Of a stretch of DNA of 64,000 bases, positions 1-64,000 are shown in pieces. Position 1 is the stretch's first letter. Each line of letters starts with the position of its first letter. The translations under genes and the position numbers were made by a program. This stretch comes from Planctomycetota bacterium. Lineage in GTDB: Bacteria > Planctomycetota > Phycisphaerae > UBA1845 > UTPLA1. The notes below the pieces were generated by a model that saw only the letters and a program-made list of their open reading frames with translations, did no database searches and was not told where the DNA came from. The stretch spans positions 186,001 through 250,000 of the forward strand of contig QEVG01000002.1 in the NCBI GenBank assembly GCA_003576905.1. Reading direction: 5' to 3'.

Positions 1-305
1 GTGCGGGGGCAGCACTGGTCCGCCTGGGGCGCGAGCACAAAAAAAAAAGTAAAAGCCAAATCTGCCAGAATCCGCCTGAATGCTGCTGACATGCGGCCGC
101 GCGGTCGAGTCGGAGCATGCCGCAGGGCCGTCGAGGCCTTCGATCACACCTGCTTGCTCCGCGCTCGCGCGCAGAGGCGAGATAGCCCCGCGAAAAGAGG
201 TGGGCCGTGGCGGCCGCGCGGGGATTGTGAACGGCGGAATGGGGACATCGCCGCGCGGGCGAGGGGCGCGTCGAATGCGGCGCGGGGCCCCTGCCCTCCA
301 AAAAA
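1..305. other. Window-edge region without a convincing gene
   Basis: No supported gene is seen in this stretch. An open frame runs through it from base 1, but its product is arginine-rich and low in complexity, which is typical of a chance frame in GC-rich DNA. A run of ten A residues lies near position 40. The stretch most likely holds the intergenic space upstream of argR and possibly the 3' side of a gene beyond the window. Confidence 0.5.
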
Positions 306-332
306 TATGTTGCATACATTTGCATAATATGC
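306..332. promoter_or_regulatory. Probable ArgR operator overlapping the argR promoter
   Basis: TTGCATA occurs twice, at 310-316 and 320-326, exactly one helical turn apart. GCATA at 322-326 is mirrored by TATGC at 328-332, and TATG (306-309) pairs with CATA (313-316). This gives four related half-sites covering the -35 box and the spacer. The A/T-rich palindromic layout resembles an ARG box (TGAAT/ATTCA half-sites), but the core base differs. Position in front of argR suggests autorepression by ArgR with arginine; this is inference. Confidence 0.5.
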
Positions 333-338
333 TATACT
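310..338 (+). promoter_or_regulatory. Sigma-70-type promoter of argR
   Basis: A -35 box TTGCAT (310-315) and a -10 box TATACT (333-338) are separated by exactly 17 bases. Only six bases lie between the -10 box and the argR ATG at 345, so transcription should begin at or within a base of the start codon. There is no Shine-Dalgarno sequence. The transcript is therefore probably leaderless. Confidence 0.75.
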
Positions 339-344
339 GGTCTC

Positions 345-794
345 ATGGCGGCGAAGGAGGACAGGCAGGCGGCCATCCGGCGGCTCGTGGCGGAGGGGAC
401 GGTCGCCACCCAGGCCCAGATGCGAAAGGCGCTGAAGGCGCGCGGAATGGCCGTCGACCAATCGACCCTCAGCCGGGACTTCATCGAGCTGGGCATTCGA
501 AAGGTCGCCGGAAAGTACATCGTCGACGCGGTGGTCGCGCCCCCGGTCGGCGACGTCGATCTGTCGGCACTGGTTGTCCGCTGGACGACCTGCGGCCCGC
601 ATCAGATCGTCATGCACACGACGATCGGACAGGCCCAGGGCGTGTCCATCGCCATCGATCAGAAGGCCGAGCCGGCCATCGTCGCCACCCTGGCGGGTGA
701 CGACACGATCCTGGTGCTCACAAAGAGCCGCCGCTCGCAGGCCGTGGTCCTGCGGCGGCTGGCCCAGTGGTTTGGAGACAAGCATGAAGCATGA
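345..794 (+). CDS. argR: Arginine repressor ArgR
   Basis: Transcriptional regulator of arginine metabolism, 149 residues, the usual ArgR/AhrC length. Residues 1-60 form the winged-helix DNA-binding domain, with the family signature around STLSRD (40-45). Residues 80-149 form the oligomerisation and arginine-binding domain, with the GDDT motif at 118-121 that contacts L-arginine in hexameric ArgR. It is the first gene of a same-strand argR-argG-argH-proB-proA run and ends 11 bases inside argG, so it probably controls its own operon. The ATG has no ribosome binding site and lies six bases after the -10 box, suggesting leaderless translation. Confidence 0.93.
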   Translation: MAAKEDRQAAIRRLVAEGTVATQAQMRKALKARGMAVDQSTLSRDFIELGIRKVAGKYIVDAVVAPPVGDVDLSALVVRWTTCGPHQIVMHTTIGQAQGVSIAIDQKAEPAIVATLAGDDTILVLTKSRRSQAVVLRRLAQWFGDKHEA

Positions 795-2085
795 CAAGAA
801 ATGCGTTCTGGCCTATTCGGGCGGCCTCGACACGTCGACGATCGTAATCTGGCTTGCCCGGCAGGGGTATGAGATTCACGCCGTGCTGGTCGATGTCGGC
901 CAGCAGGAGGATCTTTCGGCTCTCGCGGAAAAAGCCTTGCGCATGGGGGCGAAGACGGCGGTGATTCGCGACGCCAAGCCCCTGATGTACGGATCGGTCG
1001 TGCCCTACGCGATCGCCCTGGGCGCGACGTATGAAGGGAATTACCGCCTTGGCACGGCGCTGGCCCGGCCGTTCATCGCGCTGGAGCAGGTCCGCACGGC
1101 CAAGGCGCTCGGCGGCGCAACGCTCGTCCACGGAGCGACGGGCAAAGGCAATGACCAGATTCGCTTCGAGTTCGCGTATAAGTCGCTCGCGCCGGAGTGC
1201 CCGGTGCTGGCCCCGTGGAAGGTCTGGGACCTCGCCGGCCGGGCGGACATGATCGCGTACCTGCATGCGGCGGGGGTGAAGGATGACTTTGCCGTGGTGA
1301 AGGACTACAGCCTCGACGAGAACCTCTGGCATCTCAGCGTGGAGGGCAGCGAGCTGGAGGACCCCGAAGCGTTCGTGAATGTCGACAAGGTGCTCGGGAC
1401 GGTGAGCAATCGCTTTTCGGGCGGCCCCGCGGCCGACACAGCGCCGACGATTGTTCGCGTGGCCTTTGACAAGGGCGTTCCCGTGGCGCTCGACGGCCTG
1501 CCGATCGGGCTTCCGCAGCTTGTAGCGCGGCTGAACCAGACCTACCGCGCCGCGCCCTGGGCATGGGACATGGTCATTGAGAACCGGTTTACCGGCATCA
1601 AGTCGCGCGGGCTGTACATCAATCCGGCGGCGAAGCTGTTGCATGCCGCGGTGGACGGCCTGGCGCGGGCCGTCCTGAACAAGCCGACCTACGACCATTA
1701 CTGCGAGCTTGGCCGGCAGTACGGTACAATGATGTACCGGGGTGAATACTTCTCGCAGCAGCGGCTCGCGCTGGAAGCGACCGGCTCGGCCCTGATGAAA
1801 CACCTGTCCGGCGAAGTGGCGGTGCAGCTCGTGCCGACGCCCTACGTCGCGCAGATTCGCGCGCCGAAGGCGATCTTCAACAAGAGCCTGTCCACGTTCG
1901 AGCGAAGCGATTACGCCCATGCCGACGCGGCGGGCTTCATTCACCTGAGCTGGCTGGGCCTGGTCGGTCCTCGCCCGGCGGAGGAACCGGATGGCGGCGC
2001 TGTGGAAACAGGATGGGACTCTGCACCCGACCTTTGCGGCGATCAATCGGTGTCTGAGCGAGGACTGGTTCCTGCTTCCACATGA
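784..2085 (+). CDS. argG: Argininosuccinate synthase ArgG, with C-terminal extension
   Basis: Joins citrulline and aspartate, using ATP, to make argininosuccinate in arginine synthesis (cytoplasm). The N-terminal SGGLDTS pyrophosphatase-type P-loop is at residues 12-18. The start at 784 follows GGAG at 774-777 and overlaps the argR stop. The open frame gives 433 residues, about 30 more than typical ArgG. Homology ends near residue 400, where the argH ribosome binding site and start codon fall, so the last 31 residues or so overprint the first 95 bases of argH in another frame. Either the native stop was lost or a small frame error lies near the 3' end. Confidence 0.95.
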   Translation: MKHDKKCVLAYSGGLDTSTIVIWLARQGYEIHAVLVDVGQQEDLSALAEKALRMGAKTAVIRDAKPLMYGSVVPYAIALGATYEGNYRLGTALARPFIALEQVRTAKALGGATLVHGATGKGNDQIRFEFAYKSLAPECPVLAPWKVWDLAGRADMIAYLHAAGVKDDFAVVKDYSLDENLWHLSVEGSELEDPEAFVNVDKVLGTVSNRFSGGPAADTAPTIVRVAFDKGVPVALDGLPIGLPQLVARLNQTYRAAPWAWDMVIENRFTGIKSRGLYINPAAKLLHAAVDGLARAVLNKPTYDHYCELGRQYGTMMYRGEYFSQQRLALEATGSALMKHLSGEVAVQLVPTPYVAQIRAPKAIFNKSLSTFERSDYAHADAAGFIHLSWLGLVGPRPAEEPDGGAVETGWDSAPDLCGDQSVSERGLVPAST

Positions 2086-3301
2086 GCTGAAGCTTCAGCG
2101 GGCGCATGCGCAGGCGCTGAGCGCCGCGGGGCTGCTCTCGGTCGAGGAACACCGCGCGCTGGCCGGGGCGCTGGCCCGGCTTGAGCGCGATCATGTGGGC
2201 GGGCCGTGTCCAGACTCAGATGCGGAGGACCTGCACACCTGGGTCGAGGGACGGCTGACGGACCTCGCCGGCGACGCCGGTCGCAAGATTCACACGGCGC
2301 GCTCGCGCAACGACCAGGTCGCGACGCTTCTCAAGATGTACGCCATCGACGCGGGCGGCGGGCTTGCCGAGGCCCTGCGCCGGTTGGCGCTTGCCTTCTG
2401 TCAACGAGGGAACGACTGGAGCGAACTGATCTTTCCGCTCCAGACGCATACGCAGTTTGCCGCGCCGGGGACGGTCGGCTTCTGGTCGCTGCGCTATGCC
2501 ACGGCGTGTGAGCGTTTGTGCCGGCGGTTTGGCACGGCGGTTCGGCATTGGCGCGAAGAGTGCCCGCTCGGCAGCGGGGCGGTGGCGGGCTCGTCGATTC
2601 CGATCGATCGAGGGATTCAGGCGAGGCTGCTGGGGTTTGATCGGCCTTCGTGGAGCGCCCTGGATTCGACGACCAGCCGGGATGAGTGCCTTGAGTTGCT
2701 TGCCCTGGCCGCGCAGACGGCGCTGCATCTGCAATCGTTTGCGACGGACGTGATCGTGTTTTCGCAGACGGCGGTGGCGTGGACGCGGTATCCGAAGGAA
2801 TTCGGCACCGGGTCGTCGATGATGCCCAATAAGCTGAACCCCGATGCGATGGAGCTTTTGCGCGGGGCCTGCTGCGAAATCGCCGCCGCGCACGGGCAGG
2901 CCGTTCTGCTGCTGAAGGGTCTTCCGAGCGGCTACAACCGCGATCTTCAGTGTATCAAGCCGCTCGTGCGGCAGACCGCGGCGCGGCTGGCGGAAATGCT
3001 TGAACTGGCCGCCGCGTTTATCGGTCGGCTGGAATTCGACCCGGCCCGTCTCGCCCCTTCTCTGGCCCAGGGGCATATCGGGGCCACATTGCGCATGGAG
3101 GCCAAGGTTTCGGCCGGCATGCCGCTTCGCCAGGCGCATCATGCGACGGCGGAGGAGCTTTCGGGAATGAAAGAGAGCGAAGAGGTAGAATGGTCTACGC
3201 AGGTACACAGGTATCAGACCGTCGGCTGTGCGTCTCCGACGGAAACGCGGCGCGTCGCGGCGGCTCTCATGGCCGCCTTGAAGGAGTCGGATCGGTCTTG
3301 A
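1991..3301 (+). CDS. argH: Argininosuccinate lyase ArgH
   Basis: Splits argininosuccinate to arginine and fumarate. The 436-residue protein matches the fumarase/aspartase superfamily: an HTARSRNDQ-type motif near residue 98, PLGSGAVAGSS in the middle, and the signature loop GSSMMPNKLNP with the catalytic serine. The usual loop is GSSxMPQKxNP, so N and L replace Q and K here, a divergent variant. The start is well supported by GGAGG at 1980-1984, six bases before ATG, although it lies inside the argG reading frame. Its last bases overlap the TTG start of proB. Confidence 0.93.
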   Translation: MAALWKQDGTLHPTFAAINRCLSEDWFLLPHELKLQRAHAQALSAAGLLSVEEHRALAGALARLERDHVGGPCPDSDAEDLHTWVEGRLTDLAGDAGRKIHTARSRNDQVATLLKMYAIDAGGGLAEALRRLALAFCQRGNDWSELIFPLQTHTQFAAPGTVGFWSLRYATACERLCRRFGTAVRHWREECPLGSGAVAGSSIPIDRGIQARLLGFDRPSWSALDSTTSRDECLELLALAAQTALHLQSFATDVIVFSQTAVAWTRYPKEFGTGSSMMPNKLNPDAMELLRGACCEIAAAHGQAVLLLKGLPSGYNRDLQCIKPLVRQTAARLAEMLELAAAFIGRLEFDPARLAPSLAQGHIGATLRMEAKVSAGMPLRQAHHATAEELSGMKESEEVEWSTQVHRYQTVGCASPTETRRVAAALMAALKESDRS

Positions 3302-4428
3302 GCACCGACGGACAGGCCAACGGCAAGCGCAATCTGGGGCGGATCAGGCGAGTTGTGGTCAAGGTGGGCAGCGCGGTCATCGCCGGAAACGGCCGGCTGC
3401 GCCCCAAGGTGATCGAGGGCGTCGCCCACGATGTCACCATCTTGCGCCGGCAGGGGATCGAGGTCATCATGGTTGTCTCCGGTGCGGTTGCGGCCGGGTA
3501 TGCCGCGATGGGCCTGGCCGCGCCGCCGAGCGAGGTCGTCGAACGACAGGCCGCGGCGTCGGTGGGACAGCATCGGCTGATGGCCATCCTCTCGAAGGCC
3601 TTCAAGCGTCACCGCACGCACGTCGCCCAGCTTCTGATGACCTCCGACGACGTCGAGAACCGGCGCCGGTTCATCAGCGCACGGCATACGCTTCAGACGC
3701 TCATCGGCAAGGGAATCGTTCCCATCATCAATGAAAACGACGCGCTTTCGCACGACGAGAACAAGGTCGGCGACAACGACCACCTGGCGGCGCTCATCAC
3801 GGGCCTCGCCTCCGCCGAATTGCTGATCGTCCTGAGCGTCGCCAAGGGCCTCCAGGCCGACGGCGGCGCGGGTCCGGTGATCCCGCAGGTCGAGGTCGGC
3901 TCGTCGATTGACGAACACATCGGCCGCACGACCAGCTCCAGCGGCGTCGGCGGAATGCTCGCCAAGGTGTCGGCAGCGCGGCTCGCCGCCCATTGGGGCG
4001 TGCCGACCATTGTCGCCCACGGTCTCGAGGTGGGCGTCCTGCCGAGACTCCTGGCGGGTGAAGTGCTTGGAACGATCTTCCTGCCGCGCGAGACGAAGCT
4101 CAGCGCCCGCAAGCAGTGGATCGCCCTGCGCGCCCGCTCCCTCGGGGCCATCACGGTCGACGCGGGCGCCAAACAGGCCGTTGTCGGCCGCGGTGCGAGC
4201 CTGCTGCCTTCCGGCATCCGCCGCGTCGAGGGCGAATTCACCATGGGCGCCCGCGTGGACCTGAAGGACGAAGAGGGCAACATCTTCGCGGTCGGACTGG
4301 TCTCCTATTCGTCTCACGAGATCAAACGGCTCCAGGGCAAGAAGCAGAGCGAGGTCCGCGACGTGCTCGGCTACGAGTACATCAAGGAGATCATCAACCG
4401 GGACGACATGGTTCTGCTCACGAGCTGA
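3298..4428 (+). CDS. proB: Glutamate 5-kinase ProB
   Basis: Phosphorylates glutamate as the first step of proline synthesis. 376 residues: an amino acid kinase domain (VVVKVGSAVIAG near the N-terminus, then VVSGAVAAG and the NENDALS loop) followed by a C-terminal PUA domain (about residues 285-360), the two-domain layout of E. coli ProB. The frame is open further upstream, but a TTG at 3298 overlaps the argH stop (TTGA) and follows AAGGAG at 3281-3286. Homology also begins just after it, so that start is preferred. Its place after argH suggests co-transcription of arginine and proline genes, which share glutamate as precursor. Confidence 0.94.
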   Translation: MSTDGQANGKRNLGRIRRVVVKVGSAVIAGNGRLRPKVIEGVAHDVTILRRQGIEVIMVVSGAVAAGYAAMGLAAPPSEVVERQAAASVGQHRLMAILSKAFKRHRTHVAQLLMTSDDVENRRRFISARHTLQTLIGKGIVPIINENDALSHDENKVGDNDHLAALITGLASAELLIVLSVAKGLQADGGAGPVIPQVEVGSSIDEHIGRTTSSSGVGGMLAKVSAARLAAHWGVPTIVAHGLEVGVLPRLLAGEVLGTIFLPRETKLSARKQWIALRARSLGAITVDAGAKQAVVGRGASLLPSGIRRVEGEFTMGARVDLKDEEGNIFAVGLVSYSSHEIKRLQGKKQSEVRDVLGYEYIKEIINRDDMVLLTS

Positions 4429-4446
4429 CCGGGGAGGCGCACCGAA

Positions 4447-5694
4447 ATGGCCACGGACACCGAATCTCTCGCGGCCCGCTCGCGCGAAGCGGCGGGCGCG
4501 CTCGCGCGCCTGCCCACCGCCACCAAAAACGCATGCCTAACTGAACTCGCCGGGCGGATCGAGTCCGGCATCGCCCAGATCAAGGAAGCGAACGAGAAAG
4601 ACCTTGCCGCCGCCCGGTCGACTGGGCTGGGGGACGCGAAGCTGCGCCGCCTGACCCTGAGCGATGCCGGCATTCGTCAGATGGCCGCGGGGCTGCGCCA
4701 GGTTGCGGCGCTTCCCGATCCGGTCGGAGGCGTCACGCGCGACACCATGCTGCCGAGCGGCCTGCGTGTAAAAAAGGTGCGTTGCCCGATCGGCGTGATC
4801 CTGATGATTTACGAGGCGCGGCCCAATGTCACGATTGACGCTTTCGCACTGTGCTTCAAGAGCGGCAACGCCTGCATATTGAAGGGGGGACGCGAGGCCG
4901 CGCATTCCAACCAGGTGCTGAGCGGCATGGCAAAGGCATCGCTGGAGGGGCATGGTGTCTGCCCAGACGCGGTGACACTGCTTACCGGTTCCGACCGCGA
5001 AGAAATGAAGGCCCTTCTGAAGCTGAGCCAGTACATCGACCTGGTTATTCCCCGAGGCGGGACAGACCTTATCCGCTTTGTCCACGAGCACGCCCGGATC
5101 CCCATGGTGCAGCATTTTCACGGTGTCTGTCACATCTTCGTCGATGCAACGGCTGACGTGGACCGCGCTGTCGAAGTGTGCACCACCGCGAAGACGAGCG
5201 GTCCCGCCGCCTGCAACGCGGTGGAGTGCTATCTCGTTCACGAGAAGATCGCCCCGGTCTTTCTGCCGAAGCTCGTGGCGCGGCTGGCCGCGGAGAAAGT
5301 CGAACTTCGTGGAGACGAGGCCACGCGGAAATTCGCGGCCGGCGCGAAGCCGGCGACGGAAGAGGACTGGGGCCGCGAGTTTCTCGATCTGATTGTCGCG
5401 TGCCGCGTCGTGCCCGACATCGGCGGGGCGATAGAGCACATCCGCCGGCATGGCTCGAACCACACGGAGTCGATCCTGACGGCCGACGCAGCCAACGCCG
5501 GGCGATTCCTCGATGAGGTTCAGTCTTCCTGCGTGCTTGTGAACGCGTCGACGCGTTTCAACGACGGCTTCTCGCTGGGGCTTGGCGCGGAGATCGGCAT
5601 CTCCACCAGCCGCATTCACGCGTACGGACCGATGGGCCTGGAAGAGCTCACCACGCAGCGCTACGTGGTTGAGGGGTTCTACCAGACGCGCTGA
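4447..5694 (+). CDS. proA: Gamma-glutamyl phosphate reductase ProA
   Basis: Reduces glutamyl 5-phosphate with NADPH to glutamate semialdehyde, the second step of proline synthesis. 415 residues, close to E. coli ProA (417). The aldehyde dehydrogenase-like catalytic cysteine is Cys256 in the stretch KTSGPAACNAVE, and the EARPNVT motif is at about residues 123-129. GGGAGG lies about 10 bases before the ATG. The gap to proB is only 18 bases, so the two are surely co-transcribed, which fits metabolic channelling of the unstable acyl phosphate between ProB and ProA. Confidence 0.96.
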   Translation: MATDTESLAARSREAAGALARLPTATKNACLTELAGRIESGIAQIKEANEKDLAAARSTGLGDAKLRRLTLSDAGIRQMAAGLRQVAALPDPVGGVTRDTMLPSGLRVKKVRCPIGVILMIYEARPNVTIDAFALCFKSGNACILKGGREAAHSNQVLSGMAKASLEGHGVCPDAVTLLTGSDREEMKALLKLSQYIDLVIPRGGTDLIRFVHEHARIPMVQHFHGVCHIFVDATADVDRAVEVCTTAKTSGPAACNAVECYLVHEKIAPVFLPKLVARLAAEKVELRGDEATRKFAAGAKPATEEDWGREFLDLIVACRVVPDIGGAIEHIRRHGSNHTESILTADAANAGRFLDEVQSSCVLVNASTRFNDGFSLGLGAEIGISTSRIHAYGPMGLEELTTQRYVVEGFYQTR

Positions 5695-5814
5695 GAGCCC
5701 GACGGAGCACGATCGGCGTCCGCGCCAGCCGTCGCAATTGCGTCCCCGCCGCGGCCGCGGCTAGAATCCCTCCGCGATCGTTGATCCTCTAAGTTAATTC
5801 CGTGGAGGCGTGCC

Positions 5815-6477
5815 ATGAAAAAAATCGCGGTCTGTCTTTCCGGGTGCGGCTTTCTCGACGGGGCCGAGATTCATGAATCGGTGCTCACGCTTCTGGCCAT
5901 CGACCAGGCCGGGGCGAAGGCGGTCTGCTGCGCCCCCGACATTAACCAGGCCCAGGTGGTCGATCATTTGAGCAAATCGCCCGCCGCCGGCACGCGAAAC
6001 GTACTGGCTGAGTCGGCCCGCATCGCCCGGGGGGAGATCGTCAACATCAAGAAGCTCGTGGCCGCGGATGTCGATGCCCTGATTTTTCCCGGCGGGTTTG
6101 GTGCGGCGAAGAATCTGTGCAGCTTCGCCACGGACGGCGCGAACTGCCATGTCAACGCGGATGTCGAGAAGTTCGCCGGTGACATCCTCGCGGCGCGCAA
6201 GCCCATTGGCGCGATCTGCATCGCCCCGGCGCTGCTGGCCCGCATCGTCGGCAAGAAGGACCTGCACCCGAAACTGACGATCGGCACCGACAAGGGCACG
6301 GCGGACGCGATCAACAAGATGGGGGCGCAACACTGCACTTGCGCGGTCACGGAAATGGTCGTGGATGAGAAGTACAAGATTGTCTCGACCCCGGCCTACA
6401 TGCTCGGCCGCGGCCCGGCCGAAGTCTTTGAGGGAATCCGCAAGCTTGTCGGCGAAGTGCTCCGGCTCTGTGCGTGA
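5815..6477 (+). CDS. elbB: ElbB-like DJ-1/PfpI family glyoxalase
   Basis: 220 residues matching E. coli ElbB along the whole length: SGCGFLDGAEIHES at the start, FPGGFGAAKNL in the middle, and the nucleophile region GAICIAPA with the conserved cysteine. ElbB belongs to the class I glutamine amidotransferase-like (DJ-1/PfpI) superfamily and has glyoxalase activity in vitro; it was once linked to isoprenoid synthesis, but its physiological role is unclear. A GGAGG precedes the ATG by six bases. It stands alone between proA and a rhodanese gene on the same strand. Confidence 0.88.
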   Translation: MKKIAVCLSGCGFLDGAEIHESVLTLLAIDQAGAKAVCCAPDINQAQVVDHLSKSPAAGTRNVLAESARIARGEIVNIKKLVAADVDALIFPGGFGAAKNLCSFATDGANCHVNADVEKFAGDILAARKPIGAICIAPALLARIVGKKDLHPKLTIGTDKGTADAINKMGAQHCTCAVTEMVVDEKYKIVSTPAYMLGRGPAEVFEGIRKLVGEVLRLCA

Positions 6478-6573
6478 TTTCACGAGGCCGTCCCCCAGGG
6501 AATGTCCCCTCACGTTGAGCGGCGTCGCGCGATGAATTTCCAGAAGCTGCCCCGCGAATAACAGGAGTTTTCC

Positions 6574-6918
6574 GTGCAGAAAATTGACCCGGAGTGGGAA
6601 GTCTCCATTCATGACGTCAAGTCCATGCTCGACCGGGGTGAGCCCTTCGTCCTGCTCGATGTCCGCGAGAAGGACGAGTATGCGCTCTGCCGAATCGACG
6701 GCGCGCACCTTGTCCCCATGAGCGAACTCGGCATGCGCATGGACGAAGTCCGTCGCATGGCGGCCGGGCGTCCGGTCGTTACGCAGTGCCATCACGGGGG
6801 GCGCAGCCTGTCCGCCGCCGCCGCCCTGCGCAAGGCGGGCATCGCCGGTGTAAAAAGCATGGCCGGCGGCATTCACGCATGGTCCTTGCACATCGATCCG
6901 ACGGTGCCGCGCTACTGA
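6574..6918 (+). CDS. Single-domain rhodanese-like protein
   Basis: 114-residue rhodanese (sulfurtransferase) domain. LLDVREKDEYALCRIDGA is the typical CH2A-like segment, and the active loop CHHGGRS carries the catalytic Cys72. It probably moves sulfane sulfur in the cytoplasm; the acceptor is unknown. The start is GTG with CAGGAG six bases upstream. Its 3' end overlaps the 3' end of the convergent birA by seven bases (6912-6918), leaving no room for a terminator between them. Confidence 0.88.
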   Translation: MQKIDPEWEVSIHDVKSMLDRGEPFVLLDVREKDEYALCRIDGAHLVPMSELGMRMDEVRRMAAGRPVVTQCHHGGRSLSAAAALRKAGIAGVKSMAGGIHAWSLHIDPTVPRY

Positions 6919-7721
6919 CGCGCCGTGGTCGCCGGGTCGAAGTGCCTCCGCCCGCCGGTGTCCAGTTGCAACAGAAGTCCCTCGCAGGGATGCACGTCCA
7001 GAATGCGCCCCGTGAACACGGCCCCTTGTTCCTCCAGCGTGACCCGAGCGCCGATGTCTCCGCTGTGTTCGCGCCAGCGCGCCGCCAGGGCCTCATCGCA
7101 GCCTGCCCTTGCGGAGCCCGCCATTTCGCCCAGCTTTCGGAGGATTTGCCGGCCGACCGCCGTTCGCTCGATCGGCTGGCGTGATTCGATCTCGAGCGAT
7201 GTGGCCCGTTCGCGCAGCTCCGGGGGAAAGTGTCCGACCTGCTGAAGACAGTTGACGCCAATGCCGACGGCGACGGCAAGACGCTCGCCGCCCAGGGCGC
7301 GCGTTTCGATCAATATGCCGCAGAGCTTCCGCCCGCGCACGTACAGGTCGTTCGGCCAGCGGATGACCGGCTCGACATCGGTGCTCTCAGCGATGGCCTC
7401 GAGCGCCGCCACGGCCGTGGCCATCATCCACCGACCGTGTGCGAATGCCGCGCGCGGCTCGACGAAAAGAGCGGTCATGTTGAGACCCGCTCCGCGCGGC
7501 GAGACCCACCGCCGCCCCAGGCGTCCGCGCCCGGCGGACTGGTGTTCGGCGATGACGACGGTCCCATCGGCGCCGTCCGCCCCTGCCGCGAGATTGAGCG
7601 CGTGGGAGTTCGTGCTGTCTATCTCTTCCAGGACAATCACCTGCCGACCCACGCGGCGCGTGCCAAGTTCGCGCGTGAAATCTTCGGCGCGGAGCAGATG
7701 CAAGGAAGATCCCCCGGTCAT
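6912..7721 (-). CDS. birA: Biotin--protein ligase BirA, catalytic domain only
   Basis: Activates biotin with ATP and attaches it to biotin carboxyl carrier proteins. 269 residues: a catalytic domain with SAGRGRLGRRW (biotinyl-adenylate-binding loop) and KLCGILIE, then a short C-terminal SH3-like domain. There is no N-terminal helix-turn-helix, so it is a class I, non-regulatory ligase. The frame is open for 88 more codons upstream, but the ATG at 7721 overlaps the nadC stop (ATGA) and begins the homologous part. Translational coupling to nadC is likely. Confidence 0.92.
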   Translation of the reverse strand: MTGGSSLHLLRAEDFTRELGTRRVGRQVIVLEEIDSTNSHALNLAAGADGADGTVVIAEHQSAGRGRLGRRWVSPRGAGLNMTALFVEPRAAFAHGRWMMATAVAALEAIAESTDVEPVIRWPNDLYVRGRKLCGILIETRALGGERLAVAVGIGVNCLQQVGHFPPELRERATSLEIESRQPIERTAVGRQILRKLGEMAGSARAGCDEALAARWREHSGDIGARVTLEEQGAVFTGRILDVHPCEGLLLQLDTGGRRHFDPATTARQ

Positions 7722-8611
7722 GCGGCGTCGAGCCCCAGGTCGAGAATTGGCGCGGAGTGCGTGATCGCCCCGACGGCAATGCGCTCGACGCCGGTCTCGG
7801 CGATGCGCCGGACCGTGTCCAGGCCGGCCCGCCCGCTCGCCTCCAGCTCGACCTTGCCGCGAAGCCCGCTCGCGTCGCGCAGCCGCACGGCTTCGCGCAG
7901 CGCGTCGGTTTCGAAGTTGTCCAGCAGGATCACGTCTATCCCCACGACCTTCAGCAGTTCGGCGAGCTGGTCCAGACCGTCGCATTCCACTTCGACGAAG
8001 GCGGGCGTCGCCGGCAGGGTGGACAGCCGGCTCAGCATCTCAAACACCGCGTGGGCCAGCCGGTTCGTCGGAATGCCCGCGAGGTGGTTGTCTTTGATCA
8101 GCACTGCGTCGAAGAGGCCCGTGCGGTGAGTGTGCCCGCCGCCGCAGCGGACCGCGTACTTTTCCAGCGTTCGCAGGCCGGGCGTGGTCTTTCGGGTGTC
8201 GTAGATTTTCGCCCCCGTTCCCGCGACGGCGGCGACAAACCGCGCGGTCAGCGTGGCAATGCCGGACAGGTGCTGAAGGAAATTGAGAATCGTACGTTCT
8301 GCGGCCAGCATCTGGCCGACATGCCCGGACAGTTCGGCGACCGCCGAACCGCGCGCCAGGTCGCCGCGCGGTTCGGCGGGCCCGATCCATCGGAGCGATA
8401 TCTGCGGCGCAAGTTCCGCAATGAGCAGTTCAAGCAATTCGCGCCCGCAGAATCGTCCGGCATCTCTCGCCACCAGCCGCCACCGCCCCTGTCCGTCGAG
8501 CAGGTGGGGCGGCAGGAGGCGCGAGGTGACGTCGCCCTGCGCGCCGAGGTCTTCGTCTCGCGCGAGGGCGATCAGTCGGCGAACGTGCTCGGTGTTCAGC
8601 TCGTTGGACAT
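7718..8611 (-). CDS. nadC: Nicotinate-nucleotide pyrophosphorylase (carboxylating) NadC
   Basis: Quinolinate phosphoribosyltransferase: converts quinolinate and PRPP to nicotinate mononucleotide, CO2 and pyrophosphate in de novo NAD synthesis. 297 residues. RKTTPGLRTLEKYA and the following GGG.HR motif form the substrate-binding core, and the C-terminal barrel carries VEVECD and VELEASG. The upstream open frame is ignored; the ATG at 8611 starts the family's N-terminal domain and follows a weak AAAGAG site. It is first in a two-gene unit with birA. Confidence 0.95.
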   Translation of the reverse strand: MSNELNTEHVRRLIALARDEDLGAQGDVTSRLLPPHLLDGQGRWRLVARDAGRFCGRELLELLIAELAPQISLRWIGPAEPRGDLARGSAVAELSGHVGQMLAAERTILNFLQHLSGIATLTARFVAAVAGTGAKIYDTRKTTPGLRTLEKYAVRCGGGHTHRTGLFDAVLIKDNHLAGIPTNRLAHAVFEMLSRLSTLPATPAFVEVECDGLDQLAELLKVVGIDVILLDNFETDALREAVRLRDASGLRGKVELEASGRAGLDTVRRIAETGVERIAVGAITHSAPILDLGLDAA

Positions 8612-8794
8612 AGATCTCTTTCGGCGAGGCGGGCCGCGGCGAGGATGCACCCCGACCAAATGGTCGGGTGCATGATATCGCCGCCGACCCCGCGCGAGAA
8701 ACGCTCGTACCCAGTTCCCTTGGCGCGACGAATCGTCTGCGTGGCGCGGTCGTGGCGGCACGGTTTCGCGGATTCCAGCGGCCCGCCGCGGGGC

Positions 8795-8800
8795 TATAAT
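8795..8800 (+). promoter_or_regulatory. Likely -10 box of phhB
   Basis: A perfect TATAAT lies 32 bases before the phhB start in GC-rich surroundings. No good -35 box is seen at the usual distance, so this is a partial promoter call only. Confidence 0.4.
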
Positions 8801-8832
8801 GCCCGGCACAAACAGCGCCGGAGGAATGGGTC

Positions 8833-9165
8833 ATGAGCGAACTGGCATCAAAGAAGTGCGTGCCGTGCACGGGCGGCGTGCCGCCGCTGCCGGCGGACAG
8901 GGTAAGCGAGCTGCTGATGCAGCTTCGCGGCTGGGGCATCGAGAAGGGGCACCATCTCACCCGGACATTTACGCTCCCCGATTTCAGGCAGGCCCTGGTC
9001 CTGGTCAACCGGATCGGCGAGCTCGCCGAGGCGGAGGGCCACCACCCGGACATCTACCTATCGTGGGGTATGGTCAAGGTCGAAATCTGGACACACAAGA
9101 TCAACGGCCTGACCGAGAGCGATTTCATTCTGGCGGCGAAGATTGATGAACTCACGGCGCGATGA
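8833..9165 (+). CDS. phhB: Pterin-4a-carbinolamine dehydratase
   Basis: Recycles the 4a-hydroxy-pterin made by aromatic amino acid hydroxylases. 110 residues with the family signature EGHHPDIYLSWGMVKVEIWTH: the paired histidines are the active-site bases, and NGLTESDF closes the domain. A short cysteine-containing N-terminal tail (CVPCTGG) is typical of bacterial members. GGAGG precedes the ATG. It converges on the Gfo/Idh dehydrogenase with only 21 bases between the two stop codons. No phenylalanine hydroxylase is visible in the window, and a moonlighting role, as known for DCoH, cannot be excluded. Confidence 0.93.
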   Translation: MSELASKKCVPCTGGVPPLPADRVSELLMQLRGWGIEKGHHLTRTFTLPDFRQALVLVNRIGELAEAEGHHPDIYLSWGMVKVEIWTHKINGLTESDFILAAKIDELTAR

Positions 9166-9186
9166 GGAGCGAGACAACCCGCGGCG

Positions 9187-10197
9187 TCAGGCATCCCACC
9201 GGTGGGCCTGAATCGCGGCGACGATCTCGCTGGCCAGTCGCACGGCGTCCACTCCGTCTTCGCCGCTGACCGCCGGCGGCCGTCCCGTGCGCACGCTCTC
9301 GAGAAACGACTCAAGCTCCGCGCGGAGCGGCTCGACGTCGTCCACCACAAGTGGTTCGACGTTGACCATCTTTCCGAAATCAAAATCGGCCATCTGTCCC
9401 AGGTCGTCGAGATTCCTGTCCTTCGCTAGCGCCAGGATGTCGAGGTTCTTGTCGCGCGTGATGACGATCCCGTTCTTGCGCTGGTAGTCCAGCGAGAGGT
9501 ACGCCGTCTCCGAAAAGACGCGCAGCCGCCGGTCCGTCTTCAGCGCGAGGCGCGACGCCACGAGGCTCGCCACCGCGCCGTTCTCGAACACCACCCGCGC
9601 GTTGGCCACGTCCTCGTGGCGGGCCAGGACGTTGACACCCACCGCGTCCACCTTCACCGGGCGGGACTTCACCAGGTGCAGGATGATGTCGATGTCGTGG
9701 ATCATCATGTCGGCGACGACGCCGATGTCCGCCGAGCGGAACCGAAAAGGGCTGATGCGCTGCGACTCGATGTACTTCGGGCGAATCTCCAGCCGCTGGA
9801 TCGCCCGCACCACGGGATTGAAGCGCTCCGTGTGGCCTACGCCGAGGACGGCCCCGGCTTTACGGGCACAGGCCAGCATCGCCTCGGCCTCCTCGACCGA
9901 GCTGGCGATCGGCTTTTCGACGAGAACGGCCACGCCGCGCCGGAGGAGCTTTTCAGTAACTTCTCGGTGGTAGGTCGTCGGGACGGCCACGGTGACCGCC
10001 TGAACGTCCGCCGGAAGATCGTCCACGGAAGTCAGCGCAGCGGCCTGGTATTTCTGTGCCATTTCCTCGGCACGCGCGCGGTTGGCGTCCACCACGGCGA
10101 TCAGCCGTGACTGCGGCAGTTCGTGGTACAGCCGGGCATGATGGCGGCCCATGTGCCCCACGCCGATGACGGCGGTGCGAATCGGGGCGTCGGTCAC
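9187..10197 (-). CDS. Gfo/Idh/MocA dehydrogenase, candidate UDP-GlcNAc 3-dehydrogenase (GnnA-like)
   Basis: 336 residues: N-terminal Rossmann fold with GVGHMGRHHARLY, the EKPI motif (about 94-97), and GHTERFNP, a segment shared with UDP-sugar 3-dehydrogenases. The start is GTG and overlaps the lpxA stop (GTGA), so it is translated with lpxA. In Leptospira and Acidithiobacillus, GnnA oxidises UDP-GlcNAc at C3, and an aminotransferase (GnnB) then makes the diamino sugar used by LpxA. The coupling to lpxA points to the same kind of role, but no GnnB is present in the window. A sugar dehydrogenase for another envelope glycan is the alternative. Confidence 0.72.
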   Translation of the reverse strand: MTDAPIRTAVIGVGHMGRHHARLYHELPQSRLIAVVDANRARAEEMAQKYQAAALTSVDDLPADVQAVTVAVPTTYHREVTEKLLRRGVAVLVEKPIASSVEEAEAMLACARKAGAVLGVGHTERFNPVVRAIQRLEIRPKYIESQRISPFRFRSADIGVVADMMIHDIDIILHLVKSRPVKVDAVGVNVLARHEDVANARVVFENGAVASLVASRLALKTDRRLRVFSETAYLSLDYQRKNGIVITRDKNLDILALAKDRNLDDLGQMADFDFGKMVNVEPLVVDDVEPLRAELESFLESVRTGRPPAVSGEDGVDAVRLASEIVAAIQAHRWDA

Positions 10198-11129
10198 CGG
10201 CCGTTCCCCCCGACGGTGTAGAAGCGGGGCCGCTCGCCGTTTCCGTCGCGGCGAAGGGATTCGAGGTAGCGTCCGTAAACGCCGGCGTGGATGGACCGTT
10301 TGAGAAACTCGATCAGGTAGGTCGTGTGCTCGCCGAGGTTCCCCATGGTCTCCACGTCCGACAACCGCCGCGCGAGGCTGACCACCGCCGCACCGTTGCG
10401 GTCCTCCTTCTTGCCGGGCAGGAGGCCGTACAGCGAGCGCAGGCTGTAGTGATTGGTCGATTGGCTCTTTTTCGGGAAGAGTTTCTTATACACGTCGCGA
10501 AGCTGCTGGATGGCCTGTTCGTCAAAGCCCCAGCGCCCCAGGCCCTTGACGTTGACGCCCTGAATCGAGCCCTCGTAGCCATAGATCATGTACGGCGGGG
10601 CGTCCATCGTGCATCGGGCCATTCCGGTGATGAATGAGTAGCGGCCGATCGTCACGAATTGCTGAATCCCGACCAGCCCGCTGATCGTCACGTTGCTCTC
10701 GATGTGCACGTGCCCGGCGACCTGGACCTGGTTCGACAGAATGCAGTGATCGTCCACGAAGACGTCGTGGGCCAGATGCGTTCCGACCTGAAACTGGTTG
10801 TGACTGCCGATCTTCGTAACCCCGCCGGCGACTTCTGTGCCGGTGTGGGCCGTGACCCCTTCCCGGAAGATGTTCTCGTCGCCGATTATCAGCTCAGTGT
10901 CCGTTCCCTTGTACTTGAGATCCTGGGGTGCGGCGCCGATCACCGTGGACGGGTAAAAGAGATTGCCCTTGCCGATCGTCGTCTTGCCGAGAATCGTCAC
11001 GTTGGGCATGAGGACCGTGCCGGCGCCGATCGTGACCTTTGGGCCGACATAGCAACCCGGCCCGATCTCCACGTCGTCCGCGAGCTGGGCCTTCGGGTCA
11101 ACTGTCGCACTGGGTGCGATTTTGGGCAT
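10194..11129 (-). CDS. lpxA: Acyl-ACP--UDP-GlcNAc O-acyltransferase LpxA
   Basis: First enzyme of lipid A synthesis. 311 residues: a left-handed beta-helix of hexapeptide repeats for about 190 residues, then an alpha-helical C-terminal domain. APQDLKY (67-73) is the substrate-contacting segment, and the HLAHD motif holds the probable catalytic base His121. His95 sits in AHTGT where E. coli has IHRGT, a small change near the active site. It is about 50 residues longer than E. coli LpxA at the C-terminus. AGGAA precedes the ATG. It lies downstream of lpxC-fabZ and is coupled to the GnnA-like gene. Confidence 0.93.
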   Translation of the reverse strand: MPKIAPSATVDPKAQLADDVEIGPGCYVGPKVTIGAGTVLMPNVTILGKTTIGKGNLFYPSTVIGAAPQDLKYKGTDTELIIGDENIFREGVTAHTGTEVAGGVTKIGSHNQFQVGTHLAHDVFVDDHCILSNQVQVAGHVHIESNVTISGLVGIQQFVTIGRYSFITGMARCTMDAPPYMIYGYEGSIQGVNVKGLGRWGFDEQAIQQLRDVYKKLFPKKSQSTNHYSLRSLYGLLPGKKEDRNGAAVVSLARRLSDVETMGNLGEHTTYLIEFLKRSIHAGVYGRYLESLRRDGNGERPRFYTVGGNGR

Positions 11130-11254
11130 CGAGCATTCCTATCGAGGCGGCGGCGACCGCGCTATGAGAACCCGCCGCTTCCGCCTCCGTGCCGACGGGG
11201 GTCTTGAGCCGGTCGAATTGGCAAGCAGATTAATGCATTGCGGCGTTGTTTGGA

Positions 11255-11309
11255 AGCCGGTTGGGCCCGGCTGTCTTGCCCCGGGCGCACGTGCAAGACC
11301 GCTTGCACG
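11255..11309. terminator. Two hairpins between lpxC-fabZ and lpxA
   Basis: The 231-base gap between lpxC-fabZ and lpxA contains two inverted repeats. AGCCGG (11255-11260) pairs with CCGGCT (11267-11272), and CGTGCAAG (11290-11297) pairs perfectly with CTTGCACG (11302-11309) around a four-base loop. Neither is followed by a T-run on the minus strand, so they are more likely processing or attenuating structures than intrinsic terminators. They are also palindromic enough to be protein sites. Confidence 0.35.
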
Positions 11310-11360
11310 CAACACCGCCTCCCATTGCCGGTCAGCTCTTACTGCTTGCCGCGTACAGAC

Positions 11361-12680
11361 TTAGGCCGGCTCCGCGTCCACCATCATGAACTTGATTTCA
11401 GCCTGCGCCACCAGCGAGTCATTGACCGTTGCGACGCAGCGCACATGACCTGTTCGAGCCTTGACCCTGATCGTAACCGCTTCCAGGACCAACTGGTCGC
11501 CCGGAAGAACCGCCCGGCGGAACTTCACATGATCCATGGAGAGAAGCACCGCCACTTTTCCGGTGTGCTCCAGCTTCTGGGCGAGCAGCACACCGGAGAG
11601 CTGGGCCATGGCCTCAATGATCAACACGCCCGGCATGATCGGCTGGGTCGGGTAGTGTCCCTGGAAATAGGACTCATTGATCGAGACGTTCTTGATGCCG
11701 ACCGCCCGGCGATCACCGTCCAGCTCCACCACGCGGTCAATCAGGAGGAACGGGTAGCGGTGTGGCAGAATGCGCCGAAGGGCCACAGCGTCCATCGCAG
11801 TCGATGTCCGCAGGCGATGAGACCGTTCATTGCGTTCAATTGTTTCGAGCAGGCGGCGGACCAGCTCGTGATTCAGGGCGTGTCCGCTCTTTCGCGCGAG
11901 AATCTTTCCGCGGAGCGGCCGTCCCGCGAGGTACAGGTCGCCGATAAGGTCGAGCACCTTGTGCCGCACGCACTCATCGGGATAGCGGAACTCGTTTCCG
12001 ACGACGCCGCTCTCCCCGATGACCACGACGTCCTGGTAGGTCAGGTGTTTGCCGAGGCCGGCGGCCTGAAACTGCTTTGCCTCTTCCTCAAAGAGAAACG
12101 TGCGCGCCGGCGCGATTTCCCTGAGGAATGTATCCTCGCTGACGCGAACGGCGAAAATCTGCCGCTTGACGCGCGCCGACGGGCCGTAATCGAGGTCGTA
12201 GAGAATATTCAGGTCGTCCGTATCGGTGGGGACGGCGATTAGTTCAGCGTCGTCCTCGCAGACCCGGACGGTCTCGGTAATGGTCAACGGGCGCTGTTCG
12301 GCCTGCTGCTCGACGATGCCCGCCTGGAGGATGGCATCGACGAAATACTGGCTGCTGCCGTCACAGCCCGGCAGTTCCCCGCCGGTCAGTTCGATCTCGG
12401 CGTTGTCCACAGACAGGGCATGCAGCGCCGCCATGCAGTGTTCGACGGTTTCAATCGAAAGGGTGCCGTTTTTCAGCGAGGTGCGTCGGGCGCGTTTTGT
12501 GACGTTTGAGACGTGTGCCCGAATGCGCACCGGCGAGGGCGCGTCGGCCCGGACGAACACAATTCCCGTATCGACGGGGGCGGGCTTAAAGCGAACGGTG
12601 ACCTCTTCGCCGGTAAAGAGCCCGCGGCCGCTGATCTCAGCCGTGTTCTGAATGGTGTGTTGCGGCTTCAAGCTTCTCAA
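11361..12680 (-). CDS. lpxC-fabZ: Bifunctional LpxC / FabZ fusion
   Basis: One 439-residue chain joins two enzymes. Residues 1-285 are LpxC, the zinc-dependent UDP-3-O-acyl-GlcNAc deacetylase that commits lipid A synthesis; the zinc ligands His81 (ETVEH), His240 and Asp244 (RHKVLD) and the active-site His267 are all present. Residues about 296-439 are FabZ, the 3-hydroxyacyl-ACP dehydratase, with PHRYPFLLIDRV, His342 (GHYP) and Glu356 (IEAMAQ). Such fusions are known in Bacteroidota and other diderms, and join the branch point between lipid A and fatty acid synthesis. The 5' end overlaps lpxD by 44 bases. Confidence 0.95.
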   Translation of the reverse strand: MRSLKPQHTIQNTAEISGRGLFTGEEVTVRFKPAPVDTGIVFVRADAPSPVRIRAHVSNVTKRARRTSLKNGTLSIETVEHCMAALHALSVDNAEIELTGGELPGCDGSSQYFVDAILQAGIVEQQAEQRPLTITETVRVCEDDAELIAVPTDTDDLNILYDLDYGPSARVKRQIFAVRVSEDTFLREIAPARTFLFEEEAKQFQAAGLGKHLTYQDVVVIGESGVVGNEFRYPDECVRHKVLDLIGDLYLAGRPLRGKILARKSGHALNHELVRRLLETIERNERSHRLRTSTAMDAVALRRILPHRYPFLLIDRVVELDGDRRAVGIKNVSINESYFQGHYPTQPIMPGVLIIEAMAQLSGVLLAQKLEHTGKVAVLLSMDHVKFRRAVLPGDQLVLEAVTIRVKARTGHVRCVATVNDSLVAQAEIKFMMVDAEPA

Positions 12681-13704
12681 TTCGCCGTGCCAACTCGGCG
12701 ACCTCGTCGTACAGCCTCGGAAGCTTTCGAATCCGCGCTTCGATCCGGAAGGCCTCGGAGCGCTCCTTTGCCGGATATCCGAACATCGTGACGCCCGGCG
12801 GAACCGCGCCTTCGATTCCGCTCTGGGCCGCGATCATTGCGCCGTTGCCGATCACCACGCCGTCGGCGACGCCGACCTGGCCGCCCATGATGACACCCTG
12901 CCCGAGGCGGGCGCTTCCCGAAATGCCCACCTGAGCCGCGAGGATGCAGAGCGGGCCCAGTTGGACATTATGGGCGACCATGACGAGGTTATCAATCTTC
13001 GATCCGCGGCCCACCACCGTGGACCCGACCTTGGCCCGGTCGATACAGGAATTGGCCCCGATTTCGACGTCGTCCTCGATGGTGACCGTCCCAATATGGG
13101 GCACGCGGCGGTGCTGCCCGTCGCGGAAAATATACCCGAACCCGTCGGCCCCGATGACCGTCCCGGAGTGAATGATGACCCGGTTGCCGATTGTGCAGCG
13201 ATCGTAGATGACCACGCGGTCGTGGAGGAGGCACGCCTCGCCGATGCGGACCTCCGCTCCGATGCTGACCCCCTCGTGGATCACGGAGTCGTCGCCGACC
13301 GAAGCGCGGGGCCCGATGACCGCGTAGGCGCCGATGGCCGCGGACTTAGCGATCGACGCCGTGGCGTCCACAATCGCGGTGGGGTGTACGCCCATCGCCG
13401 GCGCCGATGGGGCGATCCAGTAGAGATCGAGGATGTCCGCGATGGCCGCGGAGGGGTCTCGGACGACGATGCCCCGCGGGTCCGAGCCGAGAAGGGCCTC
13501 CGTTCCGACGATCGCCGCGGCCCCGGATGCCGGCACCTCTTTTGCGTGCTTCGGGCTGACGACCCACGAGATGTCGTCGGGGCCGGCCTCGTTCAGCGCC
13601 GCGACGGTGCGGATGCGCTTCGCGCCGGCCTGCTCCGGGCCCAGAAACCGTCCGCCGCATCGCGCGGCCAGTTCGGCGATCGTGTGCTGCTGGGTTTGGG
13701 TCAT
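12637..13704 (-). CDS. lpxD: UDP-3-O-acylglucosamine N-acyltransferase LpxD
   Basis: Third enzyme of lipid A synthesis: adds the second hydroxyacyl chain to the amino group of the sugar. 355 residues: N-terminal uridine-binding domain (about 1-100), left-handed beta-helix (about 105-310), and a C-terminal helical extension. The catalytic His245 lies in VMVAHNV, preceded by DGFGYIF and GANSCIDRA, both typical of LpxD. The ATG at 13704 is preferred to the longer frame because homology begins there. The stop lies within lpxC-fabZ, so the two are translationally linked. Confidence 0.94.
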   Translation of the reverse strand: MTQTQQHTIAELAARCGGRFLGPEQAGAKRIRTVAALNEAGPDDISWVVSPKHAKEVPASGAAAIVGTEALLGSDPRGIVVRDPSAAIADILDLYWIAPSAPAMGVHPTAIVDATASIAKSAAIGAYAVIGPRASVGDDSVIHEGVSIGAEVRIGEACLLHDRVVIYDRCTIGNRVIIHSGTVIGADGFGYIFRDGQHRRVPHIGTVTIEDDVEIGANSCIDRAKVGSTVVGRGSKIDNLVMVAHNVQLGPLCILAAQVGISGSARLGQGVIMGGQVGVADGVVIGNGAMIAAQSGIEGAVPPGVTMFGYPAKERSEAFRIEARIRKLPRLYDEVAELARRIEKLEAATHHSEHG

Positions 13705-13780
13705 TTGCGTTTTCTCATGGCCCGGTCCGCCGGCGCGGTTCGTTGCATGTCGGTTCGATGTTCGATGCCGGCGCGGCCTC

Positions 13781-14428
13781 TCACGGCGTGGTCGCCCCCC
13801 CGAGGAGCTTCTTCCCGCCTGCGGCTTTGTAGTCCGCATCGAGCTTGCGGATCACCTGGTCGGTGATGTCGATCTCCGGGACGTTGAATACGACCGTGCG
13901 TTCCTGGATCACGCGGCGCAGCGTCTGAACGGCCAGCTCGATATCGTCCGGCTTGAACTCGCTTCGCAGGAGGACCACGTCGTAGCCGCGCTCCTTTGCG
14001 ATCTGTTCGATCACCTGGCGCGCCTTGTCATAGATGACCTTGGTCCAGTCGAACTTGTCCTGATCCATCTGCTGCTCGGTCACCTTGAGCCACACGTTGG
14101 CGTCGATGTTGAGCCGCACCAGGTCCTTGCGGCGGGCGAGAAAGTCCGGTGAACCGGGGCGAAACGCCGTCAGTTCGGTCTGCTTGTCCTCGATGACCTT
14201 CCGCCGCTGCTGCGCCTCCTGCGCCGCGGCCTCGGTCTGCTGTTTCATCATTTCGTTCAGGTCCTGAATTTGCGCGCATTCGTTGAAAATCCGCACCAGG
14301 TCGATGACCGCCACGCGATGATTGCCCCCGGAGGACGCCGGGGAAGCGGTCGGCTGACTCTGCGCGGCGCTGAAAGTGACGACGAGGGCGAGCCCGATGA
14401 CAGTCGCGATCCAGCTCTTGTGGTTCAC
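13781..14428 (-). CDS. skp: Periplasmic chaperone Skp/OmpH
   Basis: 215 residues. An N-terminal signal peptide (SWIATVIGLALVVTFSAA) is followed by VAVIDLVRIFNECAQ, the start of the OmpH family, then a long charged helical hairpin and a C-terminal strand region. Skp holds unfolded outer-membrane proteins in the periplasm for delivery to BamA. The start is GTG, with AGGAGA about eight bases upstream; the very long open frame running further upstream is a GC-rich shadow. As in many diderms it leads the lpx block, though no bamA is seen. Confidence 0.87.
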   Translation of the reverse strand: MNHKSWIATVIGLALVVTFSAAQSQPTASPASSGGNHRVAVIDLVRIFNECAQIQDLNEMMKQQTEAAAQEAQQRRKVIEDKQTELTAFRPGSPDFLARRKDLVRLNIDANVWLKVTEQQMDQDKFDWTKVIYDKARQVIEQIAKERGYDVVLLRSEFKPDDIELAVQTLRRVIQERTVVFNVPEIDITDQVIRKLDADYKAAGGKKLLGGATTP

Positions 14429-14565
14429 TTTTGAGTTCTCCTGGTATGGAAATTCCGTGGGTGTTTTTCCGTTGATCCTTCGGGCATTGTCGGGCCGCTG
14501 GCCCGAAACGCAAGGCGCGGCGCGCGTCGCCGCGCGAGCCCGCACCCCTCGCGGGCCGGCCGGAT

Positions 14566-15813
14566 TCACCGCGTCATGCCGCGCCGCCGAAGCCGAAGCA
14601 GAAAGGGCAGCGTGACCGCGGCGCACAGGACCTCGGTCGCGCCGGTCGCCAGGAACGTGAGGCGATAGGCCGAAGCCTCTGCCATGTGCCGCGCCGCCGC
14701 CGCGTAGAACAGGCCGCCCGCCAGGGGGCCGAGCAGGAATCCGACGGAGCCGGCGATGTTGAATCCCGTGAAGGCGGCCCCGCGACCCTCGGCCGGGGCG
14801 AGATCGGCGCACAGTGCCAGGTTGGGTGCAAACATAACGGCACTCACCACGCCCGACAAAACCATAAGCAGTGCCATCGCCTCCGTCGACGCGTAACCGT
14901 AGGCCCCGAAGACGACGCCGAACAGGGCCGACCCCGCCGCCAGGGGCCAGGCCCGCCCGATCCGGTCCGCCAGCCGTCCCGCCGGATAGACCAGCAGCGC
15001 GAAGGGCACGAGAAACAGCACGAGCAGCCGCCCCCGCGCCGCAGGCTCCAGCCCGTGCACGTCCGCGAAGAAGAGCACGAGCGTGGAGACGACCACTCCC
15101 ACGCAGAAGCGGTCCACAAAGGCGTACGCGTATGCAACGAGCAGCGCGCCGCGCGTTCGAAGCAGCGCGGCGACATCGCGGATCGATCGCCGCGGCCGGT
15201 CCGTGCCCGGCGCCTCGCGGACAAGGAAAAGGACGACCGCGGACGCCGCCACGCTGATAAGCCCGGAGACCAGGAAGACCGAGCCGGGCAGGTGCTTCCA
15301 GACTTCGCCGCCCAGGCGCGTGCCGCAGGCGGTGCCGAGCATCATGGCGGAACCGACGATTCCCATCGTCCGCCCCCGGCGGCTGTCGGTGGCCCATCCG
15401 GCGGCGATCGCCATAAGCGTGCTGATGGCGAGGATGTGCGCGGCGCCTTCGAAGAACCGCAGGAGCAAAAGCCATTTCAGCGAAGGGGCGACGTTCATCG
15501 CGCTGAGCAGAACGGCGTCGGCGGCCAGCGCCACCGAGGCGACACGGCGCCGGACCGCGCCGGAATCGGACAACAGGGCGATGAGCGGAGAGGCGAGGAT
15601 CGCGCCGACCATGTTGATCGACATGAAGCTGTGTGTCCAGAATGATCCTGCGCCGTAGCGCACGCCCACCAGCTCCTTGAGCGGCGCCACCAGGAGGGTC
15701 ACCGGCACCATTGAGAGAAAGAGCATCAGCCCGAGCGTGGCCACGGCGCGCGCGGCGCCCGTCTCGGTGTCAAGCGCGGCGACGGACCCGGATTGTGTGG
15801 AGACCTCGGCCAT
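14566..15813 (-). CDS. Major facilitator superfamily transporter
   Basis: About 415 residues with some 12 hydrophobic segments in two halves. The cytoplasmic loop SDSGAVRRR after helix 2 and ADRIGRAWP after helix 8 are the two copies of the MFS A-motif. Substrate unknown; the layout resembles drug or sugar-phosphate exporters. ATG at 15813 with GGTGAG upstream is preferred over the TTG at 15831. TATAAT on the minus strand at 15860-15865 could be its -10 box. Confidence 0.85.
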   Translation of the reverse strand: MAEVSTQSGSVAALDTETGAARAVATLGLMLFLSMVPVTLLVAPLKELVGVRYGAGSFWTHSFMSINMVGAILASPLIALLSDSGAVRRRVASVALAADAVLLSAMNVAPSLKWLLLLRFFEGAAHILAISTLMAIAAGWATDSRRGRTMGIVGSAMMLGTACGTRLGGEVWKHLPGSVFLVSGLISVAASAVVLFLVREAPGTDRPRRSIRDVAALLRTRGALLVAYAYAFVDRFCVGVVVSTLVLFFADVHGLEPAARGRLLVLFLVPFALLVYPAGRLADRIGRAWPLAAGSALFGVVFGAYGYASTEAMALLMVLSGVVSAVMFAPNLALCADLAPAEGRGAAFTGFNIAGSVGFLLGPLAGGLFYAAAARHMAEASAYRLTFLATGATEVLCAAVTLPFLLRLRRRGMTR

Positions 15814-15859
15814 CTGGCTCACCCGAAGCAAGCGATACTCGCCAGGAATCGAGAGGGGG

Positions 15860-15865
15860 ATTATA
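15860..15865 (-). promoter_or_regulatory. Likely -10 box of the MFS gene
   Basis: A perfect TATAAT on the minus strand, about 47 bases before the preferred start of the MFS gene. The -35 region at 17 bases is poor, so only the -10 box is proposed. Confidence 0.35.
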
Positions 15866-15919
15866 GAGGCAGCCGCCGAACGTCACACGTCCGGGCGGTC
15901 GCGCAAACGGACCGGGCCC

Positions 15920-17179
15920 CTACGGCAGGAGGCTGAAGTAGACGCTGCTGTACGCCATGCAGCCGAGCGTCCAGGGCATCCCTCGCGGGCTGACTGCGTG
16001 CGGGGCGATGATGAGCATCCAGATCGGGAGAAAGTCCAGGGCGTAACGGTAATGCCCCGCGCCCTGCGAGCCTGTCGTGTGATAAAGGAGCAGCCCGGTG
16101 ATGACCGGCAGCGTCGCGAGCGCAAGTGCCCGCCGGACGCGGTCGCGCCACCAGCTTCGTGCCGTTGCCGCGATGCCGATGAGGATCGGCGTCGTCAGCC
16201 AGATGCTCGCGCCGTCGATGGCGGAGCAATCGGGATACAGCGCGCCCCCGCGGATGTCCCATGACGGGTAGTTCAGGTTCATCGCCGCTGCGTTGTGCGC
16301 GAGGTAGTGTGTTGAGAAGAGCCGCTCACTTCCACGCAGGCCGATCGGATCGCTTCGCCCCTCGTAAATCCGCCCGTAGCCGGTGTCGAGCGGGCTTCCG
16401 AACTTGAGATAGTTGAGTGTCATGGGTACGGCGGCAATGACAATCGCGCCCGCGAGGACGCTCCGCGTTCCCACTTTCGCACTGCCGCTACCTGCGGGGA
16501 TGCCGCGCCAAACCAGCCACGCCAGCGGCAGCAGGTACAGCGCCGTAAGCTGCCTCGACCACGCCGCCAGGCACAGCCCGATCAGGCCGGGCCAGATGCG
16601 CCGGGGGCCGAGGAGATCCGCCGCGAAGATCAGCAGTCCCGTGACGGCGATCAGGTGGTTGATGAAATAGATGCTCGCTCCCGCCGTGCCGCCCCGGCAG
16701 CCCTCCAGGATCGGGAGCAGGCTTGTGGCGATGATCAGGTGGCCCGCCAGGACGGCCGCGCGCACGCTGCATCCGGTGACGGTGCGAAACGCCGCGAATG
16801 CCGCGACCGGAAGCGGAAGCCCGACGAGCATGACGTAATAGGGGGGATAGAAGCTCTCCGGGGCGGCGCCCGCCAGTTGCGTCAGCGTCGTGCCGACCAA
16901 CGATATGAGAACGAACGCCAGCCCAACGACGTTAAACCGGCGATCGTCCGTCCGCGCGACTTCGTAGTCGTTCATCGCCAGGTCCAGCCGGCCCTTCTTC
17001 CATTGCAGTGCTTCTTCCAGCGCGGCATTGGTCTCCGGCTTCACGTGCCATTCGGATATGCGAATACGTTGTCCGGCGGTCAGTTGCACGCCGACAAGCA
17101 GCAGCGCGAAACAGCCCAGAATGAGCCATCTTGGCTCGCGACCGCGGTCCTCGCGCACGACAGGATGGGGGTGATTCAC
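15920..17179 (-). CDS. Polytopic membrane protein, GT39/ArnT-like in layout
   Basis: 419 residues with about ten hydrophobic segments. A loop of some 70 residues after the first helix is followed by a helix bundle that includes YPPYYVMLVGLPLPVA, and a soluble stretch (YGRIYEGRSDP...) precedes the last helices. No family is recognised with certainty. The layout resembles integral-membrane glycosyltransferases of the C superfamily that use lipid-linked sugars, but no clear catalytic motif is visible. The GTG start is six bases after a TATAAT box and has no ribosome binding site, so the message may be leaderless. Confidence 0.7.
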   Translation of the reverse strand: MNHPHPVVREDRGREPRWLILGCFALLLVGVQLTAGQRIRISEWHVKPETNAALEEALQWKKGRLDLAMNDYEVARTDDRRFNVVGLAFVLISLVGTTLTQLAGAAPESFYPPYYVMLVGLPLPVAAFAAFRTVTGCSVRAAVLAGHLIIATSLLPILEGCRGGTAGASIYFINHLIAVTGLLIFAADLLGPRRIWPGLIGLCLAAWSRQLTALYLLPLAWLVWRGIPAGSGSAKVGTRSVLAGAIVIAAVPMTLNYLKFGSPLDTGYGRIYEGRSDPIGLRGSERLFSTHYLAHNAAAMNLNYPSWDIRGGALYPDCSAIDGASIWLTTPILIGIAATARSWWRDRVRRALALATLPVITGLLLYHTTGSQGAGHYRYALDFLPIWMLIIAPHAVSPRGMPWTLGCMAYSSVYFSLLP

Positions 17180-17185
17180 GATTGC

Positions 17186-17191
17186 ATTATA
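17186..17191 (-). promoter_or_regulatory. -10 box six bases before a start codon
   Basis: TATAAT on the minus strand ends exactly six bases before the GTG of the membrane-protein gene. The spacing is identical to that of argR and implies transcription starting at the start codon. No good -35 box is seen. Confidence 0.5.
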
Positions 17192-17261
17192 TCGGCGGGG
17201 GCTGGGAGCATAGCTTGATTCCGCCCGGCGTTGGCGGAGTCGCGCCCGTCGCGTCGGGCAT

Positions 17262-17972
17262 TCAGTTCAACTCGGCGAGCTTCACGCCGACCTGGGCAAT
17301 CTGCTCCCGAATGAAGGCGGATTCCGGCTCGAGTGCCAGCATGCGGACCAGAACGCAGGAAACCTGGGACCACGCTTCGTGCTTCATGAAGATGCTGTGC
17401 AGGTTATTGAGCATGCGCATCAGTGTGGCCTTCGTGCCCATCGGCTCGAAGGCCGCGTCATCAAGGCCGATGCGATGACCAAACAAGTGTGAAAGAAGCC
17501 GCTCGCAGCCTCCGCGCGACAGCACTCTGCCCCCGCCGAACGGGTCCACAAGCAACTCTCCCTGCCGGTCCAGCCGCTTGATCAGGAAATGTCCCGGAAG
17601 GCCCACGCCGAAAAACGGCCAGCCGAGCTGGCCCGCCACGTCCAGCCAGATCGCCGAAAGCGAGATAGGAATCCCCAGCCGCCGTTCGATCACGCAGTTG
17701 AGGAAGCTGTTGCGCGGGTCGGAATAGTCGTCTCGATTGCCCGAGAAACCCTCCTCCTCGACCAGCACGGCGCGCAGCGCCGCGACCTGATCCTCGGCGC
17801 TCTTGCACGGCATCCGTCGCACGCGCCGGCCCAGTCCGTCCAGTCGTTCGAGCCACTCGCCGGGGTCCATTCCGGGGCAGTGGTCCTGCGCGAACAAGAG
17901 CGCCGCCTCCGTCAGGCGAATGTCGGGGTCGTCGCGCTGCACAAGCTCGTCGAAGGGATGAAGCGTGTTCAC
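17262..17972 (-). CDS. SirB1-family transglutaminase-like protein
   Basis: 236 residues of the SirB1/transglutaminase-like family. The segment YSDPRNSFLNCVIERRLGIPISLSAIW, followed by GVGLPGHFL and VDPFGGGR, matches this family closely; a tetratricopeptide-like C-terminal tail follows (MLNNLHSIFMKHEAW). The cysteine in FLNCVIERR, the histidine in GLPGHFL and the aspartate in VDPFGG could form a papain-like triad. Function is unknown. A GTG at 17972 with GGAG eight bases upstream is preferred to the GTG at 18002. It is the last gene of the type I secretion operon, 42 bases after the 51-residue gene. Confidence 0.82.
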   Translation of the reverse strand: MNTLHPFDELVQRDDPDIRLTEAALLFAQDHCPGMDPGEWLERLDGLGRRVRRMPCKSAEDQVAALRAVLVEEEGFSGNRDDYSDPRNSFLNCVIERRLGIPISLSAIWLDVAGQLGWPFFGVGLPGHFLIKRLDRQGELLVDPFGGGRVLSRGGCERLLSHLFGHRIGLDDAAFEPMGTKATLMRMLNNLHSIFMKHEAWSQVSCVLVRMLALEPESAFIREQIAQVGVKLAELN

Positions 17973-18014
17973 GCGTGGGACTCCGAATGAAAATCGCGGC
18001 ACGGGGCGGGCGCG

Positions 18015-18170
18015 CTACGGCTGCGGGACGCCCAGGCTCAGGGCGATGGCGTCGAACAGGGGCTCGATGAAACTGGCAAAGACCGACGATAGCAGGCTGG
18101 CCAGCAGCCCCGACAGCACCGTCTCAAAGGTCGAAAAAAGCACGTCCAGCAATTGTTGTCCAGGCGACAT
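18015..18170 (-). CDS. 51-residue hydrophobic protein in the secretion operon
   Basis: A short gene with a strong GGAGG five bases before its ATG, 57 bases after the TolC stop and 42 before the SirB1-like gene. The product is mostly hydrophobic or amphipathic: MSPGQQLLDVLFSTF, a leucine/serine-rich stretch with GLLASLLSSVFASF, then an acidic turn and AIALSLGVPQP. It has no cysteine and no charged N-terminus, so it is not a classical signal peptide. It could be a membrane-active peptide, a small subunit of the exporter, or its cargo. No known family is recognised; that it is a gene rests on the ribosome binding site, spacing and composition. Confidence 0.65.
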   Translation of the reverse strand: MSPGQQLLDVLFSTFETVLSGLLASLLSSVFASFIEPLFDAIALSLGVPQP

Positions 18171-18227
18171 GTCATCCTCCAGATTCAATGTTCAGTGAAA
18201 ACATGGTGTCCGACGCGCGCGGACCCG

Positions 18228-19883
18228 TCAATTGGGCGTGGAAGCTCCCGCAACGTTCGGCGGGCGGTCCGGCGCGGAAATCGGCGGGAGCGGCGCATGC
18301 GATGAATCCCACAGGTCGGCCGCCGTTGCCGCCCTGTAGGCGGCCTCGGCCTGGAAAAATGCGGTGGCGGCATCGGCCTCGAGCGCCGCCGTCGTCGCCG
18401 TGGCCTCCTCGCGCAGGTTCACGAGGAGAATCGTGCTGTTGCCCAGCTCGAAGCTCTTGCGTTCGCCCGCCTCCACCTCTCGCGCGTAGCGGAGACTTTC
18501 CCGCGTGCGCACCAGGCGATCGTGTGACGTCACCAGTTCGGAGACTGCGTTGCGCACGTCGGCCGCCACCTGATCCCTGGCGTATCGCAGTTCGGCGGCG
18601 ATCTTGCTCAGCTTGGCGCGCGTGCTTCGGACCTTGCCGCGGGCATCGCGCAGCCAGAGGGGCATTTCAAACTGCACCTTCCAGGCCAGCTCGGCCGGCG
18701 TCCGGTCCATTGTCTCGGGCGCCCGGTCGAAGTCCTTTGAGGCTTCGAGCAGCATGTCCACCTTCGGAAGGAGCTTGTTTTCGGCCTCGCGGAAGTCCAC
18801 GCGCGTCCGTTCCGCCAGCAGGCTCAGCTCGCGCGTTTCGGGCCGCCATGCCAGTGCCATATCAATGGCGTCCTGGAGGGAACCCAGATGCGGCGAAGCC
18901 GCCTCGGGAAAGACCGGCGGAAGCCGCGCCGCGTCCGGCAGAACCGGGTCGCCGCTTTCGTCCCGGAGAAACAGGGAGAGCAGAATCGTCGATTCCTGGA
19001 AGCCCCGTTCCGCGGCGATGACAATGGCCCGGCGCAGCTCGATCAGCCGTTCGTTATCGATCAGTTCGAGCCGGGGCAGGTCGCCGCTGTCCACGCGCCG
19101 GCGCAGCGCGCTGTTGCGGGTCTCGGCGAGGTCAAGAAGAGACCGCGCAATCGAGAGTTTCTGTCCCGCCCCGACCCACTTCCAGTAAAGCTGCGCCGCC
19201 TTTCGTCGAAAGGCGATCCGCTTGAGCTGGATCTTCGGCTCCGCCAGGTCGACGTCGATTCTGGCCCGCTGGAGTTTCGCCCGCCGCGCGTCGATCGGGC
19301 CGCCCTGGAGGATCGGCACCTTCACGCCCGCGCGCACCTCGCCTCCGCGGTCGGTCCGAAGATCGTCGTCGTACGAGGGAAAATCTCCCTGGCCCCACCG
19401 GTAGCCCGAATAAAAGGTCGTGCCCCACAGCGGCGTCGGCTGTTCGAAGACGCTGTTGAAGGTGTCGTACCGATAGTATCCCTGCGGCTTGTCGAGCAGT
19501 TCGGCTCGCGCGGTCAGATCGAAGCCACCCTCCGCCGACAAAAGGCCACCCTCGGCGATGTTCAGTTCCTCCTCCACCGCCAGGAGCAGCGGGAATCGGG
19601 CGTCCACCGAGTCCAGCACTTCGTCCATCGAGAGCGGCGCGTCCACGCGCACCGGCGCCGTCGTCGTCGACGGCGGCGTAAGCGGGGCGAGGGCGTCAGG
19701 CGGCGATTCTGAAACCGCCGCCGTCTGCCGGGGCGGTTCATTCACCGGGTACATCGGGCGTGCCGCGGCGGACATCGCCTCGCTCACCCGGCGCGGGCTA
19801 TTCGGTTCGCCGAAACCGCACGCCGCGGCGCACACGACGCACACGACGCACACGGCGATGACCCTGGGAGCAAAGCCGTTCAT
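18228..19883 (-). CDS. TolC-family outer membrane efflux lipoprotein
   Basis: 551 residues. A lipoprotein signal peptide with a CAAAC-type lipobox lies at residues 14-22, then a proline-rich linker, then two TolC repeats (about 75-310 and 320-520) rich in long amphipathic helices. It is the outer-membrane channel of a type I secretion or efflux system. Its ATG overlaps the HlyD stop (ATGA). The signal peptide is encoded across three tandem nine-base repeats, giving VCVVCVVC. Confidence 0.9.
   Translation of the reverse strand: MNGFAPRVIAVCVVCVVCAAACGFGEPNSPRRVSEAMSAAARPMYPVNEPPRQTAAVSESPPDALAPLTPPSTTTAPVRVDAPLSMDEVLDSVDARFPLLLAVEEELNIAEGGLLSAEGGFDLTARAELLDKPQGYYRYDTFNSVFEQPTPLWGTTFYSGYRWGQGDFPSYDDDLRTDRGGEVRAGVKVPILQGGPIDARRAKLQRARIDVDLAEPKIQLKRIAFRRKAAQLYWKWVGAGQKLSIARSLLDLAETRNSALRRRVDSGDLPRLELIDNERLIELRRAIVIAAERGFQESTILLSLFLRDESGDPVLPDAARLPPVFPEAASPHLGSLQDAIDMALAWRPETRELSLLAERTRVDFREAENKLLPKVDMLLEASKDFDRAPETMDRTPAELAWKVQFEMPLWLRDARGKVRSTRAKLSKIAAELRYARDQVAADVRNAVSELVTSHDRLVRTRESLRYAREVEAGERKSFELGNSTILLVNLREEATATTAALEADAATAFFQAEAAYRAATAADLWDSSHAPLPPISAPDRPPNVAGASTPN
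19829..19855. repeat. Three tandem nine-base repeats inside the TolC signal peptide
   Basis: The unit CGCACACGA occurs three times head to tail, the last copy differing in its final base. It encodes a VCV-type repeat in the signal peptide. Because the unit is a multiple of three, copy-number change would lengthen or shorten the signal peptide without breaking the frame. Confidence 0.8.
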
Positions 19884-21223
19884 TTCGCCTCCCTTTTCCC
19901 GCCGGCCGTCTGCGGCATCTTGTCCATCGCCACGGTCGGGGGGAAGCCGTTGAGCTGCCGCCAGATTTCATAGCCCGCGCGCACCTGGTCGAGCAGCACC
20001 CATCCATTGGCGCGCACCCCCTGGCGCAGATACCTTCGATCCGGCCACGGCTCGTCGTTTGCGTCCGGGACCACGAGGATTCGAAACATGCCCTGCCCGT
20101 CATCCTGGGCATCGACCAGCGCGACGCGCCCGCCAAAGGTTCCCACGGCCACGGAGGGCCAGCCCGAAAACTGCACGGCGGGCCACCCTTCGAACTGGAG
20201 CCGCACCGCGCGCCCCTCGGTGATGAGCGGGGCGTCGTTGCCGTCCACCCAAAGCTCGACCGCGAGGCTCTCGGTGTCGGGAACGAGTGTCAACAAGGGG
20301 TCACCCTGCTTGACAAGCTCCGCGCCGGGATTCGCCAGCATTCGCAACACCCGGCCGTCGCGCGGCGCCCGGACGACCTGCGTCTTCTGCCGCTCCAGCT
20401 TCACCCGCGCGTCGGTCAGATCCTTCTCCGCCAGGGCGACGTCGCCCTGCGCCGCATTCAGCTCCGCGCGGGCCTTGTCCACCTTCGCCTGGGCCTCCTT
20501 GCCCTTCTGGTCGCGCTCCGATCGCTTCGCGGATTCCTCGGCGCGGGCGGCGTCCACCTTGGCTTTTTCCGACTTCACCTTGGCCGCGGCCGCCTTGTAA
20601 TCGCGTTCGGCTTTCTGGGCGGTCAACTCCGAGACGATTCCCTCGCTGGAAAGCTGCCGCTGCCGGTCGAAATCGAGACGCTTCTGTTCCAGGTCGGCTT
20701 CGGCGGCGGCCAGAGCATTTTCCGCCGCGATGACCTTGTTCACCGCGCTGGTGACCAGGCTGTCGGCCGCGGCGACGGTCAGCTCGCGCGCGTCTTCCAG
20801 CGCCGCGACCACCTTCACCGACGCGGCGACCTTGTCGACCCCCGCATCGCGCTTCTGCCGTGCGGCTTCGTATTGCTGCTCCAGCCGATCCATCAGTCCC
20901 GGGTCCTGGTCGGCGATCTCCAGCAGTCGGTCGCCGGACTTGACGACCGACCCTTCCAGCACCCAGCAATGAACGACGCGGCCGGACACCGGCGCCTGAA
21001 TCGTCTGTTGCCGCTCCAGGGGCGCGAACGCGGAAACCCGGCCCGTGCCGCGCACGTTCTGCTGCCACGGCACGAGCAGCATGACGACCGGCATGGCGAG
21101 AAGGACCCACGCGAGGAGTCGCGACATTCGGCGGACGAATCGGGGCGATTCTACCAGGCCCACGGCCGGCAATTCCTCGACCGCCGCTTCGACACCCAAC
21201 TGGCGATAGGCGACATTATGCAT
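19880..21223 (-). CDS. HlyD-family membrane fusion protein
   Basis: 447 residues. A single transmembrane helix (about 35-55, LLAWVLLAMPVVMLLVP) is followed by a lipoyl-like half (IQAPVSGRVVHCWVLEGSVVKSGDRLLEI), a long alanine/lysine/glutamate coiled-coil hairpin (about 95-260), the second lipoyl half (VVRAPRDGRVLRMLANPGAELVKQGDPLL) and a beta-barrel domain. It links the inner-membrane ABC exporter to TolC across the periplasm. ATG at 21223 with GGAG upstream overlaps the ABC stop by eight bases; the stop overlaps the TolC start. Confidence 0.93.
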   Translation of the reverse strand: MHNVAYRQLGVEAAVEELPAVGLVESPRFVRRMSRLLAWVLLAMPVVMLLVPWQQNVRGTGRVSAFAPLERQQTIQAPVSGRVVHCWVLEGSVVKSGDRLLEIADQDPGLMDRLEQQYEAARQKRDAGVDKVAASVKVVAALEDARELTVAAADSLVTSAVNKVIAAENALAAAEADLEQKRLDFDRQRQLSSEGIVSELTAQKAERDYKAAAAKVKSEKAKVDAARAEESAKRSERDQKGKEAQAKVDKARAELNAAQGDVALAEKDLTDARVKLERQKTQVVRAPRDGRVLRMLANPGAELVKQGDPLLTLVPDTESLAVELWVDGNDAPLITEGRAVRLQFEGWPAVQFSGWPSVAVGTFGGRVALVDAQDDGQGMFRILVVPDANDEPWPDRRYLRQGVRANGWVLLDQVRAGYEIWRQLNGFPPTVAMDKMPQTAGGKREAK

Positions 21224-22955
21224 GACTCCGCCGCTCCTTTCCATCGACCGGATTTCTATTATCGTCCGCATCGGACTCCTCGTCCGCGCGTGTCATGCGC
21301 ACGACCCGATCCATCCGCGCCAGCACGTCATCCCCGTGCGATGCGACAAGCAGCGTCCACGGTGCGCTGCGATCCAGCAGCGTCTCGAGCACTTTCCTCC
21401 GCGGCCGTACCTCGATGTCCTCCAGCGATTCGTCGATAACCAGAAGCGCCGGTTCGCCCACGATGGCCCGCGCGATCTGAAGACGCCGCGCCTGGCCTGA
21501 CGACAGTGGGGCACCCCCGGTCGTCAGAACCGTATTCAGGGCGTCCGGCATCCGCAGCACCTCGTCGAGCAGGTCGACGGCCGCCAGCGCCTCGCGAATG
21601 CGTTCGTGGGTAATCTCGTCGCGGCCCAGGCGGACGTTATCGAGAATCGTCCCCTCGAACATCTCGAAGCCCTGAACAATCGCGACCGTGCGCCGCAGCT
21701 CGTCGAGCCGCAGGTCGCGCAGATCAACGCCGTCCAGCTCTATTCGTCCACCGGTCGGCGTGCGCATCGCGAAGAGCAGCTCCACCAGCGTGCTCTTTCC
21801 GCTGCCGTTCGGCCCGACGATTCCTACGCGCTCTCCCGGCTCGATTCTCAGCGTAAAATCGCGAATCGCCGGCGGCGAGCCCTCATAGGCGAACGTCAGA
21901 GAATCCACCAGCAGTCGCGCCGGGCCTTTCGCGCGGGTCCGTGCATCCCCGCCCTGGCGCTCCGCGGGAAGGTCCAGGAGCTGCCCGAGTTTTTCAACCG
22001 CCGCCATGAGGTCGTAGAAACTTTCGAGGTGCTTGCCCAGCTTGGCGAACGATGCCACGACAAGCGTAACGATAAGCTCGGCTGCGACCAGCTGGCCCAG
22101 GGTCATACGCCCTTCGATGACCAGCCAGCCGCCGATGCCCAGCAGGGCGGTGCTTGCCACCGCCTGAAGCGCCAGGGCTCCAACCGTCTGGCGAAAGAGG
22201 ATGCTGAAATGCCGGCTCCGGTTGGTCAGGTACTCGCGCGCCAGCAGGTCCGCCCGTTCCAGCGCGTACTGCGGCCCGCCTCCGAGCTTGAACGCCAGCG
22301 GGTGCCGCGCCATCTCCTCGAGCCAGCCCGCTACCTGGTACTTTGCGTACGATTCGTCGATCGATGTGGCGATCGCCCGGCGACCCATGACGAAGATGAT
22401 GATCAGCAGCAGGATGAGCAGCACGACGTCGAAAGCGAGCAGGATCGGGTGGTAGAAAGCCAGGACCAGCATGCCGATGGTTCCCTGGAGCAGGATCGCC
22501 AGCCCGTCGAGCAGGAGCTGCGCGCCCACCTTCTGCACGGTCAGTACGTCAAAGAACCGATTCACGAGTTCGGGCCCGTGCGTCCGATCGAAAACGTCGA
22601 CGCGGACGCGCGGAAGTCGGTGCGCCAGCCGCGACACGACGCGCACGAAGATACGCCGTTGGATGATTTCCAGTACATAGGTCTGCATCGCCCGCAGGGC
22701 CGCGCTGATGGTCAGCCCGAAAAACAGAAGTGCCGTCAGCACGATCAGCGGCTGTAAGAGGCTGCCGAACGCGACCGTGTTGACGAGAAGCTGTACCGCC
22801 ACGGGAACGGCCAGGGTCAGCGCGCCGACGCCGATCGAGTACAGCACGACCGACCAGATGTCCGACTTCTCGGGGCGAAGCAGGGCCATCAGCCGTCCGA
22901 ATGGCGACGGGCCTACTTCTCCATGTAAATGCGTGTGCTTGAACAGCGTATTCAT
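21216..22955 (-). CDS. Type I secretion ABC transporter, permease plus ATPase
   Basis: 579 residues: a six-helix permease domain (about 25-320), then an ATPase domain (about 345-560) with Walker A GPNGSGKS, the Q-loop glutamine in AIVQGFEMFEG, signature LSSGQARR, Walker B LLVIDES and the H-loop in VASHGDD. There is no N-terminal C39 peptidase domain, so it does not cleave a double-glycine leader itself. First gene of an operon with HlyD, TolC, the 51-residue gene and the SirB1-like gene. The cargo is unknown; no RTX protein is present in the window. Confidence 0.93.
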   Translation of the reverse strand: MNTLFKHTHLHGEVGPSPFGRLMALLRPEKSDIWSVVLYSIGVGALTLAVPVAVQLLVNTVAFGSLLQPLIVLTALLFFGLTISAALRAMQTYVLEIIQRRIFVRVVSRLAHRLPRVRVDVFDRTHGPELVNRFFDVLTVQKVGAQLLLDGLAILLQGTIGMLVLAFYHPILLAFDVVLLILLLIIIFVMGRRAIATSIDESYAKYQVAGWLEEMARHPLAFKLGGGPQYALERADLLAREYLTNRSRHFSILFRQTVGALALQAVASTALLGIGGWLVIEGRMTLGQLVAAELIVTLVVASFAKLGKHLESFYDLMAAVEKLGQLLDLPAERQGGDARTRAKGPARLLVDSLTFAYEGSPPAIRDFTLRIEPGERVGIVGPNGSGKSTLVELLFAMRTPTGGRIELDGVDLRDLRLDELRRTVAIVQGFEMFEGTILDNVRLGRDEITHERIREALAAVDLLDEVLRMPDALNTVLTTGGAPLSSGQARRLQIARAIVGEPALLVIDESLEDIEVRPRRKVLETLLDRSAPWTLLVASHGDDVLARMDRVVRMTRADEESDADDNRNPVDGKERRSHA

Positions 22956-23158
22956 GTGCGTTCGACTCGCCGGTTTATTTCTTCAGGTCGCTACGGGCCG
23001 TCGGTAGCACGGAGGTCTCGACCCGAGCGGCCTGATCATGGTCATTTTGATGGAGTCTCCGCTCCGAGTCGCCGGGGAGATTCTCTCCGGAACGCTTCAG
23101 GCGCTAAGGCGGACTCGGGCCGCGGTCGGGGATTCTCGTAGAAGGGCGAGTGATTCGA

Positions 23159-23524
23159 TCAGACGTTGAGCTGCGTGAACTGAATGGGCTGAATGTCAAT
23201 CGGTATGGCTCGGCTGCGAATTTGGGTCTGGCAGGTCGCTCGGAATCGGGTCCGGATTGTCGCCGTGAACTCGCTTGCGAGTTTTCGAATGCTCCCGCGC
23301 GGCGACCGAAATTCGCGATCATTGCGGGAACCGGTTGTCTTCTGGCCCTCATGAAGATGCTCAAACTGTGAGAGGGCCGTGCGGATCTCGGTCCCTTCGA
23401 TTGAGCCCGGTGAGCCAAGGGTCGCGGGCGAAACAAGGGCCAACAGGCCCGCGGCAAGGAATCTCACCGCGAGGCCGAAGAAGGCCTGAACGTTTCTTCT
23501 GAAAGCGTGCATCGAATCTCGCAT
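23159..23524 (-). CDS. Possible small secreted protein
   Basis: An open frame of 121 codons whose first 36 residues look like a signal peptide (arginines, then VQAFFGLAVRFLAAGLLALVSPATLG). The rest is arginine- and threonine-rich, ending IDIQPIQFTQLNV, with no recognisable domain. Third codon positions are moderately GC-rich, but there is no clear ribosome binding site and the stretch overlaps other open frames. It occupies the gap between the type I secretion operon and icd. The remaining gap DNA on either side (22956-23158 and 23525-23770) shows no gene. Confidence 0.3.
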   Translation of the reverse strand: MRDSMHAFRRNVQAFFGLAVRFLAAGLLALVSPATLGSPGSIEGTEIRTALSQFEHLHEGQKTTGSRNDREFRSPRGSIRKLASEFTATIRTRFRATCQTQIRSRAIPIDIQPIQFTQLNV

Positions 23525-23770
23525 CATGGCCGATTGGTATCGGCGCGTTCGCAGCCTTCCCCAGGCGATTCGTGCCCGCCTGGGACGACAGGCACGTTTG
23601 GTATAGTCTGCCAGAATCCGGATTTCCAAGAATCGCTCCCGCAGATCGCGATTGCGGCATGACTCGTCCGGCTTTCCGATCATCGCTTCTCCCTATATCA
23701 TGCGTGCACGAATTGACGGGGGCGTTTGTAACTCCTTGAAAATACGAGACAAAGAGCGGAGCAATCGATC

Positions 23771-25033
23771 ATGGCGGGACAACGAATCACAATGGGACCC
23801 GGCGGCAAGCTGAATGTGCCCGATCAGCCGATCGTTCCTTTTATCGAGGGAGATGGCACGGGTCCGGATATCTGGCGGGCCAGCGTGAAAGTTCTCGATG
23901 CCGCCGTGAGCCGGGCCTACGGCGGACGGCGTCGCATCGAGTGGCAAGAAGTCTATGCCGGCGAGAAGTCCTTCCACATGTTCAAGGACAAGCTCGGCGA
24001 GGCAAAGGCCTGGCTGCCCGATGACACCGTCAAGGCGTTTCAGGAGTATCTCGTCGGCATCAAGGGGCCGCTCACCACGCCGGTCGGCGGCGGGATCCGC
24101 TCGCTGAACGTGGCCCTTCGCCAGCTGCTCGACCTCTACGTCTGCCTGCGCCCGGTGCAGTACTTCAAGGGTGTCCCCAGCCCGGTGAAGCAGCCCGAAC
24201 TTACCAATATGGTCATCTTCCGAGAGAACACCGAAGACATCTACGCCGGCATTGAGTTTCAGCACGGCGCCGAGGACTGCGATACGTTCAAGAAGCTCCT
24301 GTCGCAGAGCTTTGCCGACCGCTTCAGGAAGGTCCGCTTCCCGAACACCGCCAGCTTTGGCATCAAGCCCGTCAGCAAGGAGGGCACCGAGCGGCTCGTG
24401 AAGGCCGCCATCGAATATGCGATCGCCAACGGGCGAAAGAGTGTCACCCTCGTGCACAAGGGCAACATCATGAAGTTCACCGAAGGCGCCTTCCGCGACT
24501 GGGGCTATGCCCTGGCGAAGGAAAAGTTCGGCGCGGTGGACTACGAAGGCGGGCCCTGGCACGTCATCAAGGCCGGGGGCCGCGCAAGGCACGACGTCAT
24601 TATCAAGGACGTTATCGCCGATGCGTTCCTCCAGCAGATTCTCCTCCGCCCGGCGGAGTACGACGTGATCGCCACGCTCAATCTCAACGGCGACTACATT
24701 TCCGATGCCCTCGCGGCCTGCGTCGGCGGAATCGGCATCGCCCCCGGCGGCAACATCAACTACGACACCGGGCACGCCGTCTTCGAGGCGACCCACGGCA
24801 CCGCTCCGAAGTATGCCGGCAAGGACCAGGTAAACCCCGGCAGCGTGATCCTCTCCGGGGAGATGATGCTGCGCTACATGGGCTGGACCGAGGCGGCAGA
24901 CCTCATCATCAGGGGCATGGACGGAGCGATCGGCGCGAAGACCGTGACGTACGATTTTCACCGGCTGATGGAAGGGGCGACGCTGCTGAAGTGCAGCGGA
25001 TTCGGGGACGCGGTGATCAAGCATATGGGGTGA
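23771..25033 (+). CDS. icd: NADP-dependent isocitrate dehydrogenase Icd
   Basis: Converts isocitrate to 2-oxoglutarate and CO2 in the citric acid cycle. 420 residues matching E. coli Icd throughout. [13 protein letters not shown] holds the substrate-binding serine (Ser111), the residue phosphorylated by AceK in E. coli. NADP is indicated by the lysine-tyrosine of HGTAPKYAG and the tyrosine/arginine of VTYDFHRLM. No aceK or glyoxylate genes are visible here. Single gene with its own upstream space. Confidence 0.97.
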
Positions 25034-25136
25034 CGGACATCAGGGCCGCGCGGCGGATTGCCGGCCCGATTATCTATCTTATGGAATCCTGGGCGGCCAT
25101 TCGGTATCCTGACATGTGAACCGGAGGGCGATTCAG

Positions 25137-25421
25137 ATGGCCGAGTCCCAGTCATTGCGAAGTTCGTTTCGCCGTTTCTTTGAGGGCTATCTCAGCAGTC
25201 TCGGGGGGCGCAGCGCATTTGGGCGGCTCATCCAGCAGGCCGTCGACGACGACAATGTCCGCCGGAATCTGATTGATTCGCCAATGGAAACTCTTGCCGC
25301 CGCCGGTGTCGTTCTGCATGAAGGCGTCGTCGTGGAAGTCCTGGAGAACACGGACCGCGTCATTCATATTGTCCTGCCGCCCCTCGTCACGGCCGAGAGC
25401 CCGCGGAGCTTCCCGTCATGA
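25137..25421 (+). CDS. Stand-alone NHLP (nitrile hydratase-like leader) domain protein
   Basis: 94 residues. Residues about 29-83 match the nitrile hydratase-like leader peptide domain: LIQQAVDDDNVRRNLIDSP, then LAAAGVVLHEGVVVEVLENT, then IHIVLPP. Members are usually nitrile hydratase subunits or precursors of ribosomally made, modified peptides (TOMM). Here the tail after the domain is short (LVTAESPRSFPS), with no Gly-Gly cleavage site, cysteine or core-like region, so a modified peptide product is unlikely. ATG at 25137 follows GGAGG (25123-25127) and is preferred to the GTG at 25116. The next gene starts within its stop codon. Confidence 0.75.
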   Translation: MAESQSLRSSFRRFFEGYLSSLGGRSAFGRLIQQAVDDDNVRRNLIDSPMETLAAAGVVLHEGVVVEVLENTDRVIHIVLPPLVTAESPRSFPS

Positions 25422-26056
25422 AGCCGAACCCCCTTCAGCGCGTCATCGAGAGAGCCTGCGCCGATGCCGCCTACCGAAGCGAATTGATCGCCGACCCGCG
25501 GCGGGTCCTCGCGGACGCCGGAATCGACGTGCCGCGCGACGTCGATGTCCGCATCCATGAATCCCGGGAGGACCGGCTCACAATTGTCCTGCCGGCCCGT
25601 GGTGAATCGTCGCTCGCCGAAAGCCGGTGCCGGCTGCCCGTCGGCCCCGTTTCCGACGTGCCGGAGGGCCTGTCGCTTGAATGGCAGGAATCCCTCAATC
25701 TGCCGAAGCGTACCCTGGTCGTCCGGGGGCGGGTCGATGCCGCCACCGCCCCAGCCATGCGCCGGGAGATCGAGCGCGCATTCGTGAATGTTGACCTCGA
25801 CCTTTCCGGCGTGACCTACATCAGTTCCGCCGGCCTCGGCGCGCTGGTGGCGGCGCAGCAGGGCCTCCGCGGCCGCGACTGCAAACTGTGTCTTCGGCTC
25901 GTGCCTTCAAAGGTGCGAAACATGCTCGAGGTCGCCGGCATGCTGCCGCATTTCGAGGTGCATGACATCGACGAGTATCGCGAGGGCTTTCCCAAGGGGT
26001 CGGCCACGCTCTTCGGCGGCGTCGCCCCGACGAAGCCCATCACCGACGTGCCGTAG
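25418..26056 (+). CDS. NHLP-domain / STAS-domain fusion protein
   Basis: 212 residues. Residues about 1-60 are a second NHLP-type leader (VIERACADAAYRSELIADP, LADAGIDVPRDVDVRIHES, LTIVLPA). After a linker, residues about 95-195 form a STAS domain of the anti-sigma-factor-antagonist type (TLVVRGRVDAATAPAMRREI, VDLDLSGVTYISSAGLGALV, VRNMLEVAGMLPHFEV). The serine pair in YISSAGLG occupies the position phosphorylated by partner kinases in SpoIIAA-like proteins. It is translationally coupled (ATGA) to the preceding NHLP protein. The domain pairing is unusual and suggests that the leader fold acts as an interaction or docking module. No RsbW-like kinase is adjacent. Confidence 0.78.
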   Translation: MKPNPLQRVIERACADAAYRSELIADPRRVLADAGIDVPRDVDVRIHESREDRLTIVLPARGESSLAESRCRLPVGPVSDVPEGLSLEWQESLNLPKRTLVVRGRVDAATAPAMRREIERAFVNVDLDLSGVTYISSAGLGALVAAQQGLRGRDCKLCLRLVPSKVRNMLEVAGMLPHFEVHDIDEYREGFPKGSATLFGGVAPTKPITDVP

Positions 26057-26232
26057 TCTGGTAGTGCCGCAATTCTGACACACTCTGCGGCTTCCGTATT
26101 GCACGCCACCTTCCACGTGACCACGGCGGCATCTCTCGACTCCGTAGGGCCGAGCCTTGTGTGGGCCGCGAGAGATTGCGCGCCGTCGCGTTCGGAGCGA
26201 CAGGCCCGGCGCTTCGGCCGAGACCAACCGCT

Positions 26233-27321
26233 TTACAGGATCAGCATCGCGTCGCCATAGCTGAAGAATCGATATCGCTCGCGGATCGCTTCGCGGTATG
26301 CGGTCAGGATCCTCTCTCGCCCGGCAAACGCCATGACCAGCGCGAGCAGCGTGCTGCCCGGCAGGTGGAAGTTCGTGATCAGCGCGTCCACGGCGTGAAA
26401 CTCGTAGGGGGGGTAAATCAGGATGTCCGTCCAGCCGCTGCGTGGCGCGAGCGGCCGCCCGTCCTTCACGATCGTCTCCAGAACGCGCACGCTCGTGGTC
26501 CCCACGGCCACGATCCGCCCCCCGGCGGATCGGGTTGCTGCGATTGTTCCGGCGTTCCCGGCGTCAAGCTCAAACCATTCGCGGTGCATCGTGTGATCGC
26601 GAAGGTCCTCGGCCTCTACCGGCTGGAACGTCCCGAGTCCGACATGCAGGACGACCTCGGCGACGCGCGTTCCGGCCGCGGCGATTCGCGCCAGCAGTTC
26701 CGTCGTGAAGTGAAGCCCGGCCGTCGGCGCGGCCACCGATCCCGACTCTCGCGCATAGACCGTCTGATACTGTTCATGGTCGAGCCGCGCGAGCTCGGCG
26801 TCGTCTCCCTCTCGCCGGATGTAAGGCGGCAGCGGCATCGAGCCGACCGCCTCCAGCACGCGATGAGCCGGGTCGGGCGGCTCGATCCGCACCTCGCACT
26901 CGCCCCGCTCGAGGTGCCGCACACATGTCAAGACCCACGGGCCGCCGGCAATTGTGAGCTTCTCCCCGCCTCTTAACCGTCCCGCCCCGGTCAGCAGGAC
27001 GCGCCACGCGCCGGGCGAATCCTCCTTGAGAAACAGCCCGGGAATCCGGCCCCCGGTGGTCCGCCAGGCGACGAATCGTGCCGGCACGACGCGCGAGCGA
27101 TTGAGCACGAGGCAGTCGGCCGGGCGCAGGTAGGCGTCAACATCCGCGAAGGAACGGTGTTCGATGCGGCCCGAGTCGCGGTGCAGCACGAGAAGTCGGG
27201 CGGCGTCGCGGCACTCCAGCGGACGCTGGGCGATCAGATCGGGGGGAAGATCATAATGGAGATCGGCGGTGCGAATGGCGTCACCCCGGCCGGACGGGCC
27301 GATAAAGGCTTTCTGTATCAA
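26233..27321 (-). CDS. queA: tRNA queuosine S-adenosylmethionine ribosyltransferase-isomerase QueA
   Basis: Transfers and rearranges the ribosyl part of SAM onto 7-aminomethyl-7-deazaguanine in tRNA to make epoxyqueuosine. 362 residues with family motifs: LPPDLIAQRP at the start, RVVPARF, AAPTAGLHFT, HVGLGTFQPV and NFHLPGSTLL. The best start in frame is TTG at 27321 with no strong ribosome binding site; a start is needed close by because homology begins at about residue 20. It converges on the NHLP-STAS gene and is divergent from the gene at 27457. Confidence 0.93.
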   Translation of the reverse strand: MIQKAFIGPSGRGDAIRTADLHYDLPPDLIAQRPLECRDAARLLVLHRDSGRIEHRSFADVDAYLRPADCLVLNRSRVVPARFVAWRTTGGRIPGLFLKEDSPGAWRVLLTGAGRLRGGEKLTIAGGPWVLTCVRHLERGECEVRIEPPDPAHRVLEAVGSMPLPPYIRREGDDAELARLDHEQYQTVYARESGSVAAPTAGLHFTTELLARIAAAGTRVAEVVLHVGLGTFQPVEAEDLRDHTMHREWFELDAGNAGTIAATRSAGGRIVAVGTTSVRVLETIVKDGRPLAPRSGWTDILIYPPYEFHAVDALITNFHLPGSTLLALVMAFAGRERILTAYREAIRERYRFFSYGDAMLIL

Positions 27322-27336
27322 AGCCGCGTGTGAAAC

Positions 27337-27365
27337 TTTACCCCGGTGCTCATAAATCCTACAAT
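27337..27365 (+). promoter_or_regulatory. Sigma-70-type promoter
   Basis: TTTACC (27337-27342) and TACAAT (27360-27365) are separated by exactly 17 bases. The site lies about 90 bases before the start of the 185-residue gene, giving it a leader of about 85 bases. Confidence 0.55.
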
Positions 27366-27456
27366 GAATTGCGGTCCAGGACCGACATCAAAGAATATAG
27401 AAGACGTGTTGAGCGATTCCCTGGGACATTGACAGCGTCCATGGAGGCGTACAGGC

Positions 27457-28014
27457 GTGTCTTCCGAGACAGGAAACAACCCCCTTCGTCGCTGGTTTGC
27501 GGGACTGGTGGAGGCCAGCTTTCAGGAGCAGGTGGGCCTTTGCGACCCGTCCATGCTGGACTACCTCACCGACCTGCTGACCGAATTCATTCACATTGAG
27601 AAGATCAATCTTCTGGGGGACGGCAGCGGCCGAAAGATCGCCGACGTGGCCGAGGCACTGGCCGTCGTGGAAGCCGGGCCTCTCGCCTCGAACGAGGAAA
27701 AGCGCCGCCGAATCCATCGTCACATCGGGGATTTCACGCTCTTCTGGACCGGCGTCTATCCCGAGAACCTTCGACGGATGCATCGCCGCCGCGACCGCGA
27801 TGACCTGCTCAACTACCTCGAACAGGGAAAGCGTTCCTACGCCATTGCATCCGACCTGTCCTCCGGAAACACCCAGCCCCCGGCCAGGCTCCTCAGCGCC
27901 CTGAGCGAACAGTTTGAGTACTGCGTGTACGGCCTCGGTCTCGTCCGCAAGGAGTGGGAGCGATCCGATCCGGCGGGCTACGGGTCGATGCGGCTTATCT
28001 GGGCGCGCGGTTAG
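27457..28014 (+). CDS. Conserved-looking protein of unknown function
   Basis: 185 residues, mainly alpha-helical by eye, with no signal peptide or membrane segment. Noticeable segments are DPSMLDYLTDLLTEFIHIEKI, FTLFWTGVYPENLRRM and YAIASDLS. No family is recognised. The start is GTG with GGAGG about nine bases upstream, and a good promoter lies 90 bases upstream. It stands alone, divergent from queA and convergent with the Clp-N gene. Codon use is like its neighbours, so it is a real gene, but its role cannot be read from the sequence. Confidence 0.72.
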   Translation: MSSETGNNPLRRWFAGLVEASFQEQVGLCDPSMLDYLTDLLTEFIHIEKINLLGDGSGRKIADVAEALAVVEAGPLASNEEKRRRIHRHIGDFTLFWTGVYPENLRRMHRRRDRDDLLNYLEQGKRSYAIASDLSSGNTQPPARLLSALSEQFEYCVYGLGLVRKEWERSDPAGYGSMRLIWARG

Positions 28015-28098
28015 GCCGGGCGACCGTGCCTTTCGTCAGGCCGCGGGCCAGTTTCTCCGATGGCGGATTTCGAGAGCGGATCGAACAGAAGGGCCCGG

Positions 28099-28578
28099 TT
28101 ACTCGCCGTCCGGCGAGGAGATGCCGGCCTGAACTTCCGTGGCATCAAGGTACTTGCGAATCCTGGCCCGAAGTGTCCCCGCGCGCACTCCCAGCTCGTG
28201 CAGGGTGGCTTGGGCAACGCTGCCCTCTTCGCGCGCTAGAGCAAGGAGAAGATGCTCGCTGCAAACGACCTTGCTCTCAAATTGCCGCGCCTCTTCGATG
28301 GCGACGGACATGACGTTTCGGAAGTGCGGTGTTCCGGGCAGCCGGCCGAAGACCCAGGTGTCTTCCATGCTGGCCTTCATGTGCTTGTCAACGATTTCCT
28401 TGGCCCGCGAGAGAGTCACCTCGGCGTCATTCAGAACCGCGGCGCCGACGCCCGTGCCCTCGCGGAGGATGGCCAGCAGCAGGTGCTCCGTTCCGACGTA
28501 GTCCTGCTCATACTCCCGCGCGATCTGCTGCGAGAGCTTGATGATCTGGTCCATGCGTGGCGTGAGTCGTGGATACAT
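28099..28578 (-). CDS. Stand-alone Clp-N domain protein
   Basis: 159 residues forming the double Clp-N repeat found at the N-terminus of ClpA/ClpC: TPRMDQIIKLSQQIAREYEQDYVGTEHLLLAILREG is repeat one, FRNVMSVAIEEARQFESKVVCSEHLLLALAREEG is repeat two. No AAA+ domain follows. In ClpC this domain binds adaptors and phospho-arginine marks, so a free copy might act as an adaptor, decoy or anti-adaptor for a Clp unfoldase. It is the last of three minus-strand genes with gaps of about 40 bases. Confidence 0.85.
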   Translation of the reverse strand: MYPRLTPRMDQIIKLSQQIAREYEQDYVGTEHLLLAILREGTGVGAAVLNDAEVTLSRAKEIVDKHMKASMEDTWVFGRLPGTPHFRNVMSVAIEEARQFESKVVCSEHLLLALAREEGSVAQATLHELGVRAGTLRARIRKYLDATEVQAGISSPDGE

Positions 28579-28619
28579 ACGGAGCCTGGATCGCCGCGGT
28601 CCGGAGGACGGTCATCCTC

Positions 28620-29477
28620 TCATTCGTCCGGCACCGACACGCGCGACGCCGCCGGGCCGTCCGTTTCGACCACCCTTTTCTTGAGGAAATTGTACCCGAG
28701 ACTTAGCACCGCTACAAGCACGCTGAAGATCAGCGTGATCCGCAGAATCCTGAGCCTGTTCTGGATTTCGCGGTCCCGCCACTCGGCGAGCCGCTTGTCG
28801 ATCTGTTCCAGTTTCTGGTCGATCCGGGTCTCGATCTCATCCAGCTTCACGCGGATGTAGTCGTCCGCCGCTCCGCGAATCCGCTGCGCGATGCCGCCGA
28901 CCACGCCGTGCTGTTCCACCTGTTCCCGCAGCGACGGGCGTGCTCCCTCGGCGCCATGCACCGGTTCTTCGGGCAGGAAACGGTACTCGTTCGCGCCGTC
29001 GGGCATTCCGTCGTCGAAGAGTTTGCTCAGCACCGATCCGACGATCGCTCTTCGTTTGCGCGAGAGGCGCTTCCACAGGCCGTCCTGTCTCTCGAGGTGA
29101 TCAATCAGCGACTCGGCACTGTCGGACGGTCGGGCGTCAATTCCGCGCAGGCGCGCCAGGGCATAAAGGCCGCGCGTCGAGAGATCGTCGTAGTCGGTCT
29201 GCTGGATTCGATGAATCTCGCGGGCGAGATGTTCCTTCGCCGCCGATTTCCGCACCGGCCGCCGCCCCCACACGACGATATCCAGCAGCGCGTCGCGCTC
29301 GAGCTCGGCGAGAAGCGCCTGCCGTTCGCGCACCAGCCGGGCCATGTGCTCCGGCGGCATGGACGGTGAAAGGTCGAGACCCAGCTCGCTGCCGTAGCGA
29401 AGCAGCTCGTCGGCCGGCAGTTCGCTCAGCGAAGCCGCCGGTCGGCCCGAGTTCTTCTGAGAGTCGCTCTCGGTCAT
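28620..29477 (-). CDS. Tail-anchored protein with helical and coiled-coil regions
   Basis: 285 residues. Two short helical repeats in the first 130 residues look SAP/Rho-N-like (LPADELLRYGSELGLDL and LSTRGLYALARLRGIDA). They are followed by a charged linker, a coiled coil (about 210-250, LDEIETRIDQKLEQIDKRL) and a single transmembrane helix near the C-terminus (about 252-272). This places the bulk of the protein in the cytoplasm, anchored at the membrane. No function is known. It sits between the YdcF-like gene and the Clp-N gene in one operon. Confidence 0.7.
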   Translation of the reverse strand: MTESDSQKNSGRPAASLSELPADELLRYGSELGLDLSPSMPPEHMARLVRERQALLAELERDALLDIVVWGRRPVRKSAAKEHLAREIHRIQQTDYDDLSTRGLYALARLRGIDARPSDSAESLIDHLERQDGLWKRLSRKRRAIVGSVLSKLFDDGMPDGANEYRFLPEEPVHGAEGARPSLREQVEQHGVVGGIAQRIRGAADDYIRVKLDEIETRIDQKLEQIDKRLAEWRDREIQNRLRILRITLIFSVLVAVLSLGYNFLKKRVVETDGPAASRVSVPDE

Positions 29478-29519
29478 GTCAGATCTTTGTCCGCGGGCCG
29501 GGCCGCGCGGCGGCGCCGC

Positions 29520-30173
29520 CTAAACCACGCCTCGTATCCAGTACTCCAGCCACGCCGCATACTCATAAACGACATCCGGAAGGACGCGAAACCGCCATTT
29601 CCAGTCTCGCTGCTCCGGCCGCTGCGTGCGCTCCCAGCGGGGCTCGCGCAGGATCAGATGCCGGTAGCCCGCCTTCGCAAAACACGCCCGGGCGCGCCCC
29701 ATGTGCGTAAAACTCGTTACGACAATCAGACGGTCAGAGTCAGGCCTTACGCCGAGGCCGTCGCGGATCGAACGCGGATGGTCGCGCGTCTTGACCGCGC
29801 CGGCGTCCACGAAAATCGCCGACGGGTCGGCGCCCCAGTCGATCGCCACCGCCCGCATCTCCTCGGCGTGCGGTCCGTGGCTGGTCACGATCAGCCGCGG
29901 TGCGTAGCCCTCCCTCAGGAGGCGCGCCGACTCAATGATCCGACCATTGTCGCCGCCGAGACAGACGATGTAGTCGGCCGGCTCCAGCGGGTCTTCGCGG
30001 CCAAGGGCGTCGAACAGCCACGTCGTCGCGGGCGTAACGATGAGCAACAGGACCAGCAGGGCCGCGAGTGCGAGCAGGTTGGTGATTGCCCGGCGCAGTC
30101 GGCCCTTTTTTCGCGGAGTCGCCGCGGGCGTTTTCTGCTGTTCCGTTGGCATCGACTGAGGCATTTGATCCAT
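29520..30173 (-). CDS. YdcF/SanA/ElyC-family (DUF218) membrane protein
   Basis: About 217 residues: an N-terminal transmembrane helix (TNLLALAALLVLLLIVTPATTWLF) and a DUF218 domain beginning ADYIVCLGGDNGRIIESARLL. ElyC and SanA of this family affect envelope and peptidoglycan integrity in E. coli, but no enzymatic activity is settled. ATG at 30173 is preferred over the ATG at 30218. It leads a three-gene minus-strand operon and is divergent from the polysaccharide deacetylase gene. Confidence 0.83.
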   Translation of the reverse strand: MDQMPQSMPTEQQKTPAATPRKKGRLRRAITNLLALAALLVLLLIVTPATTWLFDALGREDPLEPADYIVCLGGDNGRIIESARLLREGYAPRLIVTSHGPHAEEMRAVAIDWGADPSAIFVDAGAVKTRDHPRSIRDGLGVRPDSDRLIVVTSFTHMGRARACFAKAGYRHLILREPRWERTQRPEQRDWKWRFRVLPDVVYEYAAWLEYWIRGVV

Positions 30174-30349
30174 CGCGAAATCACCGGAAGCGGCGCGACG
30201 CGTCCGCCGGGCGGTCATATTAACATTGGCCGCGCGGGCCAGATAGCCGGGGGCGCGGACGGACGAGTTGTCCTATAATGCGGCGCTGCGGGGCGGCGCC
30301 GGATCGGCGTCGTGAAGCCGATTGCAGAGGCGGTCGATACGAGCGTGGC

Positions 30350-31258
30350 ATGATTCATGCGCTGACCATAGACGTCGAGGACTATCACAACATCTTCGCC
30401 CGCGACCGGCTGAAGCGGGAAGGTCCTCCGACTGACGCGGTCGTGCGGAACACGCAGCGGCTGCTTTCGCTTTTTGACGAGTTCGGCGCGCGCGGCACGT
30501 TTTTCGTGCTCGGCGAGGTGGCGCGCGATTATCCCAAACTGATCCGCGAGATCGCCTCGGCCGGACACGAGCTGGGGATTCACGGGTTTTATCATCGCCA
30601 GGTGTTCAAGCTCACGCCGGAGGATTTCCGGCGGGAGGTTTGCGACGCCCGGACGATTGTCGAGGACATCGTCGGAGTGCCGGTCCATGGACATCGCGCG
30701 CCGGCGTTTTCGATCATGCCCGCGACCCGGTGGGGACTGGAAGTCCTCGCCGACGCCGGTTTCCGCTACGATTCGAGCGTCTTTCCCATCAGCGGCCGCC
30801 GGTATGGCTGGCCGGATTTTCGAAGCGACATCCACATCATGGAGTTGCCGGGCGGTCGGCGCATCGTCGAAGCGCCGCTTTCGACCGTGTCTGTGCTCGG
30901 GCGGCGCCTGCCCGCATGCGGCGGCGGCTACCTGCGTCACTTTCCGGGTGGCGTGACGCGATGGGCGATGCGAAAAGTCGGCCACGAACGCCCCGCGATT
31001 CTGTACATGCACCCTTACGAAATCGAGCAAGACGACGCGCCGCTGGACCTGGCCCGGCTCTCGCCCGCGGAAGCGCGGGCGGTGACCCGGTTTCATCGTC
31101 TTCAGCTTCGGAACCGCCGGACCGTCGAGCCGAAGCTCCGCGCGCTCCTCGCCGAGTTCCGCTTCGCCCCGATGCGCGATATCGTCGAGTCGGCGCTCGG
31201 CATCCGGCTTGCGGACTTTGCCGGGTCGGAATCCAACCTCAGAAGGAGCGCCGTCTGA
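30350..31258 (+). CDS. Polysaccharide deacetylase, XrtA/EPS-system type
   Basis: 302 residues of the NodB-homology (CE4) fold. HALTIDVEDYHNIF at the start carries the catalytic Asp and metal-binding Asp typical of the subfamily found in XrtA (exosortase A) exopolysaccharide clusters. ARGTFFVLGEVA, HELGIHGFYH (metal histidines) and HRAPAFS follow, with a C-terminal DUF3473-like part (ILYMHPYEIE). It probably removes acetyl groups from GlcNAc-type residues of a polymer. The ATG at 30350 starts the homology; the frame is open 24 codons further up. First gene of a plus-strand modification island. Confidence 0.87.
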   Translation: MIHALTIDVEDYHNIFARDRLKREGPPTDAVVRNTQRLLSLFDEFGARGTFFVLGEVARDYPKLIREIASAGHELGIHGFYHRQVFKLTPEDFRREVCDARTIVEDIVGVPVHGHRAPAFSIMPATRWGLEVLADAGFRYDSSVFPISGRRYGWPDFRSDIHIMELPGGRRIVEAPLSTVSVLGRRLPACGGGYLRHFPGGVTRWAMRKVGHERPAILYMHPYEIEQDDAPLDLARLSPAEARAVTRFHRLQLRNRRTVEPKLRALLAEFRFAPMRDIVESALGIRLADFAGSESNLRRSAV

Positions 31259-31273
31259 CGGCGGAAGCGGCCC

Positions 31274-32047
31274 TTGCGCACACGACTCGGCGAGCAGAAT
31301 CCATTCGAGCCCGGCCGCGCCGCATTTGCGTGGGAACACGTCCCGGCGGGCAGCGACGCCCATCTGGACTTCGGCTGTTACGAGGGGGTGTTTCTCGACA
31401 GCCTGCGCGCCAAGGGCGTCAGACGGCTCGTCGGGGTGGATGCGTCCAGCGAAGCCGTCGAAAGGGGACGCATTCGGTTTCCGCAGATTGAACTCGTACA
31501 CATGACCCAGACCATCCCCGTGCCGTTCCCGAATGGCGCGTTCAGTTCGGTCAGCCTCATGGACGTGATTGAGCACGTCGACGACCAGGTCGGACTGCTG
31601 CGTGAGCTGCATCGCGTCCTTCGTTCCGACGGAATCCTCATCATCACGGTGCCGGGCCAGTATGCCCTGTCGTTTCTCGACATGGGCAATTTCAAATTCC
31701 GATTCCCGCGGCTTCATCGCTGGTACTACTCCGCGCGGCACTCGCGCGAGGAATACGAGCGGCGGTACATCTCGAATCCGGACGGCCTCATGGGCGACAT
31801 CTCCGCGAAGAAGGGATGGCACGAACATTTCTCGCGCGAGAAGCTGGGCAATCTCCTTCGACAGGGGGGCTTCGTTCCCGACAACTTTGACGGTAGCAAT
31901 TTCTGGAACCGGTTCCTGGTGTTTCCGGAGCTTGGCCTGCGGTGGCTTCCGCCCGCGAGGGGGTTGTTTCGAGGGCTCAAGAGCGTGGACGCCCGATGGT
32001 TCGCCTCGTCCAATCTGTTTTGCGTGGCCCGCAAGGCCGGCGGTTGA
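31274..32047 (+). CDS. SAM-dependent methyltransferase, class I
   Basis: 257 residues. DFGCYEGVFLDSL is the SAM-binding glycine motif, VGVDASSEAVERG binds the ribose, and SLMDVIEHVDDQVGLLRELHRVLRSDGILIITVP is the typical type-11/23 methyltransferase core. The C-terminal part (HEHFSREKLGNLLRQGGF) resembles methyltransferases of glycan clusters, so an O-methylation of a sugar or lipid-linked intermediate is plausible. The start is probably TTG at 31274, 15 bases after the deacetylase stop; no better in-frame start is visible. Confidence 0.82.
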   Translation: MRTRLGEQNPFEPGRAAFAWEHVPAGSDAHLDFGCYEGVFLDSLRAKGVRRLVGVDASSEAVERGRIRFPQIELVHMTQTIPVPFPNGAFSSVSLMDVIEHVDDQVGLLRELHRVLRSDGILIITVPGQYALSFLDMGNFKFRFPRLHRWYYSARHSREEYERRYISNPDGLMGDISAKKGWHEHFSREKLGNLLRQGGFVPDNFDGSNFWNRFLVFPELGLRWLPPARGLFRGLKSVDARWFASSNLFCVARKAGG

Positions 32048-32299
32048 TTCGGCGTGCTTCCCGGCCCATATACTCGGACCCTGTCGCGCCGTCGCTTGCC
32101 GCGGCAGGGCCGCGTCGATAGATTCAAAAGTCACAGGCGAAAGAGGCCATTTTCAGAAAGACGCATGGCCCCCACGCCCGATGCGTTAGAACAGCCGGGA
32201 TGCCGGCGTGTCCGGTAATCTTCTCGCGGCGCAAGCCGCGGCCGCCACGCCGCCGACCGTGTCCGCAGGGCCTGCGTCGGCCGGTTCGGAGAATCGCTC

Positions 32300-33256
32300 G
32301 TGATGACGAAGGTGCCGGGGCTTTCACCGCAGGCGGAGTCAGCCATCGTGGGGCGGCTGTGGTTTGTCGCGCCGCCCCCGCCGGTTCCGCGCGGCTGGCT
32401 CGTCTATTCGACGGATTTCGTCCTGGCCACTCTCCAGGGCTGCGGCACCCAGAAAGACAAGATCCGCCGGGCCGCCGGATGGATGATTATCGCCCGGCTG
32501 GTGCAGGGCGTCATGGCCGTGCTTCAGGCGCTGGTCATGCTCCTGGCCGTTTTCCCGGTCGTGTCATGGTTTCTCGAAACGTTTGTTCGCGTGTTTACTC
32601 GGAATCCCGTCGGATTTTTCCTGCGTGCGTGCTACTGGAAGGCCCGGCTCAAGTCGCTCGGACAGGACACCATCATCGACCAGGGCGTCGAAATCTGGGG
32701 CGCCGGCAACGTCGAGATCGGGTCCTGCTGCCACATTAACACGAGCGTGCGCATGGCCGCGGGCGAGCAGAAGCACGGGCAGCACGGGCTGATTCGCGTT
32801 GGAAACTTCGTTCACATCGGCCCGGGCGCGCACATCGCCGGCCGGGGCGGCGTCGAGATCGGCGATTTTGTGGGCATCATGGCCTACGCGCATCTCTACA
32901 GTGCAACCGGAGCGATCGAGCATCCCGCCGACCCGGGGCAGCTCGTCAGCATGTCGCACACCGCGCCCAACGATCGGCAGTACATCGTGGAAGCGCCGAT
33001 CGTCATCGAGCCATATGCCGTCGTCGGCATGATGGCGCGGATCATGCCGGGCGTGCGGGTGGGGCAGGGGGCCGTCGTTCACGGCGGGACTGAAGTCACG
33101 CGAAGCGTGCTGCCGTTCGCGAATTTCGCGGGTTCGGCGCGCGGCAGGCTGATCGGTTGGCGCCGGCCGAGGCGGCGAAGTCCGAATCTTCCGCCGGCCG
33201 CCGAGGCGCCGCAGGACACCGCGGCGGCTCCCGATACGGGCGCTGCGGTAAAGTGA
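32300..33256 (+). CDS. Hexapeptide-repeat acyltransferase with N-terminal membrane segment
   Basis: 318 residues. A hydrophobic stretch at about 60-95 (IIARLVQGVMAVLQALVMLLAVFPVV) suggests membrane attachment. Residues about 118-275 form a left-handed beta-helix with hexapeptide repeats, including the histidine-bearing VGNFVHIGPGAHIAG, as in maltose/galactoside O-acetyltransferases. An alanine/proline-rich tail follows. It sits upstream of an FkbH-like enzyme and an acyl carrier protein, so an ACP-bound acyl donor is possible instead of acetyl-CoA. GTG at 32300 (or ATG at 32303) follows GGAG at eight bases. Confidence 0.8.
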   Translation: MMTKVPGLSPQAESAIVGRLWFVAPPPPVPRGWLVYSTDFVLATLQGCGTQKDKIRRAAGWMIIARLVQGVMAVLQALVMLLAVFPVVSWFLETFVRVFTRNPVGFFLRACYWKARLKSLGQDTIIDQGVEIWGAGNVEIGSCCHINTSVRMAAGEQKHGQHGLIRVGNFVHIGPGAHIAGRGGVEIGDFVGIMAYAHLYSATGAIEHPADPGQLVSMSHTAPNDRQYIVEAPIVIEPYAVVGMMARIMPGVRVGQGAVVHGGTEVTRSVLPFANFAGSARGRLIGWRRPRRRSPNLPPAAEAPQDTAAAPDTGAAVK

Positions 33257-33355
33257 ATTCCTTTCGGGACCTCCGGGCGGGGTCCCGAAACATGCATGGG
33301 CTGGACTCCCCGCGTTGACGGGGAGCGAAGGTGCGAGAACGAAAAGGAGGATGCA

Positions 33356-33769
33356 ATGGCGAGCCAGATGGAATTTGGGAAGCTTCACCACGTAGGCGTG
33401 GCGGTTCACGACCTGCGACAGGCCGCGGAGGGGCTTTGCCGATTGTTCGGGGCGACAATTGAGTCCCAGGTTTATCACGACGCGAACCAGGGCGTGCGCC
33501 TGATGTTCGTTAACATGGGCGGTCTTCGGTATGAGCTTCTGGAGCCTGCGGCGAACCCGTCGCCCCTGGACAGCGTACTTCGACGGGGGATTTCCATTTA
33601 CCACGCGGGCTACGAAGTCGCGAACATGGACGCCCGGCTTGCCGAGCTTCTGGCCAAGGGCGCTACGATGGTCTCTCCCCCGAAGCCGGCCGTCGCGTTT
33701 GGTGGTCGGCGTGTCGCCTTTGTCATGTGGCACGGCCTGATGGTGGAGTTGATCGACACCGCCGCATGA
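33356..33769 (+). CDS. VOC-family (glyoxalase/epimerase-like) protein
   Basis: 137 residues of the vicinal oxygen chelate fold: KLHHVGVAVHDLRQA starts the first beta-alpha-beta-beta-beta unit, YELLEPAANPSPLDS ends it, and YHAGYEVANMDARLAELL starts the second. The metal-ligand positions (His in LHHVGV, Glu in LLEP, His in YHAGYEV, Glu in MVELID) resemble methylmalonyl-CoA epimerase. AAGGAGG precedes the ATG. It lies directly upstream of the FkbH-like gene, a pairing that suggests a role in making or correcting the small acyl unit loaded on the carrier protein; the substrate is unknown. Confidence 0.82.
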   Translation: MASQMEFGKLHHVGVAVHDLRQAAEGLCRLFGATIESQVYHDANQGVRLMFVNMGGLRYELLEPAANPSPLDSVLRRGISIYHAGYEVANMDARLAELLAKGATMVSPPKPAVAFGGRRVAFVMWHGLMVELIDTAA

Positions 33770-33799
33770 CGGCGCGATGCGTCGCGCGGCGGAGGACCT

Positions 33800-35665
33800 A
33801 TGAGGGAGCACGGGATGGGGGAAGCGGCGAAGATGGACCTGGCCAGGGCGAATGCACTCCTCGATGAGGTGAACAGGCAGCCCACCCTGGCGCGCATCGC
33901 CACGGCGGCGCGCGAACTGGTCGGGCATGCGCGCGACCTTGCCCCCGTCGCGCTGCGGCTCGCCTGCACGTCTTCGTACACGTTCGATCCCATCAAGCCC
34001 GCGCTGCAATTGCAGGGGCTGCGCGCCGGCTTCGCGCTTGAGACCTACGTCGGGCCGTACGGGCAGTTCGATCGCGAGCTGATTGATCCCGCGTCGGGCC
34101 TCGCGCAGTTCTCTCCGCAGGTCGTGGTGCTGGCGGTCCGGCTCGCGGACGTGTGCCCGGCGATCTACGAATCTTTCAACTCGCTTTCGGAATCGGAAGG
34201 ACGCGGACTCCTGGATGACTGGTTCTCGCGGCTGGAATCCGCGCTCCGGACGTTTCGGCAGCGCAGCGACGCCCATGTGTTTGTGACGGATTACGACCTC
34301 CCGGCTGCGCCGGCCCTCGGACTGGCGGATCGATCCGCGACTTTTTCGCAGGAGGCGCTGATCCGCGGGGCGAACGATCGCCTTCGGCAACTCGCCGCAT
34401 CGATGTCCAACGTGCATGTCCTCGACTACGACGCGCTGGTGGCGCGCCACGGTCGGGCGACATGGAGCGACCGGCGGATGGCGCTCTACGCGCGCATCCC
34501 CGTCTCGGCGGCGAATTACTGGAGCTTTGCGGGCTTCCTCGTGCGCCACCTCCGACCGCTCTACGGACTGACCCGCAAGGTTCTCGTACTCGACGCCGAC
34601 AACACGCTCTGGGGCGGAGTGCTCGGAGACGTCGGATTGGACGGCATCGCCCTCGGGCCCGATTATCCGGGCAGCGCCTTTACGGCCTTCCAGCGCCGCG
34701 TGCTCGACTTGTACCATCGCGGCATCGTTCTGTGCATTGCCAGCAAGAACGAGCCGGGGACGGTCCAGGAGGCGCTGGAGAAGCACCCGAACATGGTGCT
34801 TCGGCCGCGGCACTTCGCGGCGATGCGCGTGAACTGGGAGCCGAAACCGAAAAACCTCCAGGAACTTGCGGACGATCTCAACCTGGGCATCGACAGCTTC
34901 GTTTTCATGGACGACAGCGACGTCGAATGCGAATTGATGCGGCAGACGCTGCCCCAGGTGCTGACCATCACGCTCCCGAAGGAGCCGGCGGAGTACGCCG
35001 CCGTTGTCGAAGCGCTGGACTGCTTTGACCAGTGGAAAATTTCGTCCGAGGACCGCAAGCGCGGCGAGCTCTACCGGGCCGAGGCGGGCCGCAAACAGCT
35101 CGCGGCGGCCGCCGTCGACATGCCGACATTCTACCGGCAGCTCGAGATGAAGGTCGCGCTGCGCGTAAATGACACGTCGCAGGTCGCGCGGGCGGCGCAG
35201 ATGACGAATCGCACGAATCAGTTCAACATGCACACAATCCGCTACGCCGAGGACGACGTCCGCAAGTTCATGTCGGATTCCGGCAGCGAGGTGGTGACAC
35301 TTGCTCTGTCCGATCGCTTCGGCGACAATGGCGTCGTCGGACTGGCGGTCATCCGCAAGAAGCCTCACGAATGGGTGCTTCACCAGTTCCTGATGAGCTG
35401 CCGCATCCTCGGCCGCACGGTCGAGAAGGCGTTTATCGCGTGGATCGCCGGGCGCGCGAAAGTCGCCGGGGCGAAGGAACTGGTCGGCGAGTTTGTCCCC
35501 ACGGCAAAGAACAAGCCGTTCTCCGGGTTTTACGCCTCATGCGGGTTTCTGCCCGGTGAGCCGGAGGGCGCGGTGCAGCGGATGGTGCTGTCCCTTGCGT
35601 CGGCCGATGTGACCCTGCCGGACTGGATCACCCTCGAAGTAGAAACGGGATTGGAGCATACGTGA
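33800..35665 (+). CDS. FkbH-like HAD-superfamily enzyme
   Basis: 621 residues. An N-terminal SGNH-hydrolase-like region of about 240 residues is followed by a HAD-IIIC phosphatase-like domain with the motif VLDADNTLWGGVLGD (nucleophile Asp265, Asp267), SKNEPGTVQEAL and VFMDDSDVECELM. The C-terminal part (about 500-605) is GNAT-like (SDRFGDNGVVGLAVI, FIAWIAGRAKVAGAKELVGEF). FkbH enzymes take the glyceryl group of 1,3-bisphosphoglycerate and load it on an acyl carrier protein; the ACP encoded next makes that reaction likely here. GGAGG precedes the ATG. Confidence 0.9.
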   Translation: MREHGMGEAAKMDLARANALLDEVNRQPTLARIATAARELVGHARDLAPVALRLACTSSYTFDPIKPALQLQGLRAGFALETYVGPYGQFDRELIDPASGLAQFSPQVVVLAVRLADVCPAIYESFNSLSESEGRGLLDDWFSRLESALRTFRQRSDAHVFVTDYDLPAAPALGLADRSATFSQEALIRGANDRLRQLAASMSNVHVLDYDALVARHGRATWSDRRMALYARIPVSAANYWSFAGFLVRHLRPLYGLTRKVLVLDADNTLWGGVLGDVGLDGIALGPDYPGSAFTAFQRRVLDLYHRGIVLCIASKNEPGTVQEALEKHPNMVLRPRHFAAMRVNWEPKPKNLQELADDLNLGIDSFVFMDDSDVECELMRQTLPQVLTITLPKEPAEYAAVVEALDCFDQWKISSEDRKRGELYRAEAGRKQLAAAAVDMPTFYRQLEMKVALRVNDTSQVARAAQMTNRTNQFNMHTIRYAEDDVRKFMSDSGSEVVTLALSDRFGDNGVVGLAVIRKKPHEWVLHQFLMSCRILGRTVEKAFIAWIAGRAKVAGAKELVGEFVPTAKNKPFSGFYASCGFLPGEPEGAVQRMVLSLASADVTLPDWITLEVETGLEHT

Positions 35666-35910
35666 TGTCGGCTGGTAACGCGGAGCGATTCAAATCCGTC
35701 GTCAGCGCGATCCTGGGCGTCTCGCCCCAGGAAGTGTCGGACGACCTGACACCGGACTCGGTCGACACTTGGGATTCCCTGAACCAGATCAACCTGATCG
35801 GCGCTCTCGAACAGGAATTCGGAGTGACCCTCGCGGCGCAGAACCTGGGGGATTACATGACCGTCGCCCTGCTCAAAAAGCTCCTCGTCGAGCACGGCGT
35901 CGAGTTGTAG
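35665..35910 (+). CDS. Stand-alone acyl carrier protein
   Basis: 81 residues with the phosphopantetheine attachment site at Ser38 in TWDSLNQINLIGALEQEFGV. The TGATG junction with the FkbH-like gene indicates translational coupling. It is unlike the fatty acid ACP in having a W before the DSL motif and resembles the carrier proteins that accompany FkbH enzymes. It is the probable acceptor of a glyceryl or related unit that is later passed to a sugar or polymer. Confidence 0.9.
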   Translation: MSAGNAERFKSVVSAILGVSPQEVSDDLTPDSVDTWDSLNQINLIGALEQEFGVTLAAQNLGDYMTVALLKKLLVEHGVEL

Positions 35911-35919
35911 TTTTTTCGC

Positions 35920-37533
35920 ATGTCGAACCGGCTGGAGAGTTCGGATCCTCGCCGCGCGCCTGCGCCCGACGCACCGCACGGGTCCGGCGATCCATCCAGC
36001 ACCAAGGCCGCCCGAAGTCTCATCATCGGATCCACACTGGCCGGCCTCGCGCTTTATGCCGCGACCTGCGCTCCGGGCGTCCTGTGGCAGGACAGCGCCA
36101 TGTTCCAGTTCCGGGTGTGGCACTTCGACCTCGCCGGGACGGAGGGCCTGCCTCTTGCGCATCCGCTTTACATCCTTTTGGCGCGGCTTCTCGCCTGTCT
36201 GCCTCTGGGGGAGTTCGCCTACCGCGTGAATTTGTTTTCCGCGCTGTGCGGGGCGGCGTCGCTGGGGTTGGCCGCGGACTTTCTGCTTTGCATGACGCGA
36301 AGCCGGCGCGCCGCGTTGGCCGGCGTTATCGTGCTCGGCGTTAGTCACACCTTCTGGACGCATGCCGTGATTGCCGAGGTGTACGATCTGTACGCGGTGG
36401 GGCTCTTGGCCGAGCTGTGCCTGCTTGAGCGTTTCTTCCGGTGTCGCCGCGCTCGATGGCTTGTTTTTGCGGCGATCGCCAACGGCCTCAACCAGTCCAA
36501 TCATCTCATGGCCATTCTGCACTGGCCCGCATACGCCGGTGTCCTGTTCTGGGGGCTGCGCGGACGCACCCTGAATCTGCGCGGCATCGTGGCGGTCTTC
36601 GCCGGACTCGCCGCGGGCAGTTCGCCGTACCTGTACCTGATGGGGCGGGAGCTTGTGGCCGGACGGCCCGCGGGAGTCGTTGTGTGGGAGGCGCTGGTCG
36701 GCCCGCCGAACCGGGCCACCTTCGTCCTGACGTACGCGTTTCCGTTCGCCCGGCAGGTGAAAAACGCGATCCTCTATTTCGTCATGAACTTTCCGACGCC
36801 CTTGCTCCTGCTCGCGCCGCTGGGCCTGATGGGCGCGTGGCGCGATCGTGCGATGACGTGGTTTGCCCTTTTTGGCGGGGCGATCTTCGCGGTCGGCTTC
36901 GTCTTCGCCTTTCGGTACGTCGTGCCTGACCAGTTCGTCTTTTACACGCCGTGTTATGTGCTTATGGCGCTCTTTATCGGCATCGGGATTGCACACTGGC
37001 AATCCGGTCGGACACGCCGGAGCTGGCTCGTTTTCGTGCTGGCGGTTCTGCCCGCGGCTGTCTATGAAGTCGCGCCGACCGTCCTACGCCGCGCGCAGAT
37101 GACGCTCGGTACGCGCGACCTGCCGTACCGCGACTCCTACACATACTTCATCCGGCCCCGAAAGAACGGAGACACCGGCGCGGAACGCTACGCCCGGGAG
37201 GCGCTCGCCCTGGTTGCGCCCGGGGGCGCACTATTCGGCGATGTCACCGTGAAGAACCCCGTCACCTATGTGCGCGACGTGCTCGGCGCGGGTCGCGATG
37301 TCGTGATCGGCGTCCCCGGCGACATCACCCCGGCCGAGCCGACCGTGGAAATGTCTCCCGAGGGCATCGCGCCGTACGTGGAGAGGGGCCTGGCCTATTC
37401 ATGCTCCGCGGGTGTGTATCTGCCGAAATGGCTGCGCGACAGCCACGATGTCACGCCGCACGGCATCATCTATCGGCTGACGAGAAAAGCGCAGTCGGAG
37501 CCGCCGACCCGGCCGGGCGGGACCCTGCCATGA
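35920..37533 (+). CDS. DUF2723-family polytopic membrane protein
   Basis: 537 residues with about ten hydrophobic helices in the first 400 and a soluble C-terminal part. GVLWQDSAMFQFRVWHFDLAG, HPLYILLARLL and THAVIAEVYDLYAV match the DUF2723 family. Its eukaryotic member TMEM260 is an O-mannosyltransferase, and the acidic residue in the first loop fits a GT-C type glycosyltransferase that uses a lipid-linked sugar. In this cluster it may transfer a sugar to the polymer or to proteins. It starts ten bases after the ACP stop. Confidence 0.85.
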   Translation: MSNRLESSDPRRAPAPDAPHGSGDPSSTKAARSLIIGSTLAGLALYAATCAPGVLWQDSAMFQFRVWHFDLAGTEGLPLAHPLYILLARLLACLPLGEFAYRVNLFSALCGAASLGLAADFLLCMTRSRRAALAGVIVLGVSHTFWTHAVIAEVYDLYAVGLLAELCLLERFFRCRRARWLVFAAIANGLNQSNHLMAILHWPAYAGVLFWGLRGRTLNLRGIVAVFAGLAAGSSPYLYLMGRELVAGRPAGVVVWEALVGPPNRATFVLTYAFPFARQVKNAILYFVMNFPTPLLLLAPLGLMGAWRDRAMTWFALFGGAIFAVGFVFAFRYVVPDQFVFYTPCYVLMALFIGIGIAHWQSGRTRRSWLVFVLAVLPAAVYEVAPTVLRRAQMTLGTRDLPYRDSYTYFIRPRKNGDTGAERYAREALALVAPGGALFGDVTVKNPVTYVRDVLGAGRDVVIGVPGDITPAEPTVEMSPEGIAPYVERGLAYSCSAGVYLPKWLRDSHDVTPHGIIYRLTRKAQSEPPTRPGGTLP

Positions 37534-37568
37534 CACGCGAACTGCCTCGGAAGTGGTGGTGGGGCCGG

Positions 37569-37670
37569 CTAGACCTTCTTGCCCTTCGATTTCATCTCGC
37601 GGGCCTTGTTCTTGAGCCGGGTCTGGCGCTTCTTGTGCTTGCGGAGGGCGTTTTTCTTCTTCTTGTACAT
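37569..37670 (-). CDS. 33-residue, highly basic protein
   Basis: A short minus-strand gene. The product has 13 lysines and four arginines in 33 residues (begins MYKKKKNALRKHKKR) with no acidic cluster. CAGGAGA lies about eleven bases before the ATG. Composition recalls small ribosomal or ribosome-associated proteins such as the AURKAIP1/bS22-like group. A real gene is likely because all lysine codons but one or two are AAG, unlike random GC-rich DNA, but the family assignment is tentative. Confidence 0.6.
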   Translation of the reverse strand: MYKKKKNALRKHKKRQTRLKNKAREMKSKGKKV

Positions 37671-37860
37671 GTCGGTTGCATTCTCCTGCGCGGGTGCGTG
37701 TCCCACTGCGGACCACGCGGCCGCTTAAGATACGAAGCAGGGCTTCGTTCGGCAAGCCGCGACGGACCTGTCGTCCCCTGGCATGCCGTTTGCCTTCCAT
37801 TCGGGTCGCCCGTACGATGCCCGGTGGAAGGGGGGTCTTCCAGGCGAGTGGAGTCCTGTC

Positions 37861-38145
37861 GTGGGCGGCGGATCGCGGATTCGTCGAAGCGTCTGGTTTT
37901 CCGGTCGAGTGCAGGGCGTGGGATTTCGCTACACGGCGATGCACGTCGCGCGCCGTTTTGATGTAACCGGCTGCGTCCGAAATCTGGCGGACGGCCGCGT
38001 GGAGGCCGTTATCGAGGGGCAGTCGACCGAAATCGAACGGTATCTCGGCGCGCTGCGCGAGGAAATGGCCGGACCCATTCACGGCGAGGACCATCAGGAC
38101 AGCCCCGCCACGGGAGAGTTTCGGGCCTTTGAGGTCGCCTATTAA
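37861..38145 (+). CDS. acyP: Acylphosphatase
   Basis: Hydrolyses carboxyl-phosphate bonds of acylphosphates. 94 residues, the usual size. RRSVWFSGRVQGVGFRYTA contains the family signature with the phosphate-binding arginine, and CVRNLADGRVEAVIEG the catalytic asparagine. The frame is open from 37783, but a GTG at 37861 follows GGAG at seven bases and gives the standard length, so it is preferred. Confidence 0.88.
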   Translation: MGGGSRIRRSVWFSGRVQGVGFRYTAMHVARRFDVTGCVRNLADGRVEAVIEGQSTEIERYLGALREEMAGPIHGEDHQDSPATGEFRAFEVAY

Positions 38146-38224
38146 CCAACCCGCGCCTGCGGTCGATCGGCCGAACCCCCTTCGCGACATCGTTAACGCA
38201 GGTGGGCTGTCGTAAGAAAAAAGT

Positions 38225-38243
38225 TTCCCCCCGGAAGGGGGAA
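38225..38243 (+). promoter_or_regulatory. Hairpin in the rho leader
   Basis: TTCCCCC (38225-38231) pairs with GGGGGAA (38237-38243) around a five-base loop, 16 bases before the rho start. The purine-rich right arm is the only Shine-Dalgarno-like sequence upstream of rho, so folding could limit translation. There is no T-run after it. Rho is autoregulated in many bacteria, so a leader element is plausible. Confidence 0.4.
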
Positions 38244-38259
38244 CGCGTGAGCCGTATTC

Positions 38260-39399
38260 ATGAGTCAAACCGGGAATGTCGTTTCGGGCACACTGGAATT
38301 GGGCGAGGGCAAGGGGCCGGGATATCTGCGCGAGCCTTCGAGGAATTACGCGGTCAGCCCGAATGATCCGCAGGTCTCGTCCGACTTGATCGGGCGGTTC
38401 AAGCTGCGGGGGGGTGAGACGATCGTCGGCGTGCCCAGCCGCAAGGGGCGGGGGCCGATGGTGGAGCGAATCGAATCCATCTGCGGGCTTGAGCCGAACA
38501 AGTGGGCGGCGGTCAAGCCGTTCGACGATCTTTCGGTCGTGCATCCGACGCAACAGCTCCGGTTCGAAACGCCGGGCGGGCCGATGTCGACGCGCATCGT
38601 CGACCTGCTGGCCCCGATCGGCAAGGGCCAGCGCGGGCTTATCGTCGCGCCGCCGCGCACGGGCAAAACCGTCCTGCTCCAGCAGATGTCGGCGGGGATC
38701 AAGATCAATCATCCCGAGATATTCCTCATGATGCTGCTGATCGACGAGCGGCCGGAGGAAGTGACCGAGATGAAGCGTATCGTCTGCAAGGAGGGGGCGG
38801 GCTGGCAGCACGGCGCGCCGGAAGTGGTCTATTCCAGCAATGACAGCGATGCCAAGAGCCATGCACGCATTTCCAAGCTGATGATCGCGAAGGCCAAACG
38901 CCACCTTGAACTGGGCGAGGACGTGCTGATCCTGCTGGATTCCCTCACGCGGCTCGGCCGGGCATTCAACAACATCGTCGGCTCCAGCGGCCGGACGATG
39001 ACCGGGGGGCTCGATATCCGGGCGATGGAGCATCCGAAGCAGATGTTCGGCGCAGCGCGAAAGATCGAAAACGGGGGCAGCCTGACGATCATCGCCAGTG
39101 TTCTGGTCGAAACCGGCAGCCGGATGGACGACTACATTTTCCAGGAGTTCAAGGGGACCGGAAACATGGAGTTGGTGCTGTCGCGCGAGCTGGCGAACCT
39201 GCGCATCTGGCCGGCGATGAATCTCTCCGAAAGCGGAACACGAAAGGAAGAGTTGCTTCTGGGGCAGGCGACCTACGACAAGATGACCCGGGTGCGCCGC
39301 CGTCTATTGAACATGCCGCCGCAGAAGCAGATGGAAACGATGATCGAGGAGCTGGGCAAGCAACCCACGAACGCGGCCTTTCTGGTCAGCCTTGCATGA
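38260..39399 (+). CDS. rho: Transcription termination factor Rho
   Basis: 379 residues, shorter than E. coli Rho (419) at the N-terminus: the N-terminal helix bundle is missing and the protein begins with the RNA-binding cold-shock-like domain (TLELGEGKGPGYLREPSRNY...FKLRGGETIVG). The motor domain has GQRGLIVAPPRTGKT (Walker A, about 124-137), LMMLLIDERPEEVTEM, LILLDSLTRLGRA and MTGGLDIRAMEHPKQMFGAARKIENGG (Q- and R-loops). At the position of E. coli Lys181 there is Arg133. A short insertion sits near GAGWQHGAPEVV. It terminates untranslated transcripts as a ring helicase. Confidence 0.96.
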   Translation: MSQTGNVVSGTLELGEGKGPGYLREPSRNYAVSPNDPQVSSDLIGRFKLRGGETIVGVPSRKGRGPMVERIESICGLEPNKWAAVKPFDDLSVVHPTQQLRFETPGGPMSTRIVDLLAPIGKGQRGLIVAPPRTGKTVLLQQMSAGIKINHPEIFLMMLLIDERPEEVTEMKRIVCKEGAGWQHGAPEVVYSSNDSDAKSHARISKLMIAKAKRHLELGEDVLILLDSLTRLGRAFNNIVGSSGRTMTGGLDIRAMEHPKQMFGAARKIENGGSLTIIASVLVETGSRMDDYIFQEFKGTGNMELVLSRELANLRIWPAMNLSESGTRKEELLLGQATYDKMTRVRRRLLNMPPQKQMETMIEELGKQPTNAAFLVSLA

Positions 39400-39792
39400 C
39401 CCATCTCCGACTTTCACCAGCCGAAATCCATGCCGAGGGATCAACGGAATGGTTTCGCGCGGCGTGAATAGATCGCGTTTGATGTCCGAATTGTGTCAAT
39501 TCAGCGCAGTATGGGGCGACCCGGGACTGCCGCTGATTGTTGTGCCGCGGCATCCAATCCCCAATCTCGAAGGTCTGGGAAAGTCTGCTCGTGTAACGAT
39601 TTTGAGAATCGATTTGACCTCACGCCAGAACGGAAAGTAGACTTGGCTGGCGGTGCGAGCCTGCCTGTTTCTCGATGTGACGGTCTGTGCGCCTTCGTCG
39701 ATTGTCGCGGGGAGACCCGGGAACGCGGGTCACCCGGCACCATTCCCGACCAACGAAGGTGAAGCCACCGTCAAACGGCACAGGAGAGGATC
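39400..39792. other. Intergenic region between rho and the DUF4382 lipoprotein gene
   Basis: No supported gene. A perfect inverted repeat GAATTG-CAATTC lies around 39488-39502 and a short one (CGATT-AATCG) around 39598-39612; neither looks like an intrinsic terminator. A fragment of one frame reads like part of a protein (LPLIVVPRHPIPNLE) but has no start signal and cannot be assigned. The 3' part holds the AGGAG site of the lipoprotein gene. Confidence 0.5.
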
Positions 39793-40740
39793 ATGCGCGT
39801 GGACGTCAGGAGAATTAGTTTTGTTCTGGCTTGCCTGGGCGGCGTGGTGCTCGTTGGGTGCGGAATTGTGCCTGGATTCTTCGGGGGCGCCACGGGAACG
39901 CTCAGGTTGATGGTGACCGACAAGCCGTTCCCGGTCGAGTTTATTGATGAGGCGCTTGTCACCATTACGCGAATTGATGTTCGTCGAAGCGACGACGGTG
40001 AGGATGCCGGCTCCGATGGCTTGGGGAATGACGACGCGTCTTCAGATGACGCTTCGGATTCCAATGGGACGGACGACGACTCCGAGGGAGAGGGCGGCGA
40101 CTTCATCACCGTCTTCGAGGGCGAGAAGACTGTTGACCTCCTTGATCTCCGAAATGGCCGGATGGACGTCCTCGCCGAAACAGACGTTCCAGTGGGTCAC
40201 TATGATCAGATGCGGCTTGTCGTTACGAACGGTCGGATCACACTGACGGACGGACGCGTCTTCGATCTTGATGTTCCGAGCGGCGAACAAACCGGCATCA
40301 AGCTCCATTTCGAGTTCGAGGTGACGGACGAGGAGCCGAGCGTCCTGCTGCTCGACGTTGACCTGAGCCGCGCCTTCTCCGCGATTCCGAGCGGTCGAAT
40401 AGACGATGTCAGCACGATCCGGGAGTTTCGTTTTCAGCCCTCGCTGGCCATGCGCCTCATCGCAATGGTCGAAGCCGGATCAATTGCCGGACGTGTAGTC
40501 GACGAGACGACCGTGCCGGTATCGGGCGTGATGGTCACGGCATTTAAGGGCGAAACGGAGATCACCAGTACGGTGTCGGACGATGACGGGACATTTGCGC
40601 TCGTGGGGCTTCCAGCCGGAACCTATCGCGTGGAGTTTTCGGCGACGGGGTTTCTGGATACCTCGATCGAAGGGATCGAGGTCGAAGCGGGACAGACGTT
40701 CGAGTTGGGAGACGTCGTACTGACCCCGGCGGGTCCATAG
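39793..40740 (+). CDS. DUF4382 lipoprotein with carboxypeptidase-regulatory-like domain
   Basis: 315 residues. A lipoprotein signal (FVLACLGGVVLVGCG) is followed by a DUF4382-type domain (about 33-210) that starts TGTLRLMVTDKPFPVEFIDEALVTITRIDV. The domain is interrupted by a strongly acidic Asp/Ser/Gly insert at about 66-100. Residues about 230-312 form a CarboxypepD_reg-like beta-sandwich (SIAGRVVDETTVPVSGVMVTAF...GLPAGTYRVEF). It is predicted on the outer or periplasmic face; the acidic insert could bind calcium. Function unknown. AGGAG precedes the ATG. Confidence 0.85.
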   Translation: MRVDVRRISFVLACLGGVVLVGCGIVPGFFGGATGTLRLMVTDKPFPVEFIDEALVTITRIDVRRSDDGEDAGSDGLGNDDASSDDASDSNGTDDDSEGEGGDFITVFEGEKTVDLLDLRNGRMDVLAETDVPVGHYDQMRLVVTNGRITLTDGRVFDLDVPSGEQTGIKLHFEFEVTDEEPSVLLLDVDLSRAFSAIPSGRIDDVSTIREFRFQPSLAMRLIAMVEAGSIAGRVVDETTVPVSGVMVTAFKGETEITSTVSDDDGTFALVGLPAGTYRVEFSATGFLDTSIEGIEVEAGQTFELGDVVLTPAGP

Positions 40741-41249
40741 CCGATGTCAGCTTGTTCCCGCGGCGCGTGCGTGAGCCTGGCGGCAAATGACAGGTACTTC
40801 GCGGGTAACCGTGCGCAAGCCCGTTTTCGCTCCCTGCGCTTCATCGCTGCCACGCCCACCAGCCGGCTCGATAGGTTCCTGCCTGACCGCTGGCGTGCTC
40901 CACGCCACACGAACATCGCGACAAACTGAATTGTTCATCGAATGAAGAAACCCCGTCCAGCAATCGTCTGGCAATTCGCACGGCCTGCACGGACGTGTAT
41001 CACCGAGCACGTACATTAGAAGTACCGCGTGGTGAAGGCCAGGACGTTGTTGACCCTTGACATCGGTTCGCGATGCAAGGGGTAGGCGTGCTCTGTTCTA
41101 CGGCCCGGGGCGTCCCAGGTCGAACCCTTGACGTGCAGGTGAAAGCTATGCTTTCGCCTGCGAAGCGGTGGTAGCATGTGCGTCCGGCCCGTGCGCCATG
41201 TCGCTCTTCCCGTTTTTCCAAATGATTCGCCCCGTTGAATAGTGATCAA
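40741..41249. other. Gene-poor region with a possible gene remnant
   Basis: No intact gene is supported. On the minus strand a frame ending at 41016 reads FHLHVKGSTWDAPG and, further on, SRVNNVLAFTTRYF before a stop, similar in style to the last strand of an outer-membrane barrel. There is no start signal or rest of a gene, so it may be a decayed fragment. Base composition is lower in GC than neighbouring genes. Confidence 0.35.
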
Positions 41250-41252
41250 GTC

Positions 41253-41317
41253 GGCATTCGCTATTCGATACTTGATATTCGGCATTCGCCAACCGTCAAT
41301 CACCATTCGTCATTTGC
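41253..41317. repeat. ATTCG-rich degenerate short repeats
   Basis: The pentamer ATTCG recurs about five times (GCATTCGCTATTCGATACTTGATATTCGGCATTCG and CCATTCGTCATTTG in pieces), spaced by two to eight bases. The block is AT-richer than its surroundings and has no coding signal. It looks like a degenerate intergenic repeat. Confidence 0.55.
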
Positions 41318-41666
41318 GCGTGCCGCGCGCACAGAGCCCCGAGCGCCAGCGAGCGGGGATTCCCGGCGCGATCGTGCCACACGCCGTGTCACCCGACCAG
41401 GGTCGCGACCCCCGCACTCGCCCCGTCCCGAAGGAACCGCGCGCGTGTCTTTCTCTGTTCCCTATTCCCTAATTCCATTTCGCCGTTTCGACATTTCGAG
41501 AAGGCGCGCACGGCGAGCAAGGAGATAGGTCATAACCCGCGAGAACGGGCCGGCGATCGCGCGGATTCTCCCGCGCCCATCGCCCCGCCCGCTCCGCGCC
41601 CGGAGGACGCCGCTATGTTTCACTCACGAAACCCGCAACTCACCGTTCGCGCCCCGCCCCGCCCCA

Positions 41667-41766
41667 AACCTGAATGCATTCAGGTTGTTCAGGTTCCATT
41701 CAGCCTTCCTGCGCAAGAAACGCCGTTTTTCAGGATAAAAATAATTTGTGCACGCCCCCGTTCAGG
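41667..41766. promoter_or_regulatory. Perfect 20-bp palindrome with further TTCAGG half-sites
   Basis: AACCTGAATGCATTCAGGTT at 41667-41686 is a perfect palindrome. The half-site TTCAGG recurs at 41688-41693, 41729-41734 and 41761-41766, and as TTCAGC at 41699-41704. This arrangement in the gap before the quinone oxidoreductase gene resembles an operator with extra half-sites for a dimeric regulator. An AT-rich segment (ATAAAAATAATTTG, 41735-41748) lies within it and could be a promoter core. No regulator gene is adjacent. Confidence 0.5.
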
Positions 41767-42012
41767 TTTCTTATCCGCACCTCTGCCCGGCAGACTCGCC
41801 CGCGCGGCGCGCAGGCGCGTCTGGCGAAAAGAGCCGAGTGCTTCCCGTGCGGCCGCGTGCAACGCCGGTTGTTCTCTCCGTGGGTTTCATCAACGCGCGC
41901 ATTCCGCTAATCTGTGGTTCGGCGACAAGACACCGAATCGACGGCGGCTCGGCACATTGCTTTCCCGGTTCGAGCGCTGTCGGGTGCGGCCATGGGCACG
42001 GAGTAAGCGGTC

Positions 42013-43023
42013 ATGAAAGCGGCTCGATATCACCAGACCGGCGGACCGGAGGTCATCAGGTACGAGGAGGTCCCCGATCCGAAGGCGGGGCCCGGCGAAG
42101 CCGTCGTTCGCGTTCGCGCTGCCGCCCTGAATCGGCTCGACGCCTTTCTGCGGAGCGCGGCGGCGCCCATGCCCGGCTTCACGTTGCCCCACATCGGCGG
42201 ATTCGATACATCCGGCGACGTGGTCGAAGTCGGAGAGGGTGTCGATCCCGCGTGGGTGGGGCGGGCCGTGGTGATCGACGCCCGGGTGACGGGGGCGCAA
42301 TCGCGCGGTCGACTCGACATCATCGGTACTGCACGCCCCGGCGGCTTCGCCGAGAAGGTGCTCGTGCCGGTTCAGTGCTTGCGGGCAAAGCCGGAGAATT
42401 ACTCCTACGAGGAGGCCGCGGCGTTCGGCTGCGTTTATCTGACGGCCTATCGCGGGCTCGTGGAGGTCGCGCGGCTGAAGCCGGGAGAGGTCCTTCTCGT
42501 GCACGCCGGCGCGAGCGGAGCGGGAACCGCGGCGATTCAGGTCGCCAAGGCGATGGGCGCGACGGTGATCGCCACCATGGGCAGCGACGAGAAATGCGCA
42601 AGGGTCCGTGAGCTACTGCGCTGTGATCACGTCGTCAATTACAGGACGCACGACTTCGGTAAGGTCGTGAAGGAAGTCACCGGGGGCAGGGGCGTGGATG
42701 TTGCGTTTGACCCGGTATGGGGCGAGACGGCCCAGCGCACGCTCGACGCGCTGGCGCTGGGCGGGCGCTGGATCGTGATCGGCATGGTGGGGGGGCTGAA
42801 TGCCACGCTGACCCTGACCAACCTTCTCTTCCGCGAGATCACGCTCCGCGGTGTCGTGGAGTTTTATGCCGACACCGATCAGATCGACAAGACGTGGGCA
42901 ATGGCTCAGCGCGGAATCGTTCGTCCGATCATTGCCCGAACACGGCCGCTCGCCGAGCTTGCGGAGGCGCATCGGCAGATGGAAAGCGGCGACGTGATTG
43001 GCAAGCTCGTCGTCACGCCGTGA
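42013..43023 (+). CDS. Zinc-independent quinone oxidoreductase-like MDR protein
   Basis: 336 residues of the medium-chain dehydrogenase/reductase superfamily: GroES-like N-terminal half (VRVRAAALNRLDAFLR) and Rossmann half with VHAGASGAGTAAIQVAKAMGATVIATMGS binding NADPH. The catalytic zinc cysteine-histidine set of alcohol dehydrogenases is not complete, and the AGASGAGTAAIQ loop is typical of NADPH:quinone reductases. Substrate unknown. GGAG precedes the ATG at nine bases. Upstream lies the palindromic cluster, suggesting regulation; a strong terminator follows. Confidence 0.87.
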   Translation: MKAARYHQTGGPEVIRYEEVPDPKAGPGEAVVRVRAAALNRLDAFLRSAAAPMPGFTLPHIGGFDTSGDVVEVGEGVDPAWVGRAVVIDARVTGAQSRGRLDIIGTARPGGFAEKVLVPVQCLRAKPENYSYEEAAAFGCVYLTAYRGLVEVARLKPGEVLLVHAGASGAGTAAIQVAKAMGATVIATMGSDEKCARVRELLRCDHVVNYRTHDFGKVVKEVTGGRGVDVAFDPVWGETAQRTLDALALGGRWIVIGMVGGLNATLTLTNLLFREITLRGVVEFYADTDQIDKTWAMAQRGIVRPIIARTRPLAELAEAHRQMESGDVIGKLVVTP

Positions 43024-43102
43024 CCGTGAGACGGCCCCGTCGAATGCCCGCCGCCCGGTCGTTCTGATTGGCACACGCAGACAGTGCGATTCACAAAATG
43101 AA

Positions 43103-43137
43103 AAGTGCCGGACCTGGGTGCACCAGATCCGGCACTT
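43103..43137. terminator. Bidirectional hairpin terminator
   Basis: AAGTGCCGGA (43103-43112) pairs perfectly with TCCGGCACTT (43128-43137); inside, CTGG pairs with CCAG after one mismatch. It lies between two convergent genes. On the minus strand the hairpin is followed by a T-rich TTTCATTTTG stretch, so termination is strongest for the lipoprotein gene; on the plus strand the trailer is weaker. Confidence 0.8.
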
Positions 43138-43163
43138 GCACTTCTGCGCGAACGATCCGCCGG

Positions 43164-44975
43164 CTACGGCTGGATGTCGACATGCGACCCGAGCTGCTCG
43201 TCGGGGACGCTCACGACCGTCGTGCCGATTCGCCCGGGCTCCGACACCGGCTCGGCCGCCTTTCCGCCGGCGAGGCGGCTGTCGTCAAGCATCCGGTTGA
43301 GTTCCGCCGAGTCGAAGTTCGGCCGCGGGAGCTTCCAGACGGTGTCGAGCGCGAGCGGGATCACGGACTGAAGCGTTCGCCACGGGTGAGCGATCACATT
43401 GGGCTGGGCGGGCGACGCCTGAACCGTTGCGGGCAGGGATACGAGAAGCCCGTCGCTGCGCGTCACACCCACCGGCGGCGAGCCTGCGCCCGACGAAGCC
43501 GGCGCGAGCTTCGGGGAGCTTCGAATGAAGCTCTCCGGCTCCAGCGATGACGTCGCGTCCGGACTGGAGGGCGACGCGTTGCTTTCCTTCATCGGGACCA
43601 TCTTGTCGGTTGACTCGCTGCTCTCGTCGGCGGGGCGGCTCGGACTCTGCGCCGGGGCCGCCGGCGGCGCCGGCGTCTGCTGATGCGTCACGGGAATCGG
43701 TCGCTGCGCCGGAGGCGTGCTGCGATTCGTTACGGGCATGTCGATCGGGGTCATCGTCGAGACATCGGCGGGGGTGTTCGTTCCAACCGTGCCTCCATGG
43801 CTGGAGGAAGATGAACTCGTACCGCCCGGCACGGTCGTGCCCCAGTGCATTCCGGGCTCAAGTGTGGTCGTCGTACGCTGCGGCTGCGCCGGGGGGGGCT
43901 GCGGAGTCGACGAGCCTACGGTGACCGGCGCGGGTTGGACCGGATCCGGCGGAGTTGCCGGTGCTGGCGCCGGTGTCGGCGTTCGGGCCATCGAGGGATT
44001 CGTATAGACGCTTGCCGTCGTGCCCGGCGCCTCCGGCATCGGGCTGACCCGAACCGGCTGCGGCGCGGGCAGTGAGGAATGCCGCGCCGGCGGCTCCGGG
44101 GATTCCGGATAACTCTGGGCGATACCGCCGTGGCCGGTCAGTTCGTTGACCTCCTGCTTCTCAAAGGGAACGACCTGAAGCGCGTAGGAGATGGCAATGC
44201 CGAGATTGCCGGCGCGATCGAGGGCGTCGACGCGGAAACGAATCTCGTGGTCCAGCGCGTCCTGAGGAATCGTGTACGCAAGCGAGCCTTCATCGGACAG
44301 GTCGCGCTGAAGTTCGATCGCGTTGTCGCCACGCTTGGTGAAGTCATAGAGCACGCCGACACGCACGGGGTTTTCGATCAGGTGATAGTCCGAAGCGCGC
44401 CACGATACCGTGACCGATTCGCCGACGTTGTACCAAGTCTTCTCGGGGTCGATCATGACTTCAACCGCGGGAAGCACGGTGTCAACGTGATAGACACGTT
44501 CGGGGTAGGGCAGCGACTGAAGCGCGGGCTCCTGTCCGGGACCGACGAAGCGAATGCCGTAGTCACCGTCCTCCTCGGTCTCGAACGGAAAGAACGTCTG
44601 CGTGCGCCCGAAGTAGCCGGCCTTGTTCCAGTGGAAGCCGTTGTTGTCGGTCCACCAGATCGCGACCCGCGGAATCTCTTCCGGCGTGTAGCCATCCGGC
44701 TGGCGTATCAGCACCAGCTTCTGGTTGGTGAAGTAGTGCAGCGGATCGTTCGCGTTGACCTTCGGTTCGGGCGTCAGCTCATCGACCGCGCGCGTGTACT
44801 TGTGCGCGTCGTATGCCCACTCCGGGTAGGTGTTCGGCGGATCAAAGGGGGCATCGACGTCGGCGCGCGGCGAACGGTCCTTCACCTTGAAGGGCGAGGG
44901 CATGTCGCCGCAGCCTGCGGCCACCAGGAGAAGCGAGATCATTGAGAGCCATTGCAACCGTTCCGTCTTGTGCAT
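43164..44975 (-). CDS. Large proline/threonine-rich lipoprotein
   Basis: 603 residues. A lipoprotein signal (LSMISLLLVAAGCG) is followed by a folded part (about 40-280) of beta-strand character with immunoglobulin-like features (WYNVGESVTVSWRASDYHLIENPVRVGVLYDFT), as seen in planctomycete surface proteins. Residues about 290-540 are a low-complexity Pro/Thr/Ser-rich linker, with a SSSSSSHGG segment, and a short conserved-looking tail ends the protein. Likely a cell-envelope structural or adhesion protein. ATG at 44975 (AAGGA upstream) is preferred over the ATG at 44996. Confidence 0.78.
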   Translation of the reverse strand: MHKTERLQWLSMISLLLVAAGCGDMPSPFKVKDRSPRADVDAPFDPPNTYPEWAYDAHKYTRAVDELTPEPKVNANDPLHYFTNQKLVLIRQPDGYTPEEIPRVAIWWTDNNGFHWNKAGYFGRTQTFFPFETEEDGDYGIRFVGPGQEPALQSLPYPERVYHVDTVLPAVEVMIDPEKTWYNVGESVTVSWRASDYHLIENPVRVGVLYDFTKRGDNAIELQRDLSDEGSLAYTIPQDALDHEIRFRVDALDRAGNLGIAISYALQVVPFEKQEVNELTGHGGIAQSYPESPEPPARHSSLPAPQPVRVSPMPEAPGTTASVYTNPSMARTPTPAPAPATPPDPVQPAPVTVGSSTPQPPPAQPQRTTTTLEPGMHWGTTVPGGTSSSSSSHGGTVGTNTPADVSTMTPIDMPVTNRSTPPAQRPIPVTHQQTPAPPAAPAQSPSRPADESSESTDKMVPMKESNASPSSPDATSSLEPESFIRSSPKLAPASSGAGSPPVGVTRSDGLLVSLPATVQASPAQPNVIAHPWRTLQSVIPLALDTVWKLPRPNFDSAELNRMLDDSRLAGGKAAEPVSEPGRIGTTVVSVPDEQLGSHVDIQP

Positions 44976-45134
44976 TGCCAGCATCCTTGTTGCCACCCTG
45001 CGTGTCGTGGGTTCCCCGCGGCCGGCCCTGCTGGGAAATCTCCCATGTCGTGGCGCCGCCGGGACCTATCGTCGCCTGGACGCGATCGGCTTGATGCCGG
45101 GGTGCAACAATTGCGGCAGGCGGGCAGAAGGGCG

Positions 45135-45902
45135 TTAACCGAGCCGCTCGACGATCCGCCGAAAGAAGCGCGAACCCGCTGTCTCAGCCCTGAAATCGCG
45201 GTTTGGATCAGGATTCTGGGACGTGAACAGGTTGCGCTCGGGGTGGGGCATGAGTCCCAGGACCCTGCCAGTCCCGTCGGTGAGGCCGGCGGCGTTTCCA
45301 ATGCTGCCGTTGGGGTTATCAGGGTAGACGGGCATGCTTCCGGACCGGCTGGCATATACCAGTACGATCCGTCCGACGCGGCGCAGCGCGGCGACGCCGT
45401 CCTCCCCGCCCTCGACGAGGACCTTTCCCTGGCCGTGTGCCACCGGGAAGTCGAACTCCGCGTCCGGATCCACAAACGTGCAGTGCGTCTGTTCCGCCCG
45501 GCACCGAACCCAGCGGTCTTCGTACCGGCCAGTGTCGTTGTGGGTAAGGGTGACGCGAACGGGGCAGTCGGGACCGGGCACGAGGTTCATTCGCACGAGC
45601 ACCTGGAACCCGTTGCAGATTCCAAGTACGCGACCGCCACGGTCGATAAACCGCCGCAGGGCGTCGCCGACATGATGAATGAGCTGGTTGGCGAGAACCT
45701 TTCCACTGGCGATGTCATCGCCGTAGGAGAAGCCTCCGGGGATGGTCAGGATCTGATAGTCATCAAGAGCGTGCGGGGCCTCAATGAGCCGGCCGATGTG
45801 CAATCGCTGCGGCATCGCGCCGGCGCGTTCCCACGCGAAGGAGGTTTCCTCGTCGCAGTTGATTCCCGGCGCGCGAAGAACAAGGACACGCGGCTTGCTC
45901 AT
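45135..45902 (-). CDS. purQ: Phosphoribosylformylglycinamidine synthase subunit PurQ
   Basis: Glutaminase subunit of FGAM synthase in purine synthesis; it supplies ammonia to PurL. 255 residues: VLRAPGINCDEE at the start, the nucleophile elbow GICNGFQ with the catalytic cysteine, and the histidine/glutamate pair in LMPHPERN. No purL or purS is visible in the window. A TAAACT box ends seven bases before the ATG and no Shine-Dalgarno is seen, so this may be another leaderless message. Confidence 0.93.
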   Translation of the reverse strand: MSKPRVLVLRAPGINCDEETSFAWERAGAMPQRLHIGRLIEAPHALDDYQILTIPGGFSYGDDIASGKVLANQLIHHVGDALRRFIDRGGRVLGICNGFQVLVRMNLVPGPDCPVRVTLTHNDTGRYEDRWVRCRAEQTHCTFVDPDAEFDFPVAHGQGKVLVEGGEDGVAALRRVGRIVLVYASRSGSMPVYPDNPNGSIGNAAGLTDGTGRVLGLMPHPERNLFTSQNPDPNRDFRAETAGSRFFRRIVERLG

Positions 45903-45963
45903 GAGCGGTAGTTTAGCGGCGCGAGCAGGAGGCCCACAAGCGGCGCGCGATCGGTGAAGGCGC

Positions 45964-46548
45964 CTACCTGCCGGGCCAGCCCCTGCCGCCCGTGGCGTCG
46001 CGGAGATTGAGGATCAACTCAACCTCGCCGGCATGCTGGTCGAGCTGGCGCGCGATCTGAGCGGCGGTCATGCCCTGGTCGGCGAGCTCGTAGATGCGTC
46101 GCGTGCGCGATTCGACGGTCGCGGGGGCCGCGTCGGAGGGATTGGCGGGCGCGGGCGTTGCGCCCGACGGCACCGTCGGGTCCTGCACGTTAAGCGTTGC
46201 GCCGGCGCTCTTCGCGGCGTCGAGGAGGATTCGCAGTGCGGCGATTCGCTTGTCGGCATCGGCGATGATCCGTTCAAGGCGCGCGAAGCGCGTTTCGATC
46301 TGGCCGCCGACGTCGCGCGAGAGCTTGTCGAGCTCGATCAGGATCGCCTCAAGATCGTGCCGAATGGCGGCCTGTTGTCCTGCCGCGGCTTCGATCTCTC
46401 GGCGGTACTGGCGCGGCGTTCCGTCGGAGGGAGTGGTTCGCCGTATCATGCGCATGAAGATGAAGCCGGCAAGGACCGCAGCGGCAAGAAGGAGCCACTG
46501 CTGCGATGTGACCTCGGTGCCGGCGGCGATGACCGTGAACGATGTCAT
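45964..46548 (-). CDS. Single-pass membrane protein with coiled coil and HTH-like tail
   Basis: 194 residues. A transmembrane helix lies near the N-terminus (about 19-37, WLLLAAAVLAGFIFMRMI), then a basic stretch, a coiled coil (about 60-110), an alanine/proline linker, and a C-terminal helix-turn-helix-like segment ending RRIYELADQGMTAAQIARQLDQHAGEVELILNLR. This tail resembles the short HTH-like end seen in DUF6115 proteins of Firmicutes. Function unknown. It lies between larC and purQ on the same strand. The long open frame upstream is not used. Confidence 0.65.
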   Translation of the reverse strand: MTSFTVIAAGTEVTSQQWLLLAAAVLAGFIFMRMIRRTTPSDGTPRQYRREIEAAAGQQAAIRHDLEAILIELDKLSRDVGGQIETRFARLERIIADADKRIAALRILLDAAKSAGATLNVQDPTVPSGATPAPANPSDAAPATVESRTRRIYELADQGMTAAQIARQLDQHAGEVELILNLRDATGGRGWPGR

Positions 46549-46651
46549 TCGAAAGATCCCGCGCGTATGGGCGATCGGGCCTCCGCCCCGTCGAGCGGAG
46601 GCGCGGCACATGATAACCGACGGCGTGGCAAAGGACAGATCCGAAGAGGAA

Positions 46652-47833
46652 TCAGGAGTGATGCTTTGCCCGCCAGGCGGATTCGGCCTCGAAGAAGACG
46701 TCCTTGAGCGAAACGCGATGCGCGGCGGCGGCGGCAGCGCAGTCGTCGTATTCCGGGGCCACAACGCACACGAGCCCGCCACGGAGACCGAGCTTGACGC
46801 GAATGTCGCCGAAGCGCGTCGAAACGGTTTCCATCCGGCGGTCAAGCTTGCGCCGCGAACAGGCGTATCGCCGCACACCGAAGGTGGGGGTCTGGGTGAA
46901 GAGGATTTCCTCGCAGGCGGCGATCCTGTCGGGCGTCACGAGCACCGAGAGCAAGACACCGGGCCGGTTCTTTTTCATCTGGATCGGGATAGTAAACACG
47001 TCGAGCGCTCCGGCCGAAAGCAGGGACGCGAATGCATGTCCGATCTGCTGACCGGATGCGTCGTCGATGTTAGCCTCGAGCGCGACGATCTCGTCATCGA
47101 CCAGTCCGGAGCAGGCGACGGCCTCGCCGACGAGGAGTCGCAGGATATTGGGCCGGGTCCTGCCCTCGCGCGTGCCCGCGCCGTAGCCGATTCGGGCGAT
47201 CTCCATTCGCGGAATCGGTCCGAACGAATCGGCCAGCGTGGTCAGCACAGCCGCGCCGGTGGGTGTCAGAAGCTCGCCCGTCTCCTCACAGGGTGCGAGC
47301 GGGACGCCGATGAGCAGTTCGGCCGTGGCCGGCGCGGGGACCGGCATCAGGCCATGTTCGCATCGGACGGTCCCGCCGCCGGTAGGAAGAGGCGAGCAGA
47401 CGACGCGCTCGATGCCGAGTAACTCCATGCCGATCGACGCGCCGACGATGTCGACAATCGCGTCAATCGCGCCGACTTCGTGGAAGTGCACCTTCTCGAT
47501 CGTGGTGCCGTGGACCTTCGCCTCGGCCTCGGCAAGTCGGGTGAAGATGCGCCGGGCGCGGTCCTTAATCGTCGGCGACAGTGACGAGTCGTCGATGATC
47601 TGAATGATGTGATGGAGGTGGCGGTGGCCCGGCTTGTCGGTCATTCGGACATCGAACTTCACAGCCGCGAAGCCTTGTTTCCTTATGTTCCGGATATCGA
47701 GTTCGTATCCGGCGAGATTGAGCCGGCCGAGCTGCGCGCGAAGCTCGTCGGCGGGCAGGCCGGCGGCGATCATCGATGCGAGGATCATGTCTCCGGCCGC
47801 GCCGCTGAAACAGTCGAAGTAGGCGATTCTCAT
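46652..47833 (-). CDS. larC: Nickel-pincer cofactor biosynthesis protein LarC
   Basis: 393 residues; full-length LarC (DUF111). It inserts nickel into the pyridinium dithiocarboxylate nucleotide of lactate racemase and related enzymes. The start MRIAYFDCFSGAAGDMILASM is the family signature; HRHLHHI is the histidine-rich stretch and HFHEVGAIDAIVDIVG the conserved core. In Lactiplantibacillus plantarum it is split by a programmed frameshift; here it is one frame. No larA, larB or larE is visible in the window, so its partners must be elsewhere. Confidence 0.92.
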   Translation of the reverse strand: MRIAYFDCFSGAAGDMILASMIAAGLPADELRAQLGRLNLAGYELDIRNIRKQGFAAVKFDVRMTDKPGHRHLHHIIQIIDDSSLSPTIKDRARRIFTRLAEAEAKVHGTTIEKVHFHEVGAIDAIVDIVGASIGMELLGIERVVCSPLPTGGGTVRCEHGLMPVPAPATAELLIGVPLAPCEETGELLTPTGAAVLTTLADSFGPIPRMEIARIGYGAGTREGRTRPNILRLLVGEAVACSGLVDDEIVALEANIDDASGQQIGHAFASLLSAGALDVFTIPIQMKKNRPGVLLSVLVTPDRIAACEEILFTQTPTFGVRRYACSRRKLDRRMETVSTRFGDIRVKLGLRGGLVCVVAPEYDDCAAAAAAHRVSLKDVFFEAESAWRAKHHS

Positions 47834-47955
47834 TGCAGGTCAACCGATAATGGACGCATGTGTGTACACGAGTGAGCGTGCAAGGGCCCCGGCCGCTATC
47901 CTTACACTATTAGGCTACGGCCGTGCGACACGCCCCGCAACCGGGCCGAGGGCCG

Positions 47956-48555
47956 TCACGGCCGGAGCTTCTCCCGCAGATGCGCCTTCGCCTCCGGCCA
48001 TTGCGTATCCACGATGCTGTAATAGACGGAGTCACGGATGTAGCCGTCCCAGAGGATCATGTGGCGGCGGAAGACGCCTTCGCGCACCGCGCCGATTCGC
48101 TCGAGCGCCCGTTGAGACCGTTCGTTACGCAGGTCCGTCTTAAACTCGACTCGAAGCGCGCCGAGCGTTTCGAACGCGTGTGTCAGGAGCAGCAGCTTGC
48201 ATTCGGTATTGATCGCCGTCCGCTGGGCATCGGGCGTCAGCCACGTGTAGCCGATCTCAAGCCCGCGGTGTTCGCGGCGGATCGTCAGGTAACGCGTGGA
48301 GCCGACCGTCCGTCCCTGAGCCATGTCAATGATTGCGAAGGAAACCTGGCTCCCGCCTGCCGCGTCGGCCAGCGCCGTATCGATCCAGGCGCCGGTGTCG
48401 CCCGGCGCGCGAAACACAGACGTCGGCATGTAGCGCCAGATGGATTCGTGGCCTCCGGCGCGAAACAGGTCTTGGGCGTGTCGCGGAGAGAGAGGTTCCA
48501 GCCGGGCGTAATGCCCGCTGAGGGTAACCGGTCCGGGATCGAACGATCGGGTCAT
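47956..48555 (-). CDS. GNAT-family N-acetyltransferase, RimJ/RimL type
   Basis: 199 residues of the Acetyltransf_3 type: YARLEPLSPRHAQDLF, VGSTRYLTIRREHRGLEIGYTWL, and the acetyl-CoA-binding region LRNERSQRALERIGAVREGVFRRHMILWDGYIRDSVYYSI. Substrate unknown; members acetylate ribosomal proteins, antibiotics or amino acids. ATG at 48555 is preferred to the ATG at 48579 because it starts the homology and a TATACT box ends exactly six bases before it, with no Shine-Dalgarno. Confidence 0.83.
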   Translation of the reverse strand: MTRSFDPGPVTLSGHYARLEPLSPRHAQDLFRAGGHESIWRYMPTSVFRAPGDTGAWIDTALADAAGGSQVSFAIIDMAQGRTVGSTRYLTIRREHRGLEIGYTWLTPDAQRTAINTECKLLLLTHAFETLGALRVEFKTDLRNERSQRALERIGAVREGVFRRHMILWDGYIRDSVYYSIVDTQWPEAKAHLREKLRP

Positions 48556-48561
48556 GGGGAC

Positions 48562-48567
48562 AGTATA
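48562..48567 (-). promoter_or_regulatory. -10 box six bases before a start codon
   Basis: TATACT on the minus strand, followed by exactly six bases and then the ATG of the GNAT gene. This is the same hexamer and spacing as at argR. The -35 region is poor. Confidence 0.45.
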
Positions 48568-48675
48568 GTGCATGGCCAATCCGCCGGGGTCGACCGGCGA
48601 TTGGACCGGTGCCCCGGAAATCCGATCCGGCCGTTACAATCCCGCGGATTCAGACGGGGGGAATGGAGCAAACCA

Positions 48676-50178
48676 ATGCCGAGCGCATACGAAGCGTTTC
48701 ACAAGGCGATACGCGAGATCGGTCAACTGGGTTCGATTGAGGGTCTGCTCGACTGGGACAGCGAGACGATCATGCCCGACGGCGGGCTTTCGGCACGGGC
48801 GGAACAGATATCGCTGATCGCCACGCTGGCACATGAGCGGCGGACGAGCCCCACGCTGGGCGAGTTGATCGAGCAGCTCGACAGCCGCGTCGATGATCCG
48901 ATCGAGCAGTCCAATGTTAGCGAGGCTCGGCGGATGTACGAGCGGGCATCGCGTGTGCCGGCGGAACTGGTGACGCGGCTGTCGCGCGTTTCGGTCCTGG
49001 CGAAGGAGGCCTGGGGCAAGGCGCGGGCCGGCTCCGACTTCCCGGCGTTCGCGCCCCACCTTTCGGAACTCGTGAACATCAAGCGGCATATTGCGGACCT
49101 GATCGGGTACAAGGGCGAGCGTTACGACGCGCTGCTGGACGAATACGAGCCAGGGATGACCTCGGCGCAGGTGGAAGAAGTATTCACGGCGCTCCGTGGG
49201 CCGCTCTGCGAATTCGTGCGCAGACTGGCCCATGCCCCGCGCAAGCCGGATTCCTCCGTGCTGCATCGGAATTTTCCGAGGGCGGCGCAGGAGTCGTTCG
49301 CGCGGCACCTGGCCGAGGCGATAGGTTTCGACTTCTCTCGCGGGCGGTTGGATGTGTCGAAGCACCCATTCTGCGGAGGCACGGGACCGGCGGACGTGCG
49401 CCTCACGACGCGGTACTACGAGGACTTCATCGCGCCTTCGGTCTTCGGCGTGCTGCACGAGGCGGGACACGGCATATATGAGCAGGGGCTGCCTGAGGCG
49501 CACATGTTCACGCCGGCCGGTCAGGCCGTGAGCCTCGGCATTCATGAATCTCAGTCGCGGCTGTGGGAGAACTTCGTCGGGCGAAGCCGGGAGTTCTGGG
49601 AGGGGATGTACGGCGCGTGCCAGCGTGCCTTCCCCGATGCCCTGGGCAGCGTGTCACTCGATGCGTTTCATGGAGCCATCAATACCGTGTCGCCGTCGCT
49701 GATCCGCGTCGAGGCCGACGAGGTGACTTACAACCTGCACATCATCCTGCGCTTCGAGATCGAACGCGCGCTCATCGGCGGCACGCTTGAAGTTCGGGAC
49801 ATCCCCGCGGCGTGGAACGGGAAGATGAGGGAGTTACTGGGCGTTTCGCCGCCGAACGACGCGCAGGGCTGCCTTCAGGACATTCACTGGTCGGCGGGGA
49901 TGTTCGGGTACTTCCCAACATACGCGCTTGGGAACCTGTACGCAGCCCAGTTTTTTGAGGCGGCCCTGAGGGCCATTCCGAACCTCCGAGACGAGCTGCG
50001 CCGCGGACAGTTCGCGCCCCTCCTCGCGTGGCTGCGGGAGAACATCCACCAACATGGCATGCGTTACCGGGCGGGAGAGCTGGTCCACCGCGTCACGGGG
50101 GCGCCGCTGACCGTCGAGCCGTTCTTGCGGTACATCCGCACGAAATTTGCACCGATCTACGGACTGAATATTACGTAG
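48676..50178 (+). CDS. Carboxypeptidase Taq family (M32) metallopeptidase
   Basis: 500 residues. Removes C-terminal residues from peptides in the cytoplasm. The HExxH motif (VLHEAGHGIYEQGLP) gives the two zinc histidines and the catalytic glutamate, and GIHESQSRLWEN holds the third ligand glutamate; both are typical of M32. The N-terminus (LGSIEGLLDWDSETIMPDGG) is also typical. The long open frame upstream of 48676 is ignored; the chosen ATG follows GGAG and begins the homology. Confidence 0.94.
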   Translation: MPSAYEAFHKAIREIGQLGSIEGLLDWDSETIMPDGGLSARAEQISLIATLAHERRTSPTLGELIEQLDSRVDDPIEQSNVSEARRMYERASRVPAELVTRLSRVSVLAKEAWGKARAGSDFPAFAPHLSELVNIKRHIADLIGYKGERYDALLDEYEPGMTSAQVEEVFTALRGPLCEFVRRLAHAPRKPDSSVLHRNFPRAAQESFARHLAEAIGFDFSRGRLDVSKHPFCGGTGPADVRLTTRYYEDFIAPSVFGVLHEAGHGIYEQGLPEAHMFTPAGQAVSLGIHESQSRLWENFVGRSREFWEGMYGACQRAFPDALGSVSLDAFHGAINTVSPSLIRVEADEVTYNLHIILRFEIERALIGGTLEVRDIPAAWNGKMRELLGVSPPNDAQGCLQDIHWSAGMFGYFPTYALGNLYAAQFFEAALRAIPNLRDELRRGQFAPLLAWLRENIHQHGMRYRAGELVHRVTGAPLTVEPFLRYIRTKFAPIYGLNIT

Positions 50179-50227
50179 TTACCACGGCGGACGCCGGTTG
50201 CCGCCCGTAATGAACACAGGAGAAAGC

Positions 50228-50677
50228 ATGGAGTCCATGATCGGCAAGGTGCTCGGCATTGCCCTGCGATGCCCGGACAAGAGAGAGATGCACGAGGTCA
50301 GCGAAGCGCGGTGCGTCGCGCAGGCGGGAATCGAGGGGGATCCGGCATCGCGGCCGGATCGCGGGATGACGCTGATCTCGGCACAGCAATGGAGGCAGGC
50401 GACGGCCGAATTGGGCGTGGACCTTCCGTGGTGGACGCGGCGGGCCAACGTGCTTATCGACACCGGCCCGCTGGGGCCATTCATCGGCCGGACAATCCGC
50501 CTTGGAGAGATTGAGCTGGAGGTCTGCGACGAAACGCGGCCGTGCGACCTGATGGACAAACTGTCACCCGGCCTTCGTGCGGCGCTCAAACCGGAACAGC
50601 GCGGCGGAGTTCACGGGCGCATCGTGCGCGGCGGCGTCCTTCGCATCGGGGACGAAGTCCGCCTGATAGGTGAGTAA
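50228..50677 (+). CDS. MOSC domain protein
   Basis: 149 residues forming a MOSC (molybdenum cofactor sulfurase C-terminal) domain: LPWWTRRANVLIDTGPLG, IRLGEIELEVCDETRPCDLMDKL with the cysteine expected to carry or bind sulfur, and GVHGRIVRGGVLRIGDEVRL. Stand-alone MOSC proteins handle molybdenum cofactor or sulfur transfer. GGAGAAAG precedes the ATG. No molybdenum enzyme is adjacent. Confidence 0.86.
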   Translation: MESMIGKVLGIALRCPDKREMHEVSEARCVAQAGIEGDPASRPDRGMTLISAQQWRQATAELGVDLPWWTRRANVLIDTGPLGPFIGRTIRLGEIELEVCDETRPCDLMDKLSPGLRAALKPEQRGGVHGRIVRGGVLRIGDEVRLIGE

Positions 50678-50743
50678 CGGACTGCTGGCGCGGCCGCGCG
50701 AAGCAGGGCAATCACACGATCGCATCCACCGCGCGGCGGCGAA

Positions 50744-51640
50744 TCAATCGCCGTCGTCGGAAGATTTTTCGGTGTCTTCGTCGGATGGTTCGCTGGCCGG
50801 GGCGTCCGCCTCCTCTTCGTCGGCGGTGGCGAGCTTGGCCCGCTCAGTGGCCTTGAGAACCTGCGCGGCGGGCAGGATGAGTCCGCCGCCGATGTCGCGT
50901 CCCATCGACATGAATGCCATCGGGTTGGCTTCAATCTCATCGTCCTCGGGAAGTTGAAGTACGACGATACCGATGAGGGTCCCGTCTTCTGTGAAGATGG
51001 GCTGGCCGGCCTCGACGGAAACGCCCGAGGGCACGTAAAGCTCGCGCGGCTTCTTGGTGTGACCGGACATCTTGCCGTCGCTGACGACGGGGGCGCGGTC
51101 GAAGAACTTCGCCATCCGGCGCAGGGCGTAAAGATCGTCGCCGATTTCGGGGACCGCCCCCTTCTTGATGTCAACGTGGGCGAAAGGCTTCTGGGGCGGC
51201 TCCTTGGCCTGCACCCAGGCGAGGTCCAGTTCGGTGTCGCGGGCCAGCACCTTCGCCGGAATGCCCTCAATGTCGTCTCCGATGAGAATCTTGATGTCAG
51301 TGGGGGTGACACTGCCGAACCGCCGCGGAGCGCCGAGCTTCGAGTTGGCGCACAGCACAAGGCCGGTGGGCTCGATCATGAGGCCCGTGATCTCGCTTTC
51401 GGTTTCGCGCTTGCCATACTGGCTCTCCATTCGAAGCAGGAACTTGATGGTGACCAGGGCCGGGGCGTGCTTTTCTACAATCTGGCGGTAAGCAACGCCC
51501 TCATCGGCGCGCGCCGGTGCGACGACGCAGGCGGGTACGGCGAGGCCGCACACGAGAATCAACGGCAAGGCGGGCGAACCCACCATGCGGGGGGCCAAGC
51601 CGCCCCGCGGCATGTACGAATCAATGTTGCTGCGGGTCAT
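50744..51640 (-). CDS. HtrA-like protein with a lost catalytic triad
   Basis: 298 residues. Signal peptide near the N-terminus, then a trypsin-like fold aligned to HtrA: the histidine position is NS in LVLCANSKLG, the aspartate is retained in DTELDLAWVQ, and the serine loop reads SVEAGQPIFT instead of GNSGGP. A charged acidic tail (EEEADAPASEPSDEDTEK) ends the chain. It should be periplasmic and proteolytically inactive. AAGGAG overlapping the HtrA stop precedes the ATG by nine bases, so it is translated with the active protease six bases upstream. A regulator, scaffold or substrate receptor for HtrA is a reasonable guess. Confidence 0.82.
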   Translation of the reverse strand: MTRSNIDSYMPRGGLAPRMVGSPALPLILVCGLAVPACVVAPARADEGVAYRQIVEKHAPALVTIKFLLRMESQYGKRETESEITGLMIEPTGLVLCANSKLGAPRRFGSVTPTDIKILIGDDIEGIPAKVLARDTELDLAWVQAKEPPQKPFAHVDIKKGAVPEIGDDLYALRRMAKFFDRAPVVSDGKMSGHTKKPRELYVPSGVSVEAGQPIFTEDGTLIGIVVLQLPEDDEIEANPMAFMSMGRDIGGGLILPAAQVLKATERAKLATADEEEADAPASEPSDEDTEKSSDDGD

Positions 51641-51646
51641 GATGCG

Positions 51647-53800
51647 TTACTCCTTGCCGTTCGATTTTTCGGCTTCGTTTCCGAGTTGCGGTTTCCAGTC
51701 GGGCTCGACGAACTGGAATCGGGTCTGCACGCCGCGAAGCACGACGAAGACCACCCGCCGGGGCTGGTCTCTGGTCACCTGCTCCATGGCCCTGCGATAG
51801 CTCTTGAGTCCCTGGATCTGCCGGTCGTTGATGCGGATGATGAGATCGTCCGGCTGAATGCCTCCCAGGCCCGCCCATCCGGCCGATTCGACCTGCTCGA
51901 CGATGACGCCCTTGACGTTTTCGTCCCAGCGGTTGTCGTCGCGGTCGAAAAAGGTGATTTCGCGGACGGTCATTTCAAAATCGCGGTTGCGGTCGCGCCG
52001 GGCCTCCTGCGGGCTGATGCGGGTGCGCTCCAGCTTGACGGTGATGTCGGTCGATTTTCCGTCGCGCAGGACGGACAGCTTGGCCTCGTCATCGATTTCG
52101 AGCTTCCGAAGCTGGCGGGCGAAGAGCCCCGCATCCTGCATGCCGCGCGGGCGGAGCGGCTGACCGTTTAGTGCCGTTATAATGTCACCAACCTTGAGGT
52201 CCGATCGGGCCGCCCGCGAGCGCGGATAGACGCGCGTGATGCGGTAGCCGAGCTGGTCGGGATGGCCAAGCTGCTTCGCGAGCTTGTCGATGACCGGCTG
52301 CGTGGCGACGCCGATCCAGGCCTTGGGGACTTCGCGCGGGGGGTCTTCGTCCTCTTCCGGCTTCGGCTTGAGCAGGGTGATATGGTTCTTGCCGCCGCGG
52401 TCAAACTCGATCAGCAGGTACTCCGGCAGGGGCTTGCTGTCCATGATCTGCCGGTAGCGGTTTACGAGGTCCGCGAGGTCGCGGATCGGCCGGCCGTCGA
52501 TTTTTCGGATGACGTCCCCGTAGGACAAGGGCGGTTCGGCCACCTGAGCAGGCCCGCCCGAACGGATGCTGCCGACGAAGGCGCCGTCCCGGCTGTCGAG
52601 GCGGTATTCGCGGGCCATGCGGTCGGTGATTTCCTCGATGGTGATGCCCCACGCGCGGAGCGCGGTCTCCTCGCCGCGGTCCTTGGTGAGTTTTTCGGTG
52701 AGGACCGCCGCCTCGCTCGATTTCCCATCGCGCTCGTACGCAAGTTTCACGGTCGCGCCGATGGCGACGTCGGCCAGGTTCTTCATGAGCGGCGGCACTT
52801 CCTCGGCGAAGCGAACAGTGACCGGCCGGCCGTCGATCACGGTGATGACGTCTCCCGCCTTGACCCCAGCCTTTGCCGCCGGGCTGCCGTCGACGACGGA
52901 ATTGACAAGGACGCCATTGTCGAATCCCGTTTTTTCGATGGGTTTGAAGGACAAGCCGATCCAGGAGCGCGGGACCTCGCCGTGCTTGATCAGCGCGTCA
53001 ACGACGGACCGCGCGAGATTGCAGGGGATGGCAAAACCAATGGCGTTGCCTCCCAACTCGTTGATTCCGATGATCTCGCCCTTGAGGTTAACGAGCGGGC
53101 CGCCGCTGTTGCCGGGGTGAATGAGGGCGTCGTGCTGTATCCAGCGGGTGAAGAGACCGGTGCGCTGCCCGGTCTCAAGTTCCATCTCTTCGAGATCGTC
53201 GTCGTCGCCGCCGGCAAAGACGCGCTGCGTGTTGGATACGATCCCGAGCGTCACGCTGCGGGACAGGGCGAGCGGAGACCCCATGGCCATGACGTAGTCG
53301 CCGACGCGGAGATCATCGGAGTTTCCGAAGACGGCGACCGGCAACTGATCCCTCGGCGTTTTGAGCTTTGACAGATCGAGCTGAAGCACGGCGAGGTCGG
53401 TGAGCGGATCTTCACCGATCAGCTTCGCGGGCAGTTCCTGTTTGTCGGCGAGCGTGCATCGAAACTTTTTCCCGTTGTCGGTGACGTGCTGATTAGTAAT
53501 GACGTATCCGTCCGCGGAAATGATTGTGCCGCTTCCGACGGCACTGTCCTTGTGCTCCTTGCCGTCCCAGTAGTTGACCGTGACGACGTGGATGTTCACA
53601 AGGGCGGGGAAGACCTTGTCGCGCGCCGACTGGATGACCTGGCGGAGTCCTTCCCTGAGCTGTTCAGGGGCGGCGGCGTCCTGCCCTGCCGCCGTGCGTG
53701 CGTCGGCCAGTACCGCGGCGACGAAAACGACGAAGGTTGCCAAGGTGGCTCGGATGATACGGTGCGGCCCATTGGCCCGGTTCGGCGCGGCCTGCTGCAT
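51647..53800 (-). CDS. HtrA/Deg-family serine protease with several PDZ domains
   Basis: 717 residues. Signal peptide (ATFVVFVAAVLADARTAAG), then a trypsin-like domain with the complete triad His105 (TNQHV), Asp135 (LTDLAVLQ) and Ser232 (HPGNSGGP). It has about four PDZ-like repeats (about 285-375, 385-480, 500-585 and 615-700), more than the two of DegP. An acidic insert (DDDDLEEMELE) lies at about 199-209. It degrades or refolds damaged periplasmic proteins. The ATG at 53800 follows AGGAAAGGAAG. First of a two-gene operon with the inactive paralogue. Confidence 0.92.
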   Translation of the reverse strand: MQQAAPNRANGPHRIIRATLATFVVFVAAVLADARTAAGQDAAAPEQLREGLRQVIQSARDKVFPALVNIHVVTVNYWDGKEHKDSAVGSGTIISADGYVITNQHVTDNGKKFRCTLADKQELPAKLIGEDPLTDLAVLQLDLSKLKTPRDQLPVAVFGNSDDLRVGDYVMAMGSPLALSRSVTLGIVSNTQRVFAGGDDDDLEEMELETGQRTGLFTRWIQHDALIHPGNSGGPLVNLKGEIIGINELGGNAIGFAIPCNLARSVVDALIKHGEVPRSWIGLSFKPIEKTGFDNGVLVNSVVDGSPAAKAGVKAGDVITVIDGRPVTVRFAEEVPPLMKNLADVAIGATVKLAYERDGKSSEAAVLTEKLTKDRGEETALRAWGITIEEITDRMAREYRLDSRDGAFVGSIRSGGPAQVAEPPLSYGDVIRKIDGRPIRDLADLVNRYRQIMDSKPLPEYLLIEFDRGGKNHITLLKPKPEEDEDPPREVPKAWIGVATQPVIDKLAKQLGHPDQLGYRITRVYPRSRAARSDLKVGDIITALNGQPLRPRGMQDAGLFARQLRKLEIDDEAKLSVLRDGKSTDITVKLERTRISPQEARRDRNRDFEMTVREITFFDRDDNRWDENVKGVIVEQVESAGWAGLGGIQPDDLIIRINDRQIQGLKSYRRAMEQVTRDQPRRVVFVVLRGVQTRFQFVEPDWKPQLGNEAEKSNGKE

Positions 53801-54012
53801 GCTGAGCTTCCTTTCCTGAATTGCAATTGATCGATCGCTTCGAATCCCCGGCAATTCGCACCCATGGCGGGTCCGATGAGTTTCAGGGATTGACCGGCCG
53901 GCTGCAAGTGCAGGCAATACGACCGGGGTTCGGAAGCAGTGAACTTTCCAGTAGAGGGCAGGGCGCGGACATCACGCCGGTCCTAAACGAGTAATCGGCC
54001 GTCGGTTGGCCC

Positions 54013-57000
54013 TCAGGCGCCGGTTGCGGCGGGGGGGGCGGGTTGTCGCGAGGTCAAAGTCACGCGGTTGCGGTCGTCGGCGGCCGGCTGGGGAGGGGAC
54101 TGGGTTTCTCCGAGGGTCTCCTTGAGCCATTCGTTCAGCTTCCTGTTCCGGGCGACTATCTCCCCAAGCGATGCCTGGGCAGGTGCGCCGGCGGCGGGCG
54201 TGGGACCCTGCGGCGCCTTCGATCCAACCGGCACGGCGGGCGGACGGACCCGGGCGCGGCCGGGCCGCGGGGGCGCCCCAACCGGGCGCGCCTCGTCCGT
54301 CGAGAGCTGCTCGGAGAGCACCGAGCGGAGGTTCTCCATTTCCTTCGGGACGACGCTGCGGCAGAGTTCATCGGCCTGTTCGAGACGCGAGCGAATCTGG
54401 GCGATGCGGGCGCGGGCGTCCATCGAACCGTAAAGCTGTCGGACGATTCCGACGAGCTGACCGACCCGCGAGGTCTGCGATCGGAGGATTTCGAGCTTCT
54501 CATCGGCCTGGGCCACGGCGCGTTCGACATTCTCCTTCCGATCGACGGCCTCGCGGGCGGTGTCGCCGAGCTGCTCGAGAATCCGGGAAGTATTTCGGGA
54601 AAGCTGGGCCAGCGCCGCGGCACACCGACCGGCTTCGTCGATCTGCTCGCGGGGCATGGCGAGGAGTTCCTCGGTCTTGCGGCAGACTTCCTCGCCATGA
54701 CGAATGACTTCCTCGGCGCGGGCCCGGGCCTGTTCCTGCGCCTCCAGAAGCTGGCGGGTAGTCCTGGCGGAATCGTCGCGGGCTTCGATCATCTGGATCT
54801 TCGCGGCGTGGATGCTTTCGCGGGTTTCCTCGCCTTCCCGAATGGCATGCAGGCGCATGTCGCGGATTTCGGAGGAGACGCGTTGTGCCACCTCATCGGC
54901 ACGGGCGAGAATCTCCGCCGCCTGCGTCGCCGACTGGGCCGCGGACGTGCGCGCGTCCGCCAGCAGCCTGTCCGCTTTTTCGGAGAGTTCGGCCGCGGCG
55001 TCGTGGGCGCGGCCGAGCAGGACGCCCGCGGTCTGCTGGAGGCGGGTGACGGCCTGGTCGGCGTCTCGGCGGGCGGCGAGCATTCGCTCGTAGTGGAGGC
55101 CCACTTCGCGGGTCACGTCGTCGCGGAAGGCGGCAATCTTCCCTGCGATCGTGACCCCGGTCCTCTGGACGGCGGCGGCGCCGGAGCGGGCGGCGTTCTG
55201 AACATCGTCTCCGACACGCACGATGTCGGCCTGGATCGCCGCGGCGCGGTCGGTCATCTGGAGAAGCAGTTCGCGCACTTCGGTCAGGCTGTCGCGCCCG
55301 CGCGCCTTGACTTCGTCGGCGGCGCGGTGGGCGTCATCGATGGCGGCCAGCAGCTGCTGGTTGGCGTGTCGCACTTTCTCGCCGAAATCGGTGGCGGTGT
55401 TTGAGGACTGGCGGCTGACAGCCTCGGTTCGGCGCAGGGCCTCGGCAACGCGTTCCTCGATCTGCCTCAGGGCGGCGGTCAGTTCGTCGCGAATGACGCC
55501 TTCTGTCTGGCGCTTGATCTCCTCGGCGCGGTTTCGGGCTTCTTCGGCCGCGGCCGCCGCCTCGGTGAAGAGCGCCGTGGCCTGCTGGCGTATCTTCCGC
55601 GCGTTCTGAAAGCCGGCCTTTTCCTCTTCGATCAGACGGCTCATATTGACCTTCTGCGTATGCGTGTAGCTGTGCAGCTCGTTGAGTGCCTGGCGGACCT
55701 GGCGCTGCACGATGGCGTTCTGTTTTTCGTTGGCCTCGAGCGCCTCTCGGGCCTGCCGGCGGAGATCCTCGACGACGCTTGCGGCGTCCGCCTGAAGGCG
55801 CTCCGTCTGGCGGGCGCTGTCTCGGAGCTGCGCCGTGAGCTCCCGCACGGCTTCCGTGGTCTGCTCGCGCATCTGTCGCGCGGCTTCGAGATCCGCCTTT
55901 TCGGCCGCGAGCAGTTCGGACACCTGTTGACGAAGTGCCGCGACCTGTCGCTCGGTCTTCTGAAGCGCATCCTCGGCGGCCTGGCGTTCGAATTCCGCCT
56001 CCCTTTCGACCTCGACGCGGGTTTCGCGACCGCGGCGGGATGCCTCGCGCGCGGCCACGCCGATTTCCTCAAGGAACGCCGCGGCCTGACGGCGCATTTC
56101 GGCAATCTCCGCAACATCGATCGCCGCGGCAGTGGCGGAGGCATCGGCGGGGGGCGGGCCGACGAAATGCCGGGCAAATGCACTCTTCGGCGTCCGCGCC
56201 GCGGGCTGCGGCATTCGGACCATCATCTGTTCCGCAATCTCGTTGACAAGGGCCGCGTCCACGCGTTCCGCCGAGCGCGTGTACGCGCCGATGAGGACGT
56301 TGTCGCAAATCTGGTTGATGAGCCGTGGGATTCCGTCTGAATGATGGTAGACGGCGTCGATCGCGTCGGCCGTGAAGATCTCGCGCTCCTCCGGGAGCCC
56401 GGCCACGCGGAGGCGGTGGGCGATATAGCCCGCGGTCATCTCGCGGTTGAGGGCGGGCAGATGAAAAGCGCGAAAGATTCTCTGGTGAAGCTGGCGGAGC
56501 TCCGGCCGGCGAAGGGTGTGCTGGAGTTCGGGCTGGCCGAGAATGAGAACCTGGAGGAGCTTGGCGTCGTCGGCCTCGAGATTTCCGAGCAGGCGAAGCT
56601 CCTCGAAGCACTCGACCGGCAGATTCTGCGCTTCGTCGAGAATGACCACAGCGATGCGGTCCCTTGCGTATTGCTGAAGCAGGAACTCTTCAAGGGCCCG
56701 CGACAGTTCGGGCAGTCCGGATTCCGGAGGAGTCGAAATTTCGAACTCGCGGCAGATCGCCGAGAGAAGATCCTTCGGCGTGAGGCGCGTATTTGTGACG
56801 ACGGCGGTGCGAACGTTGGGGCCGAGGCGGGCCAGCAGGAGACGCGTGAGGAGTGTCTTGCCGGCGCCCACGTCGCCGGAGACGACTGCGAATCCCTTGC
56901 GCTGTTCGGCGGCGAACTGCAGGGACGCAAGCGCTTCCTCATGCTCCGGCGTATTGAAGAAAAAGCGGGGGTCAGGAGTGTTGTTGAAGGGGAGAGCGGC

Positions 57001-57024
57001 GAGTCCAAAGAAATCGCAATACAT
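54013..57024 (-). CDS. ExeA/XrtA-type AAA ATPase fused to a long coiled coil
   Basis: 1003 residues. Residues 1-270 are an ExeA/GspA-like AAA domain of the kind found in XrtA exopolysaccharide clusters: YCDFFGLAALPFNNTPDPRFFF, Walker A SGDVGAGKT, Walker B AVVILDEAQN, and HQRIFRAFHLPAL. From about residue 310 to 920 the chain is nearly pure heptad-type coiled coil, rich in Ala, Glu, Arg and Gln, ending in a proline-rich tail. XrtA-type ATPases normally end soon after the AAA domain, so the coiled coil is a large addition. AAGGAG lies six bases before the ATG. It is divergent from the export gene. Confidence 0.87.
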   Translation of the reverse strand: MYCDFFGLAALPFNNTPDPRFFFNTPEHEEALASLQFAAEQRKGFAVVSGDVGAGKTLLTRLLLARLGPNVRTAVVTNTRLTPKDLLSAICREFEISTPPESGLPELSRALEEFLLQQYARDRIAVVILDEAQNLPVECFEELRLLGNLEADDAKLLQVLILGQPELQHTLRRPELRQLHQRIFRAFHLPALNREMTAGYIAHRLRVAGLPEEREIFTADAIDAVYHHSDGIPRLINQICDNVLIGAYTRSAERVDAALVNEIAEQMMVRMPQPAARTPKSAFARHFVGPPPADASATAAAIDVAEIAEMRRQAAAFLEEIGVAAREASRRGRETRVEVEREAEFERQAAEDALQKTERQVAALRQQVSELLAAEKADLEAARQMREQTTEAVRELTAQLRDSARQTERLQADAASVVEDLRRQAREALEANEKQNAIVQRQVRQALNELHSYTHTQKVNMSRLIEEEKAGFQNARKIRQQATALFTEAAAAAEEARNRAEEIKRQTEGVIRDELTAALRQIEERVAEALRRTEAVSRQSSNTATDFGEKVRHANQQLLAAIDDAHRAADEVKARGRDSLTEVRELLLQMTDRAAAIQADIVRVGDDVQNAARSGAAAVQRTGVTIAGKIAAFRDDVTREVGLHYERMLAARRDADQAVTRLQQTAGVLLGRAHDAAAELSEKADRLLADARTSAAQSATQAAEILARADEVAQRVSSEIRDMRLHAIREGEETRESIHAAKIQMIEARDDSARTTRQLLEAQEQARARAEEVIRHGEEVCRKTEELLAMPREQIDEAGRCAAALAQLSRNTSRILEQLGDTAREAVDRKENVERAVAQADEKLEILRSQTSRVGQLVGIVRQLYGSMDARARIAQIRSRLEQADELCRSVVPKEMENLRSVLSEQLSTDEARPVGAPPRPGRARVRPPAVPVGSKAPQGPTPAAGAPAQASLGEIVARNRKLNEWLKETLGETQSPPQPAADDRNRVTLTSRQPAPPAATGA

Positions 57025-57370
57025 GCCTGACTCCTTAGCGGCAGCGGCGCGGAATGTCCGAGATGCGGGCGCATGCCCGTGCATTGGTTATCGGAAGCCA
57101 TTGCGGGGATGCTTGACGCGTCGAGAATTGCGCGTCGGGCAGAAATTGCCGACGTGATCGCGGCGTGCGGAGAGATCTGGCGGGCATTCCGCGCAAAACG
57201 TGAAAGTATCGGGCCGATTCGCGAAGGTCATATATTCAGTCTGCATCGCTCTCACCCGATAAACCGCCGGCGAGGGATCTGAGGCGGGCGGCCCGCGGTG
57301 GGGCTTCCCAACACGACATGACACGGAATCAATCCGTCACGCGGCATTCGGCCGCGCGGGGTCAAGGGTC
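57025..57370. other. Divergent promoter region of the exopolysaccharide cluster
   Basis: A 346-base gap between two divergent genes. An inverted repeat CGGGC-GCAT-GCCCG occurs near 57068-57081. TATATT near 57231-57236 could be a -10 box for the rightward genes, but no convincing -35 box is seen. It should hold the promoters of both the ATPase gene and the polysaccharide export gene. No short gene with a ribosome binding site was found. Confidence 0.45.
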
Positions 57371-58156
57371 ATGAACGTTCGGCGAATTACAAACGGTGCG
57401 GCATTTGGACATGGAAGAGCGGGGCCCTGGGTTTCGGCGGCTCTGGCGGTGTCCCTGGGACTAAGCGGTCCGGGCTGCGGGCCGAAGGACGACGAGATTC
57501 ACGCATTCGTGCACGACTGGGAGGCCTCGGTTTCGGCCGCGGACTATCGCGTTCAGCCGCCGGATACGCTGGAGATCAGCTCGGCGCAGGCGCCGGAGCT
57601 GGACGGCGAGATTCAGACGATCCGACAGGACGGCAAAGTGACCCTGCGGCTGGTGGGCGAGGTCAAGGTAGCCGGTCTGACACCGGTGGAGATTTCGCGG
57701 AAGCTCGAGTCGCTCTTGTCGCAGTATTACGTCGAACCGCACGTGAGCGTGCGGGTCAGCACGGCGGGCAGCAAGCGGTTTTACGTTTTCGGCGAAGTGG
57801 CGCAGGAGGGGGCGTTTCCCTATACGGGAAGGGACACACTGCTGAACGCGCTGGCGGCGTCGCGCCCGACGTTCATTGCCGCGAAAGAGATGATTAAGGT
57901 GATCCGGCCGAGCCACGAGCCGGACAAGCGTCACGTGATGGTGATCGACGCCTACAGCATGATGGAACACGGCAAGCTGGAGCAGAACGTGCTTCTGCAG
58001 GAGGGTGACATCGTGTACGTCCCGCCGACCGTGATCGGCTGGATGGGGTTGCGGCTGCGGGAACTGCTCTTCCCGCTCATTCCGGTGGGGCAGGCCTACA
58101 CGACACCCGCCAACATGATGGCCGCGTATGACGTGTACCACGATGACGACGATTGA
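57371..58156 (+). CDS. Polysaccharide export lipoprotein (Wza family)
   Basis: 261 residues. A lipoprotein-type signal (VSAALAVSLGLSGPGCG) is followed by a Poly_export domain (about 57-150, YRVQPPDTLEISSAQAPELDGEIQTIRQDG...LVGEVKVAGLTPVEISRKLESLL) and an SLBB-like domain (VRVSTAGSKRFYVFGEVAQEGAFPYTGRDTLLNALA). It should form the outer-membrane or periplasmic channel for the polymer. First gene of the rightward cluster. Confidence 0.92.
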   Translation: MNVRRITNGAAFGHGRAGPWVSAALAVSLGLSGPGCGPKDDEIHAFVHDWEASVSAADYRVQPPDTLEISSAQAPELDGEIQTIRQDGKVTLRLVGEVKVAGLTPVEISRKLESLLSQYYVEPHVSVRVSTAGSKRFYVFGEVAQEGAFPYTGRDTLLNALAASRPTFIAAKEMIKVIRPSHEPDKRHVMVIDAYSMMEHGKLEQNVLLQEGDIVYVPPTVIGWMGLRLRELLFPLIPVGQAYTTPANMMAAYDVYHDDDD

Positions 58157-58184
58157 TCTGTGGACGAAAACAGGGGGTTGATCG

Positions 58185-59984
58185 ATGAATAGGGGGCGGG
58201 GTCCGGAGTCCGAGGAAGTCCTTATGGCCGCGCAGCATCACCATGACGAGTACACGATGACGGACATCCGCCATACGCTAGGCGAAGTCTGGCGCGTCGT
58301 TCGGGATCGGCGCTGGTACTTCATTGCGCCTTCCTGCGTGATCACGACGATCGCGCTTCTGTGCTCGGTCTGGGTGCCGCGCACCTACACGGCCTCCACG
58401 ATCGTGAAGCGCGAGCAGGATCCGGTTCTGGCCAGCATGATGGGCCAGGCCTGGACGGAACCCTACGGCGAAATCCGCAAGCGCATCGCCAGCGACATGG
58501 CGGACATCGAGTTCGTCGCCGAGGCGCTCGACGAGCTTGATCTGCCGCGCGGGCTTCAGCGCTTTGAAAACGGCGAATTGACTCCGGCCAGCGCCGCCCG
58601 CCGCGCGGCACTGGCGCGGGAAGTGCGGGAGGGGCTCAAGGTCACGTCGATCGACTCCTCGTCGAGCCGCGACATCGTCGAGATGACGCTTTCGCTTCAT
58701 GATGCGACCCATCTTACGGAGATTCTGTCGCATCTGCGCGACAAGTATGCCCGGTTGGCCAAGAAGAAGACCGGCAGCATCCTGCGCGACGCACAGAAGT
58801 TCTTTCAAGCCGAGTCAGACAAATGCCGCGCGAGGCTTGCCGGTCTCGAGAAGCAACTTCGGGAGTTTGAAGCCCGGTATCCGGGTATCGATCCGCAGGT
58901 GGCAGATCCCACGCTTGTCGAACAGGCGGCACTCGTGACGGAGCGCATCGAACTCGAGGGGAAGATCAAAGATTTGAGCGCTCAGCGTGAAGAGCTCGCG
59001 GCCAGCGTCGAGAAACTCGCGGCGGACTGTTCGGACGCGGCTGCCGGCATGGCGGGGGTGTCCGGGGTTTCGGTGAATGCAGGTGGAGCACTGACACAGG
59101 AAGTGCCCCATGTTCCCAACCCCGCGATTGCGGAAGTGATGGACGAGATTCGCGTGCTGGAAGATGAGCTCCTGACCGCCAAGTCCATCCGCCTGATGAC
59201 GGATCAGCATCCGGCCGTGGTTCGGATACGGCGTACGCTCGATGCCCGGCGCGCGGAGCTTGCGTCGCTTCCGGCGACCGTGCCCGACCTGTCGCCCACA
59301 AGAAACACGGCTCCGGCGGGTCCGACCCCCCTTGAACAGGCGGAGACACGGCTGGCGCACGCGGACACCAAGTTGGCCGCGGCGCGGGCGCGCATAGATG
59401 AGATCTCCACTCGCATCGGCGTGATGGAGCGGCGGCGACTCGAGGCGGTCGATCAACGTGAGGCGTATCTCAAGATTCGCCAGCAGGCCGACCGAACGCG
59501 CGGGGAGCTGGACGGCTGGCAGGCGAATCTCGGGCCGATCGGCCACGTCCTCACCCTGGAGGACAGTGATCGCGGCATCATGTTCTCGGTTCTGCGGGAT
59601 ACTGCCCGGGCGCCGAAGCCCGCATCGCCGAACGCCATGCTTGTTCTTCTCGTTTGCGTTGCGATTGGGGCGGCGGCGGGGGGGATCACGGTGGTATCCG
59701 TGGAGCTGCTGGATCATTCCTTCCGGACGGTCAAGCAGCTTGGCTCCACGCTGGGTGTGCCTGTCATCGAAGGTGTGGATGAGATACTCACCCGGCAAAA
59801 GCGCCGGCGGCGCCTGGTTCGTAAGCTTGTGCTCATGCCGGCAGTGGCCACGGTACTCGTGGTCGCGGTGGCGGTCGCGGGGGCGGTGGCGTTTCTCAGC
59901 ATCGAGCAGCCGGATCGACTCGAGCAGATTCGGCAGTCGCCGGGCAAGGTCTATGAGATTGCCATGGGGGCGGACGAGGTTTGA
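58185..59984 (+). CDS. Polysaccharide chain-length determinant / Wzc-like membrane protein
   Basis: 599 residues. A Wzz domain with its first transmembrane helix at about 47-67 (WYFIAPSCVITTIALLCSVWV) and second near 485-507 flanks a long periplasmic coiled coil (about 200-450). A third helix lies near 547-568. There is no fused kinase domain; the tyrosine-kinase-like ATPase is encoded next. It controls polymer length and links export to the cytoplasmic kinase. Confidence 0.9.
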   Translation: MNRGRGPESEEVLMAAQHHHDEYTMTDIRHTLGEVWRVVRDRRWYFIAPSCVITTIALLCSVWVPRTYTASTIVKREQDPVLASMMGQAWTEPYGEIRKRIASDMADIEFVAEALDELDLPRGLQRFENGELTPASAARRAALAREVREGLKVTSIDSSSSRDIVEMTLSLHDATHLTEILSHLRDKYARLAKKKTGSILRDAQKFFQAESDKCRARLAGLEKQLREFEARYPGIDPQVADPTLVEQAALVTERIELEGKIKDLSAQREELAASVEKLAADCSDAAAGMAGVSGVSVNAGGALTQEVPHVPNPAIAEVMDEIRVLEDELLTAKSIRLMTDQHPAVVRIRRTLDARRAELASLPATVPDLSPTRNTAPAGPTPLEQAETRLAHADTKLAAARARIDEISTRIGVMERRRLEAVDQREAYLKIRQQADRTRGELDGWQANLGPIGHVLTLEDSDRGIMFSVLRDTARAPKPASPNAMLVLLVCVAIGAAAGGITVVSVELLDHSFRTVKQLGSTLGVPVIEGVDEILTRQKRRRRLVRKLVLMPAVATVLVVAVAVAGAVAFLSIEQPDRLEQIRQSPGKVYEIAMGADEV

Positions 59985-60117
59985 TCGCGTCGCGGTCCGC
60001 GCAGAATCCGCCTGCCAATCTGGCTGCGATGCGCGATGACGCGCGGGTAATCGCCGTCGAACGCCGATTCATAACGGGTGCGTGAACGAACGAATCGGAA
60101 CATCGGAAAGGCGACTC

Positions 60118-61089
60118 ATGGGACACATCGCGGAAGCGCTTAAAAAAGCACGCCAGGAGCGTGGCGCGGGCATCGGCTGTTCACCGACGCCGCTGCTCGA
60201 TGCCTTGCCCGCGTCCTCGCTGCCGATGAGGGAAATCGGTACCGGTCGGATCGGCGGGTTGGCAGCCGTTCCAGGCAGGGCGGCGGTGGCGGTCCAAGGG
60301 CTGCGCGGAGCGCGGCCGGCGGCGGGCGAGGCTCCGCGAACGGGAGACTCGGAGCGTGTGTCCGCGCTCGACTCTCTGCATCCTGCGGAAGCGTTCGGTG
60401 ATGTTCGCTGGGATGTGGATGCGGGCGTCGTTTCGGCGATCGACCGGACAGGCCCGATCACGGAGCAGTATCGCGCAGTGCGAACCTGGCTTCTGGCCAG
60501 GGTTCGGCCGAATGAGCGGACCGCGCTGGCGGTGACCAGCAGCATGCCGCGCGAGGGCAAGACCGTGACGGCGGCAAATCTTGCCGTCGTGATGGCGGAA
60601 ATCCGGCGGATGCGGGTCCTCCTCGTGGATTGCGACCTGCGGCGCGGGGAACTGGCGGGGCTGCTTCGCCTTCGGGTGGCTCCTGGCCTCGCCGATGTAC
60701 TTTCGGGCCGGCTGGGCCTCGACGAAGCCATCGTCCCGACACCGCTGCCGAACCTGTGGGTGCTTCCCGCCGGGGACCTGGCCGGGGCGAATCCAACGGA
60801 GCTGTTCAATTCGGTGGCCGCGAGCCGCGCGTTCGACGAAATCCGCGAGAGATATCACTACAGCGTGGTCGATACACCACCGGTGCATCGCGTATCCGAC
60901 ATCGGCGTGATCGGCGCGCTTTGCACGGGCATCGTCATGGTGGTTCGCATGCGTCGGACGCCCATGGGCGTTGTTCGGCAGTCACTCCAGTGGCTGCAGG
61001 CGAACAACCTCCACGTGCTGGGTACGATCGCCGCGGGGTGCGGGCAGCGGGACGCCGGCGGGGATGATCGCGAGGAAGACGAAGGTTAG
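60118..61089 (+). CDS. CpsD/CapB-family tyrosine-kinase-like ATPase
   Basis: 323 residues of the BY-kinase ATPase type: Walker A SSMPREGKT (about 142-150), Walker A' VLLVDCDLRRG and Walker B-type VVDTPP. The start MGHIAEALKKARQE is the form seen in XrtA-associated kinases. The C-terminus has no tyrosine cluster and is instead short and acidic, so autophosphorylation as in Wzc is uncertain. It works with the preceding chain-length protein. ATG at 60118 is preferred over the GTG at 60082. Confidence 0.87.
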   Translation: MGHIAEALKKARQERGAGIGCSPTPLLDALPASSLPMREIGTGRIGGLAAVPGRAAVAVQGLRGARPAAGEAPRTGDSERVSALDSLHPAEAFGDVRWDVDAGVVSAIDRTGPITEQYRAVRTWLLARVRPNERTALAVTSSMPREGKTVTAANLAVVMAEIRRMRVLLVDCDLRRGELAGLLRLRVAPGLADVLSGRLGLDEAIVPTPLPNLWVLPAGDLAGANPTELFNSVAASRAFDEIRERYHYSVVDTPPVHRVSDIGVIGALCTGIVMVVRMRRTPMGVVRQSLQWLQANNLHVLGTIAAGCGQRDAGGDDREEDEG

Positions 61090-61131
61090 GCGGAAGAGGG
61101 CGGCCGTCCCATCATCTCTGCAAGCGCGAAC

Positions 61132-62175
61132 ATGTCAGTCGTACGCATTACTGAATTCCGTTCAACAGATCGCGACGCCTGGAACGCATACGTCTCGTGC
61201 CATCCGGAATCAACCTATTTTCATCAGCTTTCCTGGAAGCGGGCCGTCGAACAGGCGTTCTCGCATCGGCCGATTTACCTGATGGCTCGCCACGGATGCG
61301 AGGTCACGGGACTGCTTCCGCTGTTCGTGGTGGACAGCGTGCTGGCGGGCCGCATGATCGTCAGCCTGCCCTACGCAACGTACGGCGGGGCCATTGCAGA
61401 CGATGAGAATGTCGCCGCCGTGCTGATTCACGAGGCGTGTTCGATTGCGCGGCGGCTCGACGCGTGCTCGCTGGAACTTCGCTCCCTACGTGCATCGGAA
61501 CTGTCGCTGCCGGTGCGGCGCTCGCACGCGACCTTTTGCCGGGCCCTGCCGGTGCGCGCGGATGAGGTGTTGGGCATGTTGCCGCGCAAGGCCCGGGCCG
61601 CGGCGCGGAAGGCGCGCGAAACGGGACGTCTCTCCGTGGATTTCGGAGAGCATCTCGTTGAGGATGTCTGGCGGCTCTATGCGCGGTCGATGCGCAGGCT
61701 GGCATCGCCGAACTACCCGCGGCGATTCTTCGATGCCGTCGTGTCGGGCGCGCCGGGCGGTACGATTTCGCTCCTGGTGCGCGATGCCCGGCGACCGGTG
61801 GCCGGGCTGCTTTCGTTTCTGCATCGACGAACGGTGATGCCGTATTTCGTGGGGTTTGACGAGCGGGTCGAGATCTACGGGCTCTCGCAGTTTCTTTATT
61901 CCGAGTCGATGCGGTGGGGTGTTGAGAACGGTTTCGACATGTACGATTTCGGGCGGAGCCGGATCGACAACGTCGGGGCGTTCGCATTCAAGAAACTGTG
62001 CGGGTTCGAGCCGCAGGTATTGGAGTACCAGGATTACGTTCTGCCGGGCCGGGCCGCGCCGGATCTTGCGCCCACGTCGGCCCGGTGGCATGCGGCGCGG
62101 CGCGTGTGGCGCCTGTTGCCGCTGGGTGTGACGCGGCCGCTGGGAGCGTGGCTGGCGCGCTCGATACCGGGCTGA
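61132..62175 (+). CDS. FemAB-like protein of XrtA-type clusters
   Basis: 347 residues of the FemAB/GNAT-like fold: HPESTYFHQLSWKRAVEQAF, GLLPLFVVDS, then ARAAARKARETGRLSV and the C-terminal half DFGRSRIDNVGAFAFKKLCGFEP. This subfamily is typical of exosortase A exopolysaccharide clusters. FemAB proteins transfer amino acids from aminoacyl-tRNA to peptidoglycan; in this subfamily the acceptor is unknown and may be a polysaccharide or an anchored protein. No strong ribosome binding site is seen at the ATG. Confidence 0.87.
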   Translation: MSVVRITEFRSTDRDAWNAYVSCHPESTYFHQLSWKRAVEQAFSHRPIYLMARHGCEVTGLLPLFVVDSVLAGRMIVSLPYATYGGAIADDENVAAVLIHEACSIARRLDACSLELRSLRASELSLPVRRSHATFCRALPVRADEVLGMLPRKARAAARKARETGRLSVDFGEHLVEDVWRLYARSMRRLASPNYPRRFFDAVVSGAPGGTISLLVRDARRPVAGLLSFLHRRTVMPYFVGFDERVEIYGLSQFLYSESMRWGVENGFDMYDFGRSRIDNVGAFAFKKLCGFEPQVLEYQDYVLPGRAAPDLAPTSARWHAARRVWRLLPLGVTRPLGAWLARSIPG

Positions 62176-62193
62176 TGGGGCAACGGGCGGCGA

Positions 62194-63573
62194 ATGACGC
62201 GAAAGCGAAACATCCTTTACCTGGCGCACCGGGTGCCGTTCCCACCGAACAAGGGGGACAAGATCCGGACGTTTCACCAGATCGAGCGGCTCGCCGCGTC
62301 GCACAACGTCTGGTGCGGATGCTTCGTCGATACGTCCGAAGACCGCGTGCATGCCGCGGCCCTGCACCAGTGGTGCCGGGGCGTGATGGCGGTGGAGTGG
62401 AATCGAAATCGGGCCAGGCTGCGCGCCCTCAAGGCGCTGGCCGGCGGTGGGCCGCTGACGCTGGCGGCGTATGAAAGCGACGCATTGCGGCGGAGGATCG
62501 CGCAAGTGTGCGAGCGCGTGCGCTTTGACGTGGTGACATGTTTCTCGGCCTGCATGGCGCCGATCGCGCTGGAAGTTCCGGCGCGAAGACATGTGCTCGA
62601 TCTGTGCGACGCCGACAGTGAAAAATGGCGGGATTACGCGGACTCAGCCCCCTTTCCGGCCTCGTTGCTTTATGCCGAGGAGCATGGCCGGTTGCGGGAG
62701 TACGAACTCGCCTGTCTGCGACGATTCAACGCGACCCTGGTGATAACGCAGCGCGAACGAGAAATCCTCGATCCGGGGGGGCGGCACCGGAAACTTCACG
62801 TAGTGACGAACGGGGCGGACCTCCCAATGCGCGCGCCGGCGCCGGCTTCGACGCGCGCCGCTGTGATCAGCTTCATCGGGGCCATGGACTATCGCCCCAA
62901 CGTCGAGGGCATCCGCTGGTTCGTCCGTTGGGTCTGGCCGCTGGTGAGGGAAGAAGCACCGCACGCAAAGCTCATGGTCGTCGGGAGAAACCCTTCGGCT
63001 GCCGTGCGGTGCCTTGATGGACGCGCCGGGATTTCGGTCATCGGTGAAGTGTCGGACGTGCGGCCCTGGCTTGCCGGATCGCGCGCGGTCGTCGCCCCGC
63101 TGCAGATCGCCCGTGGGTTGCAGAACAAGGTGCTCGAAGCGATGGCCATGCGGCGGCCCGTTGTCGCCACGCCGGCAGTCGCGCGCTGTCTCGATGCCAG
63201 GCCCGGCAGGCACTTGCTCGTCGGAGCCAACGCGGGCGCGTTTGCACGGGGTGTGCTCGCCCTGTGCAGGTCCGATCGATTGTGCGATGCCGTGGGAGAG
63301 GCGGGATATCGTTTCGTGGCGGGATATCACAGTTGGCCCGAGGCCATGGCGCGCTTCGAGTCGATCGTCCTGGGTGATCTCGCTGTCCGCCCAAAACATA
63401 TGGATGCTAAGGACCGGGCTGAGTCCGGCGATCGTCCGGCGACAGTCGGGCAGGACGTGGCGCCTTCGCGAACGTCGATATTCAACCGGCCCTACCCGGG
63501 TCGCTCGCTGCAATCAGACTTTGCTGCTCGTTCGGGCGTACTCCGCGGACTGGCCGAGTATGTGCGGACATGA
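62194..63573 (+). CDS. Glycosyltransferase of XrtA-type clusters (GT4-like)
   Basis: 459 residues. LYLAHRVPFPPNKGDKIRTF at the N-terminus marks the Stp1-type sugar transferase of exosortase A clusters. The C-terminal Rossmann half has SFIGAMDYRPNVEGIRWFV, IGEVSDVRPWLAGSRAVVAPLQIARGLQNKVLEAMAMRRPVVAT, typical of GT-B enzymes. It adds a sugar from a nucleotide donor to the lipid-linked repeat. The tail after residue 400 is a variable, likely disordered extension. It is 18 bases after the FemAB-like gene. Confidence 0.9.
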   Translation: MTRKRNILYLAHRVPFPPNKGDKIRTFHQIERLAASHNVWCGCFVDTSEDRVHAAALHQWCRGVMAVEWNRNRARLRALKALAGGGPLTLAAYESDALRRRIAQVCERVRFDVVTCFSACMAPIALEVPARRHVLDLCDADSEKWRDYADSAPFPASLLYAEEHGRLREYELACLRRFNATLVITQREREILDPGGRHRKLHVVTNGADLPMRAPAPASTRAAVISFIGAMDYRPNVEGIRWFVRWVWPLVREEAPHAKLMVVGRNPSAAVRCLDGRAGISVIGEVSDVRPWLAGSRAVVAPLQIARGLQNKVLEAMAMRRPVVATPAVARCLDARPGRHLLVGANAGAFARGVLALCRSDRLCDAVGEAGYRFVAGYHSWPEAMARFESIVLGDLAVRPKHMDAKDRAESGDRPATVGQDVAPSRTSIFNRPYPGRSLQSDFAARSGVLRGLAEYVRT

Positions 63574-63835
63574 GGCTGTTGCGCCACGAGGGTTTTGGCA
63601 GCGTCCCATAACACGAAAGCTCGCTTCCGATATCTCTTCAGTCGCGCTTTCGGACGCTCGATACATCCATAGCTAAATCGTCGTCGTCTGGTGGGAGCGC
63701 CGCGCGCCTGGAGAAGCGTTCTTGGATCGTGTGAAGGCTCATGCTGTCGTGCTCGATGAACCGCCGCGGGGCGAGTGGACCGGCGTTGCGCTGCGCTACG
63801 AACCGCCTGCGTGTGCGCATTTCGAGACGACGGGA

Positions 63836-64000
63836 ATGGTCGCCCCCGAAACCATTGGGGCAAAGGCGCGGCGAAGCGTCCTGGTCCTTGCGAGTCGGTT
63901 TCCTCCGGTCGCGTCGGTTGGGGCGATTCGCGTGCGAAAATTCGTCAAGTACCTGCCCGACTTCGGCTGGGATCCGGTCGTGATCACTGGCGCTATGCGC
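63836..64000 (+). CDS. Glycosyltransferase family 4-like, 5' end only
   Basis: The window ends inside this gene. The 55 codons present read MVAPETIGAKARRSVLVLASRF, then PPVASVGAIRVRKFVKYLPDFGW and DPVVITG, the usual N-terminus of a GT-B glycosyltransferase. The ATG at 63836 puts the first beta strand about 13 residues in. The frame stays open upstream to 63676, so a GTG at 63731 is possible. The 262 bases after the previous gene (63574-63835) show no other gene. Confidence 0.72.
   Translation, partial: MVAPETIGAKARRSVLVLASRFPPVASVGAIRVRKFVKYLPDFGWDPVVITGAMR

Follow-up and report, generated by a model that had tools for sequence, protein, structure and literature searches.

NHLP domains are described in two settings, RiPP leader peptides and nitrile hydratase. 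The two are related in passages of Haft et al. 2010 (PMC2887384), where NHLP is presented as a nitrile hydratase alpha subunit with a deletion of 63 residues which removes the CxxCSC metal site. The same passages describe NHLP tandem gene pairs in Burkholderia (TIGR03795) that are fused in other species. A layout of three helices and two strands is reported, in the section of PMC10858898 concerned, for the MprE7 leader. Furthermore, according to sections of PMC12455567, NHLP leaders bind their YcaO enzyme via folded surfaces, a view derived partly from a modelled complex. On the side of signalling, the anti-sigma factor antagonists RsbV and SpoIIAA consist of a STAS fold, and RsbR is a precedent for proteins combining a regulatory domain with STAS. 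No paper joining NHLP or nitrile hydratase with a STAS domain was found in the open-licence literature, and the first-pass annotation of the DNA presented here likewise named no described system with this pairing. The domains are known individually and the NHLP-STAS combination appears to be new.

The window, i.e. the whole analysed stretch of 64,000 nucleotides, contains on its forward strand two coupled open reading frames at exactly the positions first annotated. Gene 1 (25137..25421, 94 aa) is preceded by a Shine-Dalgarno-like GGAGGG (25123..25128) 8 bases 5' of its ATG. As judged from its reading frame, the TIGR03793 profile and its orthologues P0007 and P0008, it encodes an N-terminal extension (residues 1-27, 25137..25217) resembling the N-terminus of P0005, a fused homologue, one NHLP domain (residues 29-82, 25221..25382) and a tail of 12 residues. 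Gene 2 (25418..26056, 212 aa) encodes a second NHLP domain (residues 7-69, 25436..25624) followed, after a linker, by an RsbV-like STAS domain (residues 84-182, 25667..25963). The genes share an ATGA stop-start overlap (25418..25421) in which the TGA of gene 1 occupies 25419-25421 and the ATG of gene 2 25418-25420, so that their translation is probably coupled. The motifs noticed on first reading (NLIDSP/ELIADP, AAGVVL/DAGIDVP, IHIVLP/LTIVLP and YISSAGLG) are all present. The observation of an NHLP gene pair with its second member joined to STAS is real. A promoter scan of the locus gave no promoter-like site, and terminator-like sites numbered 1 against 1.1 expected by chance. The extension of gene 1 might be a membrane-binding amphipathic helix; its amphipathicity does not clearly exceed that of shuffled sequences (12%, 21%, 3% and 4% of shuffles reach the hydrophobic moments of P0001, P0008, P0007 and P0005, respectively). 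Within the genus, the C-terminal tail of gene 2 (residues 185-212, 25970..26053) with LFGGVAPTKPITD hardly varies; it is missing from the fused homologues, modelled with low confidence (AF2 pLDDT <50) and perhaps a short binding motif. Elsewhere in the window, on the minus strand, lie two neighbouring HtrA-like serine protease genes, the first of them short (50744-53917), and a gene for an ExeA-like AAA protein of 1023 aa with a very long coiled-coil-like extension (54013-57084), all named from reading.

Both N-termini match the NCBIfam NHLP leader model TIGR03793, gene 1 with E 7.1e-12 (45.0 bits) and gene 2 with E 1.6e-13 (50.3 bits), each below the curated cut-off of 50.9 bits. Among six orthologues and fusions, two fall short of this cut-off by 0.1 and 0.7 bits and four exceed it; of the latter, both fusions pass (61.2 and 61.5 bits) only because the scores of two domains are summed, the single domains reaching 29-36 bits. 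Gene 2 also matches Pfam NHase_alpha above cut-off (E 1.6e-8). In an AF2 model of gene 2 built from a four-row alignment (mean pLDDT 75.5, pTM 0.54), a nucleus of three helices (5-15, 17-25, 27-33) and two strands (45-50, 53-57) precedes the STAS domain, and Foldseek matches the model to the MprE7 leader structure 8tb1 (E 3.8e-3, 62 columns, 34% identity). The proposed leader-like fold thus reappears in the prediction. The window proteins share with the NHLP/proteusin leaders this rigid nucleus of three helices and two strands; they differ from them in lacking the ELS..EL..AGG cleavage region and a core peptide and in being joined to STAS.

The assignment of a STAS domain to the second protein is borne out by Pfam STAS_2 (E 4.1e-13) and STAS (E 2.8e-11), both above cut-off, and by TIGR00377 below its cut-off (E 1.1e-12, 47.8 against 53.45 bits). 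In a VIA-align search with the gene 2 model, RsbV ranked first (6m36_B, Z 16.3, rmsd 1.3 over 97 residues). The second serine of YISSAGLG, Ser137 (25826..25828), is invariant in all five aligned gene 2 orthologues and fusions and stands at the position of the phosphoacceptor serine of SpoIIAA/RsbV. The residue before it is Ser or Gly in the NHLP-STAS proteins in place of Asp. As a mark of a dead switch this is uninformative, since Ser also occupies the position in 9 of 50 other STAS loci (by a loose motif scan, with no motif obtained for 4 of the 50). The gene 2 protein thus resembles RsbV/SpoIIAA in its STAS fold and serine position, and departs from them in its N-terminal NHLP domain, in the residue before the serine and in that no kinase is recognised alongside. 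With the RsbR/YtvA type it shares the placement of a non-STAS module N-terminal to STAS (YtvA 2mwg is among the Foldseek matches listed for gene 2). The N-terminal fold is another one, however, NHLP here and globin-like in RsbR, and a second NHLP domain comes from a separate gene.

The gene pair is kept in all three genomes of the genus that were searched (the own genome, G112 and G113). Among these, dN is 0.35-0.39 for gene 1 and 0.21-0.30 for gene 2, with dS of 1.10-1.36 and 1.18-1.74, respectively; the resulting dN/dS of about 0.14-0.36 is a rough figure, as dS exceeds 1 and is near saturation. By this measure the pair appears to be under purifying selection. Outside the genus the arrangement is rare. 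Within the order, 22 of 114 genomes match a gene 2 query at E 1e-5 or better; the N-terminus is included only in the three genus members, and the other 19 matches start at residue 45 or later and comprise mainly STAS. Within the class, 3 of 397 genomes, all of the same genus, are matched by an NHLP2-STAS profile at E 1e-16. In the phylum sample, the profile at E 1e-9 matches 120 of 392 genomes, and among the matches listed, those of full length come from the own genome, G174 and G243 (3 of 392 genomes sampled, to which the genus mates G112 and G113 are additional); two further ones, both from G477, cover NHLP only and the rest begin at residue 67 or later. TIGR03793 itself at E 1e-5 is found in 11 of these 392 genomes, three of them NHLP-STAS carriers. 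At E 0.1, exactly two NHLP matches are obtained per genome in the five carriers, all within the NHLP-STAS system. The own genome contains no NHLP match at E up to 1 beyond genes 1 and 2, and no nitrile hydratase alpha match at E up to 0.01 except gene 2 itself. Phyla beyond Planctomycetota were covered by two contig-collection scans and a plasmid search: the scan with an alignment gave three loci, all titled planctomycetes, the scan with a single protein gave no relative, and tblastn of plasmids with P0005 gave no match.

In another class, the two genes have single-chain counterparts. G174 encodes one protein of 288 aa and G243 an open stretch of 260 residues, both with the order NHLP-NHLP-STAS, and 2 of 9 genomes sampled from the class of G243 have such a protein. 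In G243 an in-frame TAG (L055 11633-11635) separates an N-terminal stretch from NHLP1; this copy may therefore be broken, split or misassembled. By BLASTP, residues 1-81 of gene 1, including the extension, align with residues 1-83 of P0005 at 40% identity, and residues 4-183 of gene 2 correspond to residues 101-275 of P0005 (32% identity). A gene 1 profile from the three orthologues prefers domain 1 of P0005 (52.4 against 10.0 bits) and an NHLP2 profile its domain 2 (34.1 against 23.6 bits), i.e. P0005 is collinear with the window pair. On P0006, the NHLP2 profile again prefers domain 2 (36.7 against 28.5 bits), and the gene 1 profile scores both domains nearly alike (25.4 and 24.8 bits). In a STAS tree of 45 rows, the five NHLP-STAS sequences form a single group with support of 93/92, below the 95/80 mark; 94% of 200 bootstrap trees contain it. 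The fusions have a long branch in this tree, its remaining rows were selected by their match to the profile, and 10 of the 50 loci had been removed beforehand as shorter than 70 residues or interrupted by a stop. Since the fusions match both genes, the domain order is kept and the STAS domains group, the two genes of the window seem to represent one protein in split form. The earlier suggestion of the first protein as a partner for the second is backed by the conserved pair and by the single-chain homologues of the same order, which argue for one origin and a functional link of the two. Together with the dN/dS values, genus-wide conservation and fused homologues make a chance origin of the pair very unlikely. 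The Burkholderia NHLP tandem pairs of TIGR03795 are similar as two-gene pairs with fused counterparts elsewhere; in the passages describing them they lack STAS and are thought to be TOMM precursors.

The comparison with nitrile hydratase concerns the arrangement of the two domains. The NHLP-STAS profile hits the alpha subunit 7qop twice with overlapping profile positions, at residues 56-106 (weak, i-E 0.047) and 126-186 (i-E 1.5e-6), matches 1v29 likewise twice (i-E 0.072 and 1e-6) and gives the same double match (47-104 and 127-169) on a planctomycete alpha subunit (L057 9415-10017). When the halves of alpha subunits were compared by single-sequence phmmer, the similarity was weak, with E 0.004-0.006 in one comparison. 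Judging from the overlapping profile hits, nitrile hydratase alpha seems to contain the NHLP unit twice, as an internal duplication, with the metal site between the two copies. The combination of NHLP1 and NHLP2 may thus copy the layout of nitrile hydratase alpha (PF02979), whose second repeat is matched by the NHLP domain of gene 2 (E 1.6e-8). The window system differs from it in being divided over two chains, in the added STAS domain and in the absence of CxxCSC, which a pattern scan found in none of the eight system proteins. In the fold searches, STAS matches filled the listings and nitrile hydratase was not among the matches listed.

The hallmarks of RiPP systems are mostly missing. A pattern scan of the eight system proteins detected no motif 2 of the type ELSDEELxxVAGG with its Gly-Gly cleavage site. 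Among other NHLP proteins of the phylum, this motif occurs in L035 and L042 by pattern and in L033, L034, L037 and L047-L050 by eye, and was not found in L031, L036, L041 and L046 (translations of the minus-strand loci L031, L033, L039 and L045 and of L032 were not used, with L033 scanned for the motif only). L035 and L042 from G184, a genome with seven NHLP matches, and L037 from G291 carry tandem NHLP domains followed by an IAGG/VAGG site and are probably RiPP precursors. A bare Gly-Gly lies in the conserved post-STAS tail of P0002-P0004 (LFGG) and within the STAS domain of P0005; no variable core follows the tail LFGG or the Gly-Gly near the end of P0007 and P0008. Gene 1 extends 12 residues beyond the nucleus, variable in the genus and without a preceding motif 2, and gene 2 runs on into STAS. 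Modifying enzymes (YcaO, LanM, radical SAM) were not recognised near the pair by eye. The neighbours of the pair differ within the genus. An isocitrate dehydrogenase-like gene (icd, named from reading, 76% identity) lies upstream of it in the own genome and G113 and does not do so in G112. On the downstream side, G113 has a ClpS-like gene (named from reading; L051 16105-16446) some 20 bases after the pair and in the same orientation, which is not the case in the window. The window also contains an export cassette of TolC, HlyD-like and ABC transporter genes (18228-22955, minus strand) between a SirB1-like gene (named from reading) and icd. In G113 the orthologues of SirB1-like (69% identity) and icd stand side by side. 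The difference marks an insertion or a loss next to the NHLP pair, and the cassette, considered as a part of the system, was rejected as lying outside the conserved unit.

With this evidence, several other explanations can be weighed. The proteins could be proteusin-type RiPP precursors or recent derivatives of such that are modified, cleaved and exported. TIGR03793 is itself a RiPP leader model, the cassette lies 0.8-5.5 kb upstream of icd, and the gene 1 orthologues P0007 and P0008 of G112 and G113, though not gene 1 of the window, have a Gly-Gly near the C-terminus. This Gly-Gly, however, leaves merely 2-3 residues, and the cassette proteins score far below the NHLM models (HlyD 39.8 against a cut-off of 156.2 bits; ABC 208.5 against 853.3 and 200 against 709.4 bits). 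The NHLM HlyD model TIGR03794 is not matched above cut-off in any of the five carriers; G477 was positive, and G388 negative though NHLP-bearing. As neither motif 2 nor a core nor an NHLM HlyD exporter was found, we consider this explanation very unlikely. The idea that the leader fold is used here outside its RiPP role is strengthened by a real NHLP nucleus joined to STAS in no recognisable RiPP setting. The nearby ABC exporter also bears on a second possibility, in which STAS would be a MlaB-like regulatory subunit on an ABC ATPase, tethered or tuned by the NHLP pair. A fold match to 6xgz_B (Foldseek E 1.4e-4, VIA Z 13.0) and a weak mlaB profile match (E 0.0044) point this way, but antagonist-type proteins score better in profile and fold comparison alike and the cassette is not beside the pair in G113, which makes a MlaB-like role unlikely.

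The NHLP domains could also be a sensor of small molecules that comes from nitrile hydratase alpha and drives the STAS switch by other means than protein docking. This would account for the NHase_alpha match of NHLP2 and would have parallels in layouts of sensory domain and STAS such as YtvA and RsbR. The lack of CxxCSC in all eight proteins and the protein contacts by which solved NHLP leaders work, according to the cited sections of PMC12455567, render such a sensor unlikely. Finally, the genes might encode two independent small proteins on a shared transcript, NHLP1 having a role of its own as a domain that is complete alone, and the fusions being accidental. That the pair is kept throughout the genus despite partly different neighbours, and fused in another class with matching domain order, makes independence quite improbable.

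The explanation we prefer, to which we give nearly an even chance, is that genes 1 and 2 together specify a single regulatory protein with NHLP1 and NHLP2-STAS as its two chains, in which a metal-free NHLP pair resembling nitrile hydratase alpha regulates a partner-switch STAS protein. As NHLP leaders bind YcaO by folded surfaces, we propose that NHLP1 binds NHLP2, most likely packing like the two repeats of nitrile hydratase alpha without a metal site, and that the pair forms a rigid interaction module which docks a partner and thereby would control STAS. The ATGA overlap would keep the two chains near a 1:1 ratio. STAS would act as an RsbV-type partner-switch element, with Ser137 phosphorylated by, or bound to, a separately encoded RsbW-type kinase and a target being freed as a result. 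RsbW-type HATPase genes are present in all five carriers. The own genome has ten HATPase_c_2 matches at E 1e-3, two of them strong and a third barely above the cut-off; G112, G113, G174 and G243 have 2, 2, 5 and 9, respectively, at E 1e-8. None lies on the contig of the pair (C2) or in the contig region of the pair or fusion in the other four genomes, and inspection of the neighbourhoods by eye showed neither a kinase nor a phosphatase or sigma factor beside the pair. This counts against the two-chain regulator, as does the fact that the two strong genes of the own genome (C29:4036-4359 and C51:24824-25207) already adjoin STAS-like matches 135-177 bases away (weak, E 0.009 and 0.15). The undiscriminating P0006, the TAG in G243, the STAS tree support, the weak first repeat of 7qop and the AF2 model of a natural fusion (pTM 0.46), which does not fix the mutual packing of the two NHLP domains, were also counted against it.

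The occurrence of NHLP twice before STAS, as coupled genes and as a fusion, suggests that a few planctomycetes have put the leader fold to new use as an interaction module with a regulatory role. That a conserved tandem without core and metal is attached to a signalling domain points to a use of the fold beyond its two described roles. It is somewhat less than an even bet that the nitrile hydratase/proteusin leader fold has a third role of this kind, in which a metal-free tandem, on a single chain or on two, would gate a STAS partner switch. The small two-gene system and its natural single-chain versions allow direct tests of NHLP docking and STAS control. An NHLP profile match by itself should not be taken as a marker of a natural-product precursor. 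If the third role proves true, NHLP would serve bacterial signalling generally as a domain for protein docking, and an older interaction domain might then be the source of both RiPP leaders and nitrile hydratase alpha.
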